This document shows positions 1 through 64,000 of a DNA stretch of 64,000 bases, piece after piece. The stretch's first letter is position 1. Each line of letters begins with the position of its first letter. The DNA comes from Arachidicoccus soli. Its GTDB lineage: Bacteria > Bacteroidota > Bacteroidia > Chitinophagales > Chitinophagaceae. The notes under the pieces are model-generated. The model had not been told where the DNA came from. It did no database searches and was given only the letters and a program-made list of their open reading frames with translations. The DNA is taken from contig NZ_CP032489.1 in NCBI RefSeq assembly GCF_003600625.1, positions 1,922,001 to 1,986,000 of the forward strand. The letters are read 5' to 3'. The position numbers and the translations under genes are program-made.

Positions 1-1413
1 GCCACACTTCGTGGGGATGGCGTCTCAAAATTTGCCGAGGGGCATCAATGGGGTTCATTCCCGTCAATGTCTGCTGCATGGCGTATCTCACAGGAGAAAT
101 TCATGAGAAATAATAAAATATTTAATCAATTAAAATTGCGCGTTGGTTATGGTGAAACAGGCAATAGTAATATCAACAATTACATGTATGTCACTTCTTA
201 TGGTGCAGGATTTTATGCAATCAACAAGCAAGAGGTAAGCACACTAGTGCCAGGTGGAACATTAGCCAATCCATATGTCCAATGGGAAAAAACGACTACT
301 ACAGATATTGGGTTAGATATTTCTGTATTAAAAAGCAGGATTAATCTTACTGCAGATTATTATAACAATGAATCAAATAATTTATTATTAAACGCCAGTA
401 TTCCAGCTTCAACAGGCTACTCTTCACAGTTTCAAAATATTGGTGCCATACGTAATCGTGGATTAGAATTTACACTAAACACGCAAAATATTCAAAATAA
501 GAATTTTACTTGGTCCACAAACTTCAATATTTCTTTTAATAGGTCAAAGGTCCTCTCTTTATCCAATGGAAGCAGTACCTATTATTCAGGTTCTTTTGTA
601 ATACAAGTAGGAAAACCCTTGGGTCAGTTTTATGGATGGCAATATGGTGGCATTTATACAACTGATGATTTTACCCAAAACACAGATGGTTCATATAGTT
701 TAAAAAACGGTGTTGCAAGAGAAAAAGGAAGATCTGCACCTATCAGACCAGGAGATATTAAATTCAAAACAAATGCAGGATCTGTGGATGCAAATGGTAA
801 GCCGGTCTGGTCTACAGATGACAGAACAGTCATTGGTCATTCTGCACCGAAATTTACCGGAGGGTTCACCAATACATTTTCTTATAAGGGGTTTGACTTG
901 AATATTTTTATGAATTTCTGTTACGGAAATCAAGTCTTTGATGAGAATAATCAACGTTTTTTGGGACCCCGGCTACCTAACCAAAATGCTTTAGCAGCAA
1001 TGGATACAAGATTTAGGCTTATTGACCCTTCAACAGGTAAAGAAACAACAGACTTAACAAAACTGGCCATGCTTAACCCCAATCAACACAACCCTAAAGC
1101 TGTGTGGAGCGTAGATCCGAACAATAATTATGATGCCACTTCTATTTTCTCAGATTATTTTTTGCAAGACGGTTCTTTTCTCAGGCTCAATACCATTACT
1201 TTGGGATATAGCTTACCTAAAAAACTCTTAAAGAAAGCATATATACAAAGTTTAAGATTCTATGCAACGCTCAACAATATATACAATTTCACTAAATACA
1301 AAGGTTACGATCCTGAAGTAGCTACTTCAGGTGGTGTTTTGGGTGGAGGAGTTGATAATTCTGCTTACCCCAGAACAGAAGGTTATGTTTTTGGTGTGAA
1401 TTTGAATTTCTAA
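1..1413 (+). CDS. SusC-like TonB-dependent outer-membrane receptor, 3' part (5' end outside window)
   Basis: This is the C-terminal part of a SusC/RagA-type receptor, which imports oligosaccharides through the outer membrane using TonB energy. The reading frame is open from base 1; the residues before the first ATG (position 67) read like the conserved RGDG...F...WG-FPS block of SusC barrels, so the coding region continues upstream of the window. The visible part is beta-barrel: alternating aromatic and polar strands, a conserved GNSNI segment early on, and a terminal aromatic residue (ending in LNF) as expected for outer-membrane insertion. It is followed after 22 bases by the susD-type gene, the usual pairing. 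Pectate and oligogalacturonate lyases downstream suggest a pectic substrate; the substrate is inferred from context only. Confidence 0.93.
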   Translation, partial: ATLRGDGVSKFAEGHQWGSFPSMSAAWRISQEKFMRNNKIFNQLKLRVGYGETGNSNINNYMYVTSYGAGFYAINKQEVSTLVPGGTLANPYVQWEKTTTTDIGLDISVLKSRINLTADYYNNESNNLLLNASIPASTGYSSQFQNIGAIRNRGLEFTLNTQNIQNKNFTWSTNFNISFNRSKVLSLSNGSSTYYSGSFVIQVGKPLGQFYGWQYGGIYTTDDFTQNTDGSYSLKNGVAREKGRSAPIRPGDIKFKTNAGSVDANGKPVWSTDDRTVIGHSAPKFTGGFTNTFSYKGFDLNIFMNFCYGNQVFDENNQRFLGPRLPNQNALAAMDTRFRLIDPSTGKETTDLTKLAMLNPNQHNPKAVWSVDPNNNYDATSIFSDYFLQDGSFLRLNTITLGYSLPKKLLKKAYIQSLRFYATLNNIYNFTKYKGYDPEVATSGGVLGGGVDNSAYPRTEGYVFGVNLNF

Positions 1414-1435
1414 TTTTTATAAAAGTAATAAAATA

Positions 1436-3268
1436 ATGAAAAAGATATTTTGCAATATATGTACAGTATGGGTGATGGTTGCCTGTTTAACTTTAACCTC
1501 TTGTAAAAAATGGTTAAACACTCCTAATCCCAGTGCATTCGACAGTGAGACAACATTTGCTAATGCAAATTCTGCTGAGATGGCAGTATTAGGCGCTTAT
1601 ACAAAAACATTTGACAGAGATTTATATTATAGACTTGGAATGGGTACTGATATATGTATTTCTACAGAAGGAATTGGAGGATCTAAGTGGTTATTATCCA
1701 ATTATGAATATAGCGCCTCCATTATTCCTGACGGAGTATATAATGGAATGTATAGTGCTATCGAATATGCCAATGTTTGCATTAAAAACTTAAAAGTGAT
1801 GACTTCAAAGGATTCTTCCGAAGAAAAGAAAATAAAGATGCTTCTTGGGGAGTGCTATGCTATTCGTGCGATGAGCTATTTTAATGTTGTACGCTATTGG
1901 GGAGATGTTCCCTATAGTATCACCCCTGTTGCCGAAGCAAAAACACTGTTTTCTTCTCGAGTTAGTAGGGATAGTATTTATGATGGATGTGTTGCCGACT
2001 TGCAAAAAGCAGTGCAACTGCTACCATGGTATAGCAGTGGAATGATTCCCACTCCAGAAAGGTTTTCAAAAAATGCCGCGTATGGGATATTAGCTAGAAT
2101 TGCATTAACTGCTGCAGGCTATTCTTTACGTTGGGATTTAAAGACATATGCTGCGGCTAGTGTACAATTGGCACAAAGACCCGATGTTTCTCGTATAAAA
2201 CAATTGTATCAGATTGCTTCAGACGCTTGTACAGCTGTTATGTCACAAGGTGAAAATAGTTTGCTTCCAAAATTTGAAACGGTCTTTCGTAATTTGGTAC
2301 AAGGAAAATATGATAATGAGACAATGTTGGAATATGGTCAATATGGCAATGACGTGAATAGTAGTAATATTGGTTATACGAATGGAATGTTTTCTAATAG
2401 CGGCTCCATGTACGGGAAAGCTGCCCCTTTGATGGGAGCAATACCAACTTTATGGTACGATTACCAAGAAGGCGATACAAGACGCGATGTAACTATTGCC
2501 AATTATGGAATCACAGCCACGAATGTAAGACAAATGAACCCCTATGGAGATAATAGGATCGGAAAGTTTCGTGTGACCTGGATGAATGATAATGGTTTTG
2601 GAGTTAATAAGAGAAGCATAGATTGGCCATGGTTAAGATACTCCGATATTTTATTGATGTATGCTGAAGCCCAAAATGAATTATTCAAGGCACCTACCCC
2701 CACCGGTATCGCTGCATATGAGAAAGTAAGAATTCGTGCATTTGGTGGTGACGTTTCTAAAATTGGTACAACTCCAACAGATTATCTGGGCTTCAGGGCA
2801 GCCATTATCAATGAAAGAAAACTGGAATTTGCCTTCGAGGGTCTACGTAGAACAGATCTAGTTCGCTGGGGGGTACTTTATGATACAGTTAATCAGGCCA
2901 AGCAAAATGTGCTTGACATGGCTAATCATGCTGGAAGGTATGCAAATATTGATGTGTATAGGGCTTATAAGCAAGAAACAGCTAGTAGCTTTGACGATCC
3001 TATTGTTGGAGTACCTTATATCGGGTTTAAAACCGCGCCATCTAAAATAGAAACAGATTCATTGTCGGCTGCTGGCTATGTTTTGCTTAATATGTATACC
3101 GGAAGTCCTGTTACCGGTTCGGGAACTTTTCCTTTACAAGCAAATGCGCCATGGGTGACGGGGTTATTTCAGGGATTAAAGAAAAACCAGGTAGAATGCC
3201 TTCCTCTATCAACTTCCATGATGGACAATAATATGGGTTTACAAAATGAACAACAACCAATGTATTAA
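1436..3268 (+). CDS. SusD/RagB-family outer-membrane glycan-binding lipoprotein
   Basis: This is the surface glycan-binding partner of the upstream SusC. The N-terminus is a lipoprotein signal with lipobox LTSC, so Cys23 is the probable acylated residue. The 610-residue protein has the SusD helical repeat scaffold (for example the segment with ECYAIRAMSYFNVVRYWGD around residue 140) and the conserved C-terminal region with NERKLEFAFEGLRRTDLVRWG near residue 460. SusD proteins act as a hinged lid on the SusC barrel and deliver oligosaccharides. The gene lies 22 bases after susC and 35 bases before the PL22 gene, consistent with one transcript. The exact ligand cannot be read from the sequence; pectic oligomers are likely from the neighbours. 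Confidence 0.95.
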   Translation: MKKIFCNICTVWVMVACLTLTSCKKWLNTPNPSAFDSETTFANANSAEMAVLGAYTKTFDRDLYYRLGMGTDICISTEGIGGSKWLLSNYEYSASIIPDGVYNGMYSAIEYANVCIKNLKVMTSKDSSEEKKIKMLLGECYAIRAMSYFNVVRYWGDVPYSITPVAEAKTLFSSRVSRDSIYDGCVADLQKAVQLLPWYSSGMIPTPERFSKNAAYGILARIALTAAGYSLRWDLKTYAAASVQLAQRPDVSRIKQLYQIASDACTAVMSQGENSLLPKFETVFRNLVQGKYDNETMLEYGQYGNDVNSSNIGYTNGMFSNSGSMYGKAAPLMGAIPTLWYDYQEGDTRRDVTIANYGITATNVRQMNPYGDNRIGKFRVTWMNDNGFGVNKRSIDWPWLRYSDILLMYAEAQNELFKAPTPTGIAAYEKVRIRAFGGDVSKIGTTPTDYLGFRAAIINERKLEFAFEGLRRTDLVRWGVLYDTVNQAKQNVLDMANHAGRYANIDVYRAYKQETASSFDDPIVGVPYIGFKTAPSKIETDSLSAAGYVLLNMYTGSPVTGSGTFPLQANAPWVTGLFQGLKKNQVECLPLSTSMMDNNMGLQNEQQPMY

Positions 3269-3303
3269 TTATTTTAAAAAGTTATTTACTAAAAATAAAA
3301 GTT

Positions 3304-4581
3304 ATGAAATATATTACTGGATATAAATTTTATTTACTTTCAATAATTATGTTAATACCTTTCAGCCAATTATTTGCCCAAAAGGTATTCGTAACCGGCA
3401 AAGGAAAGATGCCGAATGAGTGGATTGATAGTTCTACAGGGCATCTTATAAAGCGTCTTATAAATAGACCTGGAAATAATAGAAGCTTTTATTTTCATAA
3501 TAATCCTTTTGTAGATGGAAAAATGATTTTTTATGGAAGTGATTTTCTGGACAAGAATTCTCTATCCTCAGCAGATGGTTATGTATTTCATTTTAAAGGA
3601 AATCCATATAACAACCAACTTTATTCCTATAATTTATCTTCGGGGAAGACCACGCAACTTACGCATAAAGAAAATAGCATGAGCGGTGAAATAGTCAGCA
3701 GAGTAAACCACGAAGCATATTTTCAAATCAAAGACAGTGTTTTTGGCGTCAATGTAAATACAGCAAAAACCAGATTAATATTCGTTTTCCCTGCTGATTT
3801 TAAGGGAAATATCACGACTGTAAATGCGGATGGCACATTGCTAGCCGGGGCCTATTCAACTCCAATTGAAAAAGTAATCGCAAAAAAATATCCACAAAAG
3901 CATGATTATTTTAACCGGATTTTTGAATCAAAACAACCTAGAACACTTTTCACAATTAATATCATCTCAAAAAAGCTAAACAAGATTTTTACGGATAGTG
4001 CATGGTTAAATCATGTTCAATTTTCTCCTATAGACCCCCATTTATTGATGTTTTGTCATGAGGGCCCTTGGGAAAAAGTAGACAGAATCTGGACAATGGA
4101 TGTGGTCAAAAAAAATAAGCCCAGATTAATTCATAAGCGCTCTATGAACATGGAAATTGCCGGACATGAATGGTTTAGCCCTGACGGTAAATATATATGG
4201 TATGATTTGCAATTACCCAGAGGTAAGAATTTTTATGTAGGAGGCACAGAACTGGCAACTGGAAAGGAAATAAAATATCATTTGCTTCGTAATGAGTGGT
4301 CCGTACATTATACCACTTCATGGGACGAAAGTGTTTTTGCGGGTGATGGAGGAGGCCCAAATTCTGTAGCTAAATCCCCAAATGGGCAGTGGATATATTT
4401 ATTTAATCCCGAAGGAGATCATTTTCGTTCTGAAAAACTGGTTGATATGAAATATGACGATTACAAGCTTGAGCCAAATCTTCATTTTTCTCCCGATAAT
4501 AAATGGCTGATTTTTAGAGCCAATTTCGAAGGACATACGGATATTTATGAGGTTCGCATTAAGAAGTCTTTAGAAAATTAA
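3304..4581 (+). CDS. Oligogalacturonate lyase-like protein (PL22 family), exported
   Basis: Family PL22 enzymes cleave short (unsaturated) oligogalacturonides by beta-elimination, using a Mn-dependent seven-bladed beta-propeller. The protein has an N-terminal signal peptide ending near LFAQ, a NEWIDSSTGHLIKRL opening typical of the family, and propeller repeats of the form SPDGKYIWYD (around residue 300) and SPDNKWLIFRANFEGHTDIY at the C-terminus. The GHEWFSPDG and HYTTSWDESVFAGDGGG segments contain the His residues expected near the metal site. Length (425) is slightly above the roughly 390 residues of cytoplasmic homologues because of the signal. Located between susD and a pectate lyase, it supports a homogalacturonan role for this locus. 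A related non-catalytic TolB-like propeller is the main alternative. Confidence 0.8.
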   Translation: MKYITGYKFYLLSIIMLIPFSQLFAQKVFVTGKGKMPNEWIDSSTGHLIKRLINRPGNNRSFYFHNNPFVDGKMIFYGSDFLDKNSLSSADGYVFHFKGNPYNNQLYSYNLSSGKTTQLTHKENSMSGEIVSRVNHEAYFQIKDSVFGVNVNTAKTRLIFVFPADFKGNITTVNADGTLLAGAYSTPIEKVIAKKYPQKHDYFNRIFESKQPRTLFTINIISKKLNKIFTDSAWLNHVQFSPIDPHLLMFCHEGPWEKVDRIWTMDVVKKNKPRLIHKRSMNMEIAGHEWFSPDGKYIWYDLQLPRGKNFYVGGTELATGKEIKYHLLRNEWSVHYTTSWDESVFAGDGGGPNSVAKSPNGQWIYLFNPEGDHFRSEKLVDMKYDDYKLEPNLHFSPDNKWLIFRANFEGHTDIYEVRIKKSLEN

Positions 4582-4642
4582 AAAAGGTGATGAATGGAGA
4601 ATTTTGCGCCCCTTATTACACAAGAAATACAAATTACAACCA

Positions 4643-5725
4643 ATGAAAAATTTAAGCGTATTTATTTTATTGTTATTCATTTTTATAAATCCAAGTTTTT
4701 CACAAACGCCAAGTTTCAAGGGTGCTGAAGGCTATGGAGCTACGGCGGTTGGAGGGCGTGGAGGCAAAATATTTCATGTAACAAATCTTAATGATGAGGG
4801 TACAGGCTCATTTAGAGAAGCAGTGAGTGTGCCTAACAGAATTGTCGTTTTTGACGTAAACGGAATCATTCATTTAAAATCCGGCGTCAATGTCAGCAGT
4901 AATATTACCATTAACGGACAGACTGCGCCGGGAAATGGCATTACGCTTTCTGGTCAATCTGTAAGGTTTAGTAAGGCACATGATATAGTTGTTCGTTATT
5001 TACGACTTCATGGAGATATTAATATGAGTAAAGGTAGTTGCGTCCTTATAGCTGATAGTGCTGATAATATTATTTTTGACCATTTGTCTATTGCCTTCGG
5101 TCGTTGGGATAATGTGCATATTAAAAGTAGCCAGAATATTACCCTTCAATATTGCATAATTGGTGAAGCAATCGACCCGCAGCGTTTTGGCGCGCTATTG
5201 GAGAATCCAAGAGATTTAAGTATTCATCATTGTTTATGGATAGATAATCAGAGCCGTAACCCTAAAGCCAAAGCTAAAATACAGCTTATTGATAATATCA
5301 TTTATAACTGGGGAAATAGCGGACTGGTTGGTGGTCATTCCTCAGCAAACCATTATCAGGATCTAATCAATAATTATTTTATCGCTGGTCCTTCATCCTC
5401 TAATCAATTCTTAGCTATGTTTACGAAGACAGATAACGTTTATCATAAAGGAAATTATTTCGACGGTAACAAGGACGGAAAACTAAATGGCAGGCTCATA
5501 AATGATGATGATTTTTTACACGCAGGCAAAGGTGCCAATATTATTAAAAAACCATCAAATGCTCCAGCAATAAATGTTTCAATTGAACCAGCAGAAAAGG
5601 CATACTGGGATGTACTTAAAAATGTCGGCTGCTCAAAAGTAAGAGATATTATTGACCAGGAATTAATAAATCAACTTAGCTCTTTAGGAACGATTGGCGC
5701 TATTATTCATTCAAATATCAGGTAA
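4643..5725 (+). CDS. Secreted pectate lyase-like right-handed beta-helix protein (PL1-type)
   Basis: This looks like a polysaccharide lyase family 1-type protein that would cut polygalacturonate or a related pectin by Ca-dependent beta-elimination. The ATG at 4643 is preferred over an in-frame TTG at 4604, because it starts a clean signal peptide (MKNLSVFILLL...PSFSQ). The mature part opens with the family hallmark GAEGYGATAVGGRGG, then GTGSFREAV, NGQTAPGNGITL and DIVVRYLRLHG, followed by a DHLSIAF rung and the HHCLWIDNQSRNPKAK segment, which holds the Arg/Pro pair typical of the catalytic loop. At about 360 residues it is a single catalytic domain without a binding module. It is the last gene of the pectin locus before the insertion element. 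Confidence 0.85.
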   Translation: MKNLSVFILLLFIFINPSFSQTPSFKGAEGYGATAVGGRGGKIFHVTNLNDEGTGSFREAVSVPNRIVVFDVNGIIHLKSGVNVSSNITINGQTAPGNGITLSGQSVRFSKAHDIVVRYLRLHGDINMSKGSCVLIADSADNIIFDHLSIAFGRWDNVHIKSSQNITLQYCIIGEAIDPQRFGALLENPRDLSIHHCLWIDNQSRNPKAKAKIQLIDNIIYNWGNSGLVGGHSSANHYQDLINNYFIAGPSSSNQFLAMFTKTDNVYHKGNYFDGNKDGKLNGRLINDDDFLHAGKGANIIKKPSNAPAINVSIEPAEKAYWDVLKNVGCSKVRDIIDQELINQLSSLGTIGAIIHSNIR

Positions 5726-5839
5726 TTTATATTCATAATACCCTTCGCAAGTAGGATGGGTCATTAAAAAGCCATTCTTCACCATCTATAAATCAGTGAT
5801 TAAATCCATTTTCTAAGGTCGGGGTTGCTTTGTGGTTTT

Positions 5840-5870
5840 ATACCATATATAAATAATAAGTAGTCCAATA
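5840..5870 (+). repeat. Left terminal inverted repeat of the IS630-family element
   Basis: The sequence starts ATACCATATATA and ends TAGTCCAATA. It pairs with 6974-7004 on the opposite strand with six mismatches, all in the middle or at the inner end. Confidence 0.88.
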
Positions 5871-5921
5871 TTAGGAAATTAGATTTTTTTGTTTTACTTT
5901 TGGACTATCAAATAATTATAT

Positions 5922-6440
5922 ATGTCTTATCCATTGCCTATCCATATAAAAGAATCGATTGCAGAATTACGAGCCATTCAGAGAAAGGGCAGCGAGTTGA
6001 TTGCCAAAAGAATGCTGGTATTAATAGAGATCAAAAAGCATGAAAAAGAGGGTATATCTAAACGTGAACTGTCTGTACTTACCGGTATTAATCATAATAG
6101 TATCGTAAAGTGGCGTAAAATGTATCTTGCCAAAGGGCTTGAAAGCCTGTTAAGCCATGGGCGGGTGGGAGGTTTTAAAAAAAGTGTTATTAGTGCTGAA
6201 GAGCATCAGCAAATAGAGCAGTTATTGAAGGATCCCAATAATGGCATCCGAGGTTATAAGGAACTATTAGACTGGGTGAGAACTAAATTGTCTAAAGATA
6301 TAAAGTATATAACCTTGGTTAAATATGCCCAGAGACATTTCGGCACAAAAATAAAAGTGGCTAGAAAAAGTCATATTAATAAAGATAAAGAAGCTGTAGA
6401 GGCTTTTAAAAAAACTTCAATTGGAAATGTCAGCAGCTAA
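5922..6440 (+). CDS. IS630 transposase, N-terminal DNA-binding part (OrfA)
   Basis: This 172-residue frame carries the helix-turn-helix region of an IS630 transposase (GISKRELSVLTGINHNSIVKWRKMY, about residues 45-70), followed by a winged-helix-like segment (NGIRGYKELLDWV). These domains recognise the terminal inverted repeats. The frame ends at TAA 6438-6440, overlapping the ATG of the catalytic frame by one base (TAATG). A run of seven A preceded by four T (about 6414-6424) lies just before the stop. A -1 shift there gives FKKNFNW...QQLMLQT and joins the catalytic frame without a stop, so a fused product by frameshifting or polymerase slippage is likely. Confidence 0.85.
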   Translation: MSYPLPIHIKESIAELRAIQRKGSELIAKRMLVLIEIKKHEKEGISKRELSVLTGINHNSIVKWRKMYLAKGLESLLSHGRVGGFKKSVISAEEHQQIEQLLKDPNNGIRGYKELLDWVRTKLSKDIKYITLVKYAQRHFGTKIKVARKSHINKDKEAVEAFKKTSIGNVSS

Positions 6441-6988
6441 TGCTGCAAACTCCCCTATGTTTCGAAACGGTCAATCTCTATTTTCAGGACGAAAGCAGGT
6501 TTGGACTGTTTACCAGAAACGGCAAAGCATTGACAGCGTTGGGTGTAAAACCTATATGTGCGTTTCATCAGGTATTTAAAAGCCTATATTTATTTGGCGC
6601 CTTTTCTCCTGTTAATGGAGACAGCTTTTTACTTGAAATGCCCTTTTGCAATGCAGACAGTTTCCAACTATATCTGGATGAATTTTCTAAGCAAAATCCA
6701 AATGAGTTCAAAATCATCGTCCTGGACAATGGTGCATTTCATAAAGCCAAAGCACTCAAAATACCGGACAATATAGCATTCATATTTCTGCCACCATACA
6801 GTCCGGAATTAAATCCGGCCGAAAACATGTGGGCCAGATTCAAAAGAAGCTTTACCAACAAACTATTCAAGACCCTGGATGAAGTCAGTGACTTTATTGG
6901 AGAGTTCACTAAGAAGTTGACACCACAATCTATCCAAACAACCTGTGCATTTGAATACGCTGTTTCGGGTATTAATTGGACTAAATAA
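6440..6988 (+). CDS. IS630 transposase, DDE catalytic part (OrfB)
   Basis: This is the catalytic half of the transposase. The DDE triad is visible as the Asp of NLYFQDESRFGLF (near residue 17), the Asp of IIVLDNGAFH (near residue 95) and the Glu of SPELNPAENMWARFKR (near residue 127). These residues cut and join DNA at TA targets. The frame is -1 relative to OrfA and is probably expressed mainly as a fusion, because the coding potential continues upstream of its ATG into the slippery A run. Both halves look intact, so the element may still be active if the shift occurs. Confidence 0.88.
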   Translation: MLQTPLCFETVNLYFQDESRFGLFTRNGKALTALGVKPICAFHQVFKSLYLFGAFSPVNGDSFLLEMPFCNADSFQLYLDEFSKQNPNEFKIIVLDNGAFHKAKALKIPDNIAFIFLPPYSPELNPAENMWARFKRSFTNKLFKTLDEVSDFIGEFTKKLTPQSIQTTCAFEYAVSGINWTK

Positions 6989-7004
6989 TAAATATATATG
7001 GTAT
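6974..7004 (-). repeat. Right terminal inverted repeat of the IS630-family element
   Basis: Read on the minus strand this begins ATACCATATATA and ends TTTAGTCCAATT, matching 25 of 31 bases of the left end. The repeat overlaps the last codons of the transposase (stop 6986-6988). Confidence 0.88.
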
Positions 7005-7306
7005 TAGGTATCCTTATTATTAAGAAAATTGACTGGCAGTAAATAGCTGCCTGAGCTAACCACATCTCCTTGAAGGAATGGATATCTGTTATCTGAAAAG
7101 TATCTACCAATATTGCCAATCAGTACTTAATCATTGTATTACATCATTTCAGTTAAGGATTTTTAAGACTGCATTATTTTAGCGCAAAATACTGCTCAAC
7201 AAAAAAGACAGCATGACAGTGCAGGATAGTCAATAACAAACATACGTTTATCTTTGGAACTAAATATCCTACAAAGATTATTAAACTAAAAAAATAAATT
7301 AAATAT
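6989..7306. other. Intergenic region between IS630 transposase and rhaT
   Basis: This 318-base gap holds the outer right end of the insertion element (to about 7004), then AT-rich sequence with no convincing gene, and a putative promoter -7 box at 7249-7256 just before rhaT. A weak hairpin (GGCAG 7035-7039 with CTGCC 7047-7051) is not followed by a T run and is not called as a terminator. Confidence 0.6.
7249..7256 (+). promoter_or_regulatory. Putative Bacteroidota promoter -7 box for the rhamnose operon
   Basis: TATCTTTG is an exact match to the TAnnTTTG -7 consensus used by the primary sigma factor of Bacteroidota. It sits 51 bases before the rhaT start codon, allowing a leader of about 45 bases. 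No clear TTG -33 box is seen at the expected spacing, so the call rests on the -7 match and position. Confidence 0.45.
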
Positions 7307-8383
7307 ATGGAGGTAATCCTTGGTATTATTTATCACTTTTTTGGTGGTGCAGCTTCCGGAAGTTTTTATATTCCTTATAAAAGGGTAAAAGGTTGGGCAT
7401 GGGAATCTTTGTGGATTGTAGGAGGCATTTTTTCTTGGCTCTTCATCCCCTTTTTAGCAGCTTGGTTAACCATCCCCGAATTTGCAGAGATTATTAAGCA
7501 AACAACCACCACAGTACTTTCATATACTTTTATGTTTGGAGTTCTATGGGGTATTGGTGGATTAACTTATGGGTTGGGCGTTCGTTATCTAGGTGTTTCT
7601 TTGGGTAGTACAATTATCCTCGGACTTTGCTCAATTTTTGGCTCACTCATCCCATCAATTTATTACAATTTTTACCCATCTGCGGGGCACGATAGTTTTA
7701 CTGATTTATTAACCCATACCTGGGGCCAGATTATCCTGGTAGGTATTCTCATTACAGTTATTGGTATTATTGTCTGTGGCAAGGCCGGCATGATGAAAGA
7801 GAAAGATTTGCCGGGAGAACAAAAACTGGATGGTGCCTCTGACTACAAATTTGGCTTAGGTATCTTTGTCGCTATTGTTTCAGGTATTTTAAGCGCCTGT
7901 TTTGCTTTTGGCATCGATGCAGGCAAAGTCATGGCCAACCAAGCGAATGTATTATGGAAAGCTGCAAACCCGGGACAAGGCGAATTCCTTTTTCAAAACA
8001 ATGTTACTTATATCATTATTATGTTAGGAGGGCTCGCGACTAACTTTATATGGTGTATGATTTTAAATGCCCGCAACAAATCCTTTGGCGATTATATCAA
8101 TAAAAAGACGCCATTATTAAAGAACTATATTTTTTGTGCTTTAGCTGGAACAACCTGGTATTTACAATTCTTTTTTTATGGGATGGGAGAAAGTAAATTA
8201 GGAAATGGTGCCAGCTCTTGGATATTGCATATGGCCTTCATTATTTTAGTAGCCAACCTTTGGGGATTGGCTTTAAAAGAGTGGAAGGGGGTAAGTAAAA
8301 AAACATTCAAAACATTATTATTGGGCATCACTATTATCATTATATCTGTATTGATAGTAGGCTATGGCAACTCAATTAAATAA
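7307..8383 (+). CDS. rhaT: L-rhamnose/proton symporter, RhaT family
   Basis: RhaT imports L-rhamnose through the inner membrane with protons. The 358-residue protein opens with the family signature (GIIYHFFGGAASGSFYIPYKRVKGWAWESLWIVGG, read in two parts) and has about ten hydrophobic membrane segments along its length, as in Escherichia coli RhaT (344 residues). The GLTYGLGVRYLGVSLG and TWYLQFFFYGMGESKLG segments are also characteristic. It heads a five-gene + strand run encoding the full rhamnose pathway, which strongly supports rhamnose as substrate. A paralogue lies at 22925-23962. The start ATG at 7307 has a GGAG-like sequence only downstream, consistent with the weak Shine-Dalgarno use of this phylum. 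Confidence 0.92.
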   Translation: MEVILGIIYHFFGGAASGSFYIPYKRVKGWAWESLWIVGGIFSWLFIPFLAAWLTIPEFAEIIKQTTTTVLSYTFMFGVLWGIGGLTYGLGVRYLGVSLGSTIILGLCSIFGSLIPSIYYNFYPSAGHDSFTDLLTHTWGQIILVGILITVIGIIVCGKAGMMKEKDLPGEQKLDGASDYKFGLGIFVAIVSGILSACFAFGIDAGKVMANQANVLWKAANPGQGEFLFQNNVTYIIIMLGGLATNFIWCMILNARNKSFGDYINKKTPLLKNYIFCALAGTTWYLQFFFYGMGESKLGNGASSWILHMAFIILVANLWGLALKEWKGVSKKTFKTLLLGITIIIISVLIVGYGNSIK

Positions 8384-8418
8384 GTATTATAATCATTTAA
8401 TCATAACAAAACAGTATT

Positions 8419-10539
8419 ATGTCAATAGACAACCTAAAATTTAAACACGTAAGTTATTTATGGGACGAAACGGAAGCAGCCAAACTTGCAGGTGATGAAG
8501 TCGCGTTATTAATATACCGCTCCAATTTATTAGGAGCCGATTTAAGGCTTACCAACTATGGCGGAGGCAACACTTCTTGCAAAGCAATGGCCAAAGACCC
8601 TTTAACAGATGAAGAAGTAGAAGTGATGTGGGTAAAAGGTTCTGGCGGGGACATTGGCACTCTGAAAAAAAGTGGCTTAGCAGCTTTATATGTGGATAGG
8701 CTTCGTAGCTTAAAAAATATTTATAGAGGCGTGGAATTTGAAGATGAAATGGTAGAATTATTTAATCATTGCATTTACGATTTAGCAAGTAAAGCCCCAT
8801 CCATAGATACGCCTTTGCACGGCTTCTTACCATTTAAACATATTGACCATTTGCATCCGGACGCAGCTATAGCGATTGCAGCAGCTAAAGATGGCAAGAA
8901 AATTACGGAAGAATTATTTGAAGGAACAATCGGTTGGGTCGAATGGAAAAAACCAGGATTTGAATTGGGATTACAACTAAAACAATGCTTGGATGAAAAC
9001 CCTGGTATTAAAGGAATTATGTTGGGTTCACACGGTTTGTTTACCTGGGGAAATACGGCTTATGAAAGTTATATAAATACGTTGGAAGTAGTTGAACGTT
9101 GCGCAGAATATATTGAATCTAAAATCGGCAAAACAAGACCTGTATTTGGTGGTCAAAAAATTGAATCATTACCAAAAGATCAGAGGTTATCACAAGCTGC
9201 TGCAATTGCACCTGTTTTAAGAGGTTTTTGCAGTAGCAAACAAAAAATGATTGGTCATTTTACAGATGATGATAGAGTATTACAATTCATCAATAGTAAT
9301 GATCTTGAAAGACTGGCACCTCTAGGTACCAGTTGCCCAGACCATTTTTTACGCACCAAAATTAGCCCATTGGTGTTAGAATTAGCCCCAGATGCGGATT
9401 TGTCTGATGCTGCTTCTTTGAAAGCTACATTAAAGCCGGCATTTGAAGCATATAGAGTAATGTACACTGAATACTACAATACCTGTAAACACGCTAATAG
9501 TCCAGCTATAAGAGATACAAATCCCGTAGTTATTTTATATCCCGGTGTAGGGATGTTTACCTTTTCTAAAGACAAACAAACTACTCGGGTAGCATCTGAG
9601 TTTTATACAAATGCCATCAATGTAATGCGTGGCGCAGAAGCAATTTCAGAATATACTTCTTTACCACGTCAAGAAGCATTTGACATTGAATATTGGTTGT
9701 TAGAAGAAGCCAAACTTCAACGCATGCCAAAACCTAAAGCATTGAGTGGAAAAATTGCTTTGGTTACCGGAAGTGCAGGTGGAATTGGCAAAGCCATCGC
9801 AAAACGTTTTGCGCAAGAAGGTGCTTGTGTGATATTAAACGACATTAATCAAGAAAGGTTAGACGGTGCATTAGTTGAATTTAAAGAAACATTTGGTAGA
9901 GATACTGCAGCAGCAACCTTATTAAATGTTACGAATGAAGCTTCGGCAAAAGCAGCATTCGACAATGCTGCACTTGCTTTTGGCGGAGTCGATATTATTA
10001 TAAACAATGCCGGTATAAGTATTTCCAAATCCATTACCGATCATACGATAGAGGATTGGGATAAATTGTACGACATCTTAGTTAAAGGTCAATTTATTGT
10101 ATCAAAAGCAGGAGTGGCTATTTTGCGTAAGCAAGATTTAGGTGGCGATATTATCAACATTGTATCTAAGAATGCAGTTGTTGCAGGACCAAATAATCCG
10201 GGTTATGGCTCAGCAAAAGCAGCTCAAGCACATTTAACACGCTTATTGGCTACTGAACTTGGTGGAGATAAAATAAGAGTAAATACCGTAAACCCTGATG
10301 CCGTCATTGCTGATAGCAATATTTGGGCTGGCGGTTGGGCCGAAGGTAGAGCAAAAGCTTACGGCATTTCAGTAGCTGAGTTACCGGCTTATTATGCAAA
10401 GCGTACCATCTTAAATGAAGTAATTTTACCGGAAGACATTGCAAATGCTTGCTTTGCTTTTGTTGGTGGTTTACTTAATAAATCTACCGGGAATGCACTA
10501 AATGTAGATGGTGGCGTTGCTATGGGCTTTTACAGGTAA
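8419..10539 (+). CDS. Bifunctional rhamnulose-1-phosphate aldolase / L-lactaldehyde (short-chain) dehydrogenase
   Basis: This 706-residue fusion has two enzymes. The N-terminal class II aldolase domain (about residues 25-350) would split L-rhamnulose-1-phosphate into DHAP and L-lactaldehyde; metal-binding His residues are seen in HGFLPFKHIDHLHPDA and GSHGLFTW. The C-terminal short-chain dehydrogenase domain (about residues 440-705) has the NAD-binding TGSAGGIG motif near residue 450, NNAG near 535 and the catalytic YGSAK (Tyr596, Lys600); it would oxidise the lactaldehyde. Such fusions are known from rhizobial, Bacillus and Bacteroidota rhamnose operons. It lies 35 bases after rhaT and 95 bases before rhaI. 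The oxidation direction is inferred from the family; reduction to propanediol is the alternative. Confidence 0.92.
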   Translation: MSIDNLKFKHVSYLWDETEAAKLAGDEVALLIYRSNLLGADLRLTNYGGGNTSCKAMAKDPLTDEEVEVMWVKGSGGDIGTLKKSGLAALYVDRLRSLKNIYRGVEFEDEMVELFNHCIYDLASKAPSIDTPLHGFLPFKHIDHLHPDAAIAIAAAKDGKKITEELFEGTIGWVEWKKPGFELGLQLKQCLDENPGIKGIMLGSHGLFTWGNTAYESYINTLEVVERCAEYIESKIGKTRPVFGGQKIESLPKDQRLSQAAAIAPVLRGFCSSKQKMIGHFTDDDRVLQFINSNDLERLAPLGTSCPDHFLRTKISPLVLELAPDADLSDAASLKATLKPAFEAYRVMYTEYYNTCKHANSPAIRDTNPVVILYPGVGMFTFSKDKQTTRVASEFYTNAINVMRGAEAISEYTSLPRQEAFDIEYWLLEEAKLQRMPKPKALSGKIALVTGSAGGIGKAIAKRFAQEGACVILNDINQERLDGALVEFKETFGRDTAAATLLNVTNEASAKAAFDNAALAFGGVDIIINNAGISISKSITDHTIEDWDKLYDILVKGQFIVSKAGVAILRKQDLGGDIINIVSKNAVVAGPNNPGYGSAKAAQAHLTRLLATELGGDKIRVNTVNPDAVIADSNIWAGGWAEGRAKAYGISVAELPAYYAKRTILNEVILPEDIANACFAFVGGLLNKSTGNALNVDGGVAMGFYR

Positions 10540-10569
10540 TTGAAGTAGCTTTAATTCTCTAATCATTAA

Positions 10570-10614
10570 GGTTACTTAGAGTTTTTTACAAAAATTATTG
10601 AACTTTAGGTAACC
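10570..10614 (+). promoter_or_regulatory. Inverted repeat / RNA hairpin between aldolase and rhaI
   Basis: GGTTACTTAGAGTT (10570-10583) pairs with AACTTTAGGTAACC (10601-10614) over 14 positions; the two non-Watson-Crick positions become G-U pairs in RNA, and the loop is 17 bases. It sits 20 bases before the rhaI start in the largest gap of the operon. It could be an operator, an mRNA stability element or a partial attenuator. It is not followed by a long T run, so it is not called a terminator. Confidence 0.5.
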
Positions 10615-10634
10615 GTTTATAAATTAATTTCAAG

Positions 10635-11909
10635 ATGAGTATAGATAAGAATATTATTGCATCAGAAAACGAGTCTTTACATCTGCAACATAAAAAGAAG
10701 CTCGATTTTTTGCAAAGTGAAATAGAAAATACACAAACCATAATTGATAAATTAGCCGCATTTCAAATTGGCATTCCTAGTTGGGCTTTAGGTGCGGGCG
10801 GCACTCGATTTGGTCGTTTTAGCTTTGGCGGCGCACCACGCAATATTGAGGAGAAAATTGAAGACGTAGGCTTGTTGCATCTATTAAATAAAAACAGCGG
10901 TTCTATCTCTTTGCATATTCCTTGGGATATCCCGGATGATTATCAAAAAATAAAAGCATTGGCAGCAGAACATCAATTGAAATTTGACGCTGTTAATTCC
11001 AATACCTTTCAAGATCAGCCGGGGCAAGAATTTTCTTATAAATTTGGTTCACTCCAACACGTAGACGCTGCAGTAAGAAAACAAGCTATTGATCATAATA
11101 TTGAAGTGATAAAACATGGTGTGGCATTAGGATCAAAAGCTTTGACAGTCTGGTTGGCTGACGGTTCCTGTTTTCCCGGACAGTTGAATTTCAGGAGGGC
11201 CTATCAAAATACATTAGACAGTTTGGAGCAAATTTATGCAGCATTGCCGGAGGATTGGAAAGTCTTTATAGAATATAAAGCTTATGAGCCTAATTTTTAT
11301 TCAACGACGGTTGCTGATTGGGGGCAATCTTTTTCTTATGTTAACAAACTTGGCAACAAGGCCTATACACTTGTTGATTTAGGACATCATTTACCGAATG
11401 CAAATATTGAACAGATAGTTGCTTTACTATTAATGGAAGGGAAATTGGGTGGTTTCCATTTTAATGATTCAAAATATGGGGATGACGATCTAACTGCTGG
11501 CAGCATAAAACCTTATCAGTTATTTTTAATCTTCAAAGAATTGGTTGAAGGGATGGATGCTAGAGGAATGAATCACGCAACGGACTTAGGCTGGATGATT
11601 GATGCCTCGCATAATGTAAAAGATCCATTGGAGGATTTATTACAATCTGTCGAAGCAATTATGTTGGCTTATGCACAAGCACTTTTAGTAGACAGGAAAG
11701 CTTTAGAAGAAGCACAACAGACAAATGACACTGCAAAGTCACAAGAGATTTTACAGGCAGCATTTAGAACGGATTTGAGGCCTTTGCTTGCAGAAGCAAG
11801 GTTACAATCCGGAGGGGCATTAAATCCTTTGGGGCTTTATAGAAAATTAAATATCAGAAAAAAACTAATTGACAAACGTGGAGCTGATTCAATAGCAACA
11901 GGTTTATAA
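10635..11909 (+). CDS. rhaI: L-rhamnose isomerase, RhaI type
   Basis: This enzyme converts L-rhamnose to L-rhamnulose. The 424-residue TIM barrel matches the RhaI type known from Pseudomonas stutzeri and rhizobia rather than E. coli RhaA. Visible family segments are IPSWALGAGGTRFGRF near residue 48, KALTVWLADGSCFPGQ near 170, the metal-ligand regions VFIEYKAYEP (Glu) and LVDLGHHLPNANIEQI (Asp, His), and GGFHFNDSKYGDDDL with the His and Asp ligands. The gene starts 20 bases after the hairpin at 10570-10614, and its stop lies three bases before the kinase start, so the two are almost certainly translated from one message. Confidence 0.92.
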   Translation: MSIDKNIIASENESLHLQHKKKLDFLQSEIENTQTIIDKLAAFQIGIPSWALGAGGTRFGRFSFGGAPRNIEEKIEDVGLLHLLNKNSGSISLHIPWDIPDDYQKIKALAAEHQLKFDAVNSNTFQDQPGQEFSYKFGSLQHVDAAVRKQAIDHNIEVIKHGVALGSKALTVWLADGSCFPGQLNFRRAYQNTLDSLEQIYAALPEDWKVFIEYKAYEPNFYSTTVADWGQSFSYVNKLGNKAYTLVDLGHHLPNANIEQIVALLLMEGKLGGFHFNDSKYGDDDLTAGSIKPYQLFLIFKELVEGMDARGMNHATDLGWMIDASHNVKDPLEDLLQSVEAIMLAYAQALLVDRKALEEAQQTNDTAKSQEILQAAFRTDLRPLLAEARLQSGGALNPLGLYRKLNIRKKLIDKRGADSIATGL

Positions 11910-11912
11910 ATT

Positions 11913-13301
11913 ATGCAAAAGATACCCGTAATTGCCATTTTTGACGTAGGCAAAACGAATAAGAAACTTTTCCTATTCAATCAACATTATCAAATTGTTT
12001 ACGAAAAAGCAGCCCGCTTTACCGAAACCAATGACGAGGATGGCTTTCCCTGCGATAATGTTGATAGTCTTAGGCTATCAGTATTTGACTCACTAAACGA
12101 GGTTTTAAAACTGGATGCATTTGATATCATAGCCATCAATTTTACCACCTATGGTGCAAGTTTGGTGTATGTGGATGAAAATGGAAAGCCGTTGACTCCT
12201 TTATATAATTATTTAAAACCCTATCCGGAAAGCTTAAGTAAGCATCTTTATAAAAAATATAATGGGGAGGAAAATATTTGTTTACAAACAGCTTCTCCAT
12301 CTTCAGGTAGTTTGAATTCAGGTTTGCAACTTTACCGTATAAAAACTGAGAAACCGGCATTGTTTGAAAATATAAAATATGCTTTGCATTTGCCCCAATT
12401 TATGAGTTCGCTCATCACCGGTAAGTTTTATTCTGATATTACGAGCATTGGCTGCCATACACATCTTTGGGATTTTCAAAAAAACGATTACCATCAGTGG
12501 GTGTATGAGGAAGGGCTTCATCAGAAATTAGCGCCTATTTTCCCCTCAAACCAGGTTATTCAAACTCAATTCATGGGTAAGGAATACCTTGCTGGTGTAG
12601 GACTACATGATAGTTCCGCAGCACTCATTCCTTATTTGGTTAATTTTTCTGAGCCTTTTATTTTAATTTCTACAGGAACCTGGTGCATCAGTTTAAACCC
12701 TTTCAATAAGGCACCCTTAACAAAGGAGGAGATCAATTGTAACTGTCTATGTTACCTGAGCTATCAAGGCACCCCGGTGAAGGCTTCCAGACTTTTTGCA
12801 GGTTATGAACATGAACAACAAACCAAGCGCATCGCAGAACATTTCCAAGTTCCCGTTTCTACTTTCAGGACGATGAATTTCCGTCCGGAAACCATCGCAT
12901 TACTCAAAGAGAAAAAACTATTGGATGCCCCACTCAAACCTGCTTGTTCAGCTGAATTCATTTCCAAATTCAATCAAAGAGATTTGACAGTGTTTGATAA
13001 TGTAAAAGAAGCATATCATCAGCTTATAATGGACATAATGGAGCAACAGTTTTTATCGACCAATATGGTTTTACAAAAAGGTGTAACCAAGAAAATTTTT
13101 GTTGATGGTGGTTTTAGCAAAAATAATATTTACATGAATCTTTTAGCGATAGCCTTCCCTGATGTTGAAGTCTATGCGGCATCCATGGCACAAGCAACTG
13201 CTTTAGGTACCGCAATTGCCCTACACACACATTGGAATAAACACCCCTTACCAAATGATATTATTGATTTAAAATTTTTTGCAAGCTTACAAAAATTTTA
13301 G
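11913..13301 (+). CDS. FGGY-family sugar kinase, probable rhamnulokinase
   Basis: The likely reaction is phosphorylation of L-rhamnulose to rhamnulose-1-phosphate with ATP. The 462-residue protein has the actin-like ATPase fold of FGGY kinases: phosphate-1 motif IAIFDVGKTNKKLFLF at the N-terminus, the AGVGLHDSSAALIPY segment typical of RhaB near residue 230, phosphate-2 motif ILISTGTWCISLN near 250, and the KKIFVDGGFSKNNIYM adenosine motif near 390. Its place three bases after rhaI and the absence of another kinase in the operon make it the missing rhamnulokinase. Specificity for rhamnulose over fuculose or xylulose is inferred from the neighbours. Confidence 0.85.
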   Translation: MQKIPVIAIFDVGKTNKKLFLFNQHYQIVYEKAARFTETNDEDGFPCDNVDSLRLSVFDSLNEVLKLDAFDIIAINFTTYGASLVYVDENGKPLTPLYNYLKPYPESLSKHLYKKYNGEENICLQTASPSSGSLNSGLQLYRIKTEKPALFENIKYALHLPQFMSSLITGKFYSDITSIGCHTHLWDFQKNDYHQWVYEEGLHQKLAPIFPSNQVIQTQFMGKEYLAGVGLHDSSAALIPYLVNFSEPFILISTGTWCISLNPFNKAPLTKEEINCNCLCYLSYQGTPVKASRLFAGYEHEQQTKRIAEHFQVPVSTFRTMNFRPETIALLKEKKLLDAPLKPACSAEFISKFNQRDLTVFDNVKEAYHQLIMDIMEQQFLSTNMVLQKGVTKKIFVDGGFSKNNIYMNLLAIAFPDVEVYAASMAQATALGTAIALHTHWNKHPLPNDIIDLKFFASLQKF

Positions 13302-13416
13302 TCTATAAAATTATAATTAAACGGAAGAGCAAAAGTAATTTTTTTTGGCGCTAAGAAAAAGTCAGATATTAAAACTGTAATTTCGTGATTTGGCATCATT
13401 AATAGACCTATCCAAT

Positions 13417-15759
13417 ATGGTGAAGCGATTACAAATAATCTTGTCTCTAGTCGGAATTTTTATTTCATCTCAAATCATTGCACAATCCGTTAATCTAAAC
13501 CAGTATAATATTAGCTGGAATAGTCAAAGCAAAAACGCGGGGGCTTCTATGCCCTGCGGTGGTGGTGATATCGGATTAAATGTGTGGGCAGAAAAAAATG
13601 ATGTGCTTTTTTATATTGCCCGAAGTGGTTGCTTTGATGAAAATAATGCATTATTAAAATTAGGCAGAATAAGATTGACCTTTAAGCCCAACCCATTCAC
13701 TAATGAAGATTTTCAACAAGAATTAAATCTCAAAGATGGAAGTGTATCTATTTCTGATGGGGAAAAGCACTCAATAAATATTCATCTTTGGGTAGAAGTA
13801 AAGCAACCCATTATTCATGTTGAAATAAAAACTAAGAAAGCAATTTCTGTAATTGCCTCATATGAGAACTGGCGAAGTAAAGACCATATTGTAAGAGGCA
13901 AAGAAAATAATGAGAACTCTTATAAATTTGCGCCTCAAGGTACTATTATTACCCATAAAGACCACATTGCTTTTAATGACAATAAGATAATTTTCTATCA
14001 TAGAAATCAATCCCCCACTGTGTTTGATGCAACCGTTAAAGAACAGGGGTTAGATAGTGTAAAGAACCAATTATTCGATCCATTAAAAGAATTAACATTC
14101 GGTGGATTTATTCAAGGTAAAAACTTGATTAGTGATACTATTTCAGAAGGTCAGTATTTAAGTACACCTTATACTTCCTGGGCACTGAAGACGAAACATA
14201 AAAGCAAAAATATCCAAATCCAGATTGGACTATGTACCGGCCAATTCACCACTCAGGCACAATGGAAGCAATCACTGGATTCTTTAGATGCAACCATAAG
14301 TAAACAAAACCATCTGACTATTTGGAACAAAAATAAAAGCTGGTGGCAACAATTTTGGAATCGCAGTTTTATTCTTATGGATTCTAATAAAAATGATTCA
14401 AATAAAGATGTCTGGGAAGCTGGACGGAATTATCAACTTTTTAGGTATATGCTTGCTTGTAATGCTTACGGTTCATATCCTACAAAATTTAACGGAGGAC
14501 TTTTTACGACCGATCCCATTTTAGTAGACAGTAGTTATCCATTTACACCAGATTTCAGAAACTGGGGAGGAGGCACTTTCACAGCACAAAATCAGCGATT
14601 GGTCTATTATCCGATGTTAAAAAGCGGTGATTTTGATATGATGCAATCAGAATTTAATTTCTATAACAATTTACTTAAAACTGCGGAAATCAGAACTAAG
14701 GTTTACTGGCATCATGCAGGCGCTTGCTTCACTGAACAACTAGAGAATTTCGGTTTACCGAACCCGAGCGAATATGGCTGGAAAAGGCCATTATATTATG
14801 ACAAAGGTATGGAATACAATGCCTGGCTGGAATATCTTTGGGACACCGATCTTGAATTTTGTAATATGATTTTGGAAACAAGATCTTATAACAATGCGAA
14901 TATTAAGAAATACCTGCCATTGATTAAAAGTTGCTTAAGTTTTTTTGATGAACATTATCAATATTTAGCAAGAAAAAGGGGAAGAAAAACTTTAGATGCA
15001 AATGGCCATTTAATCCTATTCCCAGGTTCGGCATGTGAAACCTATAAAATGGCTTACAATTCAAGCTCTACGATTGCTGCGTTAAAAACGGTTCTCCGAC
15101 ATTTACTTGAGTTACCCGACAGTTGCTTTGAAGAAAATGAAAAAGAAAAATGGGCATCAATGCTACAAAGAATTCCACCCATCTCCTTTAGAAATATCAA
15201 TGGTCATACGACTATCTCTCCTGCTGTTACCTGGGAGCGCATAAATAATGTGGAGTCTCCCCAACTTTATCCAGTGTTTCCCTGGGGTATTTACGGAATC
15301 GGAAAACCGGGGTTAGATACTGCAAGGAATACTTGGTTTTACGATACCACTGTTATAAAAAATAGAAGTTATGTCGGATGGAAACAAGACAATATTTTTG
15401 CTGCCAAATTAGGATTGACTAAGGCCGCAGCAAGACTGGAACTTGAAAAATTAAAAAGTGGGCCCAATAGATTTCCTAGCTTCTGGGGGCCGGGCTTCGA
15501 CTGGACTCCAGATCATAATTGGGGTGGTAGCGCCATGATTGGTTTGCAAGAAATGCTTTTGCAGACCAATGGAAAGAAAATATACTTATTTCCCGCATGG
15601 CCTAAAAACTGGGATGTTCATTTTAAATTACATACTACATATACCACTACAGTAGAAGGCAATTTGAAAAATGGCATACTGCATAATTTAATTGTAATAC
15701 CTCAAAGCAGAGAAGCTGATGTTATAAATATGCTGGAAAATAGATCAAGCATTCAATGA
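13417..15759 (+). CDS. Secreted DUF5703-type protein, putative (alpha/alpha)6-barrel glycoside hydrolase
   Basis: The ATG at 13417 is chosen over an upstream in-frame TTG (13390) because it begins a good signal peptide (MVKRLQIILSLVGIF...IIAQ). The mature N-terminus has the segment WNSQSKNAGASMPCGGGDIGLNVW, read in part as the hallmark of DUF5703 proteins found in Bacteroidota glycan loci, followed by a beta-rich region. From about residue 310 on, the helical part (RNYQLFRYMLACNAYG, HHAGACFTEQ, PGSACETYKMAYNSS) resembles (alpha/alpha)6 glycosidases such as GH95/GH65 types. It follows the kinase by 115 bases and is convergent with iclR, with five bases between stops. A role in releasing rhamnose or a linked sugar is plausible, but catalytic residues are not identified. 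Confidence 0.65.
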   Translation: MVKRLQIILSLVGIFISSQIIAQSVNLNQYNISWNSQSKNAGASMPCGGGDIGLNVWAEKNDVLFYIARSGCFDENNALLKLGRIRLTFKPNPFTNEDFQQELNLKDGSVSISDGEKHSINIHLWVEVKQPIIHVEIKTKKAISVIASYENWRSKDHIVRGKENNENSYKFAPQGTIITHKDHIAFNDNKIIFYHRNQSPTVFDATVKEQGLDSVKNQLFDPLKELTFGGFIQGKNLISDTISEGQYLSTPYTSWALKTKHKSKNIQIQIGLCTGQFTTQAQWKQSLDSLDATISKQNHLTIWNKNKSWWQQFWNRSFILMDSNKNDSNKDVWEAGRNYQLFRYMLACNAYGSYPTKFNGGLFTTDPILVDSSYPFTPDFRNWGGGTFTAQNQRLVYYPMLKSGDFDMMQSEFNFYNNLLKTAEIRTKVYWHHAGACFTEQLENFGLPNPSEYGWKRPLYYDKGMEYNAWLEYLWDTDLEFCNMILETRSYNNANIKKYLPLIKSCLSFFDEHYQYLARKRGRKTLDANGHLILFPGSACETYKMAYNSSSTIAALKTVLRHLLELPDSCFEENEKEKWASMLQRIPPISFRNINGHTTISPAVTWERINNVESPQLYPVFPWGIYGIGKPGLDTARNTWFYDTTVIKNRSYVGWKQDNIFAAKLGLTKAAARLELEKLKSGPNRFPSFWGPGFDWTPDHNWGGSAMIGLQEMLLQTNGKKIYLFPAWPKNWDVHFKLHTTYTTTVEGNLKNGILHNLIVIPQSREADVINMLENRSSIQ

Positions 15760-15764
15760 TTTTT

Positions 15765-16562
15765 CTAGGAGCCGCCAACTTTAAACCCAAGGTTAGCAGA
15801 AATCTTCTGTGCAGCCAGCTTCGCATCTGCAATAATATCTTCCGCAGGAATTGTATCTTTGATCTGTGACATCAAAATAGAAATAGTAAGGGAGGCTATC
15901 GCTTCACTCCCATTCCTTACAGGTACCGTGATATCCATAACACCGGTTGCTAAATCACTTGGTGTTAGATAATGACCTTCATTCTTAATCTCTTGCAAAG
16001 AAGCTAAAAACTTTTGCTGCTTACGTAAAGCATAACTACTAAATAGTTCATTGCGCTTAAGTAATTCAAACCTTGAATCTTCTTCCATAAAAGCCAATAA
16101 GACTTTACCTGAAGCCGTAAGGACCAATGGGAAAAGACTCCCTTCTTCAATTGAAAGCGCAATTGGTTCTGGGCTTCTGGCTTGGGAAATTATTATTAAC
16201 TTATCTTGATAGATCACACCAATATGGCAGGATTGTTTAATTTTTTCAGCCAAGTCATCCATGGGATACCTGGAAGCCTTTCTGATTTCATCAATTGGCG
16301 AGTGTCTATGCGACAAATTATACAGTTTCATGGAGGGCCTGTATTTCCCAGAGATATCATCTCTCAATAAATAACCTCTTTGCTCTAAGCAAATCAACAT
16401 TCTATAAATTTCGTTCGGGCTCTTTTCAATTCCAATGGCAATATCCGTTTGTGAAACCGGTTTCCCTTCTAAAGAAATATATTCCAAAATATCCAAACCT
16501 TTTTCGAGAGCAGGCGCATGATATTTCACTTCTTGCTCTTCTTTTATTTTTTTTGCTGACAT
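15765..16562 (-). CDS. IclR-family transcriptional regulator
   Basis: This 265-residue protein has a winged helix-turn-helix at about residues 17-75 (ALEKGLDILEYISLEGKPVSQTDIAIGIEKSPNEIYRMLICLEQRGYLL, read in parts) and a C-terminal GAF-like effector domain with the family segments LVLTASGKVLLAFM and GVMDITVPVRNG. IclR proteins sense small acids or aromatic compounds; KdgR of pectin catabolism is a known member. The gene is divergent from the CoA-transferase operon over 131 bases, the standard layout for a regulator of that operon. Its 3' end faces the DUF5703 gene with five bases between stops. The effector is unknown; a uronate- or deoxysugar-derived acid is a reasonable guess. Confidence 0.9.
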   Translation of the reverse strand: MSAKKIKEEQEVKYHAPALEKGLDILEYISLEGKPVSQTDIAIGIEKSPNEIYRMLICLEQRGYLLRDDISGKYRPSMKLYNLSHRHSPIDEIRKASRYPMDDLAEKIKQSCHIGVIYQDKLIIISQARSPEPIALSIEEGSLFPLVLTASGKVLLAFMEEDSRFELLKRNELFSSYALRKQQKFLASLQEIKNEGHYLTPSDLATGVMDITVPVRNGSEAIASLTISILMSQIKDTIPAEDIIADAKLAAQKISANLGFKVGGS

Positions 16563-16617
16563 TATTTTCTCGCAATTTTATAAACAAATTTGGCTAAAAT
16601 TAATACAATGTAGCATG

Positions 16618-16658
16618 TTCATGAAATTTTATTTTAATTTTATTTTTTTATTTATGAA
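16618..16658. promoter_or_regulatory. Possible operator half-sites in the iclR/operon divergent region
   Basis: TTCATGAAAT (16618-16627) and ATTTATGAA (16650-16658) form an imperfect inverted repeat in the AT-rich divergent region, just upstream of the -7 box at 16668. Position fits an IclR operator, but low complexity makes chance matches likely. Confidence 0.25.
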
Positions 16659-16667
16659 TATTATATT

Positions 16668-16675
16668 TATATTTG
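16668..16675 (+). promoter_or_regulatory. Putative -7 promoter box for the CoA-transferase operon
   Basis: TATATTTG is an exact TAnnTTTG match located 19 bases before the ATG at 16694, giving a very short leader of roughly 10 bases. No clear -33 TTG is seen. The surrounding DNA is very AT-rich, which raises the chance of a random match. Confidence 0.4.
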
Positions 16676-16693
16676 AATAACTAATAAACATTC

Positions 16694-17836
16694 ATGAGTT
16701 CGAAAAAACACTTAACCGGAATAACCTGGGATCATAGTCGCGGCTATTCGCCTATGGTAGCCACTTCCCAACGATTTAATGAAATTACAGAAACTAATAT
16801 AACCTGGGAAAAAAGGACATTACAGGATTTTGCAGACAAACCTATTAATAAGCTCGTAGAAATATTTGATTTATTAATCATAGACCATCCTTGGATTGGA
16901 TTTGCTGCTGAAAAAAAATTATTTGTTCCATTGGACCAATATTTACCTAATGAATATTTAAATGATTTAGAGAGGAATACTGTGGGTCAATCCTATTCAA
17001 GCTATCAACACAACAACCATTTATGGGCTTTACCAATTGATGCTGCTACTCCCGTTGCAAGTTATCGTAAGGACCTCCTTTCCATGCACAATGAAGAGCT
17101 TCCCAAAGACTTTAGTGAGCTGCTTGTTTTGGCACAAAAGGGGCTTGTAATTTTCCCGATTATTGCCATTGATACTTTGATGAATTTCTTTATGCTTTGT
17201 GCAACGCTTGGCGAAAATCCGTTTAGCAATGAAAATGAAGTGATAAGCACTGCAATAGGAACAGAAGCACTTCATTTATTGAAAGAACTTGCCAATACTG
17301 TAGATAAAAGATGCTTTGAATGGAACCCTATAAAGGTTTATGAAGTACTTTCAAACACAGATGAATTTGCTTATTGTCCATTCGCCTATGGTTACAGTAA
17401 TTATGCAAAAGAGGGCTTTGCAAAAAATAAATTAGCATTTGCTGATTTGATTCAATTAAAAGCTGAAAAATTAAAATCGACTATTGGGGGAACAGGAATC
17501 GCTATTTCTACTAATTGTAGCAATATGGATGCGGCAATGCAATTTGTGCAATATGTAGCATCCCCTACTATTCAGCAGCATTTGTATTTTGATAGTGGCG
17601 GACAACCGGCGCACCTTGCAAGCTGGCAAAATAAATATTGTAATAAAGTTACAGATAATTTTTTCTCTGCTACCCTACCTGCTTTAGAACGTGCTTATTT
17701 AAGGCCCAGATATAATGGGTTTATCTATTTTCAGGATAGGGCAGGTGATATTATCAGAGATTATCTAATGAAAGGGGGAAACACAAATACCGTTTTAGAA
17801 AAATTAAATAATTTATATCATAAATCGAAATTATGA
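16694..17836 (+). CDS. Solute-binding-protein-fold protein without signal peptide (SBP-1)
   Basis: This 380-residue protein resembles extracellular sugar-binding proteins of ABC importers (SBP family 1/8): an ITWDHSRGYSPM opening, FDLLIIDHPWIGFAAEKKLFVPLDQYLP, WALPIDAATPVASYRKDLL, and the C-terminal GGTGIAISTNCSNMDAAMQFVQYVASP. However, the N-terminus (MSSKKHLTGITWDH) has no hydrophobic signal or lipobox, so it is predicted cytoplasmic, and no ABC permease or ATPase gene is in the window. It is the first gene of the operon and overlaps the CoA-transferase start by four bases (ATGA), implying translational coupling. A ligand-presenting or sensing role beside the CoA-transferases is inferred; no biochemical role is known to me. 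Confidence 0.75.
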   Translation: MSSKKHLTGITWDHSRGYSPMVATSQRFNEITETNITWEKRTLQDFADKPINKLVEIFDLLIIDHPWIGFAAEKKLFVPLDQYLPNEYLNDLERNTVGQSYSSYQHNNHLWALPIDAATPVASYRKDLLSMHNEELPKDFSELLVLAQKGLVIFPIIAIDTLMNFFMLCATLGENPFSNENEVISTAIGTEALHLLKELANTVDKRCFEWNPIKVYEVLSNTDEFAYCPFAYGYSNYAKEGFAKNKLAFADLIQLKAEKLKSTIGGTGIAISTNCSNMDAAMQFVQYVASPTIQQHLYFDSGGQPAHLASWQNKYCNKVTDNFFSATLPALERAYLRPRYNGFIYFQDRAGDIIRDYLMKGGNTNTVLEKLNNLYHKSKL

Positions 17837-18969
17837 AGCCATTAGAAAATCTAATTGTTTTAGAGTTTTGCCAATATATGTCGGGACCATCTGCAGGATT
17901 ACGCCTGGCTGACTTAGGTGCGCGCGTTATAAAAATTGAAAGGCCGGATATTGGGGACAGTGGTCGACAATTGGCAGTTAAAGATTTATTTATAGGGGGC
18001 AATAGTATATTGTTTCATACTATTAACAGGAATAAAGAATCTTATGCAGCTAATTTAAAGGACCAAACAGATCTTGAAAAAATCAAAAAACTTATTCTCA
18101 AGGCGGATATACTCATCCACAATTTTAGGCCAAAAGTAATGGAGAAACTAGGTTTGGGATTTGAGGACATTCAATTGTTAAACCCGCGATTAATCTATGC
18201 AGAAATAAGTGGATATGGCAAAAAGGGACCCTGGAAAAAGAAACCGGGCCAAGATCTGCTCTTGCAATCAATCTCTGGTCTGACTTGGTTATCCGGAGAC
18301 AAATCGGCCCCACCCATTCCATTCGGGTTGTCCATTGCAGATTATATGTGTGGTACACATTTAACACAAGGCATATTAGCTGCACTGATCAAAAGAAATA
18401 AAACAAAACTTGGTTCCTTGATTGAAGTAAATTTACTTTCCACCTTAATCGATTTTCAGTTTGAAGTAATAACGACCTATTTAAATGATGGAGGAAAACT
18501 GCCGCAAAGAGCTGAGAATGGCAATGCGCACGCTTACCTGAGTGCACCTTACGGCATTTATAAAACGCTGGACGGGTATTTGGTGGTAGCCATGGAGAAC
18601 TTAGAATATCTAGGGAAAAATATTGATTTGATTGAAATAAAGAACTTTGTAAAAGAAAATTTCTCTCAAAGGGATAAAGTAATGGAAATGCTTCAATCCC
18701 ATTTCCAGCTCAAAACCACCAAGCATTGGCTTCTTTTGTTAGAATCCGCAAAAATATGGTGTGCAGGTGTTTTAAACTACCATCAATTTTTAAATCACAA
18801 TGGATTTAAGGTTTTAAATATGACACAGGAGATTTCATTGCCAAATCAGCAGAAAATAATAACAACGAGGTGCCCGATCAGAATCGATGGCGAGAAATAT
18901 TTTTCTAAAAAACCCGGTCCCATTTTAGGAGAGAATACTTTCTCCATAGACGAAGAAATCTTTCATTAA
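17833..18969 (+). CDS. Class III CoA-transferase (CaiB/BaiF family), copy 1
   Basis: Class III CoA-transferases move CoA between carboxylic acids through a mixed anhydride and an aspartyl-CoA thioester. This 378-residue protein has the family N-terminus (LEFCQYMSGPSAGLRLADLGARVIKIERP), the HNFRP segment (residues 96-100), the SGYGKKGPWKKKPGQDLLLQSISGL region at 126-150, and the presumed catalytic Asp170 in FGLSIADYMCGTH, aligned with the active Asp of formyl-CoA transferase. It overlaps the preceding gene by four bases and lies 19 bases before a close paralogue. The substrate acid and CoA donor are unknown. It is a little shorter than many family members (about 400), but no core motif is missing. 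Confidence 0.88.
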   Translation: MKPLENLIVLEFCQYMSGPSAGLRLADLGARVIKIERPDIGDSGRQLAVKDLFIGGNSILFHTINRNKESYAANLKDQTDLEKIKKLILKADILIHNFRPKVMEKLGLGFEDIQLLNPRLIYAEISGYGKKGPWKKKPGQDLLLQSISGLTWLSGDKSAPPIPFGLSIADYMCGTHLTQGILAALIKRNKTKLGSLIEVNLLSTLIDFQFEVITTYLNDGGKLPQRAENGNAHAYLSAPYGIYKTLDGYLVVAMENLEYLGKNIDLIEIKNFVKENFSQRDKVMEMLQSHFQLKTTKHWLLLLESAKIWCAGVLNYHQFLNHNGFKVLNMTQEISLPNQQKIITTRCPIRIDGEKYFSKKPGPILGENTFSIDEEIFH

Positions 18970-18988
18970 TTTTACCAAGAACAGCGTT

Positions 18989-20185
18989 ATGTGCAAGCCA
19001 TTAGAAGATATTTTAATAATAGATTTTAGCCAATTTCTATCAGGGCCCTCAGCAAGTTTAAGACTTGCCGATTTGGGTGCTCGTGTGATAAAAATTGAGA
19101 AACCCTTGACAGGAGACATTTCCAGACATATGTATATTTCCAATGTGGAAATGAATGGTGCTTCCTCTGTATTCCACGCAATAAACAGGAATAAAGAAAG
19201 TTTCACTGCAGACTTAAAATCAGAAAAAGATAAAGAGGAATTAAAAGAGCTGATAAGACAAGCTGATATTGTCATGCACAATTTCAGACCTGGTGTGATG
19301 GAAAGACTAGGCTTTAATTATTCAGCCGTGAAGGCTATCAAAAATGATATTATCTACGGAGAGATAAGCGGCTATGGAACGGAAGGGCCTTGGAAATTCA
19401 AACCAGGGCAAGACCTTTTATTACAAGCACTTTCAGGAATTTGCTGGTTAAGTGGAAATCAAGAAATGGCGCCGGTACCGATGGGCATCTCATTAGTCGA
19501 TATAGCAGCCGGTGCACATTTAGTACAAGGTCTTTTAGCATGTTTATATCGGAAAGGAATAACTGGTGAAGGAGGATTGGTTCAAGTCAGTATGCTTGAG
19601 TCTGCATGTGATTTGCAATTTGAATCTATTACGACTTACCTGAATGATGGCAATGAACTGCCGCAACGCACAAAAACAAGCAATGCAAATGCATATTTGG
19701 GAGCGCCTTATGGAATTTATAAAACACTCAACGGTTACTTATCATTAGCGATGGGTTCTATTCCAACACTAGGCGAATTGATTAATTGCGCTCCTTTAAA
19801 TAAATACAAGACACCTACAAGTTGGTTTAGGCACAGAGAAGAAATAAAAGAGATTTTAGAAGGCTTTTTGTGCAGAAGAACAACAGAACATTGGTTATCT
19901 ATCCTAGAACCAGCTGATATTTGGTGTGCGGAAGTTTTGACTTGGGACAAATTAATTGAACATGAAGGCTTTAAAAAACTAAACATGATTCAAAAAGTTG
20001 AGATGAAAGACGGATATAATTTTTTAACTACAAGATGTCCGATTATATTTGACAATCAAACTTTATTATCAGCAAAAGGTACTCCAAAACTTGGAGAAGA
20101 TAATCAAGCAATTGCAGAGGAATTTTTAAAACAGCATTTACTTACCCATGCAGTACATAAACAAGAAATTAAGAGTTGCAGTTAG
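18989..20185 (+). CDS. Class III CoA-transferase (CaiB/BaiF family), copy 2
   Basis: This 398-residue paralogue of the preceding protein shares long stretches with it (DFSQFLSGPSASLRLADLG, AINRNKESFTADLK, MHNFRPGVMERLGF, EISGYGTEGPWKFKPGQD). The presumed nucleophile is Asp171 in MGISLVDIAAGAH. Both copies therefore look catalytically competent. Class III enzymes form interlocked homodimers; two adjacent non-identical copies may form a heterodimer or act on two different acids. The end of this gene overlaps the next reading frame by 38 bases, pointing to coupled translation. Tandem duplication followed by divergence is the simplest origin. Confidence 0.88.
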   Translation: MCKPLEDILIIDFSQFLSGPSASLRLADLGARVIKIEKPLTGDISRHMYISNVEMNGASSVFHAINRNKESFTADLKSEKDKEELKELIRQADIVMHNFRPGVMERLGFNYSAVKAIKNDIIYGEISGYGTEGPWKFKPGQDLLLQALSGICWLSGNQEMAPVPMGISLVDIAAGAHLVQGLLACLYRKGITGEGGLVQVSMLESACDLQFESITTYLNDGNELPQRTKTSNANAYLGAPYGIYKTLNGYLSLAMGSIPTLGELINCAPLNKYKTPTSWFRHREEIKEILEGFLCRRTTEHWLSILEPADIWCAEVLTWDKLIEHEGFKKLNMIQKVEMKDGYNFLTTRCPIIFDNQTLLSAKGTPKLGEDNQAIAEEFLKQHLLTHAVHKQEIKSCS

Positions 20186-21383
20186 GAAATTTACACCGTT
20201 TGAAAATGCCTTGGAAAAAATCTGGCATTCTTTCAAGGTGCAAACGAATACGGAATTTGAGCTTGAGTATTCTTCAATGGATTTAACGGAATTACATCAA
20301 TCTTTATTCGAGGAAGGTGGTTTACAGAATGGTAGCTGGGATATTGTTCAATTAAGTTCAGATTGGGTCTCAGAAGCTTTTAACAAAGGAGCAATCGAAG
20401 ATTTAGCACCTTTTATTGCACAGAATGAAAAAGAGGTTTATTTACAAAACTGGCCGCCCTCTCTGCGAAGAAGCCAGACTTTTGAAAACAAAATTTACGG
20501 TATACCTTTTCATGATGGTCCGGAATGTATGATTTATCGTACAGATTTATTTGAAAGCGAAGAAAATAAAGCTAAATTTAAAGCGCTGTTTGCGGAAGAA
20601 TTAGAGGTTCCTAAATCATGGGGGAAATTTTTGCAGGTAGCTACATTTTTCAGCTCTTTACAACAAGGATTTTACGGCACTGCTTTGGCTGCATTTCCTG
20701 ACGGGCACAATGCGGTATATGATTTTTGCATTCAAGCCTGGTCCAGAGGCGGAGTGTTTCTAAGAAAAGATAATTCAATTAATATAGATATTCCTCAAAT
20801 TGTTGAAGGATTAAATTTTTACAGAGATTTTATTCAATCAAAAAATAGCATTCACCCTCAAAGTAAAAATTTCGACTCCGTAAGACTTGGGCAGGCATTT
20901 GCCAATGGTGAAATTGCCATGATGATTAATTGGTTTGGGTTTGCAGCTTATGCACAATTAGAAGGCCTTCCAAAGGTCAAAAATAATGTTGGCGTATGTG
21001 AAATTCCCACTGACGGGGAAAATAAAAGCATCTCGCCTAATTCCTATTGGATTTATTCCATCGCCAAAGGTTCTCAAAATAAGCATATTGCCTACGAATT
21101 TATTTCTTTTGCAACCAATCAAATCAATGATTGTATATTAACTTTAGAAGGGGGCATTGGCTGCAGATTGACAACATATAAGGATGAAGAAATAAACAGA
21201 CAAATTCCGTTTTTCAATCAATTAGAAATCTTACACAGCTATGCAACTGAGCTGCCCAACCTACCTCAATGGGCCAGCGTGGCGCATCACATTGACAATT
21301 TAATGTTACAGGTAATGAACACAAATACGCCCATTGAATTATTAGTAAAAGAAACCCAAAAACTTATTTCAAATAATACTTAG
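20148..21383 (+). CDS. Solute-binding-protein-fold protein without signal peptide (SBP-2)
   Basis: This 411-residue protein is a second SBP family 1/8-like protein, only distantly similar to SBP-1. Recognisable parts are WDIVQLSSDWVSEAFNKGAIEDLAPF, NKIYGIPFHDGPECMIYRTDLFE (the hinge-side sugar-binding region of many SBPs), FANGEIAMMINWFGFAAYA and SPNSYWIYSIAKGSQNKHIAYEF. The N-terminus (MQYINKKLRVAVRKFTPF) leads straight into the first beta strand of the fold with no signal peptide, so the protein is predicted to remain in the cytoplasm. Its start lies inside the 3' end of the CoA-transferase gene (38-base overlap). No ABC transporter partner is visible. Confidence 0.75.
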   Translation: MQYINKKLRVAVRKFTPFENALEKIWHSFKVQTNTEFELEYSSMDLTELHQSLFEEGGLQNGSWDIVQLSSDWVSEAFNKGAIEDLAPFIAQNEKEVYLQNWPPSLRRSQTFENKIYGIPFHDGPECMIYRTDLFESEENKAKFKALFAEELEVPKSWGKFLQVATFFSSLQQGFYGTALAAFPDGHNAVYDFCIQAWSRGGVFLRKDNSINIDIPQIVEGLNFYRDFIQSKNSIHPQSKNFDSVRLGQAFANGEIAMMINWFGFAAYAQLEGLPKVKNNVGVCEIPTDGENKSISPNSYWIYSIAKGSQNKHIAYEFISFATNQINDCILTLEGGIGCRLTTYKDEEINRQIPFFNQLEILHSYATELPNLPQWASVAHHIDNLMLQVMNTNTPIELLVKETQKLISNNT

Positions 21384-21389
21384 CACCCC

Positions 21390-22454
21390 ATGCAAATAAT
21401 TGACAAAGTACTTATGCCAAAAACAAAAATCCCCATTATTATAATAGGCGCTAGCAGCATTGTAAAAGATGCACATTTACCGGCTTACAAGAATGGCGGA
21501 TTTGAAGTATTCGGCATTTTAAATAGAACAAAATCCAAAGCCGAATTATTAGCAACAGCATACAATATCCCAAATGTATTTAATAACTTAAAAGAGGCTA
21601 TTGCAGCGGCACCGGAAAAAGTAATTTATGACATTGCCATCATGCCACAACAATATTTGGATATTTTAAATGAACTACCTGATGGTTCAATTATTCTTCT
21701 CCAAAAACCAATGGGTGAAACCCTTGATGAGGCAAAAGAGATTTTAGCTGTATGTAGAAGAAAAAAACATATTGCCGCCATCAATTTTCAGTTGCGCCAT
21801 GCACCGTTTATTATTGCAGCTAGAAAATTAATAGAAGAGGGTCAGATTGGCGAAATCTACGATTTTGAAGTAAGGCTTACGACCTTTACTCCCTGGGATA
21901 TTTTCCCCATAATTGCCTTAAACAAAAGACTGGAAATACTGTATCACAGTATTCATTATATGGACCTAATACGCTCTTTTTTAGGCAACCCAAAATCGAT
22001 TGTGAGTAAGACTTTCGGGCATCCCATCAAAACCTATTCGTCTACCAGAACGACGACCATATTCGATTATGGAGAGGATACAAGAGCAGTAATTAATACC
22101 AATCACGATCACCATTTTGGTCCGAAAAATCAAGAAAGTTTTATTAAAATGGAAGGCACAAAAGGTGCAATCAAAATAAAGATGGGTCTATTATTAGATT
22201 ATCCTCATGGCGTTCCCGATAAATTTGAATATTGTTTTTTAGAAGAAAATAAAGAAACGGAATGGATAGAATATAAAATAGATGGCAGCTGGTTTCCTGA
22301 AGCATTTACGAATATCATGGCTGGCTTAATGCGCTTCGCAGAAGGAACTGAGCATTGCTTACCTACCCATGTGGAAGATGTAATCCACACAATGGAAATC
22401 GTGGAAAGTGCCTATCTATCTAATGAAAAAGACGGGCAGTTATTAAAAGCTTAA
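21390..22454 (+). CDS. Gfo/Idh/MocA-family NAD(P)-dependent oxidoreductase
   Basis: Family members oxidise or reduce hydroxyl groups of sugars, inositols and related compounds. The Rossmann nucleotide-binding segment is IPIIIIGASSIVKDAHLPAY; the EKP-type lysine motif appears as ILLQKPMGETLDEAKEIL near residue 108; and the C-terminal domain has the substrate-side HSIHYMDLIRSFLG segment with His residues. Translation may begin at 21390 or at an in-frame ATG at 21414, which lies closer to the Rossmann strand; both are possible. It follows SBP-2 by six bases and precedes maoC by 18. It may supply the acid or keto acid used by the CoA-transferases, which is inference. Confidence 0.85.
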   Translation: MQIIDKVLMPKTKIPIIIIGASSIVKDAHLPAYKNGGFEVFGILNRTKSKAELLATAYNIPNVFNNLKEAIAAAPEKVIYDIAIMPQQYLDILNELPDGSIILLQKPMGETLDEAKEILAVCRRKKHIAAINFQLRHAPFIIAARKLIEEGQIGEIYDFEVRLTTFTPWDIFPIIALNKRLEILYHSIHYMDLIRSFLGNPKSIVSKTFGHPIKTYSSTRTTTIFDYGEDTRAVINTNHDHHFGPKNQESFIKMEGTKGAIKIKMGLLLDYPHGVPDKFEYCFLEENKETEWIEYKIDGSWFPEAFTNIMAGLMRFAEGTEHCLPTHVEDVIHTMEIVESAYLSNEKDGQLLKA

Positions 22455-22472
22455 CTACAAAAACGCATTACA

Positions 22473-22913
22473 ATGCATATCAAAACTGAATTTTTTGAAG
22501 ACTATATTTTAGGCGACTCGAGAGAAAGTTTGGGCAGAACTATTACCGAGACAGATTTTGTTTTGCACGCAGGACAAACAGGTGATTTTTTCCCGCACCA
22601 TATGGATGCGGAATGGTGCAAAACGCAACCATTTAAGCAACGTATTGCCCATGGAACCCTTATATTTAGCGTGGCCATTGGTCAAACTGCAAGTCAAATT
22701 AACCCTGAAGCCTTCTCTAAAGGATATGATCGTCTTCGTTTTATAAAACCGGTATTTATTGGAGATACTATTCATACTAAAATAGCTATATCCGAAAAAT
22801 CTGAAGACAAGAAGGCGGGTTATGGAAAAATTGTGGAACATGTAGAGGTCTATAATCAAAACAACGAAATTGTAATGGTTTGCGATCATATTTTATTGGC
22901 AAAAAAGAAATAA
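22473..22913 (+). CDS. MaoC-like hot-dog-fold enoyl-CoA hydratase/dehydratase
   Basis: The 146-residue protein is a single hot-dog domain of the MaoC/hydratase-2 type, which adds or removes water from acyl-CoA thioesters. The catalytic dyad is visible in [13 protein letters not shown] as Asp38 and His43 (D-x4-H), followed by the conserved [14 protein letters not shown] segment. It is expected to act on the CoA thioester made by the CoA-transferases, for instance dehydrating a beta-hydroxyacyl-CoA. Its position between the oxidoreductase and the permease, with gaps of 18 and 11 bases, ties it to the operon. The actual substrate is unknown. Confidence 0.88.
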
Positions 22914-22924
22914 CAGCTTTATAA

Positions 22925-23962
22925 ATGATTACACCTAATCCTATTGAAGGTATTGGATTCCATGCAGCCGGTGCCGCCTCCGCCTCCACTTGTTATCTTC
23001 CGTTTCACAAGACCAAGAAATGGTCCTGGGTGGCATACTGGTTAATACAATCCTTGTTCGCATGGATTTTAGCTCCTTTGGTTATTGCGTTGATAACCGT
23101 ACCGGATTTTTTTGACGTCATTAAACAATCCCCTAGCAACATAGTTTGGCTGACATTTTTATTAGGAGGTATGTACGGCTTTGGAGGTATGTCTTTTGGC
23201 TTTGCAACCAGATATATCGGCTACTCACTTACCTACGCCATTTCAATCGGGCTTTCAGCGGTTCTGGGTACTGTTTTGCCTTTATTAATCAAAGGAAATC
23301 TAATCGGTTATTTTCAACAAAGTGGTGGTAATATTATTTTGATCGGAATGATTGTAGCTCTTTTGGGCGTAGCACTTTGTGGCTTGGCAGGATTTAAAAA
23401 AGAAAGGGAGGTCAAGGCAGAAAACAAGGGTAAATTCAATATGAAAAAAGGATTTATGCTGGCAGCAGTTGCCGGCGTTTTATCCGGCGTGTTTAATATT
23501 GCATTAGAAATTGGACAGCCTATTGCTGATTTGGCATCAAAAAAAGGTGCGGGCATTTATGAAGATAATGCCAAACTTATTATAGCTACTGCAGGTTGCT
23601 TTGTCATAAATGTTATTTGGTTTACATGTTTGGGCATCAAACAAAAAAATCTCGTAGAACTCACTGTCAAAAGCAATATACCTAAACCCACCTTATTTAG
23701 AAATTTTTTATGGGCGGCATTTGGTGGTGTACTTTGGTGCATGCAGTTTTTCTTTTACGGCTTAGGGCATGTAAAAATGGGTAGGTTTCAGTTTGCAAGC
23801 TGGGTCATTCACATGTCGATGCTTATATTTTTTAGCTTCCTCGTTGGCATAGCCATGAAAGAATGGAGAAATGTCTCCAAGAAAACTTATGCCACGCTAA
23901 TCATTGCTTTAATTGTTTTAGGTGCATCATTTTTTATTCTTTCTTTTGGTAGCATGCAGTAA
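22925..23962 (+). CDS. Second RhaT-family permease (rhamnose/proton symporter paralogue)
   Basis: This 345-residue integral membrane protein is clearly a RhaT-family permease with about ten membrane segments. Shared marks with the 7307-8383 protein include GIGFHAAGAASASTCYLPFHKTKKWSW, GMSFGFATRYIGYSLTYAIS, WCMQFFFYGLGHVKMG and the C-terminal AMKEWRNVSKKTY. Because a RhaT already serves the rhamnose operon, and this gene ends the CoA-transferase operon, it probably carries a related deoxy sugar or sugar acid. Its stop codon (23960-23962) directly abuts the stop of the convergent GH127 gene (23963-23965), leaving no room for a private terminator. Confidence 0.85.
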   Translation: MITPNPIEGIGFHAAGAASASTCYLPFHKTKKWSWVAYWLIQSLFAWILAPLVIALITVPDFFDVIKQSPSNIVWLTFLLGGMYGFGGMSFGFATRYIGYSLTYAISIGLSAVLGTVLPLLIKGNLIGYFQQSGGNIILIGMIVALLGVALCGLAGFKKEREVKAENKGKFNMKKGFMLAAVAGVLSGVFNIALEIGQPIADLASKKGAGIYEDNAKLIIATAGCFVINVIWFTCLGIKQKNLVELTVKSNIPKPTLFRNFLWAAFGGVLWCMQFFFYGLGHVKMGRFQFASWVIHMSMLIFFSFLVGIAMKEWRNVSKKTYATLIIALIVLGASFFILSFGSMQ

Positions 23963-26017
23963 TCAGTTTCTTATAAAGGGCATCCAAACAGTCATATCAT
24001 CCTTTCCTCTGTTAGCCCAAGAAAAATAGGGAACCATTTGAATAGCAATTGAGGTAGGCTTCTTTAGAGAAACTGAACGATATAATTCATTATCCCAATC
24101 TTGCGTTGGTAATAATGTAGCATTTGTTTTTAAAGAAAGAATAGGTGTATTATCTATCTCCATCATAGATTTCTTCCAAGAGTTATTTTCATTAATCGCG
24201 ATATTCATTATATTGTCTTTGTTCGGCAATCCTATGGATTCCAAGCAATAAACAATTGGGCCGCGCTTCACTGCAACCTGATTTTTTGTGGCTTCCACCA
24301 AAGGGTTCGCTTGCATTAATTGCACAGGCATCGGTAGCAATAATTCTATAGTATCTCCCGGGTGCCAAACTCGATTAATTTCCACATAAGAAGCCGAATG
24401 AATAACTTGATTAAAATCTTTGCCATTTATTTTAATTCTGGCATTTTCACACCATTGCGGAATTCTCAGATAAAAAGAATAAGCTTTTTTAGGTGCCTCT
24501 TTTACATTTATTTTAATATCCCCATTCCAGGGATAATTGGTTATTTCTGAAAGATTCAGAAGAGATCCGTCTTTTAATTTAGTACGAAGGTTATTACCTC
24601 CATATAGATTGAAATAAATGCCATTATCAGATAAGCTATAGAGGTAATCATTTACCTCTGCAATTGTTCGCAGGACATTTGGCGGACAGCAAAAAGATAA
24701 TCCAATATAAGGGTCACGAATTTTAGATGTCCATCTCAAATGAAACGGCAATAATTTATTATAGGCAAGCGGGTTCGAATACAAAAAACTTTTCCCATTC
24801 AAACTAATACCCGACAATACACTATTGTATAAAGCAAGTTCCATTATATCCGCATATTTTTCATTACCGGTAATTTGCAGCATACGCCAGCTCCATAATA
24901 CATTGCCAATATTTGCACATGTCTCATCGTGGGCAGTAAAATTTGGCAATTGATAAGCTCTGCCATAAGCCTGATGAACTTCTTGAATGCTAGCTTGATC
25001 GTAAGTTGTGCCATCTGGCGAAACACCATCATATAAAGCACCACAGCCTCCCGTGATATACATTTTTTTGTATACGACATCTTTCCAGATTTTATTTAAT
25101 GGGGTCAACAAAGACTTATCCCCTGTCTCCATATACAAATCAGCAGCACCTGCATATAGATAATTAGCACGGACTGCATGTCCCATTGCTGTAGTTTGTT
25201 TGCGGAATGGAATTCTATCTTGATTTTGATCTGAACCATTCTTTACCGAATCTCTCAAGTTTAGCAATTTCTCCGCTAAATGTAAATATTTGGCATTTTT
25301 TGTTGTTCGATACAATTCAACCAAACCCATATAATGTGAAGGACAAATCGCCGTCCTTGACAAAGATGTGGAGATCTTACTATAATAATTTTCCAGAAAA
25401 TCAGCAGCTTTCTCTGCCGCATATAATAATTTTTTCTTGCCCGTTGCCCTATAATAAACACAGGCTGCTGTCATCAAATGCCCCATATTATAATCCTCAA
25501 AACTTAGGTTACTCTGAAGTTCGCTTTGGGAAATATCCTTGTTCTTCTCAGCAATTAGTACCGGTGTATGAATATATCCATCTTTCCTTTGAGCTTTAAC
25601 AATGACATTAATAACATAAGTCATCAGACTATCTAATCTTTTACTTTTTGTAAGGGAATACACGGCAGCCACGCTTTCTAGCCATTTGTAAAAATCACCA
25701 TCCATAAATGGGGCGCCATAATGGTTACCTTTAGCCAAACCGGCTGCTATTTGAAAATTCTTAAATGCGTGATGCAAAGTATCAGGGTTATCCAATAATT
25801 GCCACATATTTAGAATCATGGAATCTTTACAAACTTGAAATCTATCAGCCCAAAAACCATTTGTCCACTTAACATCCCCCATATTTATACTGTATAATTT
25901 TGCATATGGGCTTAGGGTCGTATTTGTAATACCGGCATTTTGCGCAGAAGTATTGATCGTTGTGAATAAAGCAAAAAAGACAAATGATATAGTTGCAATT
26001 GATTTAATGGTTCTCAT
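23963..26017 (-). CDS. Secreted GH127-type beta-L-arabinofuranosidase-like glycoside hydrolase (DUF1680)
   Basis: GH127-type enzymes remove beta-L-arabinofuranose using a Zn-bound cysteine nucleophile. The 684-residue protein has a signal peptide (ending near NTSAQ), the GDVKWTNGFWADRF opening, an (alpha/alpha)6 barrel, HDETCANIGNVLWSWRML near residue 364 and LSFCCPPNVLRTIAEVNDYLYS near 440. The Glu and Cys of ETCA together with the CCPPN pair match the Zn-ligand and nucleophile pattern. C-terminal beta domains follow. It is the second gene of a two-gene unit, 11 bases after the GH106 gene. Family GH146 is a close alternative with the same activity. Confidence 0.85.
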   Translation of the reverse strand: MRTIKSIATISFVFFALFTTINTSAQNAGITNTTLSPYAKLYSINMGDVKWTNGFWADRFQVCKDSMILNMWQLLDNPDTLHHAFKNFQIAAGLAKGNHYGAPFMDGDFYKWLESVAAVYSLTKSKRLDSLMTYVINVIVKAQRKDGYIHTPVLIAEKNKDISQSELQSNLSFEDYNMGHLMTAACVYYRATGKKKLLYAAEKAADFLENYYSKISTSLSRTAICPSHYMGLVELYRTTKNAKYLHLAEKLLNLRDSVKNGSDQNQDRIPFRKQTTAMGHAVRANYLYAGAADLYMETGDKSLLTPLNKIWKDVVYKKMYITGGCGALYDGVSPDGTTYDQASIQEVHQAYGRAYQLPNFTAHDETCANIGNVLWSWRMLQITGNEKYADIMELALYNSVLSGISLNGKSFLYSNPLAYNKLLPFHLRWTSKIRDPYIGLSFCCPPNVLRTIAEVNDYLYSLSDNGIYFNLYGGNNLRTKLKDGSLLNLSEITNYPWNGDIKINVKEAPKKAYSFYLRIPQWCENARIKINGKDFNQVIHSASYVEINRVWHPGDTIELLLPMPVQLMQANPLVEATKNQVAVKRGPIVYCLESIGLPNKDNIMNIAINENNSWKKSMMEIDNTPILSLKTNATLLPTQDWDNELYRSVSLKKPTSIAIQMVPYFSWANRGKDDMTVWMPFIRN

Positions 26018-26028
26018 TTTTATATAAT

Positions 26029-29000
26029 TTATTTAGAAACCTCCAATTTTATTGGCCCCAACAATCCCGCATCCAATAGGTTTCTTCCTTCTAGATAATA
26101 AGGAGCTGTAGTCCAGGTGCTACGTTGTTTTATAGGTAGTTTATGATCGCCAATTAATCTATTGGCCCAAGTATTTGAAACAGCTATTTCGATTGTATTT
26201 TGACCCTGCTTTAACGCCTTTGAAATATTTACTTTGTACGGATAAGTCCAAACTGTACCACAATCTATTCCATTCACCCAAACGGTAGCAATATTATCCA
26301 CCTCTCCCAATGACAACCAAATATTATTTTGATCCTTATCTTCATTACGGTATTCAAATGACTTAAAATAATGTGCGGTACCGGAATAATAACGAATTGC
26401 AGCAGCTTGATTATTACTCCAACTATTCAATTTAGCAAATTTTACGGGCTCATTTAATCTATTATTCTTATTGTAAAAAGCAACCTCCCAGTCATTGCTT
26501 AAATCCCTTATTGGTGAATATTCCAACCAATTTTTCCTGCCGGTTTTTGAATTGCTGTTCTGACCTTCTCTTAAAATAATAAATAAAGATGCATTGGGTT
26601 CCAGTTTAATTTTCATTGACGTGCGAGCACCATTGTCATGCCAAATATTTACTTTTTGTGTTATATTCGAAACAGCATCATATAGCGTAGGCACCTCTTT
26701 TGAAACACGTAAAGAAACATCTATAATTCTTTCACTATCTTTTTGGTTAGCGATAAAATAAATATCTTTTAATCCATCAACCTTCCTATGATTCCAAGCA
26801 ATATCCTTGGCTTCTGATCCATCTTCATTCTTAAAAATAACGTCTTTATATAACCCTATTGTATCAAAGCTCGACAATTGAAAGGGCGCGTATAAGATCC
26901 TGCCCTTTCCCAGTTTTTTACAGAATGCCTTTTTATCCTCGTTATAGAATTCATTCATAATGGTTCTCAACTTTGCATCCTGGGCCTGATAATTTAATAA
27001 ACCCGGCGTTTGTTCGGGTTTTTCATCCAACAAAATAGTGGCGCCATCTTTTACGAATTGCAATAGTTTTTCTGCGACGGGTAAAGACATTCTTTCATCT
27101 GGTTGCATTTTTAAGAGTCGGGGTAAGATCAACAAAGAATAGGTGGCACCAGTAGACAAAACAATATTGCCGTTTTTCACGGAAGCCAAATGCAATAAAG
27201 CATCTTCATTGAAAGAATCGTAATGATAACCGTTTAACGCATTCACCCAATTTGCAGGGTTAAAAGTATTCTTTTCTGACTTCACACCCTCAGGGATATT
27301 CTGGATTGGATTGCCTTGATTAGTTAATCTTTTCTGCTCTGACTCAACACGTTTTTCACCATATATCCCCGGCATTGTCCTGACCAATCTATCCGGCAAA
27401 ACGGCTCTTCTGGGCATTTCAGCACCGTTAAACACAGCAATATCGTTAACCGGGTGTCCTTGCTGTAATAAGTTCTGACAGCGGCGGGTATAGGCCACCC
27501 AGGCTTTCGCTTGTTGCCACCAAGTTTGATCACGTTGAAAAAATAAGCCTACACCACCTAATGTCATACCGGGCTTTCTTTCCAACCAGGGATTCTCAGC
27601 AAATACATGAAAGACCAAACGATTCACACCCAATGCATAATTCCTGTCCTGCAAGGTTTTTACCATTCCCGGATACTCATTCCAATTATTTCTAAGTTCC
27701 GTAAAAGCTTCTGATTGAATAATATTTTTACCATAGATATGACCTCCTGAAACAGCATCTAAAACATCATTAGGCTTATCATGTGTAGGGCTACCCAGCC
27801 AAAATTCCCCCATAGGAATATCTACCTTTCCATAATGCTGCATTGCATCGCCTAGCATAATGGGGGCAATACTCTCCGAAGTAAACAAACAATTATTTTG
27901 GTGAGCTAATTTTGCAAGTGTTCCAAAAAAATTATCGTTTAATAAGTCAGATATTGTTGTACGAACATCATATAGAAACCTTTCAGAAACGTCTGCGCTC
28001 ACAATGGGGAAGCCAGCCATAATTGGCAAATAAGGCAAAGGGTCATACCCTCTTCTTTTTTTAAACGCTTGAATAAAGTCAGGTGTCCAATTTTGACTGC
28101 CACATTCCCAGCTATCCTCATGAAATATTTTTATTACATTTTTTGAAAGCTTCGCCCCTATATTATTATAGATTTTTTCAAACCATTTATTGAATTGAAA
28201 TGTTACAGCCTGAGGGTTTAATTTGTCACATTCCAGGCCTAAAGCTCCTCCCCCGGTGGCATTGGTTTGTCCTGTAGAAGTATGGCCTATGCGTAAAATA
28301 GTCCAATTACCTTTAGGGACATTCCATACTAATTTACCCCCTTTATAAAAAGCAGAGATATTAATTATCCTGTTTAAGGAGATACAATTCTCATTGGGGA
28401 TCTCAACGGATGTCGTCCTATCTGCAATTCTCCAGACCGAACCATTTTTTCCTTCTATTTGATTAATGCGTGCCGCCCCGAATAATTGCAATCTTTTAAT
28501 TTTTAATCTAGGCGCCCATTTAGCATCATCTAAATCCTCTGCTCCCGGTTCACTATTTGTCGGATCATAATAAAAACGATAATATTTTGCAAGAACCGGT
28601 TTTATAGCATAGGTAATCTCAGCAACATAATCTTGCCATCCGCTACGAGAAGGCTTTAACCGTCCTATAGAATGGAAGGTCTTACCATCATTACTCACTT
28701 CAATCAATAATCTTTTAGCCTGATGATTAACACTTGCAATATCTATCTTTATTGAATTGCAAGGAAATGGTTTTTCAAAAGAATATTGTATCCAACAATT
28801 TATCTTACTCGAAAATGTCTTTGTATTTCTTGGGTCAATTAAATAATCAGCACTTTCACCAGCTATACTTGTGGTAACCTTTGGTTTAATTGTATTCGTA
28901 GAAATTGTTTCATTAGGTGGAGTGGGGAAAGCATATATTGCAATATCCTTATAATAATGCGCGATCGTTTCTGGCTGAGAAAGTGTGTCATCAAATATTT

Positions 29001-29430
29001 TCCCGCCCTTAATATTTGTTTCGGACCACACTACTTTTTGCATAGACAAATCTGGTGTAATCCATGGTCCTCCTGCCGTTGCGAACCCATCGCTTGCTGC
29101 AAAGGCAAGCTTTAGATGAATGCTATCTGCAATTTTGGCTGCATATCGCAGATCGCTCCACCAAACAGGACTCAATTGTTCTGCCACAGGTTTTATCAAT
29201 AATGAATCCGGTTTGCCAAAAATGGGCATGAGATAGGCGCCTGCCAAGCCTTGCTTTTTCATTGCCAATAAATCGGCCTTTATTCCTTCTTTTGAGACAC
29301 TGGCATTCATCCAATACCAAAACACCCAAGGTTTATCAGTTTGGAATCCTACATCTGCATGCTGCGCCCAAATACTTGAGAAAAAAATCGGTAGGAAAAG
29401 AATGAATAATACTAGTTTTTTTATGGTCAT
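26029..29430 (-). CDS. Secreted GH106-type alpha-L-rhamnosidase
   Basis: GH106 enzymes remove terminal alpha-L-rhamnose by inversion. The 1133-residue protein has a signal peptide ending at IWAQ and the family opening PWVFWYWMNASVSKEGIKADLLAMKKQGLAGAYLM (in part). The probable catalytic region HEDSWECGSQNWTPDF lies near residue 440, with a second acidic segment IIQSEAFTELRNNW near 572. A discoidin-like insertion occurs around residues 195-290 (SFEKPFPCNSIKIDIA). The C-terminal part (about 985-1133, IWLSLGEVDNIATVWVNG) is a galactose-binding jelly roll, as in large rhamnosidases. It is first in a two-gene unit with GH127 and divergent from araC across 349 bases, so AraC control is likely. Confidence 0.87.
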   Translation of the reverse strand: MTIKKLVLFILFLPIFFSSIWAQHADVGFQTDKPWVFWYWMNASVSKEGIKADLLAMKKQGLAGAYLMPIFGKPDSLLIKPVAEQLSPVWWSDLRYAAKIADSIHLKLAFAASDGFATAGGPWITPDLSMQKVVWSETNIKGGKIFDDTLSQPETIAHYYKDIAIYAFPTPPNETISTNTIKPKVTTSIAGESADYLIDPRNTKTFSSKINCWIQYSFEKPFPCNSIKIDIASVNHQAKRLLIEVSNDGKTFHSIGRLKPSRSGWQDYVAEITYAIKPVLAKYYRFYYDPTNSEPGAEDLDDAKWAPRLKIKRLQLFGAARINQIEGKNGSVWRIADRTTSVEIPNENCISLNRIINISAFYKGGKLVWNVPKGNWTILRIGHTSTGQTNATGGGALGLECDKLNPQAVTFQFNKWFEKIYNNIGAKLSKNVIKIFHEDSWECGSQNWTPDFIQAFKKRRGYDPLPYLPIMAGFPIVSADVSERFLYDVRTTISDLLNDNFFGTLAKLAHQNNCLFTSESIAPIMLGDAMQHYGKVDIPMGEFWLGSPTHDKPNDVLDAVSGGHIYGKNIIQSEAFTELRNNWNEYPGMVKTLQDRNYALGVNRLVFHVFAENPWLERKPGMTLGGVGLFFQRDQTWWQQAKAWVAYTRRCQNLLQQGHPVNDIAVFNGAEMPRRAVLPDRLVRTMPGIYGEKRVESEQKRLTNQGNPIQNIPEGVKSEKNTFNPANWVNALNGYHYDSFNEDALLHLASVKNGNIVLSTGATYSLLILPRLLKMQPDERMSLPVAEKLLQFVKDGATILLDEKPEQTPGLLNYQAQDAKLRTIMNEFYNEDKKAFCKKLGKGRILYAPFQLSSFDTIGLYKDVIFKNEDGSEAKDIAWNHRKVDGLKDIYFIANQKDSERIIDVSLRVSKEVPTLYDAVSNITQKVNIWHDNGARTSMKIKLEPNASLFIILREGQNSNSKTGRKNWLEYSPIRDLSNDWEVAFYNKNNRLNEPVKFAKLNSWSNNQAAAIRYYSGTAHYFKSFEYRNEDKDQNNIWLSLGEVDNIATVWVNGIDCGTVWTYPYKVNISKALKQGQNTIEIAVSNTWANRLIGDHKLPIKQRSTWTTAPYYLEGRNLLDAGLLGPIKLEVSK

Positions 29431-29779
29431 CTTAGCGTTTAAATCCCATTCAAAAAATATTCTACAACGTTATTTTTTTGAATAATAATTATTAAAAGTA
29501 TTTTTATTTTTAAATTACAATTATCCTGAAAGATTGTAAACATACACAATAGGTGTTGTCTCATCTTATTAATTCTTATCAATGTTCAATTGAATCTTAT
29601 CAATAAATGTGGGTTTTTGAAGATCATCGGAAGAATAATCAACTAAATCTTTCCGGCATCGATTGCATAAATTATCCATTTTTTTATACAACATTTACTT
29701 AAATTCGTAGAGTAATATTTTGTAAATTATTTAATTCAAAACAAAGGTTTGTTTGTAGTTAAAAAATTGGGATAAAAGA
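29431..29779. other. Divergent intergenic region between GH106 and araC genes
   Basis: This 349-base AT-rich region holds no gene. Its main content is a cluster of helically spaced TCTTAT(C/T)AAT direct repeats (29564-29604) around a TTCAATTGAA palindrome. No exact TAnnTTTG -7 box was found for either direction. Confidence 0.6.
29564..29604 (+). promoter_or_regulatory. Helically phased direct repeats, probable AraC operator
   Basis: Three 10-bp direct repeats are present: TCTTATTAAT (29564-29573), TCTTATCAAT (29574-29583) and TCTTATCAAT (29595-29604). The last two start 21 bases apart, two helical turns, the spacing typical of AraC-family half-sites. A palindrome TTCAATTGAA (29585-29594) separates them. 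The location between divergent araC and GH106 fits an activator site; binding is inferred. Confidence 0.55.
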
Positions 29780-30652
29780 ATGAAACCACAATTCCATAAA
29801 GTGCCATTATTGACACACAATTCTTACATCATTAAAAAGGATTGCCGACCACAAATTGGCGCAGCATGGCATTATCATCCGGAAATGGAATTGGTGTATA
29901 TTGTAAAGGGAAAAGGAACCAGATACATCGGAAATAATATCAGTAAATTTTCTGATGGAGAAATTATCTTATTGGGAGAAAATGTTCCACATTCCTGGCG
30001 ATATGAAGAAGGAAGTTTAAAAGATGATAAAATATTGAATGCGGAATCAATCGTAATTCATTTTCGTCCGGATTGCCTTGGAAAAGATTTATTGGATTTG
30101 CCAGAGGCATATCTTTTACCCAGATTATTTGAAAAAGCAAAATGCGGTTTACTGCTCAATGGTAAAGCCAGAAATGAAGTGGCTAAACTTATGAATAATG
30201 CCTTAAAAGCCTCTAATCTTGAGAGAATAATACTATTACTTTCAATTCTCAAAACAATTTCTGAAGCAAATGACATCACTACAATCGCCAATCAAAGCGA
30301 AACGATAACAAGAGCAAATGAATACGACAAAGACCGCTTAAATGAAATATGTAATTACACGCTTACAAATTATAAAAAAGAAATTTCCTTAGAAGAAATA
30401 TCTTCAATAGGGCATTTAAGTGTTACCTCTTTTTGCCGTTATTTTAAAACCATGACAAAAAAAACATATTACAACTTTCTCAATGAAATTCGGGTTGGTC
30501 AAGCTTGTAAATTATTAATAGAGGATAGATTCCCCACAAGCATTATATGTTATGAATGCGGCTTTAATAATATCTCCAATTTTTACAGGCATTTCAAAAA
30601 GATTATGGGTGTTACTCCCTATGAATATAAAAGAAAATACCTGAGTTGTTAA
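29780..30652 (+). CDS. AraC-family transcriptional regulator with cupin sensor domain
   Basis: The 290-residue protein has an N-terminal cupin-like ligand domain (about residues 25-105; WHYHPEMELVYIVKGKGTRYIG, DGEIILLGENVPHSW) and a C-terminal pair of helix-turn-helix motifs (about 190-290; SLEEISSIGHLSVTSFCRYFK, then CYECGFNNISNFYRHFKKIMGVTPYEYKR). This is the standard layout of monosaccharide-responsive AraC/RhaR-type activators. It is divergent from the GH106-GH127 unit and faces, across a 695-base gap, the end of the large enzyme operon. A likely ligand is rhamnose or arabinose; the ligand is inferred from the enzymes. A truncated copy of its 3' end lies at 31218-31306. Confidence 0.9.
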   Translation: MKPQFHKVPLLTHNSYIIKKDCRPQIGAAWHYHPEMELVYIVKGKGTRYIGNNISKFSDGEIILLGENVPHSWRYEEGSLKDDKILNAESIVIHFRPDCLGKDLLDLPEAYLLPRLFEKAKCGLLLNGKARNEVAKLMNNALKASNLERIILLLSILKTISEANDITTIANQSETITRANEYDKDRLNEICNYTLTNYKKEISLEEISSIGHLSVTSFCRYFKTMTKKTYYNFLNEIRVGQACKLLIEDRFPTSIICYECGFNNISNFYRHFKKIMGVTPYEYKRKYLSC

Positions 30653-30755
30653 ATTGAATTATTGAAAGCTGAAACAAATTGTACCATTTTTTAGGCATCG
30701 ATTTTATGCTATTATTAGGCAAACCCTTTGCGGATGCCTCTAAAACAATTACCCA
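30561..30755. repeat. Copy A of a ~195-bp direct duplication (araC 3' end plus GH2 tail remnant)
   Basis: It begins at GCTTTAA within araC and runs through the araC stop to a degenerate GH2 C-terminus. The corresponding copy B is 31218-31415. The araC parts align without gaps at an offset of 657 bases, and the spacing from GCTTTAA to the GH2-tail GCATC is nearly equal (134 versus 137). Confidence 0.8.
30691..30755 (-). pseudogene. Remnant of a GH2 gene C-terminus
   Basis: On the minus strand this encodes IVLEASAKGLPNNSIKS, closely matching the intact GH2 C-terminus IVLEVSAEGLPKRSIKI at 31348 onward. The original stop codon has been lost, and no upstream GH2 body remains. Confidence 0.75.
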
Positions 30756-30957
30756 ATTCTTGTTTTATGCATTGGAACACCCAAACTCAATGCAAGAATG
30801 CAGTAAAACCATTACTTGCAGAGGAATACTCTAATGGCCCACACAAAACAGGAGAGGCTTACGGTTTTCAGACCTTTTCCATCGAATGAATTCCTGCATT
30901 GCCTGCCTTTTCATAGTTCTTTTTTACCTGATAATTAGAAATTATGTCCATATATAC

Positions 30958-31012
30958 ACATTTTTCTAAGGATAAAATGTAAATTATCACACATTTTCCT
31001 AAGGATAAAATG
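30958..31012 (+). repeat. Two 22-bp direct repeats with 33-bp period ending in AAGGATAAAATG
   Basis: ACATTTTTCTAAGGATAAAATG (22 bases; 30958-30979) differs at a single base from 30991-31012. Each ends with a Shine-Dalgarno-like AAGGA four bases before ATG; the first ATG is directly followed by TAA, the second opens a 21-codon frame. It may be a remnant of translation-start sequence or a regulatory repeat. Confidence 0.6.
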
Positions 31013-31217
31013 AAATACAGACTACTTCTTCAGGACTATTCAACTAAACTTCCAACAAATAATATAACTTTTTGAAAGTTAATTCATCTAAAAGCAAATT
31101 GTCAAAGAAATAATATTCTGATAATCAGAAGTTTATAAATTTCCTATCCCACAGCCTTCATAGCCCGGGTGCTGCTCAGATTCGGGTCCTTAGTGATTTC
31201 CGTTTGCGGTAAGCCCA

Positions 31218-31306
31218 GCTTTAAGTATATCTCCAATTTTTACTGGCATTTCAAAAAGATTCTGGGGGTTACTCCATATGAATATAAAAGAAAATATTTG
31301 AGTTGT
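31218..31306 (+). pseudogene. Remnant of an araC-type gene 3' end
   Basis: It encodes ISNFYWHFKKILGVTPYEYK followed by RKYLSC, almost identical to the last 26 residues of the intact AraC protein (29780-30652), but the stop is changed to AAAC and no upstream domain is present. Confidence 0.8.
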
Positions 31307-31415
31307 AAACTTGATATTATTTACGGCTTAAAAACCTATAGTATAAATTATTCAGCATCAATTTTTATTGAGCGCTTAGGCAATCCTTCTGCAGATACTT
31401 CTAAAACAATCTTCC
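31218..31415. repeat. Copy B of the ~195-bp direct duplication (araC tail remnant plus genuine GH2 3' end)
   Basis: It begins with GCTTTAA and carries the araC C-terminal helix and stop-proximal sequence, then runs into the real 3' end of the GH2 gene (stop at 31348-31350). It is the reciprocal of copy A at 30561-30755: here the GH2 part is intact and the araC part is broken. Confidence 0.8.
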
Positions 31416-33771
31416 CTTTTCTTTTTTCGGATTGGATAATTGCGATACACTTTCCTTTCCAGGTTCTATGTTTTACTCCTTTAAACGATTCTAAATCGGC
31501 CTGATAACCATTATCTAATCCGATTAATTTTCCATTCCCTACAACTTTAAAGTTTATTAGTCTATCATCATCGGGAACAAGGTTTCCGTTTTTATCGCGT
31601 AATTGAATTGTCACATAACTTAGAGATTTTCCATCAGCTTTAATCGAGTTTTTATCTGCCGAAAGACTTATATCTTCCACATTACCGGCTGTCTTAATTA
31701 TTTTAGTTAATACAACTTTCCCATCTTTTCTAGATACAGCTTTAAGCGTTCCCGGTTCAAAAGGCACTTGCCAGCTAACGTGTAAGCAGTCTCCCTGTTT
31801 TTTCCTAACACCTAATGATTTGCCATTTAAAAATAATTCTACTTCGTCTGCCTGATTATAATATGCCCAGACATTTACAAGAGTACCTTTCTTCCAGTTC
31901 CAATAGGGAAATAAATGTAGAACGGGAGTATTTGTCCATTCGCTCTGGTACATATAATAGACATCTTTGGGGAATCCGGCCAGGTCAATTATTCCAAAAT
32001 AAGAGCTTCTTGCAGGATAAGGATAAGGTGTCGGTTCACCCAGATAATCGAAGCCGGACCAAACAAAAAGACCGGACATATATTTGGCATTTTTAACCGC
32101 TAACCATGCTTTCTCGTGAGACGTACCCCAATAAGCAGCCACTTTATCATAGGCTGATACCGTAAAATCCGGATTACCTTTTAGTACATATTTTTCTTTT
32201 GAATTAGCCGGCCAAGATGTGATACTATCACTGTATCTATCATAGACACCTCGCGTTTCTAATGCAGAGGTCGTTTCTGTTGCAATGAATTTTTGACCCT
32301 TAAATCTTTGAGGCAATAAGGAATATTTATCTGAATTATAATTAAACCCTAAAAGGTCTAAAGCATTTGCTTTTGTAATAAAATTTTTATCTGGGTCCAT
32401 CTCGGTAAGTGCTGAAATTACAGGCCTTGTACTATCTAGAGATTTTACAATTGCCACCAATTCTTTTGTAATAACTGTTCCGGAAGAATCGAATTGCTCC
32501 CGAATCTCGTTACCAATAGACCATAGAAATACACTGGGATGGTTTCGATCACGAAGTATCTGATCAGTTAAATCTTTTCGATGCCATTTTTTAAAGTCTA
32601 TTGAATAATCATACTTAGTCTTCTTTTTATTCCAACAATCGAAAGCTTCATCCATCACTAGAAAACCCATCTTATCACATAGATCCAGCAATTCAGGGGA
32701 GGGAGGGTTATGCGCAGTTCTAATAGCATTACAACCCATTGCTTTCAAAATCCGCAATTCCCTTTCTATAGCCGTTTTATTCACTGCTGTACCCAAGGCA
32801 CCGAAACTGCTATGCAAGCAAACACCCAAAATTTTCATGGGCTTTCCATTGAAATAGAAACCCGAACTAGCATCAAATCTATAACTGCGGATGCCAAATG
32901 CCTGCGTATAACTATCAAGTAGTTTTTTATTTTTATAAATCTTAGTAGCGATCCTATATAAATAAGGATTGCTCGGCGACCATAATTTCGGTTGGTTCAA
33001 CGAAAGATTAAGAGACAATTGATTATTTGTATCCTTTAATTCAACTTCCCTTTCAGTTGTAGCAACCATTCTCCCCGTCTTATCATATATCGCGCATACA
33101 ACTTTAACATCAGTCGAACTATATATTCGGTTTTCTAATTTAATTTTCTGATTAACAATAGCATTTCCTAAACTAATTTTTGGAATGGTTGTAAATGTCC
33201 CCCATAAGCCAATAGCAATTTTATTAGTAGCAATCAACCAGACATTTCTGTTAATCCCGGATCCGGAATACCATCGAGAATTTGGTTGCTTCGAATTCTC
33301 TACACGCACAGCAATTACATTTTTTCCCTTTCCAAAATGCAAATATTTACTAAGTTCGTAGGCAAACGAAATATAACCATTGGGTCGCATTCCAAGAAAA
33401 TGTCCGTTTATCCATACTTCACTGTTTTTATATACACCATCGAATAAAATAGAAACTATTTTATCTTTAAAGGTTTCTGGCAGACTAAAGGTTTTTCGAT
33501 ACCAACCAATTCCTCCCGGAAGAGATCCGCCTAAATTTGTTGCAGGGTTTGCTGCGCTAAATGGCCCATAAATACTCCAATCATGTGGAAGTGTTACGGG
33601 TTGCCAATGATTTTGGTTATACGCTATTTCGAAAGCCCTTGTATCATCTCCCTTATGAAAATACCAACCCTCGTCAAAGTCAAGAGTTTGCCTGGCCGAT
33701 AGTTGTGCCATTGAATCTTTCACAAACGAAAAAAGAAGTATAAAAGCAAAAAATCGAAATAAATATTTCAT
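31348..33771 (-). CDS. Secreted GH2 beta-galactosidase-like enzyme with DUF4982
   Basis: The 807-residue protein has a signal peptide (ending near SMAQ), the GH2 sugar-binding domain (FDEGWYFHKGDD, VTLPHDWSI), an immunoglobulin-like domain and the TIM barrel. The acid/base is the Glu of FLWSIGNEIREQ (near residue 420), and the nucleophile is likely the Glu in FIATETTSALETRG (near residue 500). DUF4982-like (about 610-685) and Ig-like/invasin (about 690-800) domains complete the usual Bacteroidota architecture. Substrate is probably beta-galactoside or beta-galacturonide side chains; residue-level specificity cannot be read. It is the last gene of the large - strand operon, 42 bases after the GH43-like gene. 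Confidence 0.88.
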   Translation of the reverse strand: MKYLFRFFAFILLFSFVKDSMAQLSARQTLDFDEGWYFHKGDDTRAFEIAYNQNHWQPVTLPHDWSIYGPFSAANPATNLGGSLPGGIGWYRKTFSLPETFKDKIVSILFDGVYKNSEVWINGHFLGMRPNGYISFAYELSKYLHFGKGKNVIAVRVENSKQPNSRWYSGSGINRNVWLIATNKIAIGLWGTFTTIPKISLGNAIVNQKIKLENRIYSSTDVKVVCAIYDKTGRMVATTEREVELKDTNNQLSLNLSLNQPKLWSPSNPYLYRIATKIYKNKKLLDSYTQAFGIRSYRFDASSGFYFNGKPMKILGVCLHSSFGALGTAVNKTAIERELRILKAMGCNAIRTAHNPPSPELLDLCDKMGFLVMDEAFDCWNKKKTKYDYSIDFKKWHRKDLTDQILRDRNHPSVFLWSIGNEIREQFDSSGTVITKELVAIVKSLDSTRPVISALTEMDPDKNFITKANALDLLGFNYNSDKYSLLPQRFKGQKFIATETTSALETRGVYDRYSDSITSWPANSKEKYVLKGNPDFTVSAYDKVAAYWGTSHEKAWLAVKNAKYMSGLFVWSGFDYLGEPTPYPYPARSSYFGIIDLAGFPKDVYYMYQSEWTNTPVLHLFPYWNWKKGTLVNVWAYYNQADEVELFLNGKSLGVRKKQGDCLHVSWQVPFEPGTLKAVSRKDGKVVLTKIIKTAGNVEDISLSADKNSIKADGKSLSYVTIQLRDKNGNLVPDDDRLINFKVVGNGKLIGLDNGYQADLESFKGVKHRTWKGKCIAIIQSEKRKGKIVLEVSAEGLPKRSIKIDAE

Positions 33772-33813
33772 TGAATCATTTAGTTTTAAAATCTCTATTT
33801 TATTATCAATTTT

Positions 33814-34938
33814 CTATTTTTTCTTTTTCACCGGAGGTGCAACAAAATGTAGAGCACTCTTGCCCATGTCTTTCGAAGTCGCAACGGCGATCCCACGCTG
33901 CCATGCTTTGTCAACGGCACAATAAAAATGATATACAATTCCTTTATATTTTACAACGAATGATTTGTGTGCAAAAGCATTGTCAAATGGCTCAGAAGCT
34001 TCTATCAAAGGCTTGCCTGTCCAATCTGTCCAATGTACTAAGTCATAAGAACAGGCAAACTTATTAAACACCTGCCCTGAATGATTCCAAAACGCTCCGA
34101 AATAAAACATCACATATAAATTACCGATTTTTTGAATCATAGGATCCCCCGTAATGCCTGAATGATGGTCTAATACAGGGTCTTTTCCAAAACGTTGCCA
34201 ATGAATCATATCGTCAGAGACTGCCATACCAATACGTTCAGCACCTCTTTTTTTATCCAAACTATCTCCATTCGCATTATAGTACATTACAAAAGGATGA
34301 CCCGTTAATTTATTTTTATCCCATATTACAGTACTCTTATATTGTGTATGATTATCCCACCAACTTACATCAGCATCCTTGGGTGTTAGGATAGGATGAG
34401 CGAGCCTTTTCCATTCTGCAACCTTTGATGGATCATTTAGATTATAAGCCATTCCAAGAGAAAGGATACCGGCTTCATAACCACGTTTGTTACCTCCAAA
34501 ATAAGACATCCAATATCTTCCATTATATTTTTGCCATTGGTATTCTCCACCCCAATCAAAGGTCTCTAAAGCGACGTATCCGGCTTTTTGATTATTATCC
34601 CAATCTGTGGTATCACTAAAACTCATAAGTTTGCCTTTCGTTACCCAATGTAACAAATCCGGGCTTTCCGCTAACCAAGTCTGGTAACCTCTTCCGGTAA
34701 ATTCAATATATGTCATAAACCATTTTCCATGCGCACGAAATACGCTCGGACAATCAATCTTCTTGGAATTATCTGATGGCACAAGTACAAGCCCATACTT
34801 ATAGGGAGTTTGAATAGTTTTATAAACCTCCTGCATTTTCTGTGCTGAGACAGTTCTTGGTTTTGTTTGACAAAAACCAATGGCCGTGCTTCCAAAAAAC
34901 ATAGCCATCAAGAAACTCATTCTAATTTTATTACTCAT
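33814..34938 (-). CDS. Secreted five-bladed beta-propeller glycosidase (GH43/GH32/GH130-like)
   Basis: This 374-residue protein has a signal peptide ending around GFCQ and repeated propeller strands of the type KWFMTYIEFTGRGYQTWLAESPDLLHW. An early acidic segment KKIDCPSVF (likely catalytic base Asp), a middle TGDPMI and a later NAFAHKSFVVKYKG segment fit the GH43/GH62/GH32 superfamily plan, but I cannot assign it to a family. It may release arabinofuranose or galactose side groups. It ends in a short basic tail (PPVKKKK). It lies between GH78 and GH2 genes in the operon (gaps 28 and 42), so a role on the same rhamnose-rich substrate is likely. Confidence 0.65.
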   Translation of the reverse strand: MSNKIRMSFLMAMFFGSTAIGFCQTKPRTVSAQKMQEVYKTIQTPYKYGLVLVPSDNSKKIDCPSVFRAHGKWFMTYIEFTGRGYQTWLAESPDLLHWVTKGKLMSFSDTTDWDNNQKAGYVALETFDWGGEYQWQKYNGRYWMSYFGGNKRGYEAGILSLGMAYNLNDPSKVAEWKRLAHPILTPKDADVSWWDNHTQYKSTVIWDKNKLTGHPFVMYYNANGDSLDKKRGAERIGMAVSDDMIHWQRFGKDPVLDHHSGITGDPMIQKIGNLYVMFYFGAFWNHSGQVFNKFACSYDLVHWTDWTGKPLIEASEPFDNAFAHKSFVVKYKGIVYHFYCAVDKAWQRGIAVATSKDMGKSALHFVAPPVKKKK

Positions 34939-34966
34939 TATTCTTTTTATAAAAAATTTTTAATCT

Positions 34967-37729
34967 TTATTCTTTCACTACAAAATGATAAACACCGGAG
35001 CCTTTTGACACAACAGCTTTCCCATCTTCATACCTATACTTTATTTTCTTGCCAGATTCTGTAACTGAGCTGTTTTTATCTGCAGGCAGATAAATCTTCG
35101 CAGTCGTGTTAGGAGGAATGCTTAGGTTTAATTCAAATTCCTTAGGCTTCTTTATCCAATTCGATTGAATTAACCCGTAGGGTGATTGATAATTTGCATT
35201 TACCCAATCAATATCTCCCACAGCATTTGGCTGGATAATAATTTGCTTATAAGCAATACTATTCTCGGCTTGTCGAATGCCGGCCAGACCAGTATAAAAC
35301 CATTCCATCAAATGACCCAGCATAAAATGATCGTTAGAGACCGAAGGCAAAGCCTGCCAGGATTCTGTAAGGGATGTTGCACCTTTTGCCAGTTGATATC
35401 CATATCCAGGGACATCCGATCGATTATTCATTTTATAAATAATATCTGAACGTCCGGCGTCTTCTAAAACTTTTAAAACGTAACGATAACCTATGTCTCC
35501 GGCTGTTAAAGCATACTTGTTGGCAACAATACTATCCACGAGGTTTTTCAAAACATCAGCGCTCAAATCTTCCGGAACCAATTGCATATACAAAGCCATT
35601 GCATTGGAAGTTTGACTGCCGGAACCATATTGCTTTTTTTGTGGATCATAGAACCTTTTATTAAATGCTTCTTTTACTTGATTCGCTAATTGCCCAAAAC
35701 GAACAATGTCATTGGGTTGATGCAGTAATGTTGCTGTCTGCCTTAAAATATTCAGGTCGTAAAAATAAATTGCGGTGGCTGTTAAACCTTTTGGTGTCAA
35801 CTGTGAAACACCGGGTGGATTAGGTCCCAGGTCATACCAATCGCCTAGCCCTTCAGTAAGAATATAATTGTTTGCTTTTCCCAAAAGATAATTAGCATAG
35901 CGTTTCATCATAGAATAGCTTGTCGCCAAAACCGTAGAATCACCATACCACCGATATAAATACCAAGGAATAATTATACTACTACTTCCCCACTCAGGTG
36001 AATCTCTGAACATATCTCCTCCATAAGTAAACACAGTATATTCGGGTGCTATTTCGGGTATTAATCCATCTGGAGTTTGAGCAAGCTTCATATCTTCAAT
36101 GGATTTTTTCAATAAATTATATACCTGAAAATTGAAATGGACAGAATTACCCATCAAATGCAACTCTTCTAACCAACCCAGTTTTTCTCTGTGGGGGCAG
36201 TCGGTGAACAGGCTTGCCATATTATTTTTAATCGACCAATTTATCAAATTGAAAGTTCGATTGAAAAGCTTATTGGAGCAACTAAAACTTCCAGCCGGCT
36301 TAGCATCATTGCTTGTATGTAACCCCTTCAGGCTTTCAATTACAGGCAATTGACGGGGGTTTTCTTTGCCCTTTGGTACGGCTCCATTTACTTGTACATA
36401 TCGAAATCCATAATAAGTAAATAGCGGATGCCAAATTTCTATACCGCCACCTTTTAAAATATAATGCAATAAATAAGGCTTACCTGTAGCATTTTGATTT
36501 GCGGAAGAATCTTTGTGCAATAATTCTCCAGGAATCAAAGTAATAGTATCTCCACGTTTCCCGCTCAGCATAATTTCAGGAATACCGGAAGCATTTTGAC
36601 CTAAATCATAAACCCAACTGCTATCATTTAATTTCACAACCCCCTTTGGAATAAATTTATTTTCAATCTTAACAGGATCGGCAGCCTGTGCATTTAATTC
36701 TGGCGGGCCATCAACCAACTTAACAGGCATCCAGTTTTTGTCATTAAAATTTATAGTGCTCCAATTTTTCAATTCCATACATCCATTATAATCCTCTCCT
36801 CCATAAATGCTTGAGAAGGTAATAGGTGAAGGTGTTGCCTTCCAGGTTTTATCGCTTATAATGTTTTGAACAGAGCCATCACTAAATTCTATCAATAAGC
36901 GCGAAATCATTTTTGGATAACCATATTGTACCAATAATTTTTTGTACCGATGTTTTACTTGTGGAATATAATAAAAGCCATTTCCTAGAATTACACCGAT
37001 TGCATTTTCTCCTTCTCGAAGATTTTTGGTTACATCAAAACTTACATACAAGGCCTGTTTTTGGTAATTTACCCAACCAGGATCCAGGAAATGATCCCCT
37101 ATCTTTTTCCCATTGATGCTTAGTTCAAAATGTCCCAGGCCAGAAATGTAAACCCTGGCTCTTTTTATTTTTTTCCTGACAGAAAAAACTTTTCTAAAAA
37201 GCGGTAAAGTATCATTAAGGGTTCCTTTCGACTGACCTTTTACAAATTCTTCTCCTGGCAATATCCGAAGGCTGTCATCCATTTTTTGATAGGCAATCCA
37301 TTTTGCGCCTTCCCAATCTGCAGGTTGCAGCAAACCCATTTGCCAAAAATTAATGGCGCTCCATTTTGATGAATGATTTTTATTATCCCAAATTCTTACA
37401 CGCCAATAATAGGTTTCTGTAGGTTTTAATACAGGTCCCTTATATAATACTTGAACGCTTTTGGAGCTCTTGACAACACCACTCTCCCAAATATTTCCTC
37501 TATTCTTTTTAATAGTTGAAATATTATCTGCCACAATTATTTGATAACTGGTTTGCTCTACAGCCCTTTCCTTAGCATCCACCTGCCAACTTAGTTTTGG
37601 CATTTTTGAATCAATATTGATCGGATTGGTTTTATCATCGCATTGCAAAGTATTTACTTTCGGTCTTTGTGCTAAACAAAGCCTGAAAGTGAAAGAGAAA
37701 AATATAAAAAACAGTAAAAACCTTCTCAT
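34967..37729 (-). CDS. Secreted GH78-type alpha-L-rhamnosidase (920 aa)
   Basis: GH78 enzymes hydrolyse terminal alpha-L-rhamnose. The protein has a signal peptide (ending near CLAQ), an N-terminal fibronectin-like domain (PKLSWQVDAKERAVEQTSYQIIVA), a carbohydrate-binding region (ARVYISGLGHFELSINGKKIGD, residues around 190), a jelly roll, and an (alpha/alpha)6 barrel containing FTDCPHREKLGWLEELHLMGNS near residue 510, where the catalytic Asp/Glu are expected. The C-terminal domain has IRQAENSIAYKQIIIQP and SPYGLIQSNW. The acid motif is the DCPHREKLGW variant, different from the other two GH78-type proteins of the locus. It lies within the 16-gene operon. Confidence 0.88.
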   Translation of the reverse strand: MRRFLLFFIFFSFTFRLCLAQRPKVNTLQCDDKTNPINIDSKMPKLSWQVDAKERAVEQTSYQIIVADNISTIKKNRGNIWESGVVKSSKSVQVLYKGPVLKPTETYYWRVRIWDNKNHSSKWSAINFWQMGLLQPADWEGAKWIAYQKMDDSLRILPGEEFVKGQSKGTLNDTLPLFRKVFSVRKKIKRARVYISGLGHFELSINGKKIGDHFLDPGWVNYQKQALYVSFDVTKNLREGENAIGVILGNGFYYIPQVKHRYKKLLVQYGYPKMISRLLIEFSDGSVQNIISDKTWKATPSPITFSSIYGGEDYNGCMELKNWSTINFNDKNWMPVKLVDGPPELNAQAADPVKIENKFIPKGVVKLNDSSWVYDLGQNASGIPEIMLSGKRGDTITLIPGELLHKDSSANQNATGKPYLLHYILKGGGIEIWHPLFTYYGFRYVQVNGAVPKGKENPRQLPVIESLKGLHTSNDAKPAGSFSCSNKLFNRTFNLINWSIKNNMASLFTDCPHREKLGWLEELHLMGNSVHFNFQVYNLLKKSIEDMKLAQTPDGLIPEIAPEYTVFTYGGDMFRDSPEWGSSSIIIPWYLYRWYGDSTVLATSYSMMKRYANYLLGKANNYILTEGLGDWYDLGPNPPGVSQLTPKGLTATAIYFYDLNILRQTATLLHQPNDIVRFGQLANQVKEAFNKRFYDPQKKQYGSGSQTSNAMALYMQLVPEDLSADVLKNLVDSIVANKYALTAGDIGYRYVLKVLEDAGRSDIIYKMNNRSDVPGYGYQLAKGATSLTESWQALPSVSNDHFMLGHLMEWFYTGLAGIRQAENSIAYKQIIIQPNAVGDIDWVNANYQSPYGLIQSNWIKKPKEFELNLSIPPNTTAKIYLPADKNSSVTESGKKIKYRYEDGKAVVSKGSGVYHFVVKE

Positions 37730-37748
37730 TAATTTAAAATTTCAAAAA

Positions 37749-39959
37749 TTATCTACTTTGGTAAAATACTTTATAATTTACGCCTTTTACAATTTCCATT
37801 TCATAATTATTATTGCCTTTTGAAATAATTTTCCCTTCCTGACAAATAGGTTTTTTCTTGCTGGTAAACTCCAGTACACCTTCACCATCGCTAGCATCTA
37901 CTTTCATTTCCGTTTCATTACAATATAAATAAATTTGACCCTTTGGCGTTGGCACCGTTCCTTCCATCCATTTTAGGCCACCAAGAGAAGGCTGAATGAG
38001 ATATTTTGAATAACCGGGCGCTATGGGTTTTATACCCAAATAATATTTCCCTAAAAGATAAATAGGGCTTGCTCCCCATGCATGACAAAGGCTTTTACCA
38101 AAAGGTCTCGCATACATTGAATAAATAGCCGCCCCTTTTTGAGTTGGATCATATTGTTCCCAGAAAGTAGTCGCTCCCAGTTTCAACATGCCACCCCAAT
38201 AATCTTTGATCTGCTGTAATACATATTTTTGTTCACCCAGATCACAAAGAGATTCTAATTCATAGAACTGCATGTAAGGTGTAGTAATTTTTGGAATTTT
38301 ATTATTCAGCAAAACATATTTTTTAACGTCTTGCTTTTCTTGAGGGCTTAAATAACCAAAAAACAAAGCAAACATATTGGCATATTTATTTACCACATCT
38401 GTAGGTTGACCATCGATAGCGCTATGCACCAAGGCATGATATTTAGGGCTCCAATAAACTGAGAATATCTTCTGTTTTAAAGTAGCAGCGAGCTGGCTAT
38501 ACATTTCTGCATCAACTGCATCATTTAATAATTTTGCGCAATTTGCCATCGTTTCTAAGCTTCTACAAAACAATAATTGTTCAAAACTTACAGCCCCTTT
38601 TTTACTTAACCCATCAGCCCAATCTATAAAAATCCAATCGCCGGGCAACCCTTCCATAAAACCGTTTTTATCTCTCCTGGACAAACAAAAATCCATTAAT
38701 GTTTTCATTCTAGGATATAATTGCTCAATAATTCTTTTGTTGCCGGTATATTGGTAAAAATCGTGAATACTCAAAAACCAATAAAAAGTATAATCCATTA
38801 TGGTATTGATATGACTCGTTACCGGATCTTTTCCTCTTAAGGCAAAGATAGTACGCTCCACAGTGGGTGAATCAAAGAATAAATAATAGTTCATCAAATA
38901 ACTTTGATAGGCATCCCCTGACCAGATCCAACGATCTCTTTTTATTCCATCTATAAAAAATTCCCGCGTATTTAAATGCAAAGTATAAGCCGCAACATTC
39001 CATATTTTGTTGATTAAAGTATCAGAACAGCGAAAAGAACCGCGTTGTTTAACATTGGAATATTCATAGAGCATATTTGCAGAATCGAGGCTTAGGTTTT
39101 TGTCCCAACGAATATTTACATATCGAAAAGCTTTGGACAATTTCATTACGGAATCTAGCTTTGTATTACTATGTATAGAAAGCCTGTCAAGGGTCTCACA
39201 GCTATCCGCACTTAAGGCTTCTTCTTTTGATTCACCATAATAGATATTAACCTTACCGGACCCTTTTAGACCACATAATTTTAAAAATCCGAAGGTCTCT
39301 TTACCAAAATCGAGCAACAGACTATGATTTTTTTCTTCTCTGCTTTTTGCATACGCAGGTTTTGTCGGTAAATGAAACTGGGAGGGTAATTCAGTTGGTG
39401 TATCAAAATTCCAATAATCCGCTTTCATATAAACGGTTCCCGATTTATCAGAGACTTTCCCTGAGGCATCTATCCATTCCTTGTCCTCAAAAGTGAGCAG
39501 CCAACTAGAATCCGAAACGATTGTTTTACCCTTTACAAATATAGAAGGAACATTTGCCTGATTAAAAACTTTTATACTAAGTATATGACTCCCTTTTCCT
39601 ATATTCATCTCAGTCGGGGAGCCTTCGGCTAACTTACCATCGAGTTTTACATTATACTGACCCTCCACCGCAATCTGTATTTTTTCAGGATTTTCCAGAT
39701 AAAACGCCTTTTGAAACTCCATCAAAGGGTAATGGCTGTCCATCTTCCAAAAAATTGGGAAGAAAGTTCCTCTGTCGGTTCTTCTATTTTGCATGCGGTT
39801 GGCCAGCCAAATTTCGTAATCCCCGGGATACCAGATCCAGGTAGCTTTTGGCTCTTTATTTACAATGTTCTGCGCCTTACTATTGCCAGATAACAGGAAT
39901 AACAGAATCATGACAAAGGGAAGTAATGAATGTATTTTTATCTTCTTTACTGAAATCAT
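37749..39959 (-). CDS. Secreted GH78-like alpha-L-rhamnosidase (short form)
   Basis: The start is placed at the ATG at 39959, because this gives a signal peptide (MISVKKIKIHSLLPF...NSKAQ); upstream in-frame codons reach into the symporter gene. The 736-residue protein has an N-terminal jelly roll (KAFYLENPEKIQIAVEGQYNVKLDGKL), then an (alpha/alpha)6 barrel with REFFIDGIKRDRWIWSGDAYQSY, in which the usual DCPxRdE acid motif is replaced by DGIKRDRW. The C-terminal part (GGLKWMEGTVPTPKGQIYL) is typical of GH78. It is ten bases after the sodium symporter gene. The altered motif suggests a distinct specificity; rhamnosidase activity is inferred from the fold. Confidence 0.8.
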   Translation of the reverse strand: MISVKKIKIHSLLPFVMILLFLLSGNSKAQNIVNKEPKATWIWYPGDYEIWLANRMQNRRTDRGTFFPIFWKMDSHYPLMEFQKAFYLENPEKIQIAVEGQYNVKLDGKLAEGSPTEMNIGKGSHILSIKVFNQANVPSIFVKGKTIVSDSSWLLTFEDKEWIDASGKVSDKSGTVYMKADYWNFDTPTELPSQFHLPTKPAYAKSREEKNHSLLLDFGKETFGFLKLCGLKGSGKVNIYYGESKEEALSADSCETLDRLSIHSNTKLDSVMKLSKAFRYVNIRWDKNLSLDSANMLYEYSNVKQRGSFRCSDTLINKIWNVAAYTLHLNTREFFIDGIKRDRWIWSGDAYQSYLMNYYLFFDSPTVERTIFALRGKDPVTSHINTIMDYTFYWFLSIHDFYQYTGNKRIIEQLYPRMKTLMDFCLSRRDKNGFMEGLPGDWIFIDWADGLSKKGAVSFEQLLFCRSLETMANCAKLLNDAVDAEMYSQLAATLKQKIFSVYWSPKYHALVHSAIDGQPTDVVNKYANMFALFFGYLSPQEKQDVKKYVLLNNKIPKITTPYMQFYELESLCDLGEQKYVLQQIKDYWGGMLKLGATTFWEQYDPTQKGAAIYSMYARPFGKSLCHAWGASPIYLLGKYYLGIKPIAPGYSKYLIQPSLGGLKWMEGTVPTPKGQIYLYCNETEMKVDASDGEGVLEFTSKKKPICQEGKIISKGNNNYEMEIVKGVNYKVFYQSR

Positions 39960-39969
39960 TGAAATTAAT

Positions 39970-41571
39970 TTAATGTCCGTTGAAAATGATGTATAAAGCA
40001 ACCATAACAATTATTAACAAGCCCCACCAGACCCATACTTTCCTAGTAGGCTTAGCCGCTAAAGCTTCGCTATTAAAATCAAATGAGCCGGCCAACACAT
40101 TCGCATTTTTATCCATGTAAGAAATTAAAAAAGCCACCACAGAAAGTATGACAAAAATGTAAAATGACAACAATAAAAAGTTCGGCCAACCAGGATGCGT
40201 CGCTACAGGAAACACCCATAGATAAAGTACGCCAACCAATATGCTAAAGATAGTACCATAAATCAAAATTGCATTTATTGCTTTTGCAGTTGATTTTTTC
40301 CACAATACACCAAACAAAAATACGACAGCCATCGGTGGTGCCAGAAAGCCAAGCACCGACTGAAACACATCAAACAAATTTAAGCCCTTAATTGAATTGA
40401 TAGCTAATGCAATTAGAACAGAAATGACCGCACTCCAAACGGTTACCCATCTTCCGATTTTTATAATCTCTTTATTAGTCGCTTGAGGTTTGTATTTTTT
40501 TACAAAAATATCCATTGTAAAAACTGTACTCACCGAGTTAAGCGATGAACCAATATTACTCACTAAAGCTGCAATTAACACTACGATAATTAAACCCTTC
40601 ATCCCTTGTGGAAATAGGTGTGTAACCATTACAAGATAAGCTTGATCAGGATTTTTTAGATGCGGAAATAAGATAAAACAAAGTACGCCGGGAATAATAA
40701 ATAAGGGTACATCCAAAATTTTTAACCAGCCGATAAAATTAGCCCCCAACTGCCCTTGTTCCAGGTTTTTTGCGCCTAAAACAGATTGCACCATGGATTG
40801 CTCCGTGCACCAAAACCAAACACCCATAACAGGGTAGCCCAACAAAATTGCTGTCCAAGGATAATTTTTATCGTTGGATGGTAAAAATAAATTCCAATAA
40901 TTTGCCGGCACTTTATGATACAAGGCACTCAACCCTCCTACTTTTTCAATACCGATAATGGTTAATGTAAGGGAGACCACAATCAACAAAATCATTTGAA
41001 ATACATTCGTAATGGCAATTGCCTTCAATCCGCCAGAGGCTGCAAAAAATGTAGCGATCAAGACCATTGCAATAACTGATTGCCACATGGGAATATTTAA
41101 TAACTGTTGTACTAAAATCCCCCCGGCAAACAACCCCAGTGATAACCAAGAGATCAAAATAGTAATCAGTGTATACCAGGCTAGCACATTGCGTGTTTTA
41201 TCACCAAATCTTTTGCCCATAAATTCGGGTAGGGTCCAAACTTTTGCACCCAAGTATTTAGGCGCAAAAACAACAGCCAACAACAAAATAAATACAAATG
41301 CATACCAAGCAAAATTGCCCGCAACAATACCCGTAGTATAGCCTATACTAGCCGATGCAAGTAGCATGGAAGGGCCCACATTTGTACCCCACATGTTGAG
41401 TCCGATGCTATACCATTTTAAAGAATGTTGCGCCAAAAATAAATTCTCATCAGGTTTTCTTTTTTTAACAAAACTTACCCAATAAGCTAACCCGAAAAGT
41501 AGCAGTAAATAAACAGCTACTACTACTAAATCGATAAGCTTTAAAGAATTGTAAATCGAATCCATATTCAA
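39970..41571 (-). CDS. Sodium:solute symporter (SSS family), probable sugar importer
   Basis: The 533-residue membrane protein has about 14 hydrophobic segments and the SSS marks NLFLAQHSLKWYSIGLNMWGTNVG near the N-terminus, KVWTLPEFMGKRFG, and GLIIVVLIAALVSNIGSSLNSVSTVFTMDIF containing the Na-binding serines near residue 350. SSS members move sugars, polyols or sugar acids with sodium. It sits between a Gfo/Idh-type oxidoreductase and a GH78-like gene with gaps of 12 and 10 bases, so it probably brings the sugar or disaccharide freed by the periplasmic enzymes into the cytoplasm. The exact cargo is unknown. Confidence 0.9.
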   Translation of the reverse strand: MNMDSIYNSLKLIDLVVVAVYLLLLFGLAYWVSFVKKRKPDENLFLAQHSLKWYSIGLNMWGTNVGPSMLLASASIGYTTGIVAGNFAWYAFVFILLLAVVFAPKYLGAKVWTLPEFMGKRFGDKTRNVLAWYTLITILISWLSLGLFAGGILVQQLLNIPMWQSVIAMVLIATFFAASGGLKAIAITNVFQMILLIVVSLTLTIIGIEKVGGLSALYHKVPANYWNLFLPSNDKNYPWTAILLGYPVMGVWFWCTEQSMVQSVLGAKNLEQGQLGANFIGWLKILDVPLFIIPGVLCFILFPHLKNPDQAYLVMVTHLFPQGMKGLIIVVLIAALVSNIGSSLNSVSTVFTMDIFVKKYKPQATNKEIIKIGRWVTVWSAVISVLIALAINSIKGLNLFDVFQSVLGFLAPPMAVVFLFGVLWKKSTAKAINAILIYGTIFSILVGVLYLWVFPVATHPGWPNFLLLSFYIFVILSVVAFLISYMDKNANVLAGSFDFNSEALAAKPTRKVWVWWGLLIIVMVALYIIFNGH

Positions 41572-41583
41572 GACAATTGATAA

Positions 41584-42657
41584 TTAATATTTTTCTAACC
41601 CATAACGATTTAAAATATCATTCAGCTTCACGGGCTTCCCGGTATTTAAAGATTCGTCCATCGCTTGTAATAGGGCAAAAGTGATAATACCTTCTTTCAT
41701 ATCGGGGAAGGCAGTAAAATTTTGCTCAATAGAATCGGCGAAGTATTCCAAATAATTTTGATACTCACCAGCATGATGACTTTGACCTTCAAAACGGAAA
41801 AAATATTTTATGGTCTCATCGCCCCATGTAATAATCTTTTCTTCACCTGTTTTATCGGTGATTGCATATCTTAATTCGTGGTAATCCGCCTGGCTCGCAC
41901 CTTGGGTACCGCGCAGGATACAGGTCATCCCGCTATCTCTTTTTGCAGGTTGTGTTGGCCCGGTATAACTGCCACTTACACTAGCGATACGACCATCTTC
42001 TGCCTTAAAAATAAAGTGCATGGTGTCCTCATTTTTTAAACCGGCGGCTTTACCATTGGCACTTATCATTCCATAACCCATTACTTCTTCAATATGGGGC
42101 AAATACCACCTTATAAAATCGACAGGATGGCTTAACCCACCATACAGCCATTTAAAAGAATTCTCCAAAGCCCAAGGCTTCTCCAGAAACCAACGATGGT
42201 CTGCATTGTAGTTACTTTCGATAGTAATCAATTCTCCAATTTGGCCTGCTTCAAAATCTCTGCGCTGCCTTTTGGCTGGTTCAAAAAAGCGTGAACTCTG
42301 GCCTACAAATACTTTCTTCCCCGTTTGCTTTTGTAATTGCAAAAGCTCTTTTGCATCATTCAAATCATCAATAAAAGGCTTGGTGCAAACAACATGCTTG
42401 TCACTCAACAAAGCTTGTTTTATATGTGTCGCGTGCAAGTGGTCTGGCGTATATATGGCAATCACGTCAATCCCCGCATCGTTGAGCATCTGATTATAGT
42501 CTGTAGTATAATTAGAAAAATTAAACTCCGCAGCTCTCTGTTTACATACCTCTTCACTTCTATCACATATCGTTTTCAATTTCCATTTTTTGCTATGCAA
42601 TGCCGCAGACATCGTACTTCTTCCTTCGCCCAATCCCAATATTCCTAGTGTAAGCAT
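41584..42657 (-). CDS. Gfo/Idh/MocA-family oxidoreductase (second copy)
   Basis: The ATG at 42657 is preferred; an upstream TTG at 42690 would overlap the beta-helix gene by 22 bases. The protein begins directly with the Rossmann motif MLTLGILGLGEGRS, followed by YTPDHLHATHIKQALLSDKHVVCTKPFIDDL (lysine motif near residue 86) and SHPVDFIRWYLP in the C-terminal domain. NAD(P)-dependent oxidation of a sugar hydroxyl is the family role. It has no signal peptide, so it acts in the cytoplasm, unlike most enzymes of the operon, and probably works on the cargo of the adjacent sodium symporter. Confidence 0.86.
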   Translation of the reverse strand: MLTLGILGLGEGRSTMSAALHSKKWKLKTICDRSEEVCKQRAAEFNFSNYTTDYNQMLNDAGIDVIAIYTPDHLHATHIKQALLSDKHVVCTKPFIDDLNDAKELLQLQKQTGKKVFVGQSSRFFEPAKRQRRDFEAGQIGELITIESNYNADHRWFLEKPWALENSFKWLYGGLSHPVDFIRWYLPHIEEVMGYGMISANGKAAGLKNEDTMHFIFKAEDGRIASVSGSYTGPTQPAKRDSGMTCILRGTQGASQADYHELRYAITDKTGEEKIITWGDETIKYFFRFEGQSHHAGEYQNYLEYFADSIEQNFTAFPDMKEGIITFALLQAMDESLNTGKPVKLNDILNRYGLEKY

Positions 42658-42668
42658 TTTAATTGTTT

Positions 42669-44645
42669 TTAAAGATGATTTATTTTCCAATGCGTATCTA
42701 CCACTCTTTCTTTTAACAAAAATCGATAGGGTGTTTCTATGCCCGCCGCATTCTTTATAGCGCTACTTACCTGAGGACCATTATTTACCCATACATTACC
42801 AGGTCCGTTCGAATTTTTCATGACTTTTAATGCCGGACACCAATTATTTCTAATGGTGATAAAAGAGGATCCCTCATCTAAATAAAAATAGAACCAATGT
42901 TCCGGATCATGCGGGTAGGGTGCTTTATAAATACTATCTATATAATTATTTTCTATTGCTGTACCAGGCTGTGCAGATAAAGTATAAAGGCCACCTACAT
43001 CATACATCCATTTAGCATAATGTGTAACTTTATTAGCAAAGATTCGATTATTTGACATAGCATTTTTCATTTTAGTCCAACCCCAGCCAACACAAATCCC
43101 TGAATAAGAAACATCGCAAACTTCATTATGTTCAATTTTAATTCCTTTTACATAACCTGCGCTAATACCTACACACCCCCAATCTTCATTCGCCACATTC
43201 GTAACTAGATTATCATGAATAAATTCATTGGTACAAATTTCTCTTTCGTCGGAAGGATGATAAGGCAGATGTGTTTCAAAAGCTTCATCAGAATAAACAC
43301 CCACCTGAATCCCCGTACCACCAATGTCCTTGAATAAATTCCCTACAACTTCATCATCATGTGTACCTTTTCGAAAATCCAATCCAGTGGAGGCCAAATG
43401 CTCAAACTTACAATCTTCAAATTTTATATGATGTGCGTAACTCACTTCTACTGCTGCTGGAGGGCGACCTATCCATGCCTGATTTTCCAGGCTTTTCTTT
43501 TCTCTGGTTCCGGGAATTTTTAGTTTATAAGCGTCCAATAAATACATACCGGCTTGCAAAGGCACACTTCCTTTTTCGGAAGGGCGCATCCAGGTTGCAT
43601 AATTAAAACTGATACCTTTAAAATAAAAATAACCAACAGGTTCATCAATCGTGCCCTTGACTTTTACTAAAGTTTGCAATGATGGGGCAATCACCTTTGC
43701 GGTTCTTAAATCTTCACCACTACGCGGCCAATAATATATTCTTTCAGTTTTCATATCCAGATACCATTCACCCGGTTGGTCTAAAAACTGGATAGCATTC
43801 GTTAGATAGAAGGCAGAATTCCCTGTCTTTTTAGAAATCCATGGAGCAGGCCAAGGATGTTCGGATTCAATTCTGGATTCAGGTTGATAGAAACTCAATT
43901 CCGCACTATCCCCATGTACTTTGTAAGATTTTATGCGCAGATTAGCAATTGCCCACCATTGATGAATAAGCATTTCCATCCCTTCTACTTTTGATAAATC
44001 AGCTGTTCTAGGTTTAGGAATCCAGCAAGTTTGTGCAGCACTATTCCAACTAAGAATACGATTCATACTATCACCATTTTGGTCTCTGGCGCGAATAGCT
44101 TTTTTACCATCAATCCACAATTGACGAAAATTCAGCAATTGTCCACCCACTTTCGGTGCATCTGCAACATATACTTTACCGACTGCTTCTTTTGGCAAAC
44201 CATCTATATCACTCATCAACTTATGCCAACCGGAAACAAGAACACCCCCACTTAAGGTAACTGATTGATTATTTAAAGATTCAATAACTGTTGGGCTTTC
44301 CCTTGTCCCGGCATCCTCCGGTCGAATGAATAAGGGTTGGTATAATTGATAAACTCCAGGTTCTATTTCTATATGGATTCCATTTTTTATGGAAGGGTTA
44401 TGCAAGCGCCTCCATTCACGAGCCATTCTTATCGCCATCGAAAAAGTTGCCAACGGCTTTTCTCTTGAACCATCATTATTATCGTTTCCTTTAGGAGACA
44501 CATATAAATAAGCGATTTGCGTTTTGTTGAATGGTCTATAATGGGTAGTCACTTTTCCTATGCTATTTGCTATTCCACAAAAAGGTAATATGCAAAGCGA
44601 TGAGACAAGTAGTCCTTGTTTTAATAAAAATTGTGCAGCTTTCAT
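42669..44645 (-). CDS. Exported right-handed beta-helix glycosidase-like protein (GH141-like)
   Basis: The 658-residue protein has an N-terminal signal (MKAAQFLLKQGLLVSSLC...), then YVSPKGNDNNDGSREKPLATFSMAIRMAREW, an opening shared by beta-helix enzymes such as GH141 and some polysaccharide lyases, and HIEIEPGVYQLYQPLFIRPEDAGT. Parallel beta-helix rungs run from about residue 390 to 620 (VSYAHHIKFEDCKFEHLAS, NEFIHDNLVTNVANEDWGCVG). GH141 includes an alpha-L-fucosidase from rhamnogalacturonan-II breakdown, which would fit the locus, but assignment rests on general resemblance. It is in the middle of the operon, 11 bases ahead of the oxidoreductase. Confidence 0.65.
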   Translation of the reverse strand: MKAAQFLLKQGLLVSSLCILPFCGIANSIGKVTTHYRPFNKTQIAYLYVSPKGNDNNDGSREKPLATFSMAIRMAREWRRLHNPSIKNGIHIEIEPGVYQLYQPLFIRPEDAGTRESPTVIESLNNQSVTLSGGVLVSGWHKLMSDIDGLPKEAVGKVYVADAPKVGGQLLNFRQLWIDGKKAIRARDQNGDSMNRILSWNSAAQTCWIPKPRTADLSKVEGMEMLIHQWWAIANLRIKSYKVHGDSAELSFYQPESRIESEHPWPAPWISKKTGNSAFYLTNAIQFLDQPGEWYLDMKTERIYYWPRSGEDLRTAKVIAPSLQTLVKVKGTIDEPVGYFYFKGISFNYATWMRPSEKGSVPLQAGMYLLDAYKLKIPGTREKKSLENQAWIGRPPAAVEVSYAHHIKFEDCKFEHLASTGLDFRKGTHDDEVVGNLFKDIGGTGIQVGVYSDEAFETHLPYHPSDEREICTNEFIHDNLVTNVANEDWGCVGISAGYVKGIKIEHNEVCDVSYSGICVGWGWTKMKNAMSNNRIFANKVTHYAKWMYDVGGLYTLSAQPGTAIENNYIDSIYKAPYPHDPEHWFYFYLDEGSSFITIRNNWCPALKVMKNSNGPGNVWVNNGPQVSSAIKNAAGIETPYRFLLKERVVDTHWKINHL

Positions 44646-44668
44646 TTAATTGATTTAAACAATCACTT

Positions 44669-45571
44669 TTATTTAAATATTTTTTTCATATAACTCGTAT
44701 TGGCAGTGAAATTGTATTTCACATTTCTCGGATCTTTCGCGTCTCTGGACCTTTCTATTACCAGCCAGCCACCCCAGTTCATTTCATCTAAGGTCTTTTT
44801 CACTTTTTTCATATCCATTTTAGGGTCATTTTGTAACCAATAGCCGTCAGTATCTGTGCAATGAATCTGGCAAATATTGTCCTTCCCTAAAATCATTAAT
44901 TCATTATATAAATCCCGGCCTGCATCCAAAGCGTTGGCAAAATTGAAATAGCTCTTTATACCCGGAGAATTTATTTCTTTTAAAAATTTTAATTCCTCTG
45001 TTGCATCCAAAGTTGTCTCCACTCCAATAACAATATTCGCTGCTTTCGCCATTTCGCCCACAACCTTCAATCTTTCCACAACGACCGCTCTTAACGCAGG
45101 CTGTTTCTGAATATCGCTGTTTACACCCAAAGGCAGGAACACCACCTTAACATCCATTGCTTTTGCAGTGTCTAAACAGTCTTGAATATTCCTTTTGTAA
45201 GTGGCACGTTTAGCGAAAGATTGAGAATAAAATCCGGTCATTGCCAGAGAGCAGATTTGAACATTTTGCTTTCCGGCTTCCTCCAAGAATTGCTTTCGAA
45301 TAGTGGGGTCAGCTAGTTTATTATCAAAACTCTCCCTGTTTCCAAGCCCCCCCATATCAACCTCCACTCCTTCAGCGCCTAATGCTTTGCTTAAAGCAAA
45401 TTCACCGATTTTTTGTCTTTTTAAAATCATTATGTCTGCAACGGCAATTTTATACTTATTCTTTTTTTCAAGCGTAAAAAGGCCCTTAAAAGAGGTATTC
45501 TTTTTCAGAAAGAATACACCCATTGTGGCCAAACTGATTTGATGAATAAATGCTCGTCGTGATTTTTCCAT
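44669..45571 (-). CDS. Tat-exported sugar phosphate isomerase/epimerase-like TIM-barrel protein
   Basis: This 300-residue protein is of the xylose-isomerase-like TIM-barrel family (AP endonuclease 2 fold). The N-terminus MEKSRRAFIHQISLATMGVFF carries a twin-arginine signal (SRRAFI), so the protein is probably exported folded with its metal. Barrel segments with candidate metal ligands are EVDMGGLGNRESF, IVIGVETTLDATEEL (Glu), and NICQIHCTDTDGYW (His, Asp), followed by GGWLVIERSRDA (Glu). Such Tat-exported isomerase-like proteins are common in Bacteroidota sugar loci, often beside Gfo/Idh oxidoreductases, as here. Substrate is unknown. Confidence 0.8.
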   Translation of the reverse strand: MEKSRRAFIHQISLATMGVFFLKKNTSFKGLFTLEKKNKYKIAVADIMILKRQKIGEFALSKALGAEGVEVDMGGLGNRESFDNKLADPTIRKQFLEEAGKQNVQICSLAMTGFYSQSFAKRATYKRNIQDCLDTAKAMDVKVVFLPLGVNSDIQKQPALRAVVVERLKVVGEMAKAANIVIGVETTLDATEELKFLKEINSPGIKSYFNFANALDAGRDLYNELMILGKDNICQIHCTDTDGYWLQNDPKMDMKKVKKTLDEMNWGGWLVIERSRDAKDPRNVKYNFTANTSYMKKIFK

Positions 45572-45608
45572 GCCTATAAATTTTATCTGTTGTTACTTTT
45601 TCAAAGAT

Positions 45609-47030
45609 TTATTTAAACTGATTTAGTTTTGCCCGCTGTGCTGCACTGGTAAATACTTTTACAAGGTTATCAAACCCCATGACCGCATCTTTAGGCAACA
45701 ATTGTCCATGATCGCCAAACACATACATTTGATTTGGCTTTTCTATGGTTACTTGAGATTCATCAATCTTACCATTGGTTTCTATTGTCTTTAAATTCAA
45801 ATGCCAAAATTTGGCTACAAAATGATACAAAGCCAAACGTTTGGATATACCATAGTCGTGAAATTCATTTGCCAAATGCACGTTCTCCACATTCTGTTGC
45901 TGCTCATAATAACTATATATTTTCTGCAGATAGGGAAAATCATGTTCGGGCATCTGGGCAGTCCAATCTGAGCCATCGGATACGATTAATTGAGGGTGTG
46001 GGGCAGCCATCGCCGCCAATTCTACATAATCAGTTCCTCCGCCACATTGAAAAATAGGCATGCCACTTTCACAAGGGCAGCCGCCATAAAAATAAGAGGA
46101 GATACTTACGACCGGTGCACTCAGTTTTATTCTCTGATCAAGTGCAGCCATCAATGCTGTATGGCTTCCGCCACCAGAGCCCCCGCTGATACCCACTCTA
46201 CTGGTATCTACCTCCTTTAACCCACATACATAATCCAGTATACGAATTGCGCCTAAAGTTTGTATCGTCTGAGAAAGACTCTTTTGATGATCTGCTGATT
46301 TAAACTGAAGCAAAGATTCGCCCCATGCAAATAAATCATAGCTGTAAGCCATAATCCCCATTCTAGCTAATGTCGCGCAACGAATCTGGCAATCGGGCCG
46401 GTAACGCTGTAAATCCCAATGACCATCCGGGCTTAACATTACAGGAATTTTCCCTTTAATACTTAAAGGCCTGTAAATAGAACCGTTGATATACAGTCCG
46501 GGCAATATTTCGATAGCGATATTTTGTACAGAATAACCTTTATAGATTCTTAAGGGCGTAAGAATAGGTTTACTGTTAGGCTTTGCAGGTAAAGGAGATA
46601 ACTGCAATGCTTTATATAATTCTGAGCGCAAAGAGTCTCTACGCAAATCAAAAGATTTTGCATCATGATACTGCGCCGCAATTCTATCCAACTCCTTCCA
46701 GCCGTCTGCGATAGACCAACGAAAATATTCATAGTCTTTCAATTTGAACCTTGTAGGACTCAATCTGTTAACCTTCATATCCAAGGGCGCCAGCACATTC
46801 GCCAAAGTTTTAGCAGCACTGTCTCTAAACCGCCATTCAGCATAGGGAACAGTTAATCCTGCGACTTGTTCCTGGTTATATTTAATGGTTACGTGATAAC
46901 GCTGTTCCACCAATCTCAACACGGAATCTAAAGACATAGAATATTTATTATCACTGTCCTGGTATTGTGCTTTTGAATGACTTGCACAAGCAGAAAAAAT
47001 ACATGAGATAAGTAGAACTCTTCTGATCAT
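45609..47030 (-). CDS. Exported alpha/beta-hydrolase (acetyl xylan esterase-like) with N-terminal STN-like domain
   Basis: After a signal or lipoprotein-type N-terminus (FSACASHSKAQ) the first about 75 residues (YSMSLDSVLRLVEQRYHVTIKYNQEQV...DSAAKTLANVLAPLDMKVNRLSPTRFKL) look like an STN domain, the beta-alpha-beta module usually at the start of TonB receptors and FecR-type anti-sigma factors. The rest is an alpha/beta-hydrolase: RVGISGGSGGGSHTALM with the nucleophile Ser near residue 284, an Asp in VSDGSDWTAQ near 355 and His in FHDYGISKR near 391. It may deacetylate pectic sugars. An STN-esterase fusion is uncommon. The gene lies between a Tat-exported TIM-barrel and a sialidase-like gene. 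Confidence 0.72.
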   Translation of the reverse strand: MIRRVLLISCIFSACASHSKAQYQDSDNKYSMSLDSVLRLVEQRYHVTIKYNQEQVAGLTVPYAEWRFRDSAAKTLANVLAPLDMKVNRLSPTRFKLKDYEYFRWSIADGWKELDRIAAQYHDAKSFDLRRDSLRSELYKALQLSPLPAKPNSKPILTPLRIYKGYSVQNIAIEILPGLYINGSIYRPLSIKGKIPVMLSPDGHWDLQRYRPDCQIRCATLARMGIMAYSYDLFAWGESLLQFKSADHQKSLSQTIQTLGAIRILDYVCGLKEVDTSRVGISGGSGGGSHTALMAALDQRIKLSAPVVSISSYFYGGCPCESGMPIFQCGGGTDYVELAAMAAPHPQLIVSDGSDWTAQMPEHDFPYLQKIYSYYEQQQNVENVHLANEFHDYGISKRLALYHFVAKFWHLNLKTIETNGKIDESQVTIEKPNQMYVFGDHGQLLPKDAVMGFDNLVKVFTSAAQRAKLNQFK

Positions 47031-47072
47031 TATTACAAATTTATTGCGCCAGCGTCTTTAAGATGTATGGCT

Positions 47073-48221
47073 TCATCCTTTATTGGTTTTAGGAACAACA
47101 AGAGGCGTATACCCTTTTATTGACGGCCATTTACCGTTATTTATCTTTACAGGAACTAATTTTGAAGGATCCACTTCTACGTATTTAATTTTTGTTCTTC
47201 TCCAAGTATAAACGATATGGACCATCCCATCATTGGTTTGGATAATAGAAGGATAGGAATACTGACTAATTGGAGAATCCTCCAAGATCAACACAGCATA
47301 CCAATGAATGCCATCTTTTGAAATGGCCAGATTCAATGGAGTACGCGGTCCCTTCCCTTTTTTCCAGGTAACATCAGGAATTGCATGGTTATATGCCAAT
47401 AACTGCCATCCATTTTTCAAGGTAACTCCATCGATGCCGGAATTATTATTGGGTAATGTAGTCTTGGACAAAGACGTCCAGGTTTTACCATTGTCAAAAG
47501 ACCATGTTTGCAGTATGGCCTCTTCTTTGCTTCTGCATAATGCCTGCAAAGTATCTCCCCCATGTAATAAAATCGTTGGTTGAAGGGGGCTTTTATAATC
47601 TTCATTATTAGGCGGCAAGCCCATCATCGTCCATTTATTATTTTTCACATCATATTTTTCAAAGTGAATGGCAGTTTTACCACTTTCATCACCCGATGGA
47701 CAAAGCAATGAGCCATCCTTTAGCAGTACGGGCTTATTTTTAACAGGTCCCAAAAAACCTTCCGGTAATGCTTCTGGATTTGACCAAGTAATGCCATTGT
47801 CTTTTGAGCGAATCATCCAACCTTTCCAGATGGATGGTTTGGGCCCCACCTTATAAAATAACAACAAATCACCCCCCGGCACCTGATATAAAACAGGATT
47901 CCAAGTTGGAAAACGTAAGGAGTCATTTTGAATACCATTGGCTACTGAAACAGGTGCCGTCCATTTTCCATTTACTTCTCGGCATACACGTATTTCCACA
48001 TCAGGGTTACGTTCTTTTGTCCCTCCAAAAAAAGCCGCTACCAAGCCATTAGGCGTTTCCGCAATTGTTGCCGCATGACATTCCGGAAAGGAAGCCTTTG
48101 TATACAGAAATTCATCTTTTACAATTCCGGATTTCCAATAGCTATGCTGCGCCTTTAAACCACCTGCAATAAATAATCCAACCAATAACAGAAAACTCGT
48201 CCTTTTAACCATATGCTTCAT
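47073..48221 (-). CDS. Secreted sialidase-fold beta-propeller protein (BNR_2 type)
   Basis: The 382-residue protein has a signal peptide (ending at GLKAQ) and a six-bladed propeller of the sialidase superfamily, with two Asp-boxes: SKDNGITW near residue 140 and SFDNGKTW near 242. An N-terminal segment FPECHAATIAETPNGLVAAFFGGTKERNPDVEIRV (in part) is shared with BNR_2-type proteins in plant-polysaccharide loci. True sialidase activity is doubtful here, because no other sialic-acid gene is seen; rhamnose, glucuronate or ketodeoxy-sugar release is more likely. An alternative start lies nine bases downstream (48212). Neighbours: DUF3826 gene upstream, esterase gene downstream. Confidence 0.72.
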   Translation of the reverse strand: MKHMVKRTSFLLLVGLFIAGGLKAQHSYWKSGIVKDEFLYTKASFPECHAATIAETPNGLVAAFFGGTKERNPDVEIRVCREVNGKWTAPVSVANGIQNDSLRFPTWNPVLYQVPGGDLLLFYKVGPKPSIWKGWMIRSKDNGITWSNPEALPEGFLGPVKNKPVLLKDGSLLCPSGDESGKTAIHFEKYDVKNNKWTMMGLPPNNEDYKSPLQPTILLHGGDTLQALCRSKEEAILQTWSFDNGKTWTSLSKTTLPNNNSGIDGVTLKNGWQLLAYNHAIPDVTWKKGKGPRTPLNLAISKDGIHWYAVLILEDSPISQYSYPSIIQTNDGMVHIVYTWRRTKIKYVEVDPSKLVPVKINNGKWPSIKGYTPLVVPKTNKG

Positions 48222-48240
48222 CTTTTAAGAGTAAATAATT

Positions 48241-48921
48241 TTATTTGACCTTTTTTGCAGCTTTTTCTGCTTTCATTTTATTATAATAAGCTTTATAAAG
48301 TTGGCGCCAGTTCCTACCATTATCATTTAAGTATTGTTCATTTTTAGACTTATAAATACCAAAAATGGCAGAGATCTGCTTCATGCTCTTGTAATCAATT
48401 GCTTGTTCTCTTGCCGTTTTTAAATTTGAAATGATAACCTCTTTTTCCTTATCAGTTAAGTCAGGTACAATGGCTTCATATCCCTTTAAAGTAAAGGCAA
48501 CTTTCCCAACAGTATATTTATCTAAAATGGCATCCACTTGTTGCTCATTTAAATCCTTTCTTAGACCGTTCATCAAGTTTTCGTGGACTGAAGATGGTAT
48601 TGTTGAGTTAACAATTATCTGCCTGTCCAAATCGCTTAATTTATTACCCGTCTCCGGGTTAATACCAGCAGGAACGCTCGTAAAAGAATGTGTATTATTC
48701 CAATCCCGAACGGCTTCCAGATGTGTAGCAATAAGATTCGTAACTCTTTCAACTTTTGCTTTATCATTTAAGTTTAAAGAAGCTACCCAACTACTTGCTT
48801 TTGCTTCTATAGCCTCTTTGTCTTTAGTATTGGTCTGCGCATTTATATGTGTATTGAAAATAATGGCAAAGAAAAAAATAGACCAGCCGATAATTTTGCC
48901 TACTAATTTATTTTTTAGCAT
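48241..48921 (-). CDS. Secreted DUF3826-family protein
   Basis: This 226-residue exported protein (signal ending near HINAQ) is a mostly helical DUF3826 member. Family marks are EAKASSWVASLNLNDKAKVERVTNLIATHL, a central VHENLMNGLRKDLNEQQVDAILDKYT, YEAIVPDLTDKEKEVIISNLKTAREQAID and a lysine-rich C-terminus (IYKSKNEQYLNDNGRNW). Members are frequent in Bacteroidota pectin and rhamnogalacturonan loci, but no function is established to my knowledge. Its location between a GH78 gene (10-base gap) and a propeller gene (19-base gap) suggests a structural or accessory role on the same substrate. Confidence 0.8.
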   Translation of the reverse strand: MLKNKLVGKIIGWSIFFFAIIFNTHINAQTNTKDKEAIEAKASSWVASLNLNDKAKVERVTNLIATHLEAVRDWNNTHSFTSVPAGINPETGNKLSDLDRQIIVNSTIPSSVHENLMNGLRKDLNEQQVDAILDKYTVGKVAFTLKGYEAIVPDLTDKEKEVIISNLKTAREQAIDYKSMKQISAIFGIYKSKNEQYLNDNGRNWRQLYKAYYNKMKAEKAAKKVK

Positions 48922-48931
48922 AAAAATTTAA

Positions 48932-51709
48932 TTAAAATGATGATTTAAAATGATAATTACCTGAACCTAATGTATAAATAGTATATCCATTTTCTCTTTT
49001 CATGAAGGTGATATCTTTCAATTGGGCGATAGCCCTATTAGTTTCGCTGATATTTGGATCCTGATCAGAAGATGGAATATAAATTTCTGCAGTGGTGTTG
49101 GGAGGAATACGCATATTCCAATAGAAAAAACGGCCTTCTTTTTTCCAAGCACTCTTAATTTCACCATAAGGAGATTGATAAGTGGCATTCACAAATTGCA
49201 TTTTAGAATTAATTTGAGGATGCATAATTATTTTCTTAAATGCTGTTTGGTTTAAATCCGACTTTATACCCGCCTGATCTTCAAATAACCAGATAAGCAA
49301 ATCACCTAATAGCATCACGTGATTTTGCGAATTCATTTTGGGGCTGGCAGTATTTCCATTCCATAATTCCCAAATAGTTGTAGCACCATTGGCCACCATA
49401 TACCCCCAACTTGGATAAGTTCTGTTGGTCGCTAACTGATAGGCAATGTCTGTTCGGTTATTATTGGTAAAGCCACGCATTAAAAACTGTGTTCCTATCA
49501 CTCCCGTACCGATATGCCCCTTATTTTCCTTCAGGGTTTTGTTGACAATATTTTCAAAGACATCCTTTTTAAATTTATCTGCCACGATTCCAAAAGTCAA
49601 GGGAAGCAAATTCGCAGTAATAGAATTATTACTATAATATTTCTTCTTTTGATTAAAGTATTTATTATTAAAAGCCAATTTAATCTTCGAGGCTAACTCT
49701 GCAAAATTTAAGCTATCCCCGGATTGATGGGCAATGGAAGCGAACTTTTCCATTAATTTTAAATCCTTATAATAAGTCGCTGTAGCTAGTAAGCCCCCAT
49801 CAGTCATTCTCTCCGGATCTATACTGTGTATAAGTTTCGGGGATTCTGGTGGTACACACCAGTCGCCGTAACTATCATTAGAAAAGAGATAACTATTCAT
49901 GTACTGCTGTTGCATATAACTCATCCATTTTTTCATAGATGCATAATGTTTCACAATTGATTGCTTATCTCCATATTGATGATAAAGCATATTTGCGACA
50001 TTCAAGTAGGTCGACGGCCAGGTAATATCGTCTTTAAAATAATACCAAAAAGTCGGTGCCACATCAGGAATACTCCCGTTTTCCTTTTGCGCATCCTGAA
50101 TATCATCGAGCCATTTAGCATATAGATTACCATTGTTAAAAAGGAAACTCTCTCCATAGCAACCCGTTGATCTGTCTCCTAACCAGGGCTGCCTTTCGTT
50201 TCTTTGCGGGCAATCAACAGGCATGCCCTTATAGTCAGAACGGATCGTCCAATAAGCATTTTTAAAGATTTGATTAATAGTCGTATCAGAACAAGAAAAT
50301 GAACCTATGGTCTGCATTTTATCATAAACAACCTCTGCCAAAAAATTGCTGTCATTGGGATGACCTGGATAATTGCGCACTTCAACATATCGAAATCCGT
50401 GATACACAAATTGTGGCGCAAACCTTTCATTGTTTTTACCACTTAGAATATAGTGATCTGTTGATTTTGCGTCTCTTAAATTTTCTACATACAATTGTCC
50501 GCCGGGTTGTAAACTTTCAGCATACCTAATCGTTATTGTATCACCGGAATGCCCCTTTCCGTCAACGTTTAGCAATAACCAACCGGCCATGTTCTGACCA
50601 AAATCTATAATGTAATCTTTAGCTCCAATTTGGTGAATGGACTTTACTTTTACAGAATCCATCACCTGCATATTGTTATTCATTTGTGCTGAAAGAATTC
50701 CATCCGGCGGTAATACATACTTAGCATTGAACCATTTCGATTCATTAAAACCGGGTAATGTCCAACCCTTCATTTCCTTAGTCGCATCATAATCTTCACC
50801 ATCGTATTCATTGTTGGAACGAATAGGGCCATCTGCTGTCATCTTCCAGGTATCGTCACTTACTATTTTCTTTGAAGAGCCATCACTATATTTAATTTCA
50901 ATTTGCAATAGCAATTTTGGGAATCCGAAATTATGCCATTTCCAAGGCTTGTAATTTTGCCGCATTGTAAAAAATCTTCCATTGCCCAGAACAACTCCAA
51001 CAGCATTCGCGCCGTTTTTTAATATTTGTGTAATATCAAACGTATTATACTTTACTTCTTTTGAGTAATCGGTTGGAGAAGGTGCTAACACTTGCTTTCC
51101 AACTTTTTCCCCATTAATAAAAAGCTCATAAAGCCCTAAGCCGGAGATATACGCAGTAGCAGAAACAATTTTCTTCTTAATTGTAAATTCTTTTCTAAAA
51201 TACCTGGCGGATAGTCTAGAGAATTTAGTTACACTGTCCCAGGGAAAAGGCTTATCCCAACCAATCCATTTTGATTGCCAATCTGTTCTTTGTAAAAGCC
51301 CCATTGACCAGCATGCCGCTGTACTCCAATTTGTAGCACCTTTATTTGTCCATACCCTTACCTTCCAATAACAGTCTTGTCTGCTTTGCAAACCTTTCCC
51401 CTCGTATTGTATTTGAATGGAATTTGACGAAAACGTCTTTTTGGAATCCCACAAATCCCCCACTCCCTTCTTCAGGTTTTCCAAAGTGGATGCAACTAAT
51501 ATCTGATAGGCAACCTGTTGTACATTTCTTTGTTCCGAAATTATATTCCAACTTAATCTAGGGTTCAACACATCAATACCTAAAGGGTCTTTCAAAGATT
51601 CACACTTAAGTAGCGTTAATCGCAATTCAGTATCAACAGGCGTTCTGGCATAGCCAACCCTCATTATTGATACACAAATACAGAACAATATTGAAATGCT
51701 TTTTATCAT
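48932..51709 (-). CDS. Secreted GH78-type alpha-L-rhamnosidase (925 aa)
   Basis: This full-length GH78 enzyme opens with LTLLKCESLKDPLGIDVLNPRLSWNI (fibronectin-like N-domain), followed by AYISGLGLYELFINGEKVGKQVLAP, the jelly-roll domain with VYHGFRYVEVRNYPG, and the (alpha/alpha)6 barrel with GMPVDCPQRNERQPWLGDRSTG near residue 498, the near-canonical acid motif. The GNTASPKMNSQNHVMLLGDLLIWLFEDQAGIK region and C-terminal SPYGEIKSAWKKEG are also typical. It would take terminal rhamnose from rhamnogalacturonan or glycosides in the periplasm. It starts six bases after the stop of the upstream GH2 gene, indicating co-translation. Confidence 0.92.
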   Translation of the reverse strand: MIKSISILFCICVSIMRVGYARTPVDTELRLTLLKCESLKDPLGIDVLNPRLSWNIISEQRNVQQVAYQILVASTLENLKKGVGDLWDSKKTFSSNSIQIQYEGKGLQSRQDCYWKVRVWTNKGATNWSTAACWSMGLLQRTDWQSKWIGWDKPFPWDSVTKFSRLSARYFRKEFTIKKKIVSATAYISGLGLYELFINGEKVGKQVLAPSPTDYSKEVKYNTFDITQILKNGANAVGVVLGNGRFFTMRQNYKPWKWHNFGFPKLLLQIEIKYSDGSSKKIVSDDTWKMTADGPIRSNNEYDGEDYDATKEMKGWTLPGFNESKWFNAKYVLPPDGILSAQMNNNMQVMDSVKVKSIHQIGAKDYIIDFGQNMAGWLLLNVDGKGHSGDTITIRYAESLQPGGQLYVENLRDAKSTDHYILSGKNNERFAPQFVYHGFRYVEVRNYPGHPNDSNFLAEVVYDKMQTIGSFSCSDTTINQIFKNAYWTIRSDYKGMPVDCPQRNERQPWLGDRSTGCYGESFLFNNGNLYAKWLDDIQDAQKENGSIPDVAPTFWYYFKDDITWPSTYLNVANMLYHQYGDKQSIVKHYASMKKWMSYMQQQYMNSYLFSNDSYGDWCVPPESPKLIHSIDPERMTDGGLLATATYYKDLKLMEKFASIAHQSGDSLNFAELASKIKLAFNNKYFNQKKKYYSNNSITANLLPLTFGIVADKFKKDVFENIVNKTLKENKGHIGTGVIGTQFLMRGFTNNNRTDIAYQLATNRTYPSWGYMVANGATTIWELWNGNTASPKMNSQNHVMLLGDLLIWLFEDQAGIKSDLNQTAFKKIIMHPQINSKMQFVNATYQSPYGEIKSAWKKEGRFFYWNMRIPPNTTAEIYIPSSDQDPNISETNRAIAQLKDITFMKRENGYTIYTLGSGNYHFKSSF

Positions 51710-51715
51710 GAACGC

Positions 51716-54535
51716 TTATAAATTGTTACCAGAAAAATCAAAATACAAAGTCAAATCCTTCGCATAATCTTTTGACTTACCATAATCGTAATACATATTC
51801 TTTCTTCCCGAAGGCCCCATATTTTCAGCAATTTGTGATTTAGTCCCAATAGGATCTATAGCATGCATAAATGAAATATCTCCTTGCGGGAATGCAGGAG
51901 CCGTATTATAAGCCTTTGCGGGTTTTGCCGGCGTAAATAACCTTAGGAAAATATCTTCATCTGCACAGAAAACATCAATCGGGCCAACCGCTGTTTTTAA
52001 TTTCATCCAGTAGAAATCAGAAAAATAACCCTTAAATTCTGGGTAAATAATGGCCGGCTGCGGCTGACCGGTAATGGTGTTATTATATTTCTTATCCCAA
52101 ACATTTAAGGTAACACCCTGCATTCTGTTTTTCCAAACTCTGTATGGACCATTGCCCATCCATTCAATCCCTTGAACCAAGTTTTCCGGAAAAGAAAAGC
52201 TTACACCTAAATAATCAAAATCATATTGATGCGGAAAATAACTTGTATTCATTTTAATTAATCCATTAGAATATACAGTCCATGACAGTTTTGACATATC
52301 ACTCTCTTTGGCAAAACTTGCAGTCAACACTATTGAATCGCCAAAATTTTGCGCTTTAAAATCTGTCAGCACAGCATCGCCTCCACATAATACAGGACCA
52401 TTATTAAACGGAATTTCTTTACCGCCCTTCCAAACATCTTTTAAAAAGCCGGTCGTTTTATTAAAAGCATATTTCATGTTTTTTGCAGTCACCATAAAAC
52501 CGGAATCTGTCTCTTTTAAGTCAATTGCTGCATTATTATTCTTAAATTGTTTTATAAGTTCTTTAGTTATTTTGCTAGGACGTGAAATAGGGAAACTCCA
52601 GGTATAAATCTCTTTTCCATGCGGGTCTGTTGCAGTTAAATACAATACATCATATTGTTCAAAATTTTTAGGCAGCATTAATTGCAGGGTACCAAACTCT
52701 CCAACTGCAATGTTTGGTGCTACTGCTGTCCCACTTACATCCATACGCGCATCCTTATTTTGATTTTCCGTAAATGGGCTTTTCAATTTCACCAAACTCC
52801 ATTTAAAGGAGCATTGATTGATATTGGTAAAAAAATACCTGTTTTGCAATCTAAAAGTCCCATCAAATGCAGGTGTAATTTCCCGATGTTCAATATAGAC
52901 AGGAGACCAAATCTCTTTAATAGCATTGTAGCTCCCTTCTTTCTCATGATAAGGACCAAGAATTCCATCCGGTGCATGATCTCCGTCACTATCCAATTTA
53001 CCCTTCTTGTCGGTGCGCACGACATCTTCATCAGCAAAAACCCATATAAAGCCTCCTGCAGACAATGGCTTAAGCAGCATCTCATTCCAATAATCCTGTA
53101 ACCCTGCACCTGCACCACCATCATAAAGGCCATGTAAAAATTCAGTCGGAAAAACAATATTGTGTCCTTGCAGGCTCGTACCATTACCATAATCGTAATT
53201 AATATAATGCTGTGTGTCCATTCCTCCAAAAATTGCCCAAGGATGAATGAGAGGACGATGCTGAAAATCCAGCTCATTAAATAAATGATCCAAACTAAAA
53301 TTAAAGCCCCCTTCATTTCCATTATCCCACATCACAATACTTGGATGATTTTGATCTTTTTCAATCATCTCCTTTACCAGTTTTGAACCAACCTGTGTAT
53401 CATAGGCATGATGCCAACCGGTCAATTCATCTAAAACAAAAAGGCCTAAAGAATCACAAGCGTCCAAAAAATAGGTATCCGGAGGATAATGCGTCATCCG
53501 AACCGCATTCATGTTCATTCCCTTTATTAATTCAACATCCGCAATACACTGGGCCTTGCTCATGGCCCTTCCCGTTGTAGGCCAGAAAGAATGATGACCG
53601 ACTCCCTTAAACTTTATCTTAACACCATTGATATAAATACCATCCCGTTGACGGACTTCTACAGTTCTAAAGCCAAATGTCTTAGCAACCTGATGCACCG
53701 TCTTTCCATTTTCTTTTAAAGTAAAAACAACTTTGTATAAATTGGGAAACTCCGGAGACCAAAGTTTAGGGTTTTGAAATTCTGCATTTAATTCTACAAC
53801 TGAGTCTGAGATCTGTTGTACATTTTCAATAGCTCCCTCAAACGGGGTTCCATTATTTTTATATAACTGAGCAGAAACCTTAGCATTCTTTACCTTTTCA
53901 TTTAAATGAATTAATGCACTAAAACTTCCATTTGCAAGCGCATTCACAGCAATATCCTCCATATGATGGGCAGGTAGAGCCTCTAAATAAACAGGTCTAT
54001 AAATACCGCCGAAAATCCAGAAATCACCCTTTCTTTCAGCAGCATTGACAGATTTATTAGCGGAGTTTTTCGCAACAGTGACTTCCAGCAAATTGGATTG
54101 TCCATATTTCAGCAGCTTAGAAATATCATATTTAAATCTATAAAAAGAACCTTGATGTATAGCTCCTGCTGATTTCCCATTAATTTTCACTTTTGTATCA
54201 GTCATGGATCCATCAAAAACAATTCTGACTGTTTTACCTTTCCAATCCTTGGGCACCTGAAAATGATATTTATAAAAGCCCTCTTCATTTGTTCGGAGCG
54301 AATCTTTATCCAAACCATAATTATAGGTGCCAAAGCCCTGTAACTCCCAATTAGAAGGAACAGGAATCGTTGTCCATTTTCGGGAATTTTGTCCGGCAGT
54401 GCAATAAAAATGCCAGTTTACCGTGTGATCACTACCTGTACCCGAAAGAAAGATCTTTTGCGTTTGCTGCGCATTGGCAAAAGTTACCCATAAGAGGTAA
54501 ATACAAATAATCTTTATTTTTAAAAATGCTTTCAT
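51716..54535 (-). CDS. Secreted GH2 glycoside hydrolase (939 aa)
   Basis: The 939-residue protein has a signal peptide (ending TFANAQ), the GH2 N-terminal jelly roll (KWTTIPVPSNWELQGFGTYNYG), an Ig-like domain, and the TIM barrel with NMNAVRMTHYPPDTYFLDACDSLG, the acid/base Glu in DNGNEGGFNF near residue 405, and a likely nucleophile Glu in FPTEFLHGLYDGG near 464. The long C-terminal part (about 690-935) resembles the beta-sandwich domain of large beta-galactosidases. Activity may be beta-galactosidase or beta-glucuronidase; both occur in rhamnogalacturonan and arabinogalactan loci. It differs in domain plan from the 807-residue GH2 at the operon end. Confidence 0.88.
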   Translation of the reverse strand: MKAFLKIKIICIYLLWVTFANAQQTQKIFLSGTGSDHTVNWHFYCTAGQNSRKWTTIPVPSNWELQGFGTYNYGLDKDSLRTNEEGFYKYHFQVPKDWKGKTVRIVFDGSMTDTKVKINGKSAGAIHQGSFYRFKYDISKLLKYGQSNLLEVTVAKNSANKSVNAAERKGDFWIFGGIYRPVYLEALPAHHMEDIAVNALANGSFSALIHLNEKVKNAKVSAQLYKNNGTPFEGAIENVQQISDSVVELNAEFQNPKLWSPEFPNLYKVVFTLKENGKTVHQVAKTFGFRTVEVRQRDGIYINGVKIKFKGVGHHSFWPTTGRAMSKAQCIADVELIKGMNMNAVRMTHYPPDTYFLDACDSLGLFVLDELTGWHHAYDTQVGSKLVKEMIEKDQNHPSIVMWDNGNEGGFNFSLDHLFNELDFQHRPLIHPWAIFGGMDTQHYINYDYGNGTSLQGHNIVFPTEFLHGLYDGGAGAGLQDYWNEMLLKPLSAGGFIWVFADEDVVRTDKKGKLDSDGDHAPDGILGPYHEKEGSYNAIKEIWSPVYIEHREITPAFDGTFRLQNRYFFTNINQCSFKWSLVKLKSPFTENQNKDARMDVSGTAVAPNIAVGEFGTLQLMLPKNFEQYDVLYLTATDPHGKEIYTWSFPISRPSKITKELIKQFKNNNAAIDLKETDSGFMVTAKNMKYAFNKTTGFLKDVWKGGKEIPFNNGPVLCGGDAVLTDFKAQNFGDSIVLTASFAKESDMSKLSWTVYSNGLIKMNTSYFPHQYDFDYLGVSFSFPENLVQGIEWMGNGPYRVWKNRMQGVTLNVWDKKYNNTITGQPQPAIIYPEFKGYFSDFYWMKLKTAVGPIDVFCADEDIFLRLFTPAKPAKAYNTAPAFPQGDISFMHAIDPIGTKSQIAENMGPSGRKNMYYDYGKSKDYAKDLTLYFDFSGNNL

Positions 54536-54555
54536 TTATCTAGAGAAAATTAAAA

Positions 54556-56004
54556 TTACAATGACAGGTTCTGATATGGATTGTCTGTCCTAAAAGGAAC
54601 AGCCGGCAAATTGTCGCCATTATAAAAATTGGGCTGTGCATCTTCCTTCCATGCAAAGCGTACATTGACCGGGTTTTTAATAAACGGATTCCAAACAATG
54701 ATTTTATTTCCATCGATTGACACATCAGCAGGTTTAAAAATACCGTCGGCTCCTGCGATTTCAAAATTATCCAATGGCCTGCCATTACTACTTTTCAAAC
54801 CCTTATCAGTGTGGGTAAACGCTATAATAATTTTATTTCCTTCAATTGTCATTTTTGAGAACATGGGACCACTATATTCAATATCCTGATGATAATTTTT
54901 TGCTAGTGCAATTAAAGCCAGCCGACGGCCTACTTCCCATTTTCCCGGCGGATGAATATTGTCTAAATTATCAGGCAGATCATTTATTACTGCCATACCG
55001 GTATAAGGAATTTTAAGTGCTAAAGTTTGTGCTTCCCAAAATTTTGGAAGCGTATATTTATCTAATGGGTATTTACCCGCGCTTTTAGAATAATAAAAAG
55101 GTGCAATTTGAACATAGTAAAAAGGCAGACTTGCTTTATTCCAAAGGCTTCTCCATTCATTTATCAATAACTGCATTTTATAAGTATAGCCAATGCTTTC
55201 ATTTTGAAAACAGTTGGTTTCTCCTTGATACCAGAGAATACCTTTTATAGCAAAAGGGGCGATTGTTTCAATAAGCGTAGGATAAAATTTACCCGGTTTT
55301 GAAGTATCTACTTTTAAAATCCTGCCAGTAGAATCAGTTGAACTAATCGTTGCACCGAGCCAGGGCTCTATGGCACTTCCGGGGATTGCAGAAGAGATAA
55401 CCCCAATGGGGACATGTAATTTTGCATATAATTCCTTTGCAAAAAAGTAAGAAGCTGCAGAAAAAGAACGAAGAGCAGAGTCTTCTGCATAAGCCCATCC
55501 CTCGTGATTGGGATGTACCTTCATCAGTCGTTTTCTATCACCTAAAAATATTCTTATATTTTTATTCTTTGCATAATCTAACTCATCAACAGGGGAATAA
55601 CCTGTTGCATATGTTTTGGTAACCTTACTGTTCATACGCATTGTATAAGCCATATTTGACTGACCGGAAGTAAACCAGACTTCACCCACAAGAACATTCT
55701 TCAGTATGATTGTATTATCTCCTTTAATTGTTAAGTCCTGTGGTGTAAAAGATGCTTTTAAAGGGTCCAGCCAAACCTTCCATTTCCCATCCTCATCCGC
55801 TTTTATCCTTTTCTCCTGATGATTAAAAATAACTATGATTTTTTCTCCTGGGTCTGCATTTCCCCAGATAGGAACAGGTTGATCTCTTTGCAGGACCATA
55901 TTATTTCCAATTATTTGAGGCAGTGTTACTGCGGCATTTGTAATAGAAAGGTTTGCAATAATAATTGCAATAATCAATAAAAGAAACTTTTTGATAAACG
56001 GCAT
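54556..56004 (-). CDS. Exported sialate O-acetylesterase-family (SASA/SGNH) carbohydrate esterase
   Basis: The ATG at 56004 is chosen: it lies one base after the upstream stop and begins a signal peptide (MPFIKKFLLLIIAII...TNA). The mature protein (483 residues in total) starts with the family segment LPQIIGNNMVLQRDQPVPIWG, then has block I GQSNMAYTMRM (nucleophile Ser near residue 110), block WYQGETNCF, and block V DLPDNLDNIHPPGKWEVG with the catalytic Asp/His. Enzymes of this family remove O-acetyl groups; in plant-glycan loci they act on acetylated pectin or xylan rather than sialic acid. It probably clears acetyl groups so that glycosidases can proceed. Confidence 0.88.
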   Translation of the reverse strand: MPFIKKFLLLIIAIIIANLSITNAAVTLPQIIGNNMVLQRDQPVPIWGNADPGEKIIVIFNHQEKRIKADEDGKWKVWLDPLKASFTPQDLTIKGDNTIILKNVLVGEVWFTSGQSNMAYTMRMNSKVTKTYATGYSPVDELDYAKNKNIRIFLGDRKRLMKVHPNHEGWAYAEDSALRSFSAASYFFAKELYAKLHVPIGVISSAIPGSAIEPWLGATISSTDSTGRILKVDTSKPGKFYPTLIETIAPFAIKGILWYQGETNCFQNESIGYTYKMQLLINEWRSLWNKASLPFYYVQIAPFYYSKSAGKYPLDKYTLPKFWEAQTLALKIPYTGMAVINDLPDNLDNIHPPGKWEVGRRLALIALAKNYHQDIEYSGPMFSKMTIEGNKIIIAFTHTDKGLKSSNGRPLDNFEIAGADGIFKPADVSIDGNKIIVWNPFIKNPVNVRFAWKEDAQPNFYNGDNLPAVPFRTDNPYQNLSL

Positions 56005-56005
56005 T

Positions 56006-57886
56006 TTATTTATTAGTGGTTTTAAGATATCCAATATAATAGGTTGCTTTCTTAGTACTATCACCCGCATGAGGTAAATCATAATCCTGATCAGTGGGTG
56101 TATCAGCATTGGGAAACCTTCTCACGCCACCCGTTCTAAAAACAATCCTTCTTACTGAATGAATAGGTGCAAAGAATAAATTTTTCATTTTAATTACCCC
56201 ATTAATTTTCACGGTATAAAAGCGATTTTGGGTATTTAAACTCACTTCAATTTGATAGGTCTTCCCCGCCTCGTATTTCAGAATATCTTTGTTTCTATAC
56301 CCGGCTTTTGCGAAGAGCACTCCGGAAGAATCAAAAGTTAGTCTTATGGCAGCTGCACCTACCGCATTTTGAAATTCAATATCTAATTGTCCATTTTTAT
56401 TTTGTGCAGGTGTCACAGAAAAGGAAGCTGTCAGCAGTTTTGAATCGGGTATTATTCTTTCAGCTTTAGCATAATCAAAAGGATCCCAATCACTCAAGCT
56501 TAAAGCCTTGTCCCCATTAGGCATTTTAGTTATTCCTACGGGCGCCCAACGTGGGCTATAATAATTCCACTTCGATAACTCTTTTCCATCCGGCATTTTA
56601 TTAAAAACGTCATTGGCTTGCTGTGTTGCTAATTCTTTTATAGGGACAGGGATTTCAGACACCCAGATATCTTCTTTATTCATGCTATAAGTAACCCAGA
56701 GATTGCCGCCGGGCGGAGTACCGTTACCTTCTATGATACCACGGGTATATTGCGGGCCATAAGATTTATAAGCACCTCCGTAACGCATGGGAGGGATTTC
56801 GCCATTTACTAAAAGCAGGTTTGTATAATCTAAGCCATCTTTACTGGTAGAAAGCGCCAAGGGCCATCTAAATTCGGAAGGGTTGTAAACAGTTACATAC
56901 TTTCCATCTGAAGTTCTTTGACCCCAGATCTTTGCATTACTCGTTACAAAACCAGGAGCGCGCGAAGCATTTAGTGGCCATGTTTTGCCATTGTCATTGC
57001 TAATAGCTGTCAATGCATACTTCCATAGCCCAACTACTCGGCCATCCGGCAAATGATAAAAATTAAATGCTTTATAATTTTTCTTTAAGGGGATTAAAGG
57101 GTCATTTCTATCAGTCTCTTCTTCCCATTGCATCATCATTAACGGATCCTTCATTATTTCTTTGCAGGCATCCACAAACCCTTCGTCTTTGCTTTTTGTA
57201 AAAAATGGATAGCTTGTATTATTCTCGTTCCAAGCCGGGTTATAATGTAAAAAATAAATTGGCCCCAGTTGTCCATTCTTGTATACTTCTCTTACAACAC
57301 GTCCAATACCCTTACCATCATTCGGATCATCGTGCGGAGCGAGTACAATCCCATAGAACCCCATTACCAAAAGCCGGTTAGATTTTGAAACATAAAAACC
57401 CATTCTTTGGTGCATTACAGCATACAAGTCCTTTGCAACACCTTTAACCCCGGGCTTTGTCGTACCATCGGGTATTTTATATTTTGGGAAAATGACGATT
57501 GGTTTTTGCCAGCTATAACCATCTTTTGAAGTCGTCAGTAATGTGTGGCCCGGAGGAACACTCTCCCCCACTTTATCACTTAAATATTCCAAATAAAATT
57601 GGTTATTCCAATAGGCTAACATAGGTTGATGATTGTAGGTCCAACCATAATCTTCAGCAGTATTAGGGTATTCCCTGTTTGCTCTTAAAACTTGCATACT
57701 ATGAACACCAATAACGGGTGCTAGCCTACCATCAGGATAATCTACATTTACCAATGTATTGCCACTATAATGCACCGTATCCTGCGCTTTTACTTTGGGG
57801 ATAACGACAACTACAAATAACAACAAAAAAATTGTTGCTATCTTGGATGCGTTAGGATCATTAATCTTTCTCTTTTGATAATTCAT
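56006..57886 (-). CDS. Secreted beta-propeller protein with C-terminal lectin-like domain, family unassigned
   Basis: The 626-residue protein has a signal peptide (MNYQKRKIND...VKAQ) and a propeller domain with Asp-box-like turns (SNDNGKTW near residue 295; STSKDGLDY near 345) and conserved blocks MHQRMGFYVSKSNRLLVMGF, WNENNTSYPFFTKSKDEGF and PPMRYGGAYKSYGPQYTRG. Residues from about 460 on (KALSLSDWDPFDYAKAERII...TASFSVTPAQNKNGQLDIEFQ) look like a concanavalin-type binding domain. Propeller enzymes of rhamnogalacturonan and arabinogalactan breakdown (GH145, PL24/25-like) are the closest idea, but I cannot prove membership. The start overlaps the GH43 gene by 26 bases, suggesting coupling. Confidence 0.6.
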   Translation of the reverse strand: MNYQKRKINDPNASKIATIFLLLFVVVVIPKVKAQDTVHYSGNTLVNVDYPDGRLAPVIGVHSMQVLRANREYPNTAEDYGWTYNHQPMLAYWNNQFYLEYLSDKVGESVPPGHTLLTTSKDGYSWQKPIVIFPKYKIPDGTTKPGVKGVAKDLYAVMHQRMGFYVSKSNRLLVMGFYGIVLAPHDDPNDGKGIGRVVREVYKNGQLGPIYFLHYNPAWNENNTSYPFFTKSKDEGFVDACKEIMKDPLMMMQWEEETDRNDPLIPLKKNYKAFNFYHLPDGRVVGLWKYALTAISNDNGKTWPLNASRAPGFVTSNAKIWGQRTSDGKYVTVYNPSEFRWPLALSTSKDGLDYTNLLLVNGEIPPMRYGGAYKSYGPQYTRGIIEGNGTPPGGNLWVTYSMNKEDIWVSEIPVPIKELATQQANDVFNKMPDGKELSKWNYYSPRWAPVGITKMPNGDKALSLSDWDPFDYAKAERIIPDSKLLTASFSVTPAQNKNGQLDIEFQNAVGAAAIRLTFDSSGVLFAKAGYRNKDILKYEAGKTYQIEVSLNTQNRFYTVKINGVIKMKNLFFAPIHSVRRIVFRTGGVRRFPNADTPTDQDYDLPHAGDSTKKATYYIGYLKTTNK

Positions 57887-58850
57887 GTAATATATTTCTA
57901 ATAATTCTCTTTTTGACTTTTATAATTGTTCCATGTTTATGTCCTAAGGGAATACTGATTTTATCTGTTATATCCGTAAATGTTTTAAAATCCTTGGTCT
58001 TTGCGGCGCCAAATATTTTCTTGCTATACCAATCGTAATAAATCAAGTAGTCTTTACCTACTTTAATCGTTGAGGGCCCCTCCGAATAGCCCAATGTAAA
58101 AGCCTTGGAAACATTGTGATATGGTCCCAGCGGGTTACTGGCAAAAGCTACTTTTAAATCTCTGTTAGGCCTTGTATTGTCTTTAAATACCAACACATAA
58201 TGTGTTTGATTTTGTTGTACAATCTGCGCATCTATGCAACTAAACCCGGGGTCAAAGAATAATTTTTCTTTTGAGAAACTTACAAAATCTTTAGTCGTTG
58301 TATAATATAGTCGATGATTGTTATATTCATCTTCTTCGCCTTTCGCGAATCTAAAAGGGATGGTAGATGCCCAAACAATAATATATTGCTTTTTAATAGC
58401 ATCATAAAATAACTCGGGTGCCCAAACGTTGACTGCTGTTGGCTCATCTTCCATTACAGGAATCTCTTGCTCCTTTGACCAATGGATTAAATCTTTCGAA
58501 CTCGCATAGCCAAAGCTTTTTTCACCTTTCCAGGAAGATGTCCAGACCAAGCGAAAAATCTTATCAGTTCCCTGTAAAATAGACGCATCACGCATAATCT
58601 TCTTTTCTCCCACCTCCGGCTTTAAAAAGATATGTCCAAAATCTTTCCAGTGATAAGCGTCTTTGCTATATAATAACCTCAATCCTTGATTAGCCGGCTC
58701 ATGAAAGGAGGTGTATAAATAAGCCGAATTAGAGCAAGAAAAGACAGGGAAGAAGAAAAGGAAACAAAGAAAAAAACAGACCTGCCTCAAAGAGAAAACT
58801 CCTTTCCGGGCTGCATTTGAACCTCTTTTTATTATAAATATTTTATTCAA
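57861..58850 (-). CDS. Lipoprotein GH43-type glycosidase
   Basis: The frame begins at a TTG (58850); no ATG precedes the signal, and an in-frame stop lies 18 bases upstream, so TTG is the likely start. A long hydrophobic stretch ends in VFSCSN, a possible lipobox. The five-bladed propeller shows SKDAYHWKDFG, the probable base Asp in KKIMRDASILQG, the acid Glu in NVWAPELFYD and a late IPLGHKHGTIIKV segment usual in GH43. GH43 members cleave arabinofuranosides or galactosides. It is the first gene of the 16-gene enzyme operon, 92 bases after a -7 box, and overlaps the next gene by 26 bases. Confidence 0.82.
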   Translation of the reverse strand: MNKIFIIKRGSNAARKGVFSLRQVCFFLCFLFFFPVFSCSNSAYLYTSFHEPANQGLRLLYSKDAYHWKDFGHIFLKPEVGEKKIMRDASILQGTDKIFRLVWTSSWKGEKSFGYASSKDLIHWSKEQEIPVMEDEPTAVNVWAPELFYDAIKKQYIIVWASTIPFRFAKGEEDEYNNHRLYYTTTKDFVSFSKEKLFFDPGFSCIDAQIVQQNQTHYVLVFKDNTRPNRDLKVAFASNPLGPYHNVSKAFTLGYSEGPSTIKVGKDYLIYYDWYSKKIFGAAKTKDFKTFTDITDKISIPLGHKHGTIIKVKKRIIRNILHELSKEKD

Positions 58851-58942
58851 TTTTGATAGATAATTTTACATTAAGAAATCTGCTTATTTCCCCTTGTATA
58901 ACAATACTCCAATAACGAATCTAAGTTAGTAAATTTATATGT

Positions 58943-58950
58943 CAAATATA
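58943..58950 (-). promoter_or_regulatory. Putative -7 promoter box for the large enzyme operon
   Basis: On the minus strand 58950-58943 reads TATATTTG, an exact TAnnTTTG match and identical to the box before the CoA-transferase operon. It lies between the susD terminator and the GH43 start (92 bases upstream of it). No clear -33 box is seen. Confidence 0.45.
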
Positions 58951-59026
58951 AATTTATATATAAATAAATTATTTAAACTTCTTTTCATAAAATTGTAGTA
59001 TATTATCATAGTATTGTATTTCGACC

Positions 59027-59059
59027 AAAAAAATTGGGAGTGATTAAAAATCACCCCCA
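59027..59059 (-). terminator. Rho-independent terminator after susD
   Basis: On the minus strand an 11-bp stem (TGGGGGTGATT pairing with AATCACTCCCA, one A-C mismatch) with a short loop is followed by AA and seven T. It lies about 45 bases after the susD stop and should end or attenuate the susCD transcript before the enzyme operon. Confidence 0.82.
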
Positions 59060-59102
59060 TTTAAAAGCAAGCACTCAAAATAAATTGATCCTTTAAATTT
59101 AC

Positions 59103-61085
59103 TTATTGTTGATAATCAAATGTACCTGCCCCTCCAGAATAATCTAACCAGCCTTCGGTTTGTGTAATCCAAGGATCAATACTTAGAACGGAGGAATTAA
59201 GACCAGACAAATAATAATTAGGACGGAACAATATATCAACAGGCGTACCACTTACTTGATCCCAAGCCTGATCCAATGGAGTCATGACAAAATTATTTCT
59301 ATACACATTTTCTAATGCAGCGATTTGCGCATTAAAATTAGTAGTAGAAGCATCCGGATCAATGAGGATACTATTTCTAATTGAATCGGTTAACGGATCA
59401 GTACTAGTGTAATTTTTTGCTTGCCAATAATAGCCGTTACGATGCGTTCCATTGAGTGGTGTAAGTCCCAATTTTTGTACAGAGTTCCCACTTTTTGGCG
59501 TATTATCATAGAGCATCCAACGTTGCACATCCCAGAAACGTTTTCCTTCATAAGCCAATTCTACTTGGCGTTCATATAAACAATCATTGAGAGCTTCATA
59601 TTTAGTAGCCGGTGTACCTATTCCATAATTATTTGTAGAAGGAATACCAACTCTTGCACGTATTTTGCCCAAATAGGTGACTGCATCATTAATATCTCCT
59701 GTTGCTGCATAGCATTCTGCAATGTTTAATATCAATTCAGCATAACGATATTCAAAAATATTTGTGTTAGAAAAAGCAAAGCCGGTACTGTCGGCATTGG
59801 GATCCGACATTTTCCTAACAATGGCAGGACTATTGGTTTGGTTATTACCATAATAACTTACCTTACCAGTAGCACTTGGTTTCCATCTGTAAAACCAGGT
59901 AGTTTTATTAGCATTTCCCTTAATACTCCATTTTTCCCCTGAAAATTCAAAAGTTCTGTAAAATCTCGGATCTCTGTTCGCAAAGAAGAATGTATCTACA
60001 TATCCGTTTGCGACAGTTGGGCGCGAGCCATTGGCCATTGGAAATAAATCAAGCATTTCTTTTGTTGCAGAAATACCATTTCCGTTGCCACCATAATCTT
60101 TTGGCCTCAATGAATTTTCCCAAGAATTGCCAAAGCCTATAGAAGAAGTAATAGTATTACTAAATTGAAATACAATTAGAGCTTCTTTATTAAATTTAGA
60201 ATTTCCTTGCGTCGTCATTGAAGCCCAGTCTTTTGCACTTGATCCGTATAAACCATAACCTGCGGCTGTTAACTTTGTTTCCGCATCTAAACTAGCTTGT
60301 AAAGCAGCTTGCCATTTTGGGTCACCCGGATTGTCCCAATCTGTATTAAACAAAGGACTTGCTGCTGTTAAAAGCACGCGACTTTTCATTGCCAATGCGC
60401 CAGCAGCTGTGAGTCTCCCATAATCTGTACTAGCGGATGCCCAACTCATAGGAAGGAGTGCTGCTGCCGAGTCCAAGTCCTTCACTATTTGCGCAAAACA
60501 TTCTGATGATTTAGCACGTGGTACTTGTATAGATGGATCTGTTGTGCTATTATTTTGTACAGTCGTTACAATTGGAACGCCGCCATATACTCTTACCAAA
60601 TCAAAATATTGCCAGGCCCTCAAGAAATACATCTGACCTTTTGCCGATGCACGAAAGGATGCAGATAGATTATCTGTAATAGGTTCATCCATTTTTTCTA
60701 TGATGTTGTTGCAATAGCGAATGCGTGTGTATGGATTATTTGCAGAACCAGATGTACTAACACCATAGTATCCATCTGCGTCTGTTACTGTTTGCAACGT
60801 AATGGTAGGGTTGGTATAATTTATAATTGTACCGCCCAACTCTTCTGTCATATTAGACCTGTTTGTGTTATATAACCCAACTACTTGTTGCAACGGATTA
60901 TTATATGCTCCAAAGAATTCTTGATATATTTGGGCGATATACTGTCCTGCTAATGTTTCATTGGAAAAAACCTGCGGCTCTCCATATTGGGTATAATCCT
61001 TTGTGTTTTCCAGAAATTTTTTACTACAGCCCGTTGAGACAAGCAGGCCTACTGATAGCAGTAAAAAGAATATTTTATTTTTCAT
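59103..61085 (-). CDS. SusD/RagB-family outer-membrane glycan-binding lipoprotein (second locus)
   Basis: This 660-residue lipoprotein partners the SusC at 61124 onward. The lipobox is VSTGCSKK with Cys20 as the acylated residue. Family segments include YFLRAWQYFDLVRVYGGVPIVT near residue 160, the TPR-like helices that follow, YAELILNIAECYAATGDINDAV near 450, and YERQVELAYEGKRFWDVQRWM near 500. It belongs to the large rhamnosidase locus and likely binds rhamnose-bearing oligosaccharides at the cell surface. The terminator immediately downstream separates its transcript from the enzyme genes. It shares only family-level similarity with the SusD at 1436. Confidence 0.95.
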   Translation of the reverse strand: MKNKIFFLLLSVGLLVSTGCSKKFLENTKDYTQYGEPQVFSNETLAGQYIAQIYQEFFGAYNNPLQQVVGLYNTNRSNMTEELGGTIINYTNPTITLQTVTDADGYYGVSTSGSANNPYTRIRYCNNIIEKMDEPITDNLSASFRASAKGQMYFLRAWQYFDLVRVYGGVPIVTTVQNNSTTDPSIQVPRAKSSECFAQIVKDLDSAAALLPMSWASASTDYGRLTAAGALAMKSRVLLTAASPLFNTDWDNPGDPKWQAALQASLDAETKLTAAGYGLYGSSAKDWASMTTQGNSKFNKEALIVFQFSNTITSSIGFGNSWENSLRPKDYGGNGNGISATKEMLDLFPMANGSRPTVANGYVDTFFFANRDPRFYRTFEFSGEKWSIKGNANKTTWFYRWKPSATGKVSYYGNNQTNSPAIVRKMSDPNADSTGFAFSNTNIFEYRYAELILNIAECYAATGDINDAVTYLGKIRARVGIPSTNNYGIGTPATKYEALNDCLYERQVELAYEGKRFWDVQRWMLYDNTPKSGNSVQKLGLTPLNGTHRNGYYWQAKNYTSTDPLTDSIRNSILIDPDASTTNFNAQIAALENVYRNNFVMTPLDQAWDQVSGTPVDILFRPNYYLSGLNSSVLSIDPWITQTEGWLDYSGGAGTFDYQQ

Positions 61086-61123
61086 AATAAAGTTGAAATA
61101 ATCTAATGTTTGAAAATAATTTT

Positions 61124-64000
61124 TTAAAACCCTACATTAAGCCCCAAAGCCCAAGTCCGCAATGTGGGATAACCTACATTTGGCGCATCATACATATTGC
61201 GATATTTATCCGGATATGGATTATTTAGATACCAAAGATTATTTCCTGCGAGGAATACCCTTACACTTTGAATACCTGCTTTCTTTACAAGAGCTACTGG
61301 AAGTGTATAACCTATACTTAGACTCCGTATAACAGCACTGAATGTTGGCAACATAAAGAAATCTGAATTGGTACCTCCAAAAGCATCGTAATAATATATG
61401 TTTGGATATTTTCCATTTGGATTGGTTGCGGAATCATACATATCAGTCAAATATATAGGCTGAGACCAAGTAGCATTTGAACTGGATGTACCTTGCTTTA
61501 TATAATCTAAACGTCGCGTACCACCCCAACCTACAGAAATTTGCGTAATCAATGAAATACCTTTCCAACCTAAGTTTATATTACTAGTAAAGCCATAAGT
61601 TCTATTTGATTTTTTTAATTTCACATAATCTTGATCCTGCGTAATAGTTCCATCCGGGCCTGCAATTGTTTTATTATTAGCATTCAATGGGCCTGCAACA
61701 TCCTTATATACCAACATACCTTTTTTCAAACCAGATTCAGATGTAATTCCCATAAAATTGGGTGCAGCACCTGCTATACCAGAGTTCGCAGCATTTTCTG
61801 ATAAATAATTCCAATAATTGTTTATATCAGCATCGGTGCGTAATATTCCGTCATGGCCAGAAGTTTGTTTCCAAGTTTCAAATCCCCACACTGGCGTAAT
61901 TCCCTCATTACCAACAGCCATTCTGGTTGTTGCAATCGAAGGATAGGCAAATGGTTGATCTAAATATTTCAGCACTTTATAATTACTTGTTCCGGTATTA
62001 ATGCCCACAGCGTAAGTAAAATCCCCAACATGGTCTCTCCAGCCAATGGAAAGCTCGGAACCCCAAGAATTGATATTCGTATAGTTTTGCTCAGCAAAAG
62101 CACCTCCTACTGATATTGGCGTATTAAGCGCACCTGCCATAGCCTGTAACAGATTTCTACCTGAATTAAAATATTGGTCAAATGTCACTGAAAGCCGACT
62201 GTTTAAAAAGGACATATCTAATCCAAAGTTCCTTTGTAAAGTACGATCCCATTTTACATCAGCATTGGGCGTAACGCCTGGAACAAGCCCATTAACATAT
62301 ACACCACCATTACTGCCAAAGCCAAAACCTTTATTAGGATAGGCATTATATGTTTGTAGCCAATGCCAAGGTTTTATATTACTATTACCCGTAAGACCTA
62401 CATCCGCACGTATTTTCAAAAAGTTAATCCAAGAAATATGGTCCTTAAAGAACTTTTCGTCAGAAATTACCCAACCGGCAGAAGCAGCCGGGAAGTAGCC
62501 CCAATAGTTTTGCGGAGCAAAAATAGTGCTCGCATCTGTACGGAAAATGAACTGAAAAAGGTATTTACTTTTATAGTTATAGTTTAAACGACCAAGATAG
62601 GATAAAGACCCTCCTGCAAAACGATTAGTGTAAGTATTACCAGCATCTATAGTTCCCGCTGACACCGAAGTACCATTATAGGTAGCGGGGTCGGGACTAG
62701 TATATATCTGAAATCTATCATCTGAAGTATTTGTTGCTTTTTCAACGGAAGCCATTGCAGAAATACTATGATCTCCAATTTGCTTATCATAAGTAACAAA
62801 GAAGTTGGACTGTTCGTTTTTTGATGTTGTGTTATCATAGGTAACCCGCGAGCCTGATGTATTCAAATAAGACTTCCATTTGGAATCGGTAGAACCTAAT
62901 TCTGAAAACAGATGGGAATCAGCATTCACGATATTAGCATCTTGATATAATAATTGGGGGAACATATCTTGTTCTGTATTAGATGACATTTGAGATAACC
63001 CATAATTTAATTTAAACGCTAAACCTGGTATGTAAGGCACAGCATAGGTTAATGAGAAATTGACATTATAATTGAAACTCTTGGTAACTGTTTGCGAGCC
63101 ATTGTTTAATAATGCATAATAATTCCAACCACTTAAGGAACTGCCTGTTTTTGCCTGTCCTGTTTTATTTATACCTAAGGGTGGTGAAATATATTGATCT
63201 ACGCCATTAACATTATATATCCAAGGAATATATTGAGGCATATGCAATAATACACTATAGTCATTTTGTTCACCGCCAACTGCATAGCCATCGCTAAAAT
63301 TAATTTTAGTAAATGATTTTGCAATATCCGAATTGTTTGCCGCTACTGTGGCGCCCAATTGTAACCCACTTAATACTTTCACGTTCGTTCCAGCCCTGTA
63401 TGTCCAACGATTATAATTTTGTGACCCTAAATTAGCTCCCTGTGTGTAATAAGAAGCTCCAGTAAAATAAGTAGCTTTTTCTGTACCACCACTTACATCT
63501 AAAGAATGTTGCTGGGCATAAGCTGGCTTCCAAGCATTTCCCAACCAATTATAATCTAGCGTATCCATACTTAACAATTCGGAATCTGAAAACATATATT
63601 TGGGGTCTGTTCCATGGCCAGCTGCGCTATTAAACTTATTGGAATAATCGCCAAACTGTCTTGCATTCATTACCTTTCCAAAGCTTACCGCATTGTTCCT
63701 TTCAAACTTAGCACTATAAGAAAGATGCGGTGCACCAATACTTCCTCTCTTTGTGGTTACTATTATAGCACCTTGAGAGCCGCGTGCTCCATAAATAGCC
63801 GCTGCAGCATCACGAACTACCGTAATACTTGCGACTTCGGACAAATCTAAGTTTTGAAGCGCAGTTTGCGATGGTAAACCTGATTGTGGATCAACTTGAA
63901 TAACATCATCAATAACAACAATTGGAGAAGTTGAACCTCCGTCTTTTCCATAATTAAATTGTTGCCTGACGTCTAATGTCGCCATGTCTCCTGGTCTTTG
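61124..64000 (-). CDS. SusC-like TonB-dependent outer-membrane receptor, 5' end outside window
   Basis: The reading frame is open to the last base of the window, and the residues before the internal Met at 63985 (QRPGD) fit the SusC plug, so the true start lies beyond 64000. The visible part begins in the plug domain (TSPIVVIDDVIQVDP, EVASITVVRDAAAAIYGARGSQGAIIVTTKRG) and continues through the whole beta-barrel, ending with an aromatic residue (LNVGF). It imports the oligosaccharides presented by the SusD 38 bases downstream. The carboxypeptidase-like N-terminal domain and TonB box are not in the window. Confidence 0.95.
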   Translation of the reverse strand, partial: QRPGDMATLDVRQQFNYGKDGGSTSPIVVIDDVIQVDPQSGLPSQTALQNLDLSEVASITVVRDAAAAIYGARGSQGAIIVTTKRGSIGAPHLSYSAKFERNNAVSFGKVMNARQFGDYSNKFNSAAGHGTDPKYMFSDSELLSMDTLDYNWLGNAWKPAYAQQHSLDVSGGTEKATYFTGASYYTQGANLGSQNYNRWTYRAGTNVKVLSGLQLGATVAANNSDIAKSFTKINFSDGYAVGGEQNDYSVLLHMPQYIPWIYNVNGVDQYISPPLGINKTGQAKTGSSLSGWNYYALLNNGSQTVTKSFNYNVNFSLTYAVPYIPGLAFKLNYGLSQMSSNTEQDMFPQLLYQDANIVNADSHLFSELGSTDSKWKSYLNTSGSRVTYDNTTSKNEQSNFFVTYDKQIGDHSISAMASVEKATNTSDDRFQIYTSPDPATYNGTSVSAGTIDAGNTYTNRFAGGSLSYLGRLNYNYKSKYLFQFIFRTDASTIFAPQNYWGYFPAASAGWVISDEKFFKDHISWINFLKIRADVGLTGNSNIKPWHWLQTYNAYPNKGFGFGSNGGVYVNGLVPGVTPNADVKWDRTLQRNFGLDMSFLNSRLSVTFDQYFNSGRNLLQAMAGALNTPISVGGAFAEQNYTNINSWGSELSIGWRDHVGDFTYAVGINTGTSNYKVLKYLDQPFAYPSIATTRMAVGNEGITPVWGFETWKQTSGHDGILRTDADINNYWNYLSENAANSGIAGAAPNFMGITSESGLKKGMLVYKDVAGPLNANNKTIAGPDGTITQDQDYVKLKKSNRTYGFTSNINLGWKGISLITQISVGWGGTRRLDYIKQGTSSSNATWSQPIYLTDMYDSATNPNGKYPNIYYYDAFGGTNSDFFMLPTFSAVIRSLSIGYTLPVALVKKAGIQSVRVFLAGNNLWYLNNPYPDKYRNMYDAPNVGYPTLRTWALGLNVGF

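Follow-up and report, generated by a model that had tools for sequence, protein, structure and literature searches.

Two genes within a window of 64,000 nucleotides from Arachidicoccus soli encode proteins with a predicted solute-binding fold (SBP1 and SBP2), and each overlaps a gene for a family III CoA-transferase. What do such proteins do next to a CoA-transferase? An earlier note had proposed that the fold is reused inside the cell. We analyzed fold, export signals, transporter genes and the inheritance of neighboring genes in relatives.

Operon layout and predicted fold

The two genes lie in a run of seven genes, with a regulator gene divergent from them (Table 1). The previously noted coordinates, starts and overlaps (ATGA, 4 bases; 38 bases) agree with the ORF positions. 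The MaoC gene is the sole member of its kind in the genome at E <= 1e-5. In many relatives, the place of RhaT is taken by an MFS transporter; the one tested (L061) scored over the cut-off for TIGR00885 fucP.

Table 1. Features of the SBP operon, in window positions
Feature	Position	Strand	Evidence
IclR-family regulator, divergent, probable local regulator	15765..16562	-	Pfam IclR_C 1.6e-23 and HTH_IclR 2.4e-09; also near relatives
SBP1, predicted MBP-fold protein without export signal	16694..17836	+	380 aa; family alignments A1, A2, A4
4-base overlap, SBP1 stop / CaiB1 start	17833..17836	+	Same overlap at 69/100 loci
CaiB1, family III CoA-transferase	17833..18969	+	Pfam CoA_transf_3 1.4e-88; own clade, separate from CaiB2, in Bacteroidota
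CaiB2, second family III CoA-transferase, probable CaiB1 partner	18989..20185	+	Pfam CoA_transf_3 9.8e-93; CaiB1-CaiB2 fusion in G027
38-base overlap, CaiB2 / SBP2	20148..20185	+	
SBP2, second predicted MBP-fold protein without export signal	20148..21383	+	411 aa; distant SBP1 relative
Gfo/Idh/MocA oxidoreductase	21390..22454	+	Pfam PF01408 1.6e-09
MaoC-type (hot-dog) hydratase/dehydratase	22473..22913	+	Pfam PF01575 4.7e-21
RhaT-type sugar symporter	22925..23962	+	Pfam PF06379 4.1e-61

Both proteins score above the curated Pfam cut-offs for SBP_bac_1 and SBP_bac_8, and AlphaFold2 predicts a maltose-binding-protein fold for SBP1 (mean pLDDT 93.8) and SBP2 (91.6). In these models each opens directly with the first strand of the fold (residues 5-12 in SBP1, 7-13 in SBP2), as had been read from the sequence. 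Alignment of the two families with hhalign gave 97.6%; SBP2 is a distant relative of SBP1. Structure matches found with Foldseek and VIA-align, which identify fold relatives only and are silent on function, place the whole fold of both proteins with that of the sugar-binding protein 6dtq_A (SBP1: Z 38.0, rmsd 2.6 over 366 residues, 16% identity; SBP2: TM-score 0.87/0.91, 22% identity); the likeness in fold extends to the SBP_bac_1/SBP_bac_8 sugar binders MalE3, the trehalose/maltose-binding protein 1eu8, Arad_9887 (5iai) and the sulfoquinovosyl-binding SmoF. Relative to the Asp in the title of entry 6jai (D118A), sequence alignments put an Asp two positions earlier in SBP1 and one earlier in SBP2.

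Export signals and transporter genes

Public records label such proteins extracellular or ABC-transporter substrate-binding. The corresponding explanation is that SBP1 and SBP2 are ordinary ABC binding proteins with an overlooked export signal or with a transporter encoded at another place; in fold and Pfam family they do match sugar-binding proteins, and the genomes of many relatives contain sugar ABC importers. In the window this explanation is contradicted by the reading frames. Because in-frame stops sit only 2 and 6 codons upstream, leaving room for an extension of 2 residues (TF) in SBP1 and 6 (NSIYLP) in SBP2, a signal peptide is impossible for either protein. One refutation set beforehand was that translation truly starts further upstream and includes a signal peptide; this stop-to-stop reading excludes it. 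The maximum 12-residue hydropathy at the N-terminus is -0.17 for SBP1 and 0.07 for SBP2. The absence of export signals thus holds on two counts, the lack of room for a leader and the lack of a hydrophobic N-terminus, and the former supports a predicted cytosolic location for both window proteins.

The relatives also argue against export. Fewer than 20 residues are available ahead of the first strand at 71 of 98 SBP1 loci and 46 of 70 SBP2 loci, and among the remaining loci we found no convincing hydrophobic leader except at one (L086), where a leader that could serve an ordinary binding protein is readable upstream of the usual start. Of 11 binding proteins that belong to transporters encoded in these clusters, nine carry a hydrophobic leader at the annotated start and two just upstream of it. 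The importers in these clusters have their own leader-bearing binding protein, separate from SBP1 and SBP2.

Transporter genes were searched in the window and in the genome, a single contig of 4,099,663 bases (completeness 100). The claim that the window holds no permease stands for ABC permeases and ATPases, none of which was detected by Pfam in 39 window ORFs (ORF 61124-63985 and antisense ORFs lay outside the scan); as worded it does not, since two RhaT-type symporters and one SSF symporter are present. Genome-wide, BPD_transp_1 has six matches, which resemble Dpp-type peptide permeases (two) and two Pst-type phosphate pairs (four), names that rest on sequence and neighbors rather than a family search; no sugar-type MalF/MalG pair is apparent among the six. 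An unlinked ABC importer that uses SBP1 or SBP2, the other refutation set beforehand, is therefore not supported, as the genome shows no sugar-type ABC permease. PF13416 matches SBP1 and SBP2 only, while the four PF01547 matches comprise these two, one at 945234 that lies just ahead of a Pst pair and has a visible lipoprotein start, and one at 2370262 that falls below the cut-off. Given this evidence, we consider it very improbable that SBP1 and SBP2 are ordinary ABC binding proteins. The public labels would consequently hide a conserved cytosolic family.

Gene partners of SBP1 and SBP2

Relatives of SBP1 occur in Bacteroidota, Bacillota, Acidobacteriota, Pseudomonadota and Actinomycetota. The next gene after SBP1 is a CaiB gene in 94 of 100 loci, and in the 69 of Table 1 it starts at exactly -4 bases; at least one genome is represented twice among the 100 (L039, L082). 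SBP1 is apart from the CaiB pair in three loci (L122, L127, L133). Annotation tables of 12 plasmid regions with SBP1 show CaiB adjoining in 10 and at most 5 kb away in two. The CaiB-SBP1 pair of S. medicae and S. meliloti keeps its 4-base overlap although its nearest annotated neighbors are non-cluster genes. No CaiB was found within 400 bases in 3 of 19 short loci of the Paenibacillaceae/Acidobacteriota set. Going by these linkage counts, the SBP-CaiB linkage exceeds chance. That the fold belongs with CoA-transferases is borne out by its recurrence in loci of five phyla; together with the lack of room for a leader and the importers' own binding proteins, this recurrence supports the proposal that the fold is reused inside the cell.

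The transferases themselves are over the Pfam cut-off for CoA_transf_3, and the CaiB1-CaiB2 fusion in G027 is a natural one of 795 aa. G[QY]D, which we take to be the catalytic-Asp motif of family III CoA-transferases, is found at residues 130-190 in 87/87 CaiB1 and 95/95 CaiB2 ORFs of 360-420 aa. Neither protein reached an NCBIfam equivalog cut-off. No SBP-CaiB gene fusion was detected among the SBP1 matches searched: apart from two plasmid frames (757 and 574), which the annotation resolves into separate genes, none lies in an open frame above 517 aa.

Among 195 Chitinophagaceae genomes, the transferase is present in 36, which include all 33 carriers of SBP1. The other three (G077, G109, G180) retain CaiB1-CaiB2-amidohydrolase-Gfo-MaoC, so SBP1 is not obligatory everywhere, and neither can simple presentation of a ligand to the transferase by SBP1 be. 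This loss is more easily accommodated if SBP1 and SBP2 have an accessory role as cytosolic sensors or buffers, binding a sugar acid and either reporting it to the IclR-type regulator, which adjoins the operon in the window and several relatives, or holding a reactive intermediate. However, the fixed order and overlap of SBP1 and CaiB tie SBP1 to the transferase and not to the regulator, and some clusters have no nearby IclR gene. We regard a sensor or buffer role as improbable.

SBP1 and SBP2 had been treated as one case, a view that has to be split. Partial distance correlations over 60 loci from related genomes linked SBP1 with MaoC (0.53), CaiB2 (0.40) and CaiB1 (0.31), and SBP2 with Gfo (0.50) and CaiB2 (0.29); SBP1 goes with CaiB and MaoC, SBP2 with Gfo. 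SBP2 relatives are found in a haloarchaeon as well. When 99 clusters with Gfo were counted, 65 had SBP2 alone, 31 a fuconolactonase-like amidohydrolase alone, one both and two neither, so that exactly one of the two genes is present in 96. These counts support the conclusion that SBP2 accompanies Gfo and alternates with the amidohydrolase. On the Gfo tree, this swap needs six changes, three of which are forced by starred branches.

Four cluster copies of the amidohydrolase, scored against the L-fucono-1,5-lactonase family NF052480, gave 140, 203.6, 102.4 and 49.3 bits, below the cut-off of 400, with this family still the best hit. A fuconolactonase-like copy of at least 205 bits is present in 25 of 27 genomes (G004 and the genome of L075 are the two without), including 17 of 18 SBP2-type genomes, where this better-scoring gene is located outside the cluster. 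Lactonase activity can therefore be supplied in trans, without SBP2 having to take its place, which weakens the idea of SBP2 as an obligatory lactonase replacement.

SBP1 and SBP2 might also be stand-alone enzymes that convert a sugar lactone or acid in their cleft, with no transferase complex and with the overlap merely coupling expression. Their conserved residues look enzyme-like (W12, H14, R16, D64, H65, D116, Q304, R337 and R339 in SBP1 across five phyla; H122-D-G-P-E126, D185-G-H-N188, E19 and R340 in SBP2 of bacteria and the haloarchaeon), and SBP2 alternates with an enzyme. Yet a binding protein would also show a strongly conserved cleft, a catalytic template was not found for either protein, SBP1 is lost from three genomes that keep the other genes, and lactonase-like genes lie elsewhere in most SBP2-type genomes. 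We consider stand-alone catalysis rather unlikely.

Substrate class, proposed mechanism and related systems

The class of sugar is indicated by a fucP-type transporter, a fuconolactonase-like amidohydrolase, an L-rhamnose-mutarotase family member, rhamnosidases and annotated alpha-L-fucosidases. The S. meliloti pSymB cluster is presumably linked to L-fucose transport (SMb21103). We infer that the substrate is a fucose/rhamnose-like 6-deoxyhexose, with pectin probably its source in this organism. Because L-fucose dehydrogenase and FucP, both over cut-offs, are encoded at a separate locus, the SBP operon probably serves a sugar other than L-fucose. Given that locus, and because the window also encodes an isomerase, a kinase and an aldolase-dehydrogenase of rhamnose type (NCBIfam cut-offs not reached), L-fucose or L-rhamnose itself is a less likely substrate. 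The operon does not carry the full gene set of the classical oxidative L-fucose pathway: in the interval from 15765 to 23962, Pfam detected neither a lactonase nor an acid dehydratase, and no SDR or FAH gene either. Such a set is present at another locus.

Because they lack an export signal and are co-inherited with CoA-transferase genes, a role of these proteins in intracellular sugar breakdown is most likely, ahead of transport. Our findings suggest that SBP1 and SBP2 are probably cytosolic, non-transport parts of a CoA-dependent catabolic module for a fucose/rhamnose-like sugar. Both would descend from ABC-transporter solute-binding proteins and have since left transport. SBP1 would act as the ligand-binding partner of the family III CoA-transferase (a heteromer of CaiB1 and CaiB2 in Bacteroidota, one CaiB alone in rhizobia), and MaoC or an enoyl-CoA hydratase would act on the resulting CoA ester. 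SBP2 would be placed at the oxidation/lactone step next to the Gfo/Idh dehydrogenase, a step taken by the fuconolactonase-like amidohydrolase in clusters without SBP2. The ligand, catalysis and order of steps in this scheme are our inference; a physical SBP1-CaiB complex is quite conceivable, and it is somewhat doubtful that SBP2 performs or replaces lactone handling. A more specific version, in which the MBP fold was recruited twice in a CoA-dependent deoxysugar-acid pathway, SBP1 as substrate-delivery subunit of CaiB1/CaiB2 and SBP2 as a lactone catalyst or carrier that displaced the amidohydrolase at least three times independently, is rather unlikely.

If the module exists as proposed, sugar-binding proteins would work with a CoA-transferase in one soluble metabolic machine across five bacterial phyla, and for SBP2 this would extend to an archaeon. 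How a binding protein joins an enzyme system can be tested directly on the CaiB-SBP1 pair and on the exchange of SBP2 for the amidohydrolase, as can a route through CoA esters for a deoxysugar of plant walls or algae. Full-text literature searches, judged mostly by titles and abstract openings, returned no description of a cytosolic SBP-CaiB system, and CaiB-SBP genes are not mentioned in the excerpts of PMC12542648, PMC4961836 and PMC6683767.

Among known systems, related clusters resemble the oxidative L-fucose pathway in their fuconolactonase-like amidohydrolase, RhaM-type mutarotase, enolase-type dehydratase and Gfo dehydrogenase, sometimes with SDR and FAH genes, and go beyond it by adding CaiB, MaoC and the SBPs. 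CaiB1 and CaiB2 match solved family III enzymes, including chain B of 9fn0, a heteromeric benzylsuccinate CoA-transferase; here too there are two distinct subunits, fused in one relative. Unlike in known family III CoA-transferases, an SBP-fold protein overlaps each CaiB gene, an arrangement that we did not find described. Cyclohexadienyl dehydratase, which belongs to another SBP subfamily and has another chemistry, likewise has the SBP fold outside transport, as proposed for SBP1 and SBP2. It is described as an enzyme evolved from a solute-binding protein, a precedent for the fold leaving transport (PMC7683729). In contrast to classical SBP_bac_1/SBP_bac_8 proteins, SBP1 and SBP2 have no signal peptide, lipobox or partner permease in the genome, and share their operon with CoA-transferases.

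Operon layout and fold of SBP1 and SBP2

SBP1 and SBP2, the two MBP-fold proteins lacking an export signal, lie in a same-strand operon with the family III CoA-transferases CaiB1 and CaiB2. The gene overlaps given in the earlier note were confirmed, with 4 bases shared by SBP1 and CaiB1 and 38 by CaiB2 and SBP2. Between the preceding in-frame stop and the start codon there is room for only 2 residues in SBP1 and 6 in SBP2, so annotation has not overlooked a signal peptide.

Features of the operon and its divergent neighbour (window coordinates)
Feature	Position	Strand	Description
IclR-type gene	15765-16562	-	divergent from operon
SBP1	16694-17836	+	MBP fold, SBP_bac_1 / SBP_bac_8
CaiB1	17833-18969	+	CoA-transferase
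CaiB2	18989-20185	+	CoA-transferase
SBP2	20148-21383	+	MBP fold, SBP_bac_1 / SBP_bac_8
Gfo/Idh	21390-22454	+	operon member
MaoC	22473-22913	+	operon member
RhaT-type symporter	22925-23962	+	last operon gene

Both proteins score above the Pfam cut-offs for their two families, and their confident AlphaFold2 models (pLDDT 93.8 for SBP1, 91.6 for SBP2) superpose over their full length onto sugar-binding proteins. On 6dtq_A, SBP1 gave Z 38.0 (rmsd 2.6, 366 residues) and SBP2 TM-scores of 0.87 and 0.91. The families of SBP1 and SBP2 are distantly related to each other (hhalign 97.6%). Nine SBP1 residues are kept in five phyla: W12, H14, R16, D64, H65, D116, Q304, R337 and R339. They appear to follow the predicted strand ends that form the ligand-holding site of sugar-binding proteins, and an acid ligand would suit the two or three arginines among them.

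Most relatives likewise have little room for a leader. The frame upstream of the start is short and hydrophilic in 30 of 30 loci from the family (Chitinophagaceae); in a larger set, 71 of 98 SBP1 and 46 of 70 SBP2 loci offer fewer than 20 residues ahead of the first strand. Only in L086, which has the most hydrophobic possible leader of that set, is a leader not excluded. Among 11 ABC or TRAP binding proteins of the same clusters, a hydrophobic leader was found at the annotated start in nine and just upstream in two. A Pfam scan of 39 window ORFs detected no ABC permease or ATPase, in line with the earlier note. Across the whole genome, a single contig of 4,099,663 bases, PF13416 matches SBP1 and SBP2 only; of the six BPD_transp_1 matches, two resemble Dpp-type permeases and four resemble members of two Pst-type pairs.

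Distribution of relatives and linkage to CoA-transferases

SBP1 relatives occur in 33 of 195 family genomes, 19 of 395 genomes of the phylum (Bacteroidota), 3 of 247 from the phylum of an acidobacterial genome and 14 of 197 from the family of a Cohnella genome. They were also found in 160 plasmid records (mostly rhizobial, three from Streptomyces) and 292 genome_contigs stretches, the best 80 of which are mostly from Pedobacter, with Paenibacillus, Sphingobacterium, Pontibacter, Chitinophagaceae and one Bryobacteraceae genome. SBP2 relatives (66 ORFs in genome_contigs loci) are present in three of the 195 family genomes (each of them Arachidicoccus, like the window) and at 34 to 46% identity in Rufibacter, Persicobacter, Croceibacterium and the haloarchaeon Halostagnicola larsenii.

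CaiB lies directly 3' of SBP1 in 94 of 100 loci, at least one genome being counted twice (L039 and L082), with a spacing of -67 to +52 bases that is exactly -4 in 69. In three of the six exceptions CaiB adjoins SBP1 across a boundary misplaced by the ORF caller (L054, L120, L128); in the others a CaiB pair lies upstream of MaoC (L122, L127, L133). A same-strand CaiB no more than 400 bases away was found in 30/30, 20/20, 77/80, 10/10 and 16/19 loci of five overlapping sets. CaiB is the direct neighbour in 10 of 12 SBP1-bearing plasmid regions, lying two genes away in a Streptomyces region and about 4 kb away on the opposite strand in a Jannaschia one. The SBP1-CaiB pair of S. medicae and S. meliloti is isolated among its nearest annotated neighbours with its 4-base overlap kept; about 10 kb away in S. 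meliloti is a cluster with an amidohydrolase, IclR, an ABC importer, an enolase-type dehydratase, a RhaM-like frame, Gfo (Gfo/Idh/MocA oxidoreductase), MaoC, SDR and FAH. In S. meliloti 1021 (pSymB, ~731-732 kb; L210 16301-17457) the match to the CaiB relative is split into two pieces that overlap by 4 bases, which may reflect a frame break. In Pedobacter ginsenosidimutans (L088) the cluster ends after SBP1-CaiB1, the following genes of the stretch being on the opposite strand.

A CaiB2-type transferase (E <= 1e-60) is encoded by 36 of the 195 family genomes, including all 33 with SBP1. The other three (G077, G109, G180) retain CaiB1, CaiB2, the amidohydrolase, Gfo and MaoC; none of them has a further full SBP of the SBP1 kind, PF01547 matching once in the weak range in G077 and not at all in G109 or G180.

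In Bacteroidota, CaiB1 and CaiB2 each group in a clade of their own (support 100 and 96), the G[QY]D motif holding the catalytic Asp is kept in 87/87 CaiB1 and 95/95 CaiB2 ORFs, and a single 795 aa frame in genome G027 (L055 9716-12103) fuses the two with the motif in each half. This suggests a heteromer. Rhizobial clusters have a single CaiB. As hydratase partner, most clusters have a MaoC-type enzyme, and L166, L167 and L195 a crotonase-type one. Pairwise distances at the 60 loci that have all six genes gave partial correlations of SBP1 with MaoC (0.53), CaiB2 (0.40) and CaiB1 (0.31) but hardly any with SBP2 (0.11) or Gfo (0.05); SBP2 correlated with Gfo (0.50) and CaiB2 (0.29). Because the genomes are related, this is weak evidence for such ties.

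Alternation of SBP2 with an amidohydrolase

We compared 115 clusters over 15 kb. Among the 99 with Gfo near CaiB, 65 carry SBP2 only, 31 a fuconolactonase-like amidohydrolase only, one both (Halostagnicola) and two neither (L166, L167); the 16 without Gfo comprise 12 with neither, two with SBP2 and two with the amidohydrolase. Fisher's p for the alternation is 1.4e-16 over all 115 clusters, relatedness ignored. A 63-row Gfo tree, in which four long rows are of uncertain position, requires at least six changes of state, three of them forced by starred branches.

The cluster amidohydrolase best matches L-fucono-1,5-lactonase, at a score far below the cut-off. A better-scoring relative lies elsewhere in 25 of 27 tested genomes, including 17 of 18 of the SBP2 type, so SBP2 may either stand in for the cluster enzyme or indicate a substrate that differs slightly. 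In the window's genome, the locus of the better-scoring copy also encodes L-fucose dehydrogenase (410 bits, cut-off 300) and FucP (338, cut-off 280). This separate L-fucose locus (L211 4680-13096, ~3.10-3.11 Mb of the window's contig) encodes a FucP-type transporter, an SDR, a FAH-type hydrolase, a fuconolactonase-like amidohydrolase, L-fucose dehydrogenase and a galactarate-dehydratase-like protein.

A putative deoxysugar pathway

The operon most likely serves the oxidative breakdown of a deoxysugar. The first steps would be mutarotation, Gfo-catalysed oxidation and opening of the lactone, where SBP2 or the amidohydrolase has its place; CaiB, with SBP1, would then activate the sugar acid with CoA, and MaoC would carry out a hydration or dehydration. 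With an L-fucose locus elsewhere and a set of rhamnose-type genes also present in this genome, a third, related sugar is suggested as the substrate. The carbohydrate enzymes of the window, namely rhamnosidases (GH106, several GH78-type), GH127, GH141, GH2, GH43 and an oligogalacturonate lyase, point to a pectin diet. Inside the rhamnose region, at 5922-6988, two overlapping frames carry transposase-like pieces (HTH_32, then DDE_3). At 8419-10539, adjoining rhamnose-isomerase-like and FGGY-kinase genes, a class II aldolase and a short-chain dehydrogenase form a single protein.

Full-text searches of open-licence PubMed Central, to which our claim of novelty is limited, turned up no description of an MBP-type protein that is cytosolic and linked to CaiB transferases. 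Solute-binding-protein folds have given rise to enzymes before (PMC7683729).
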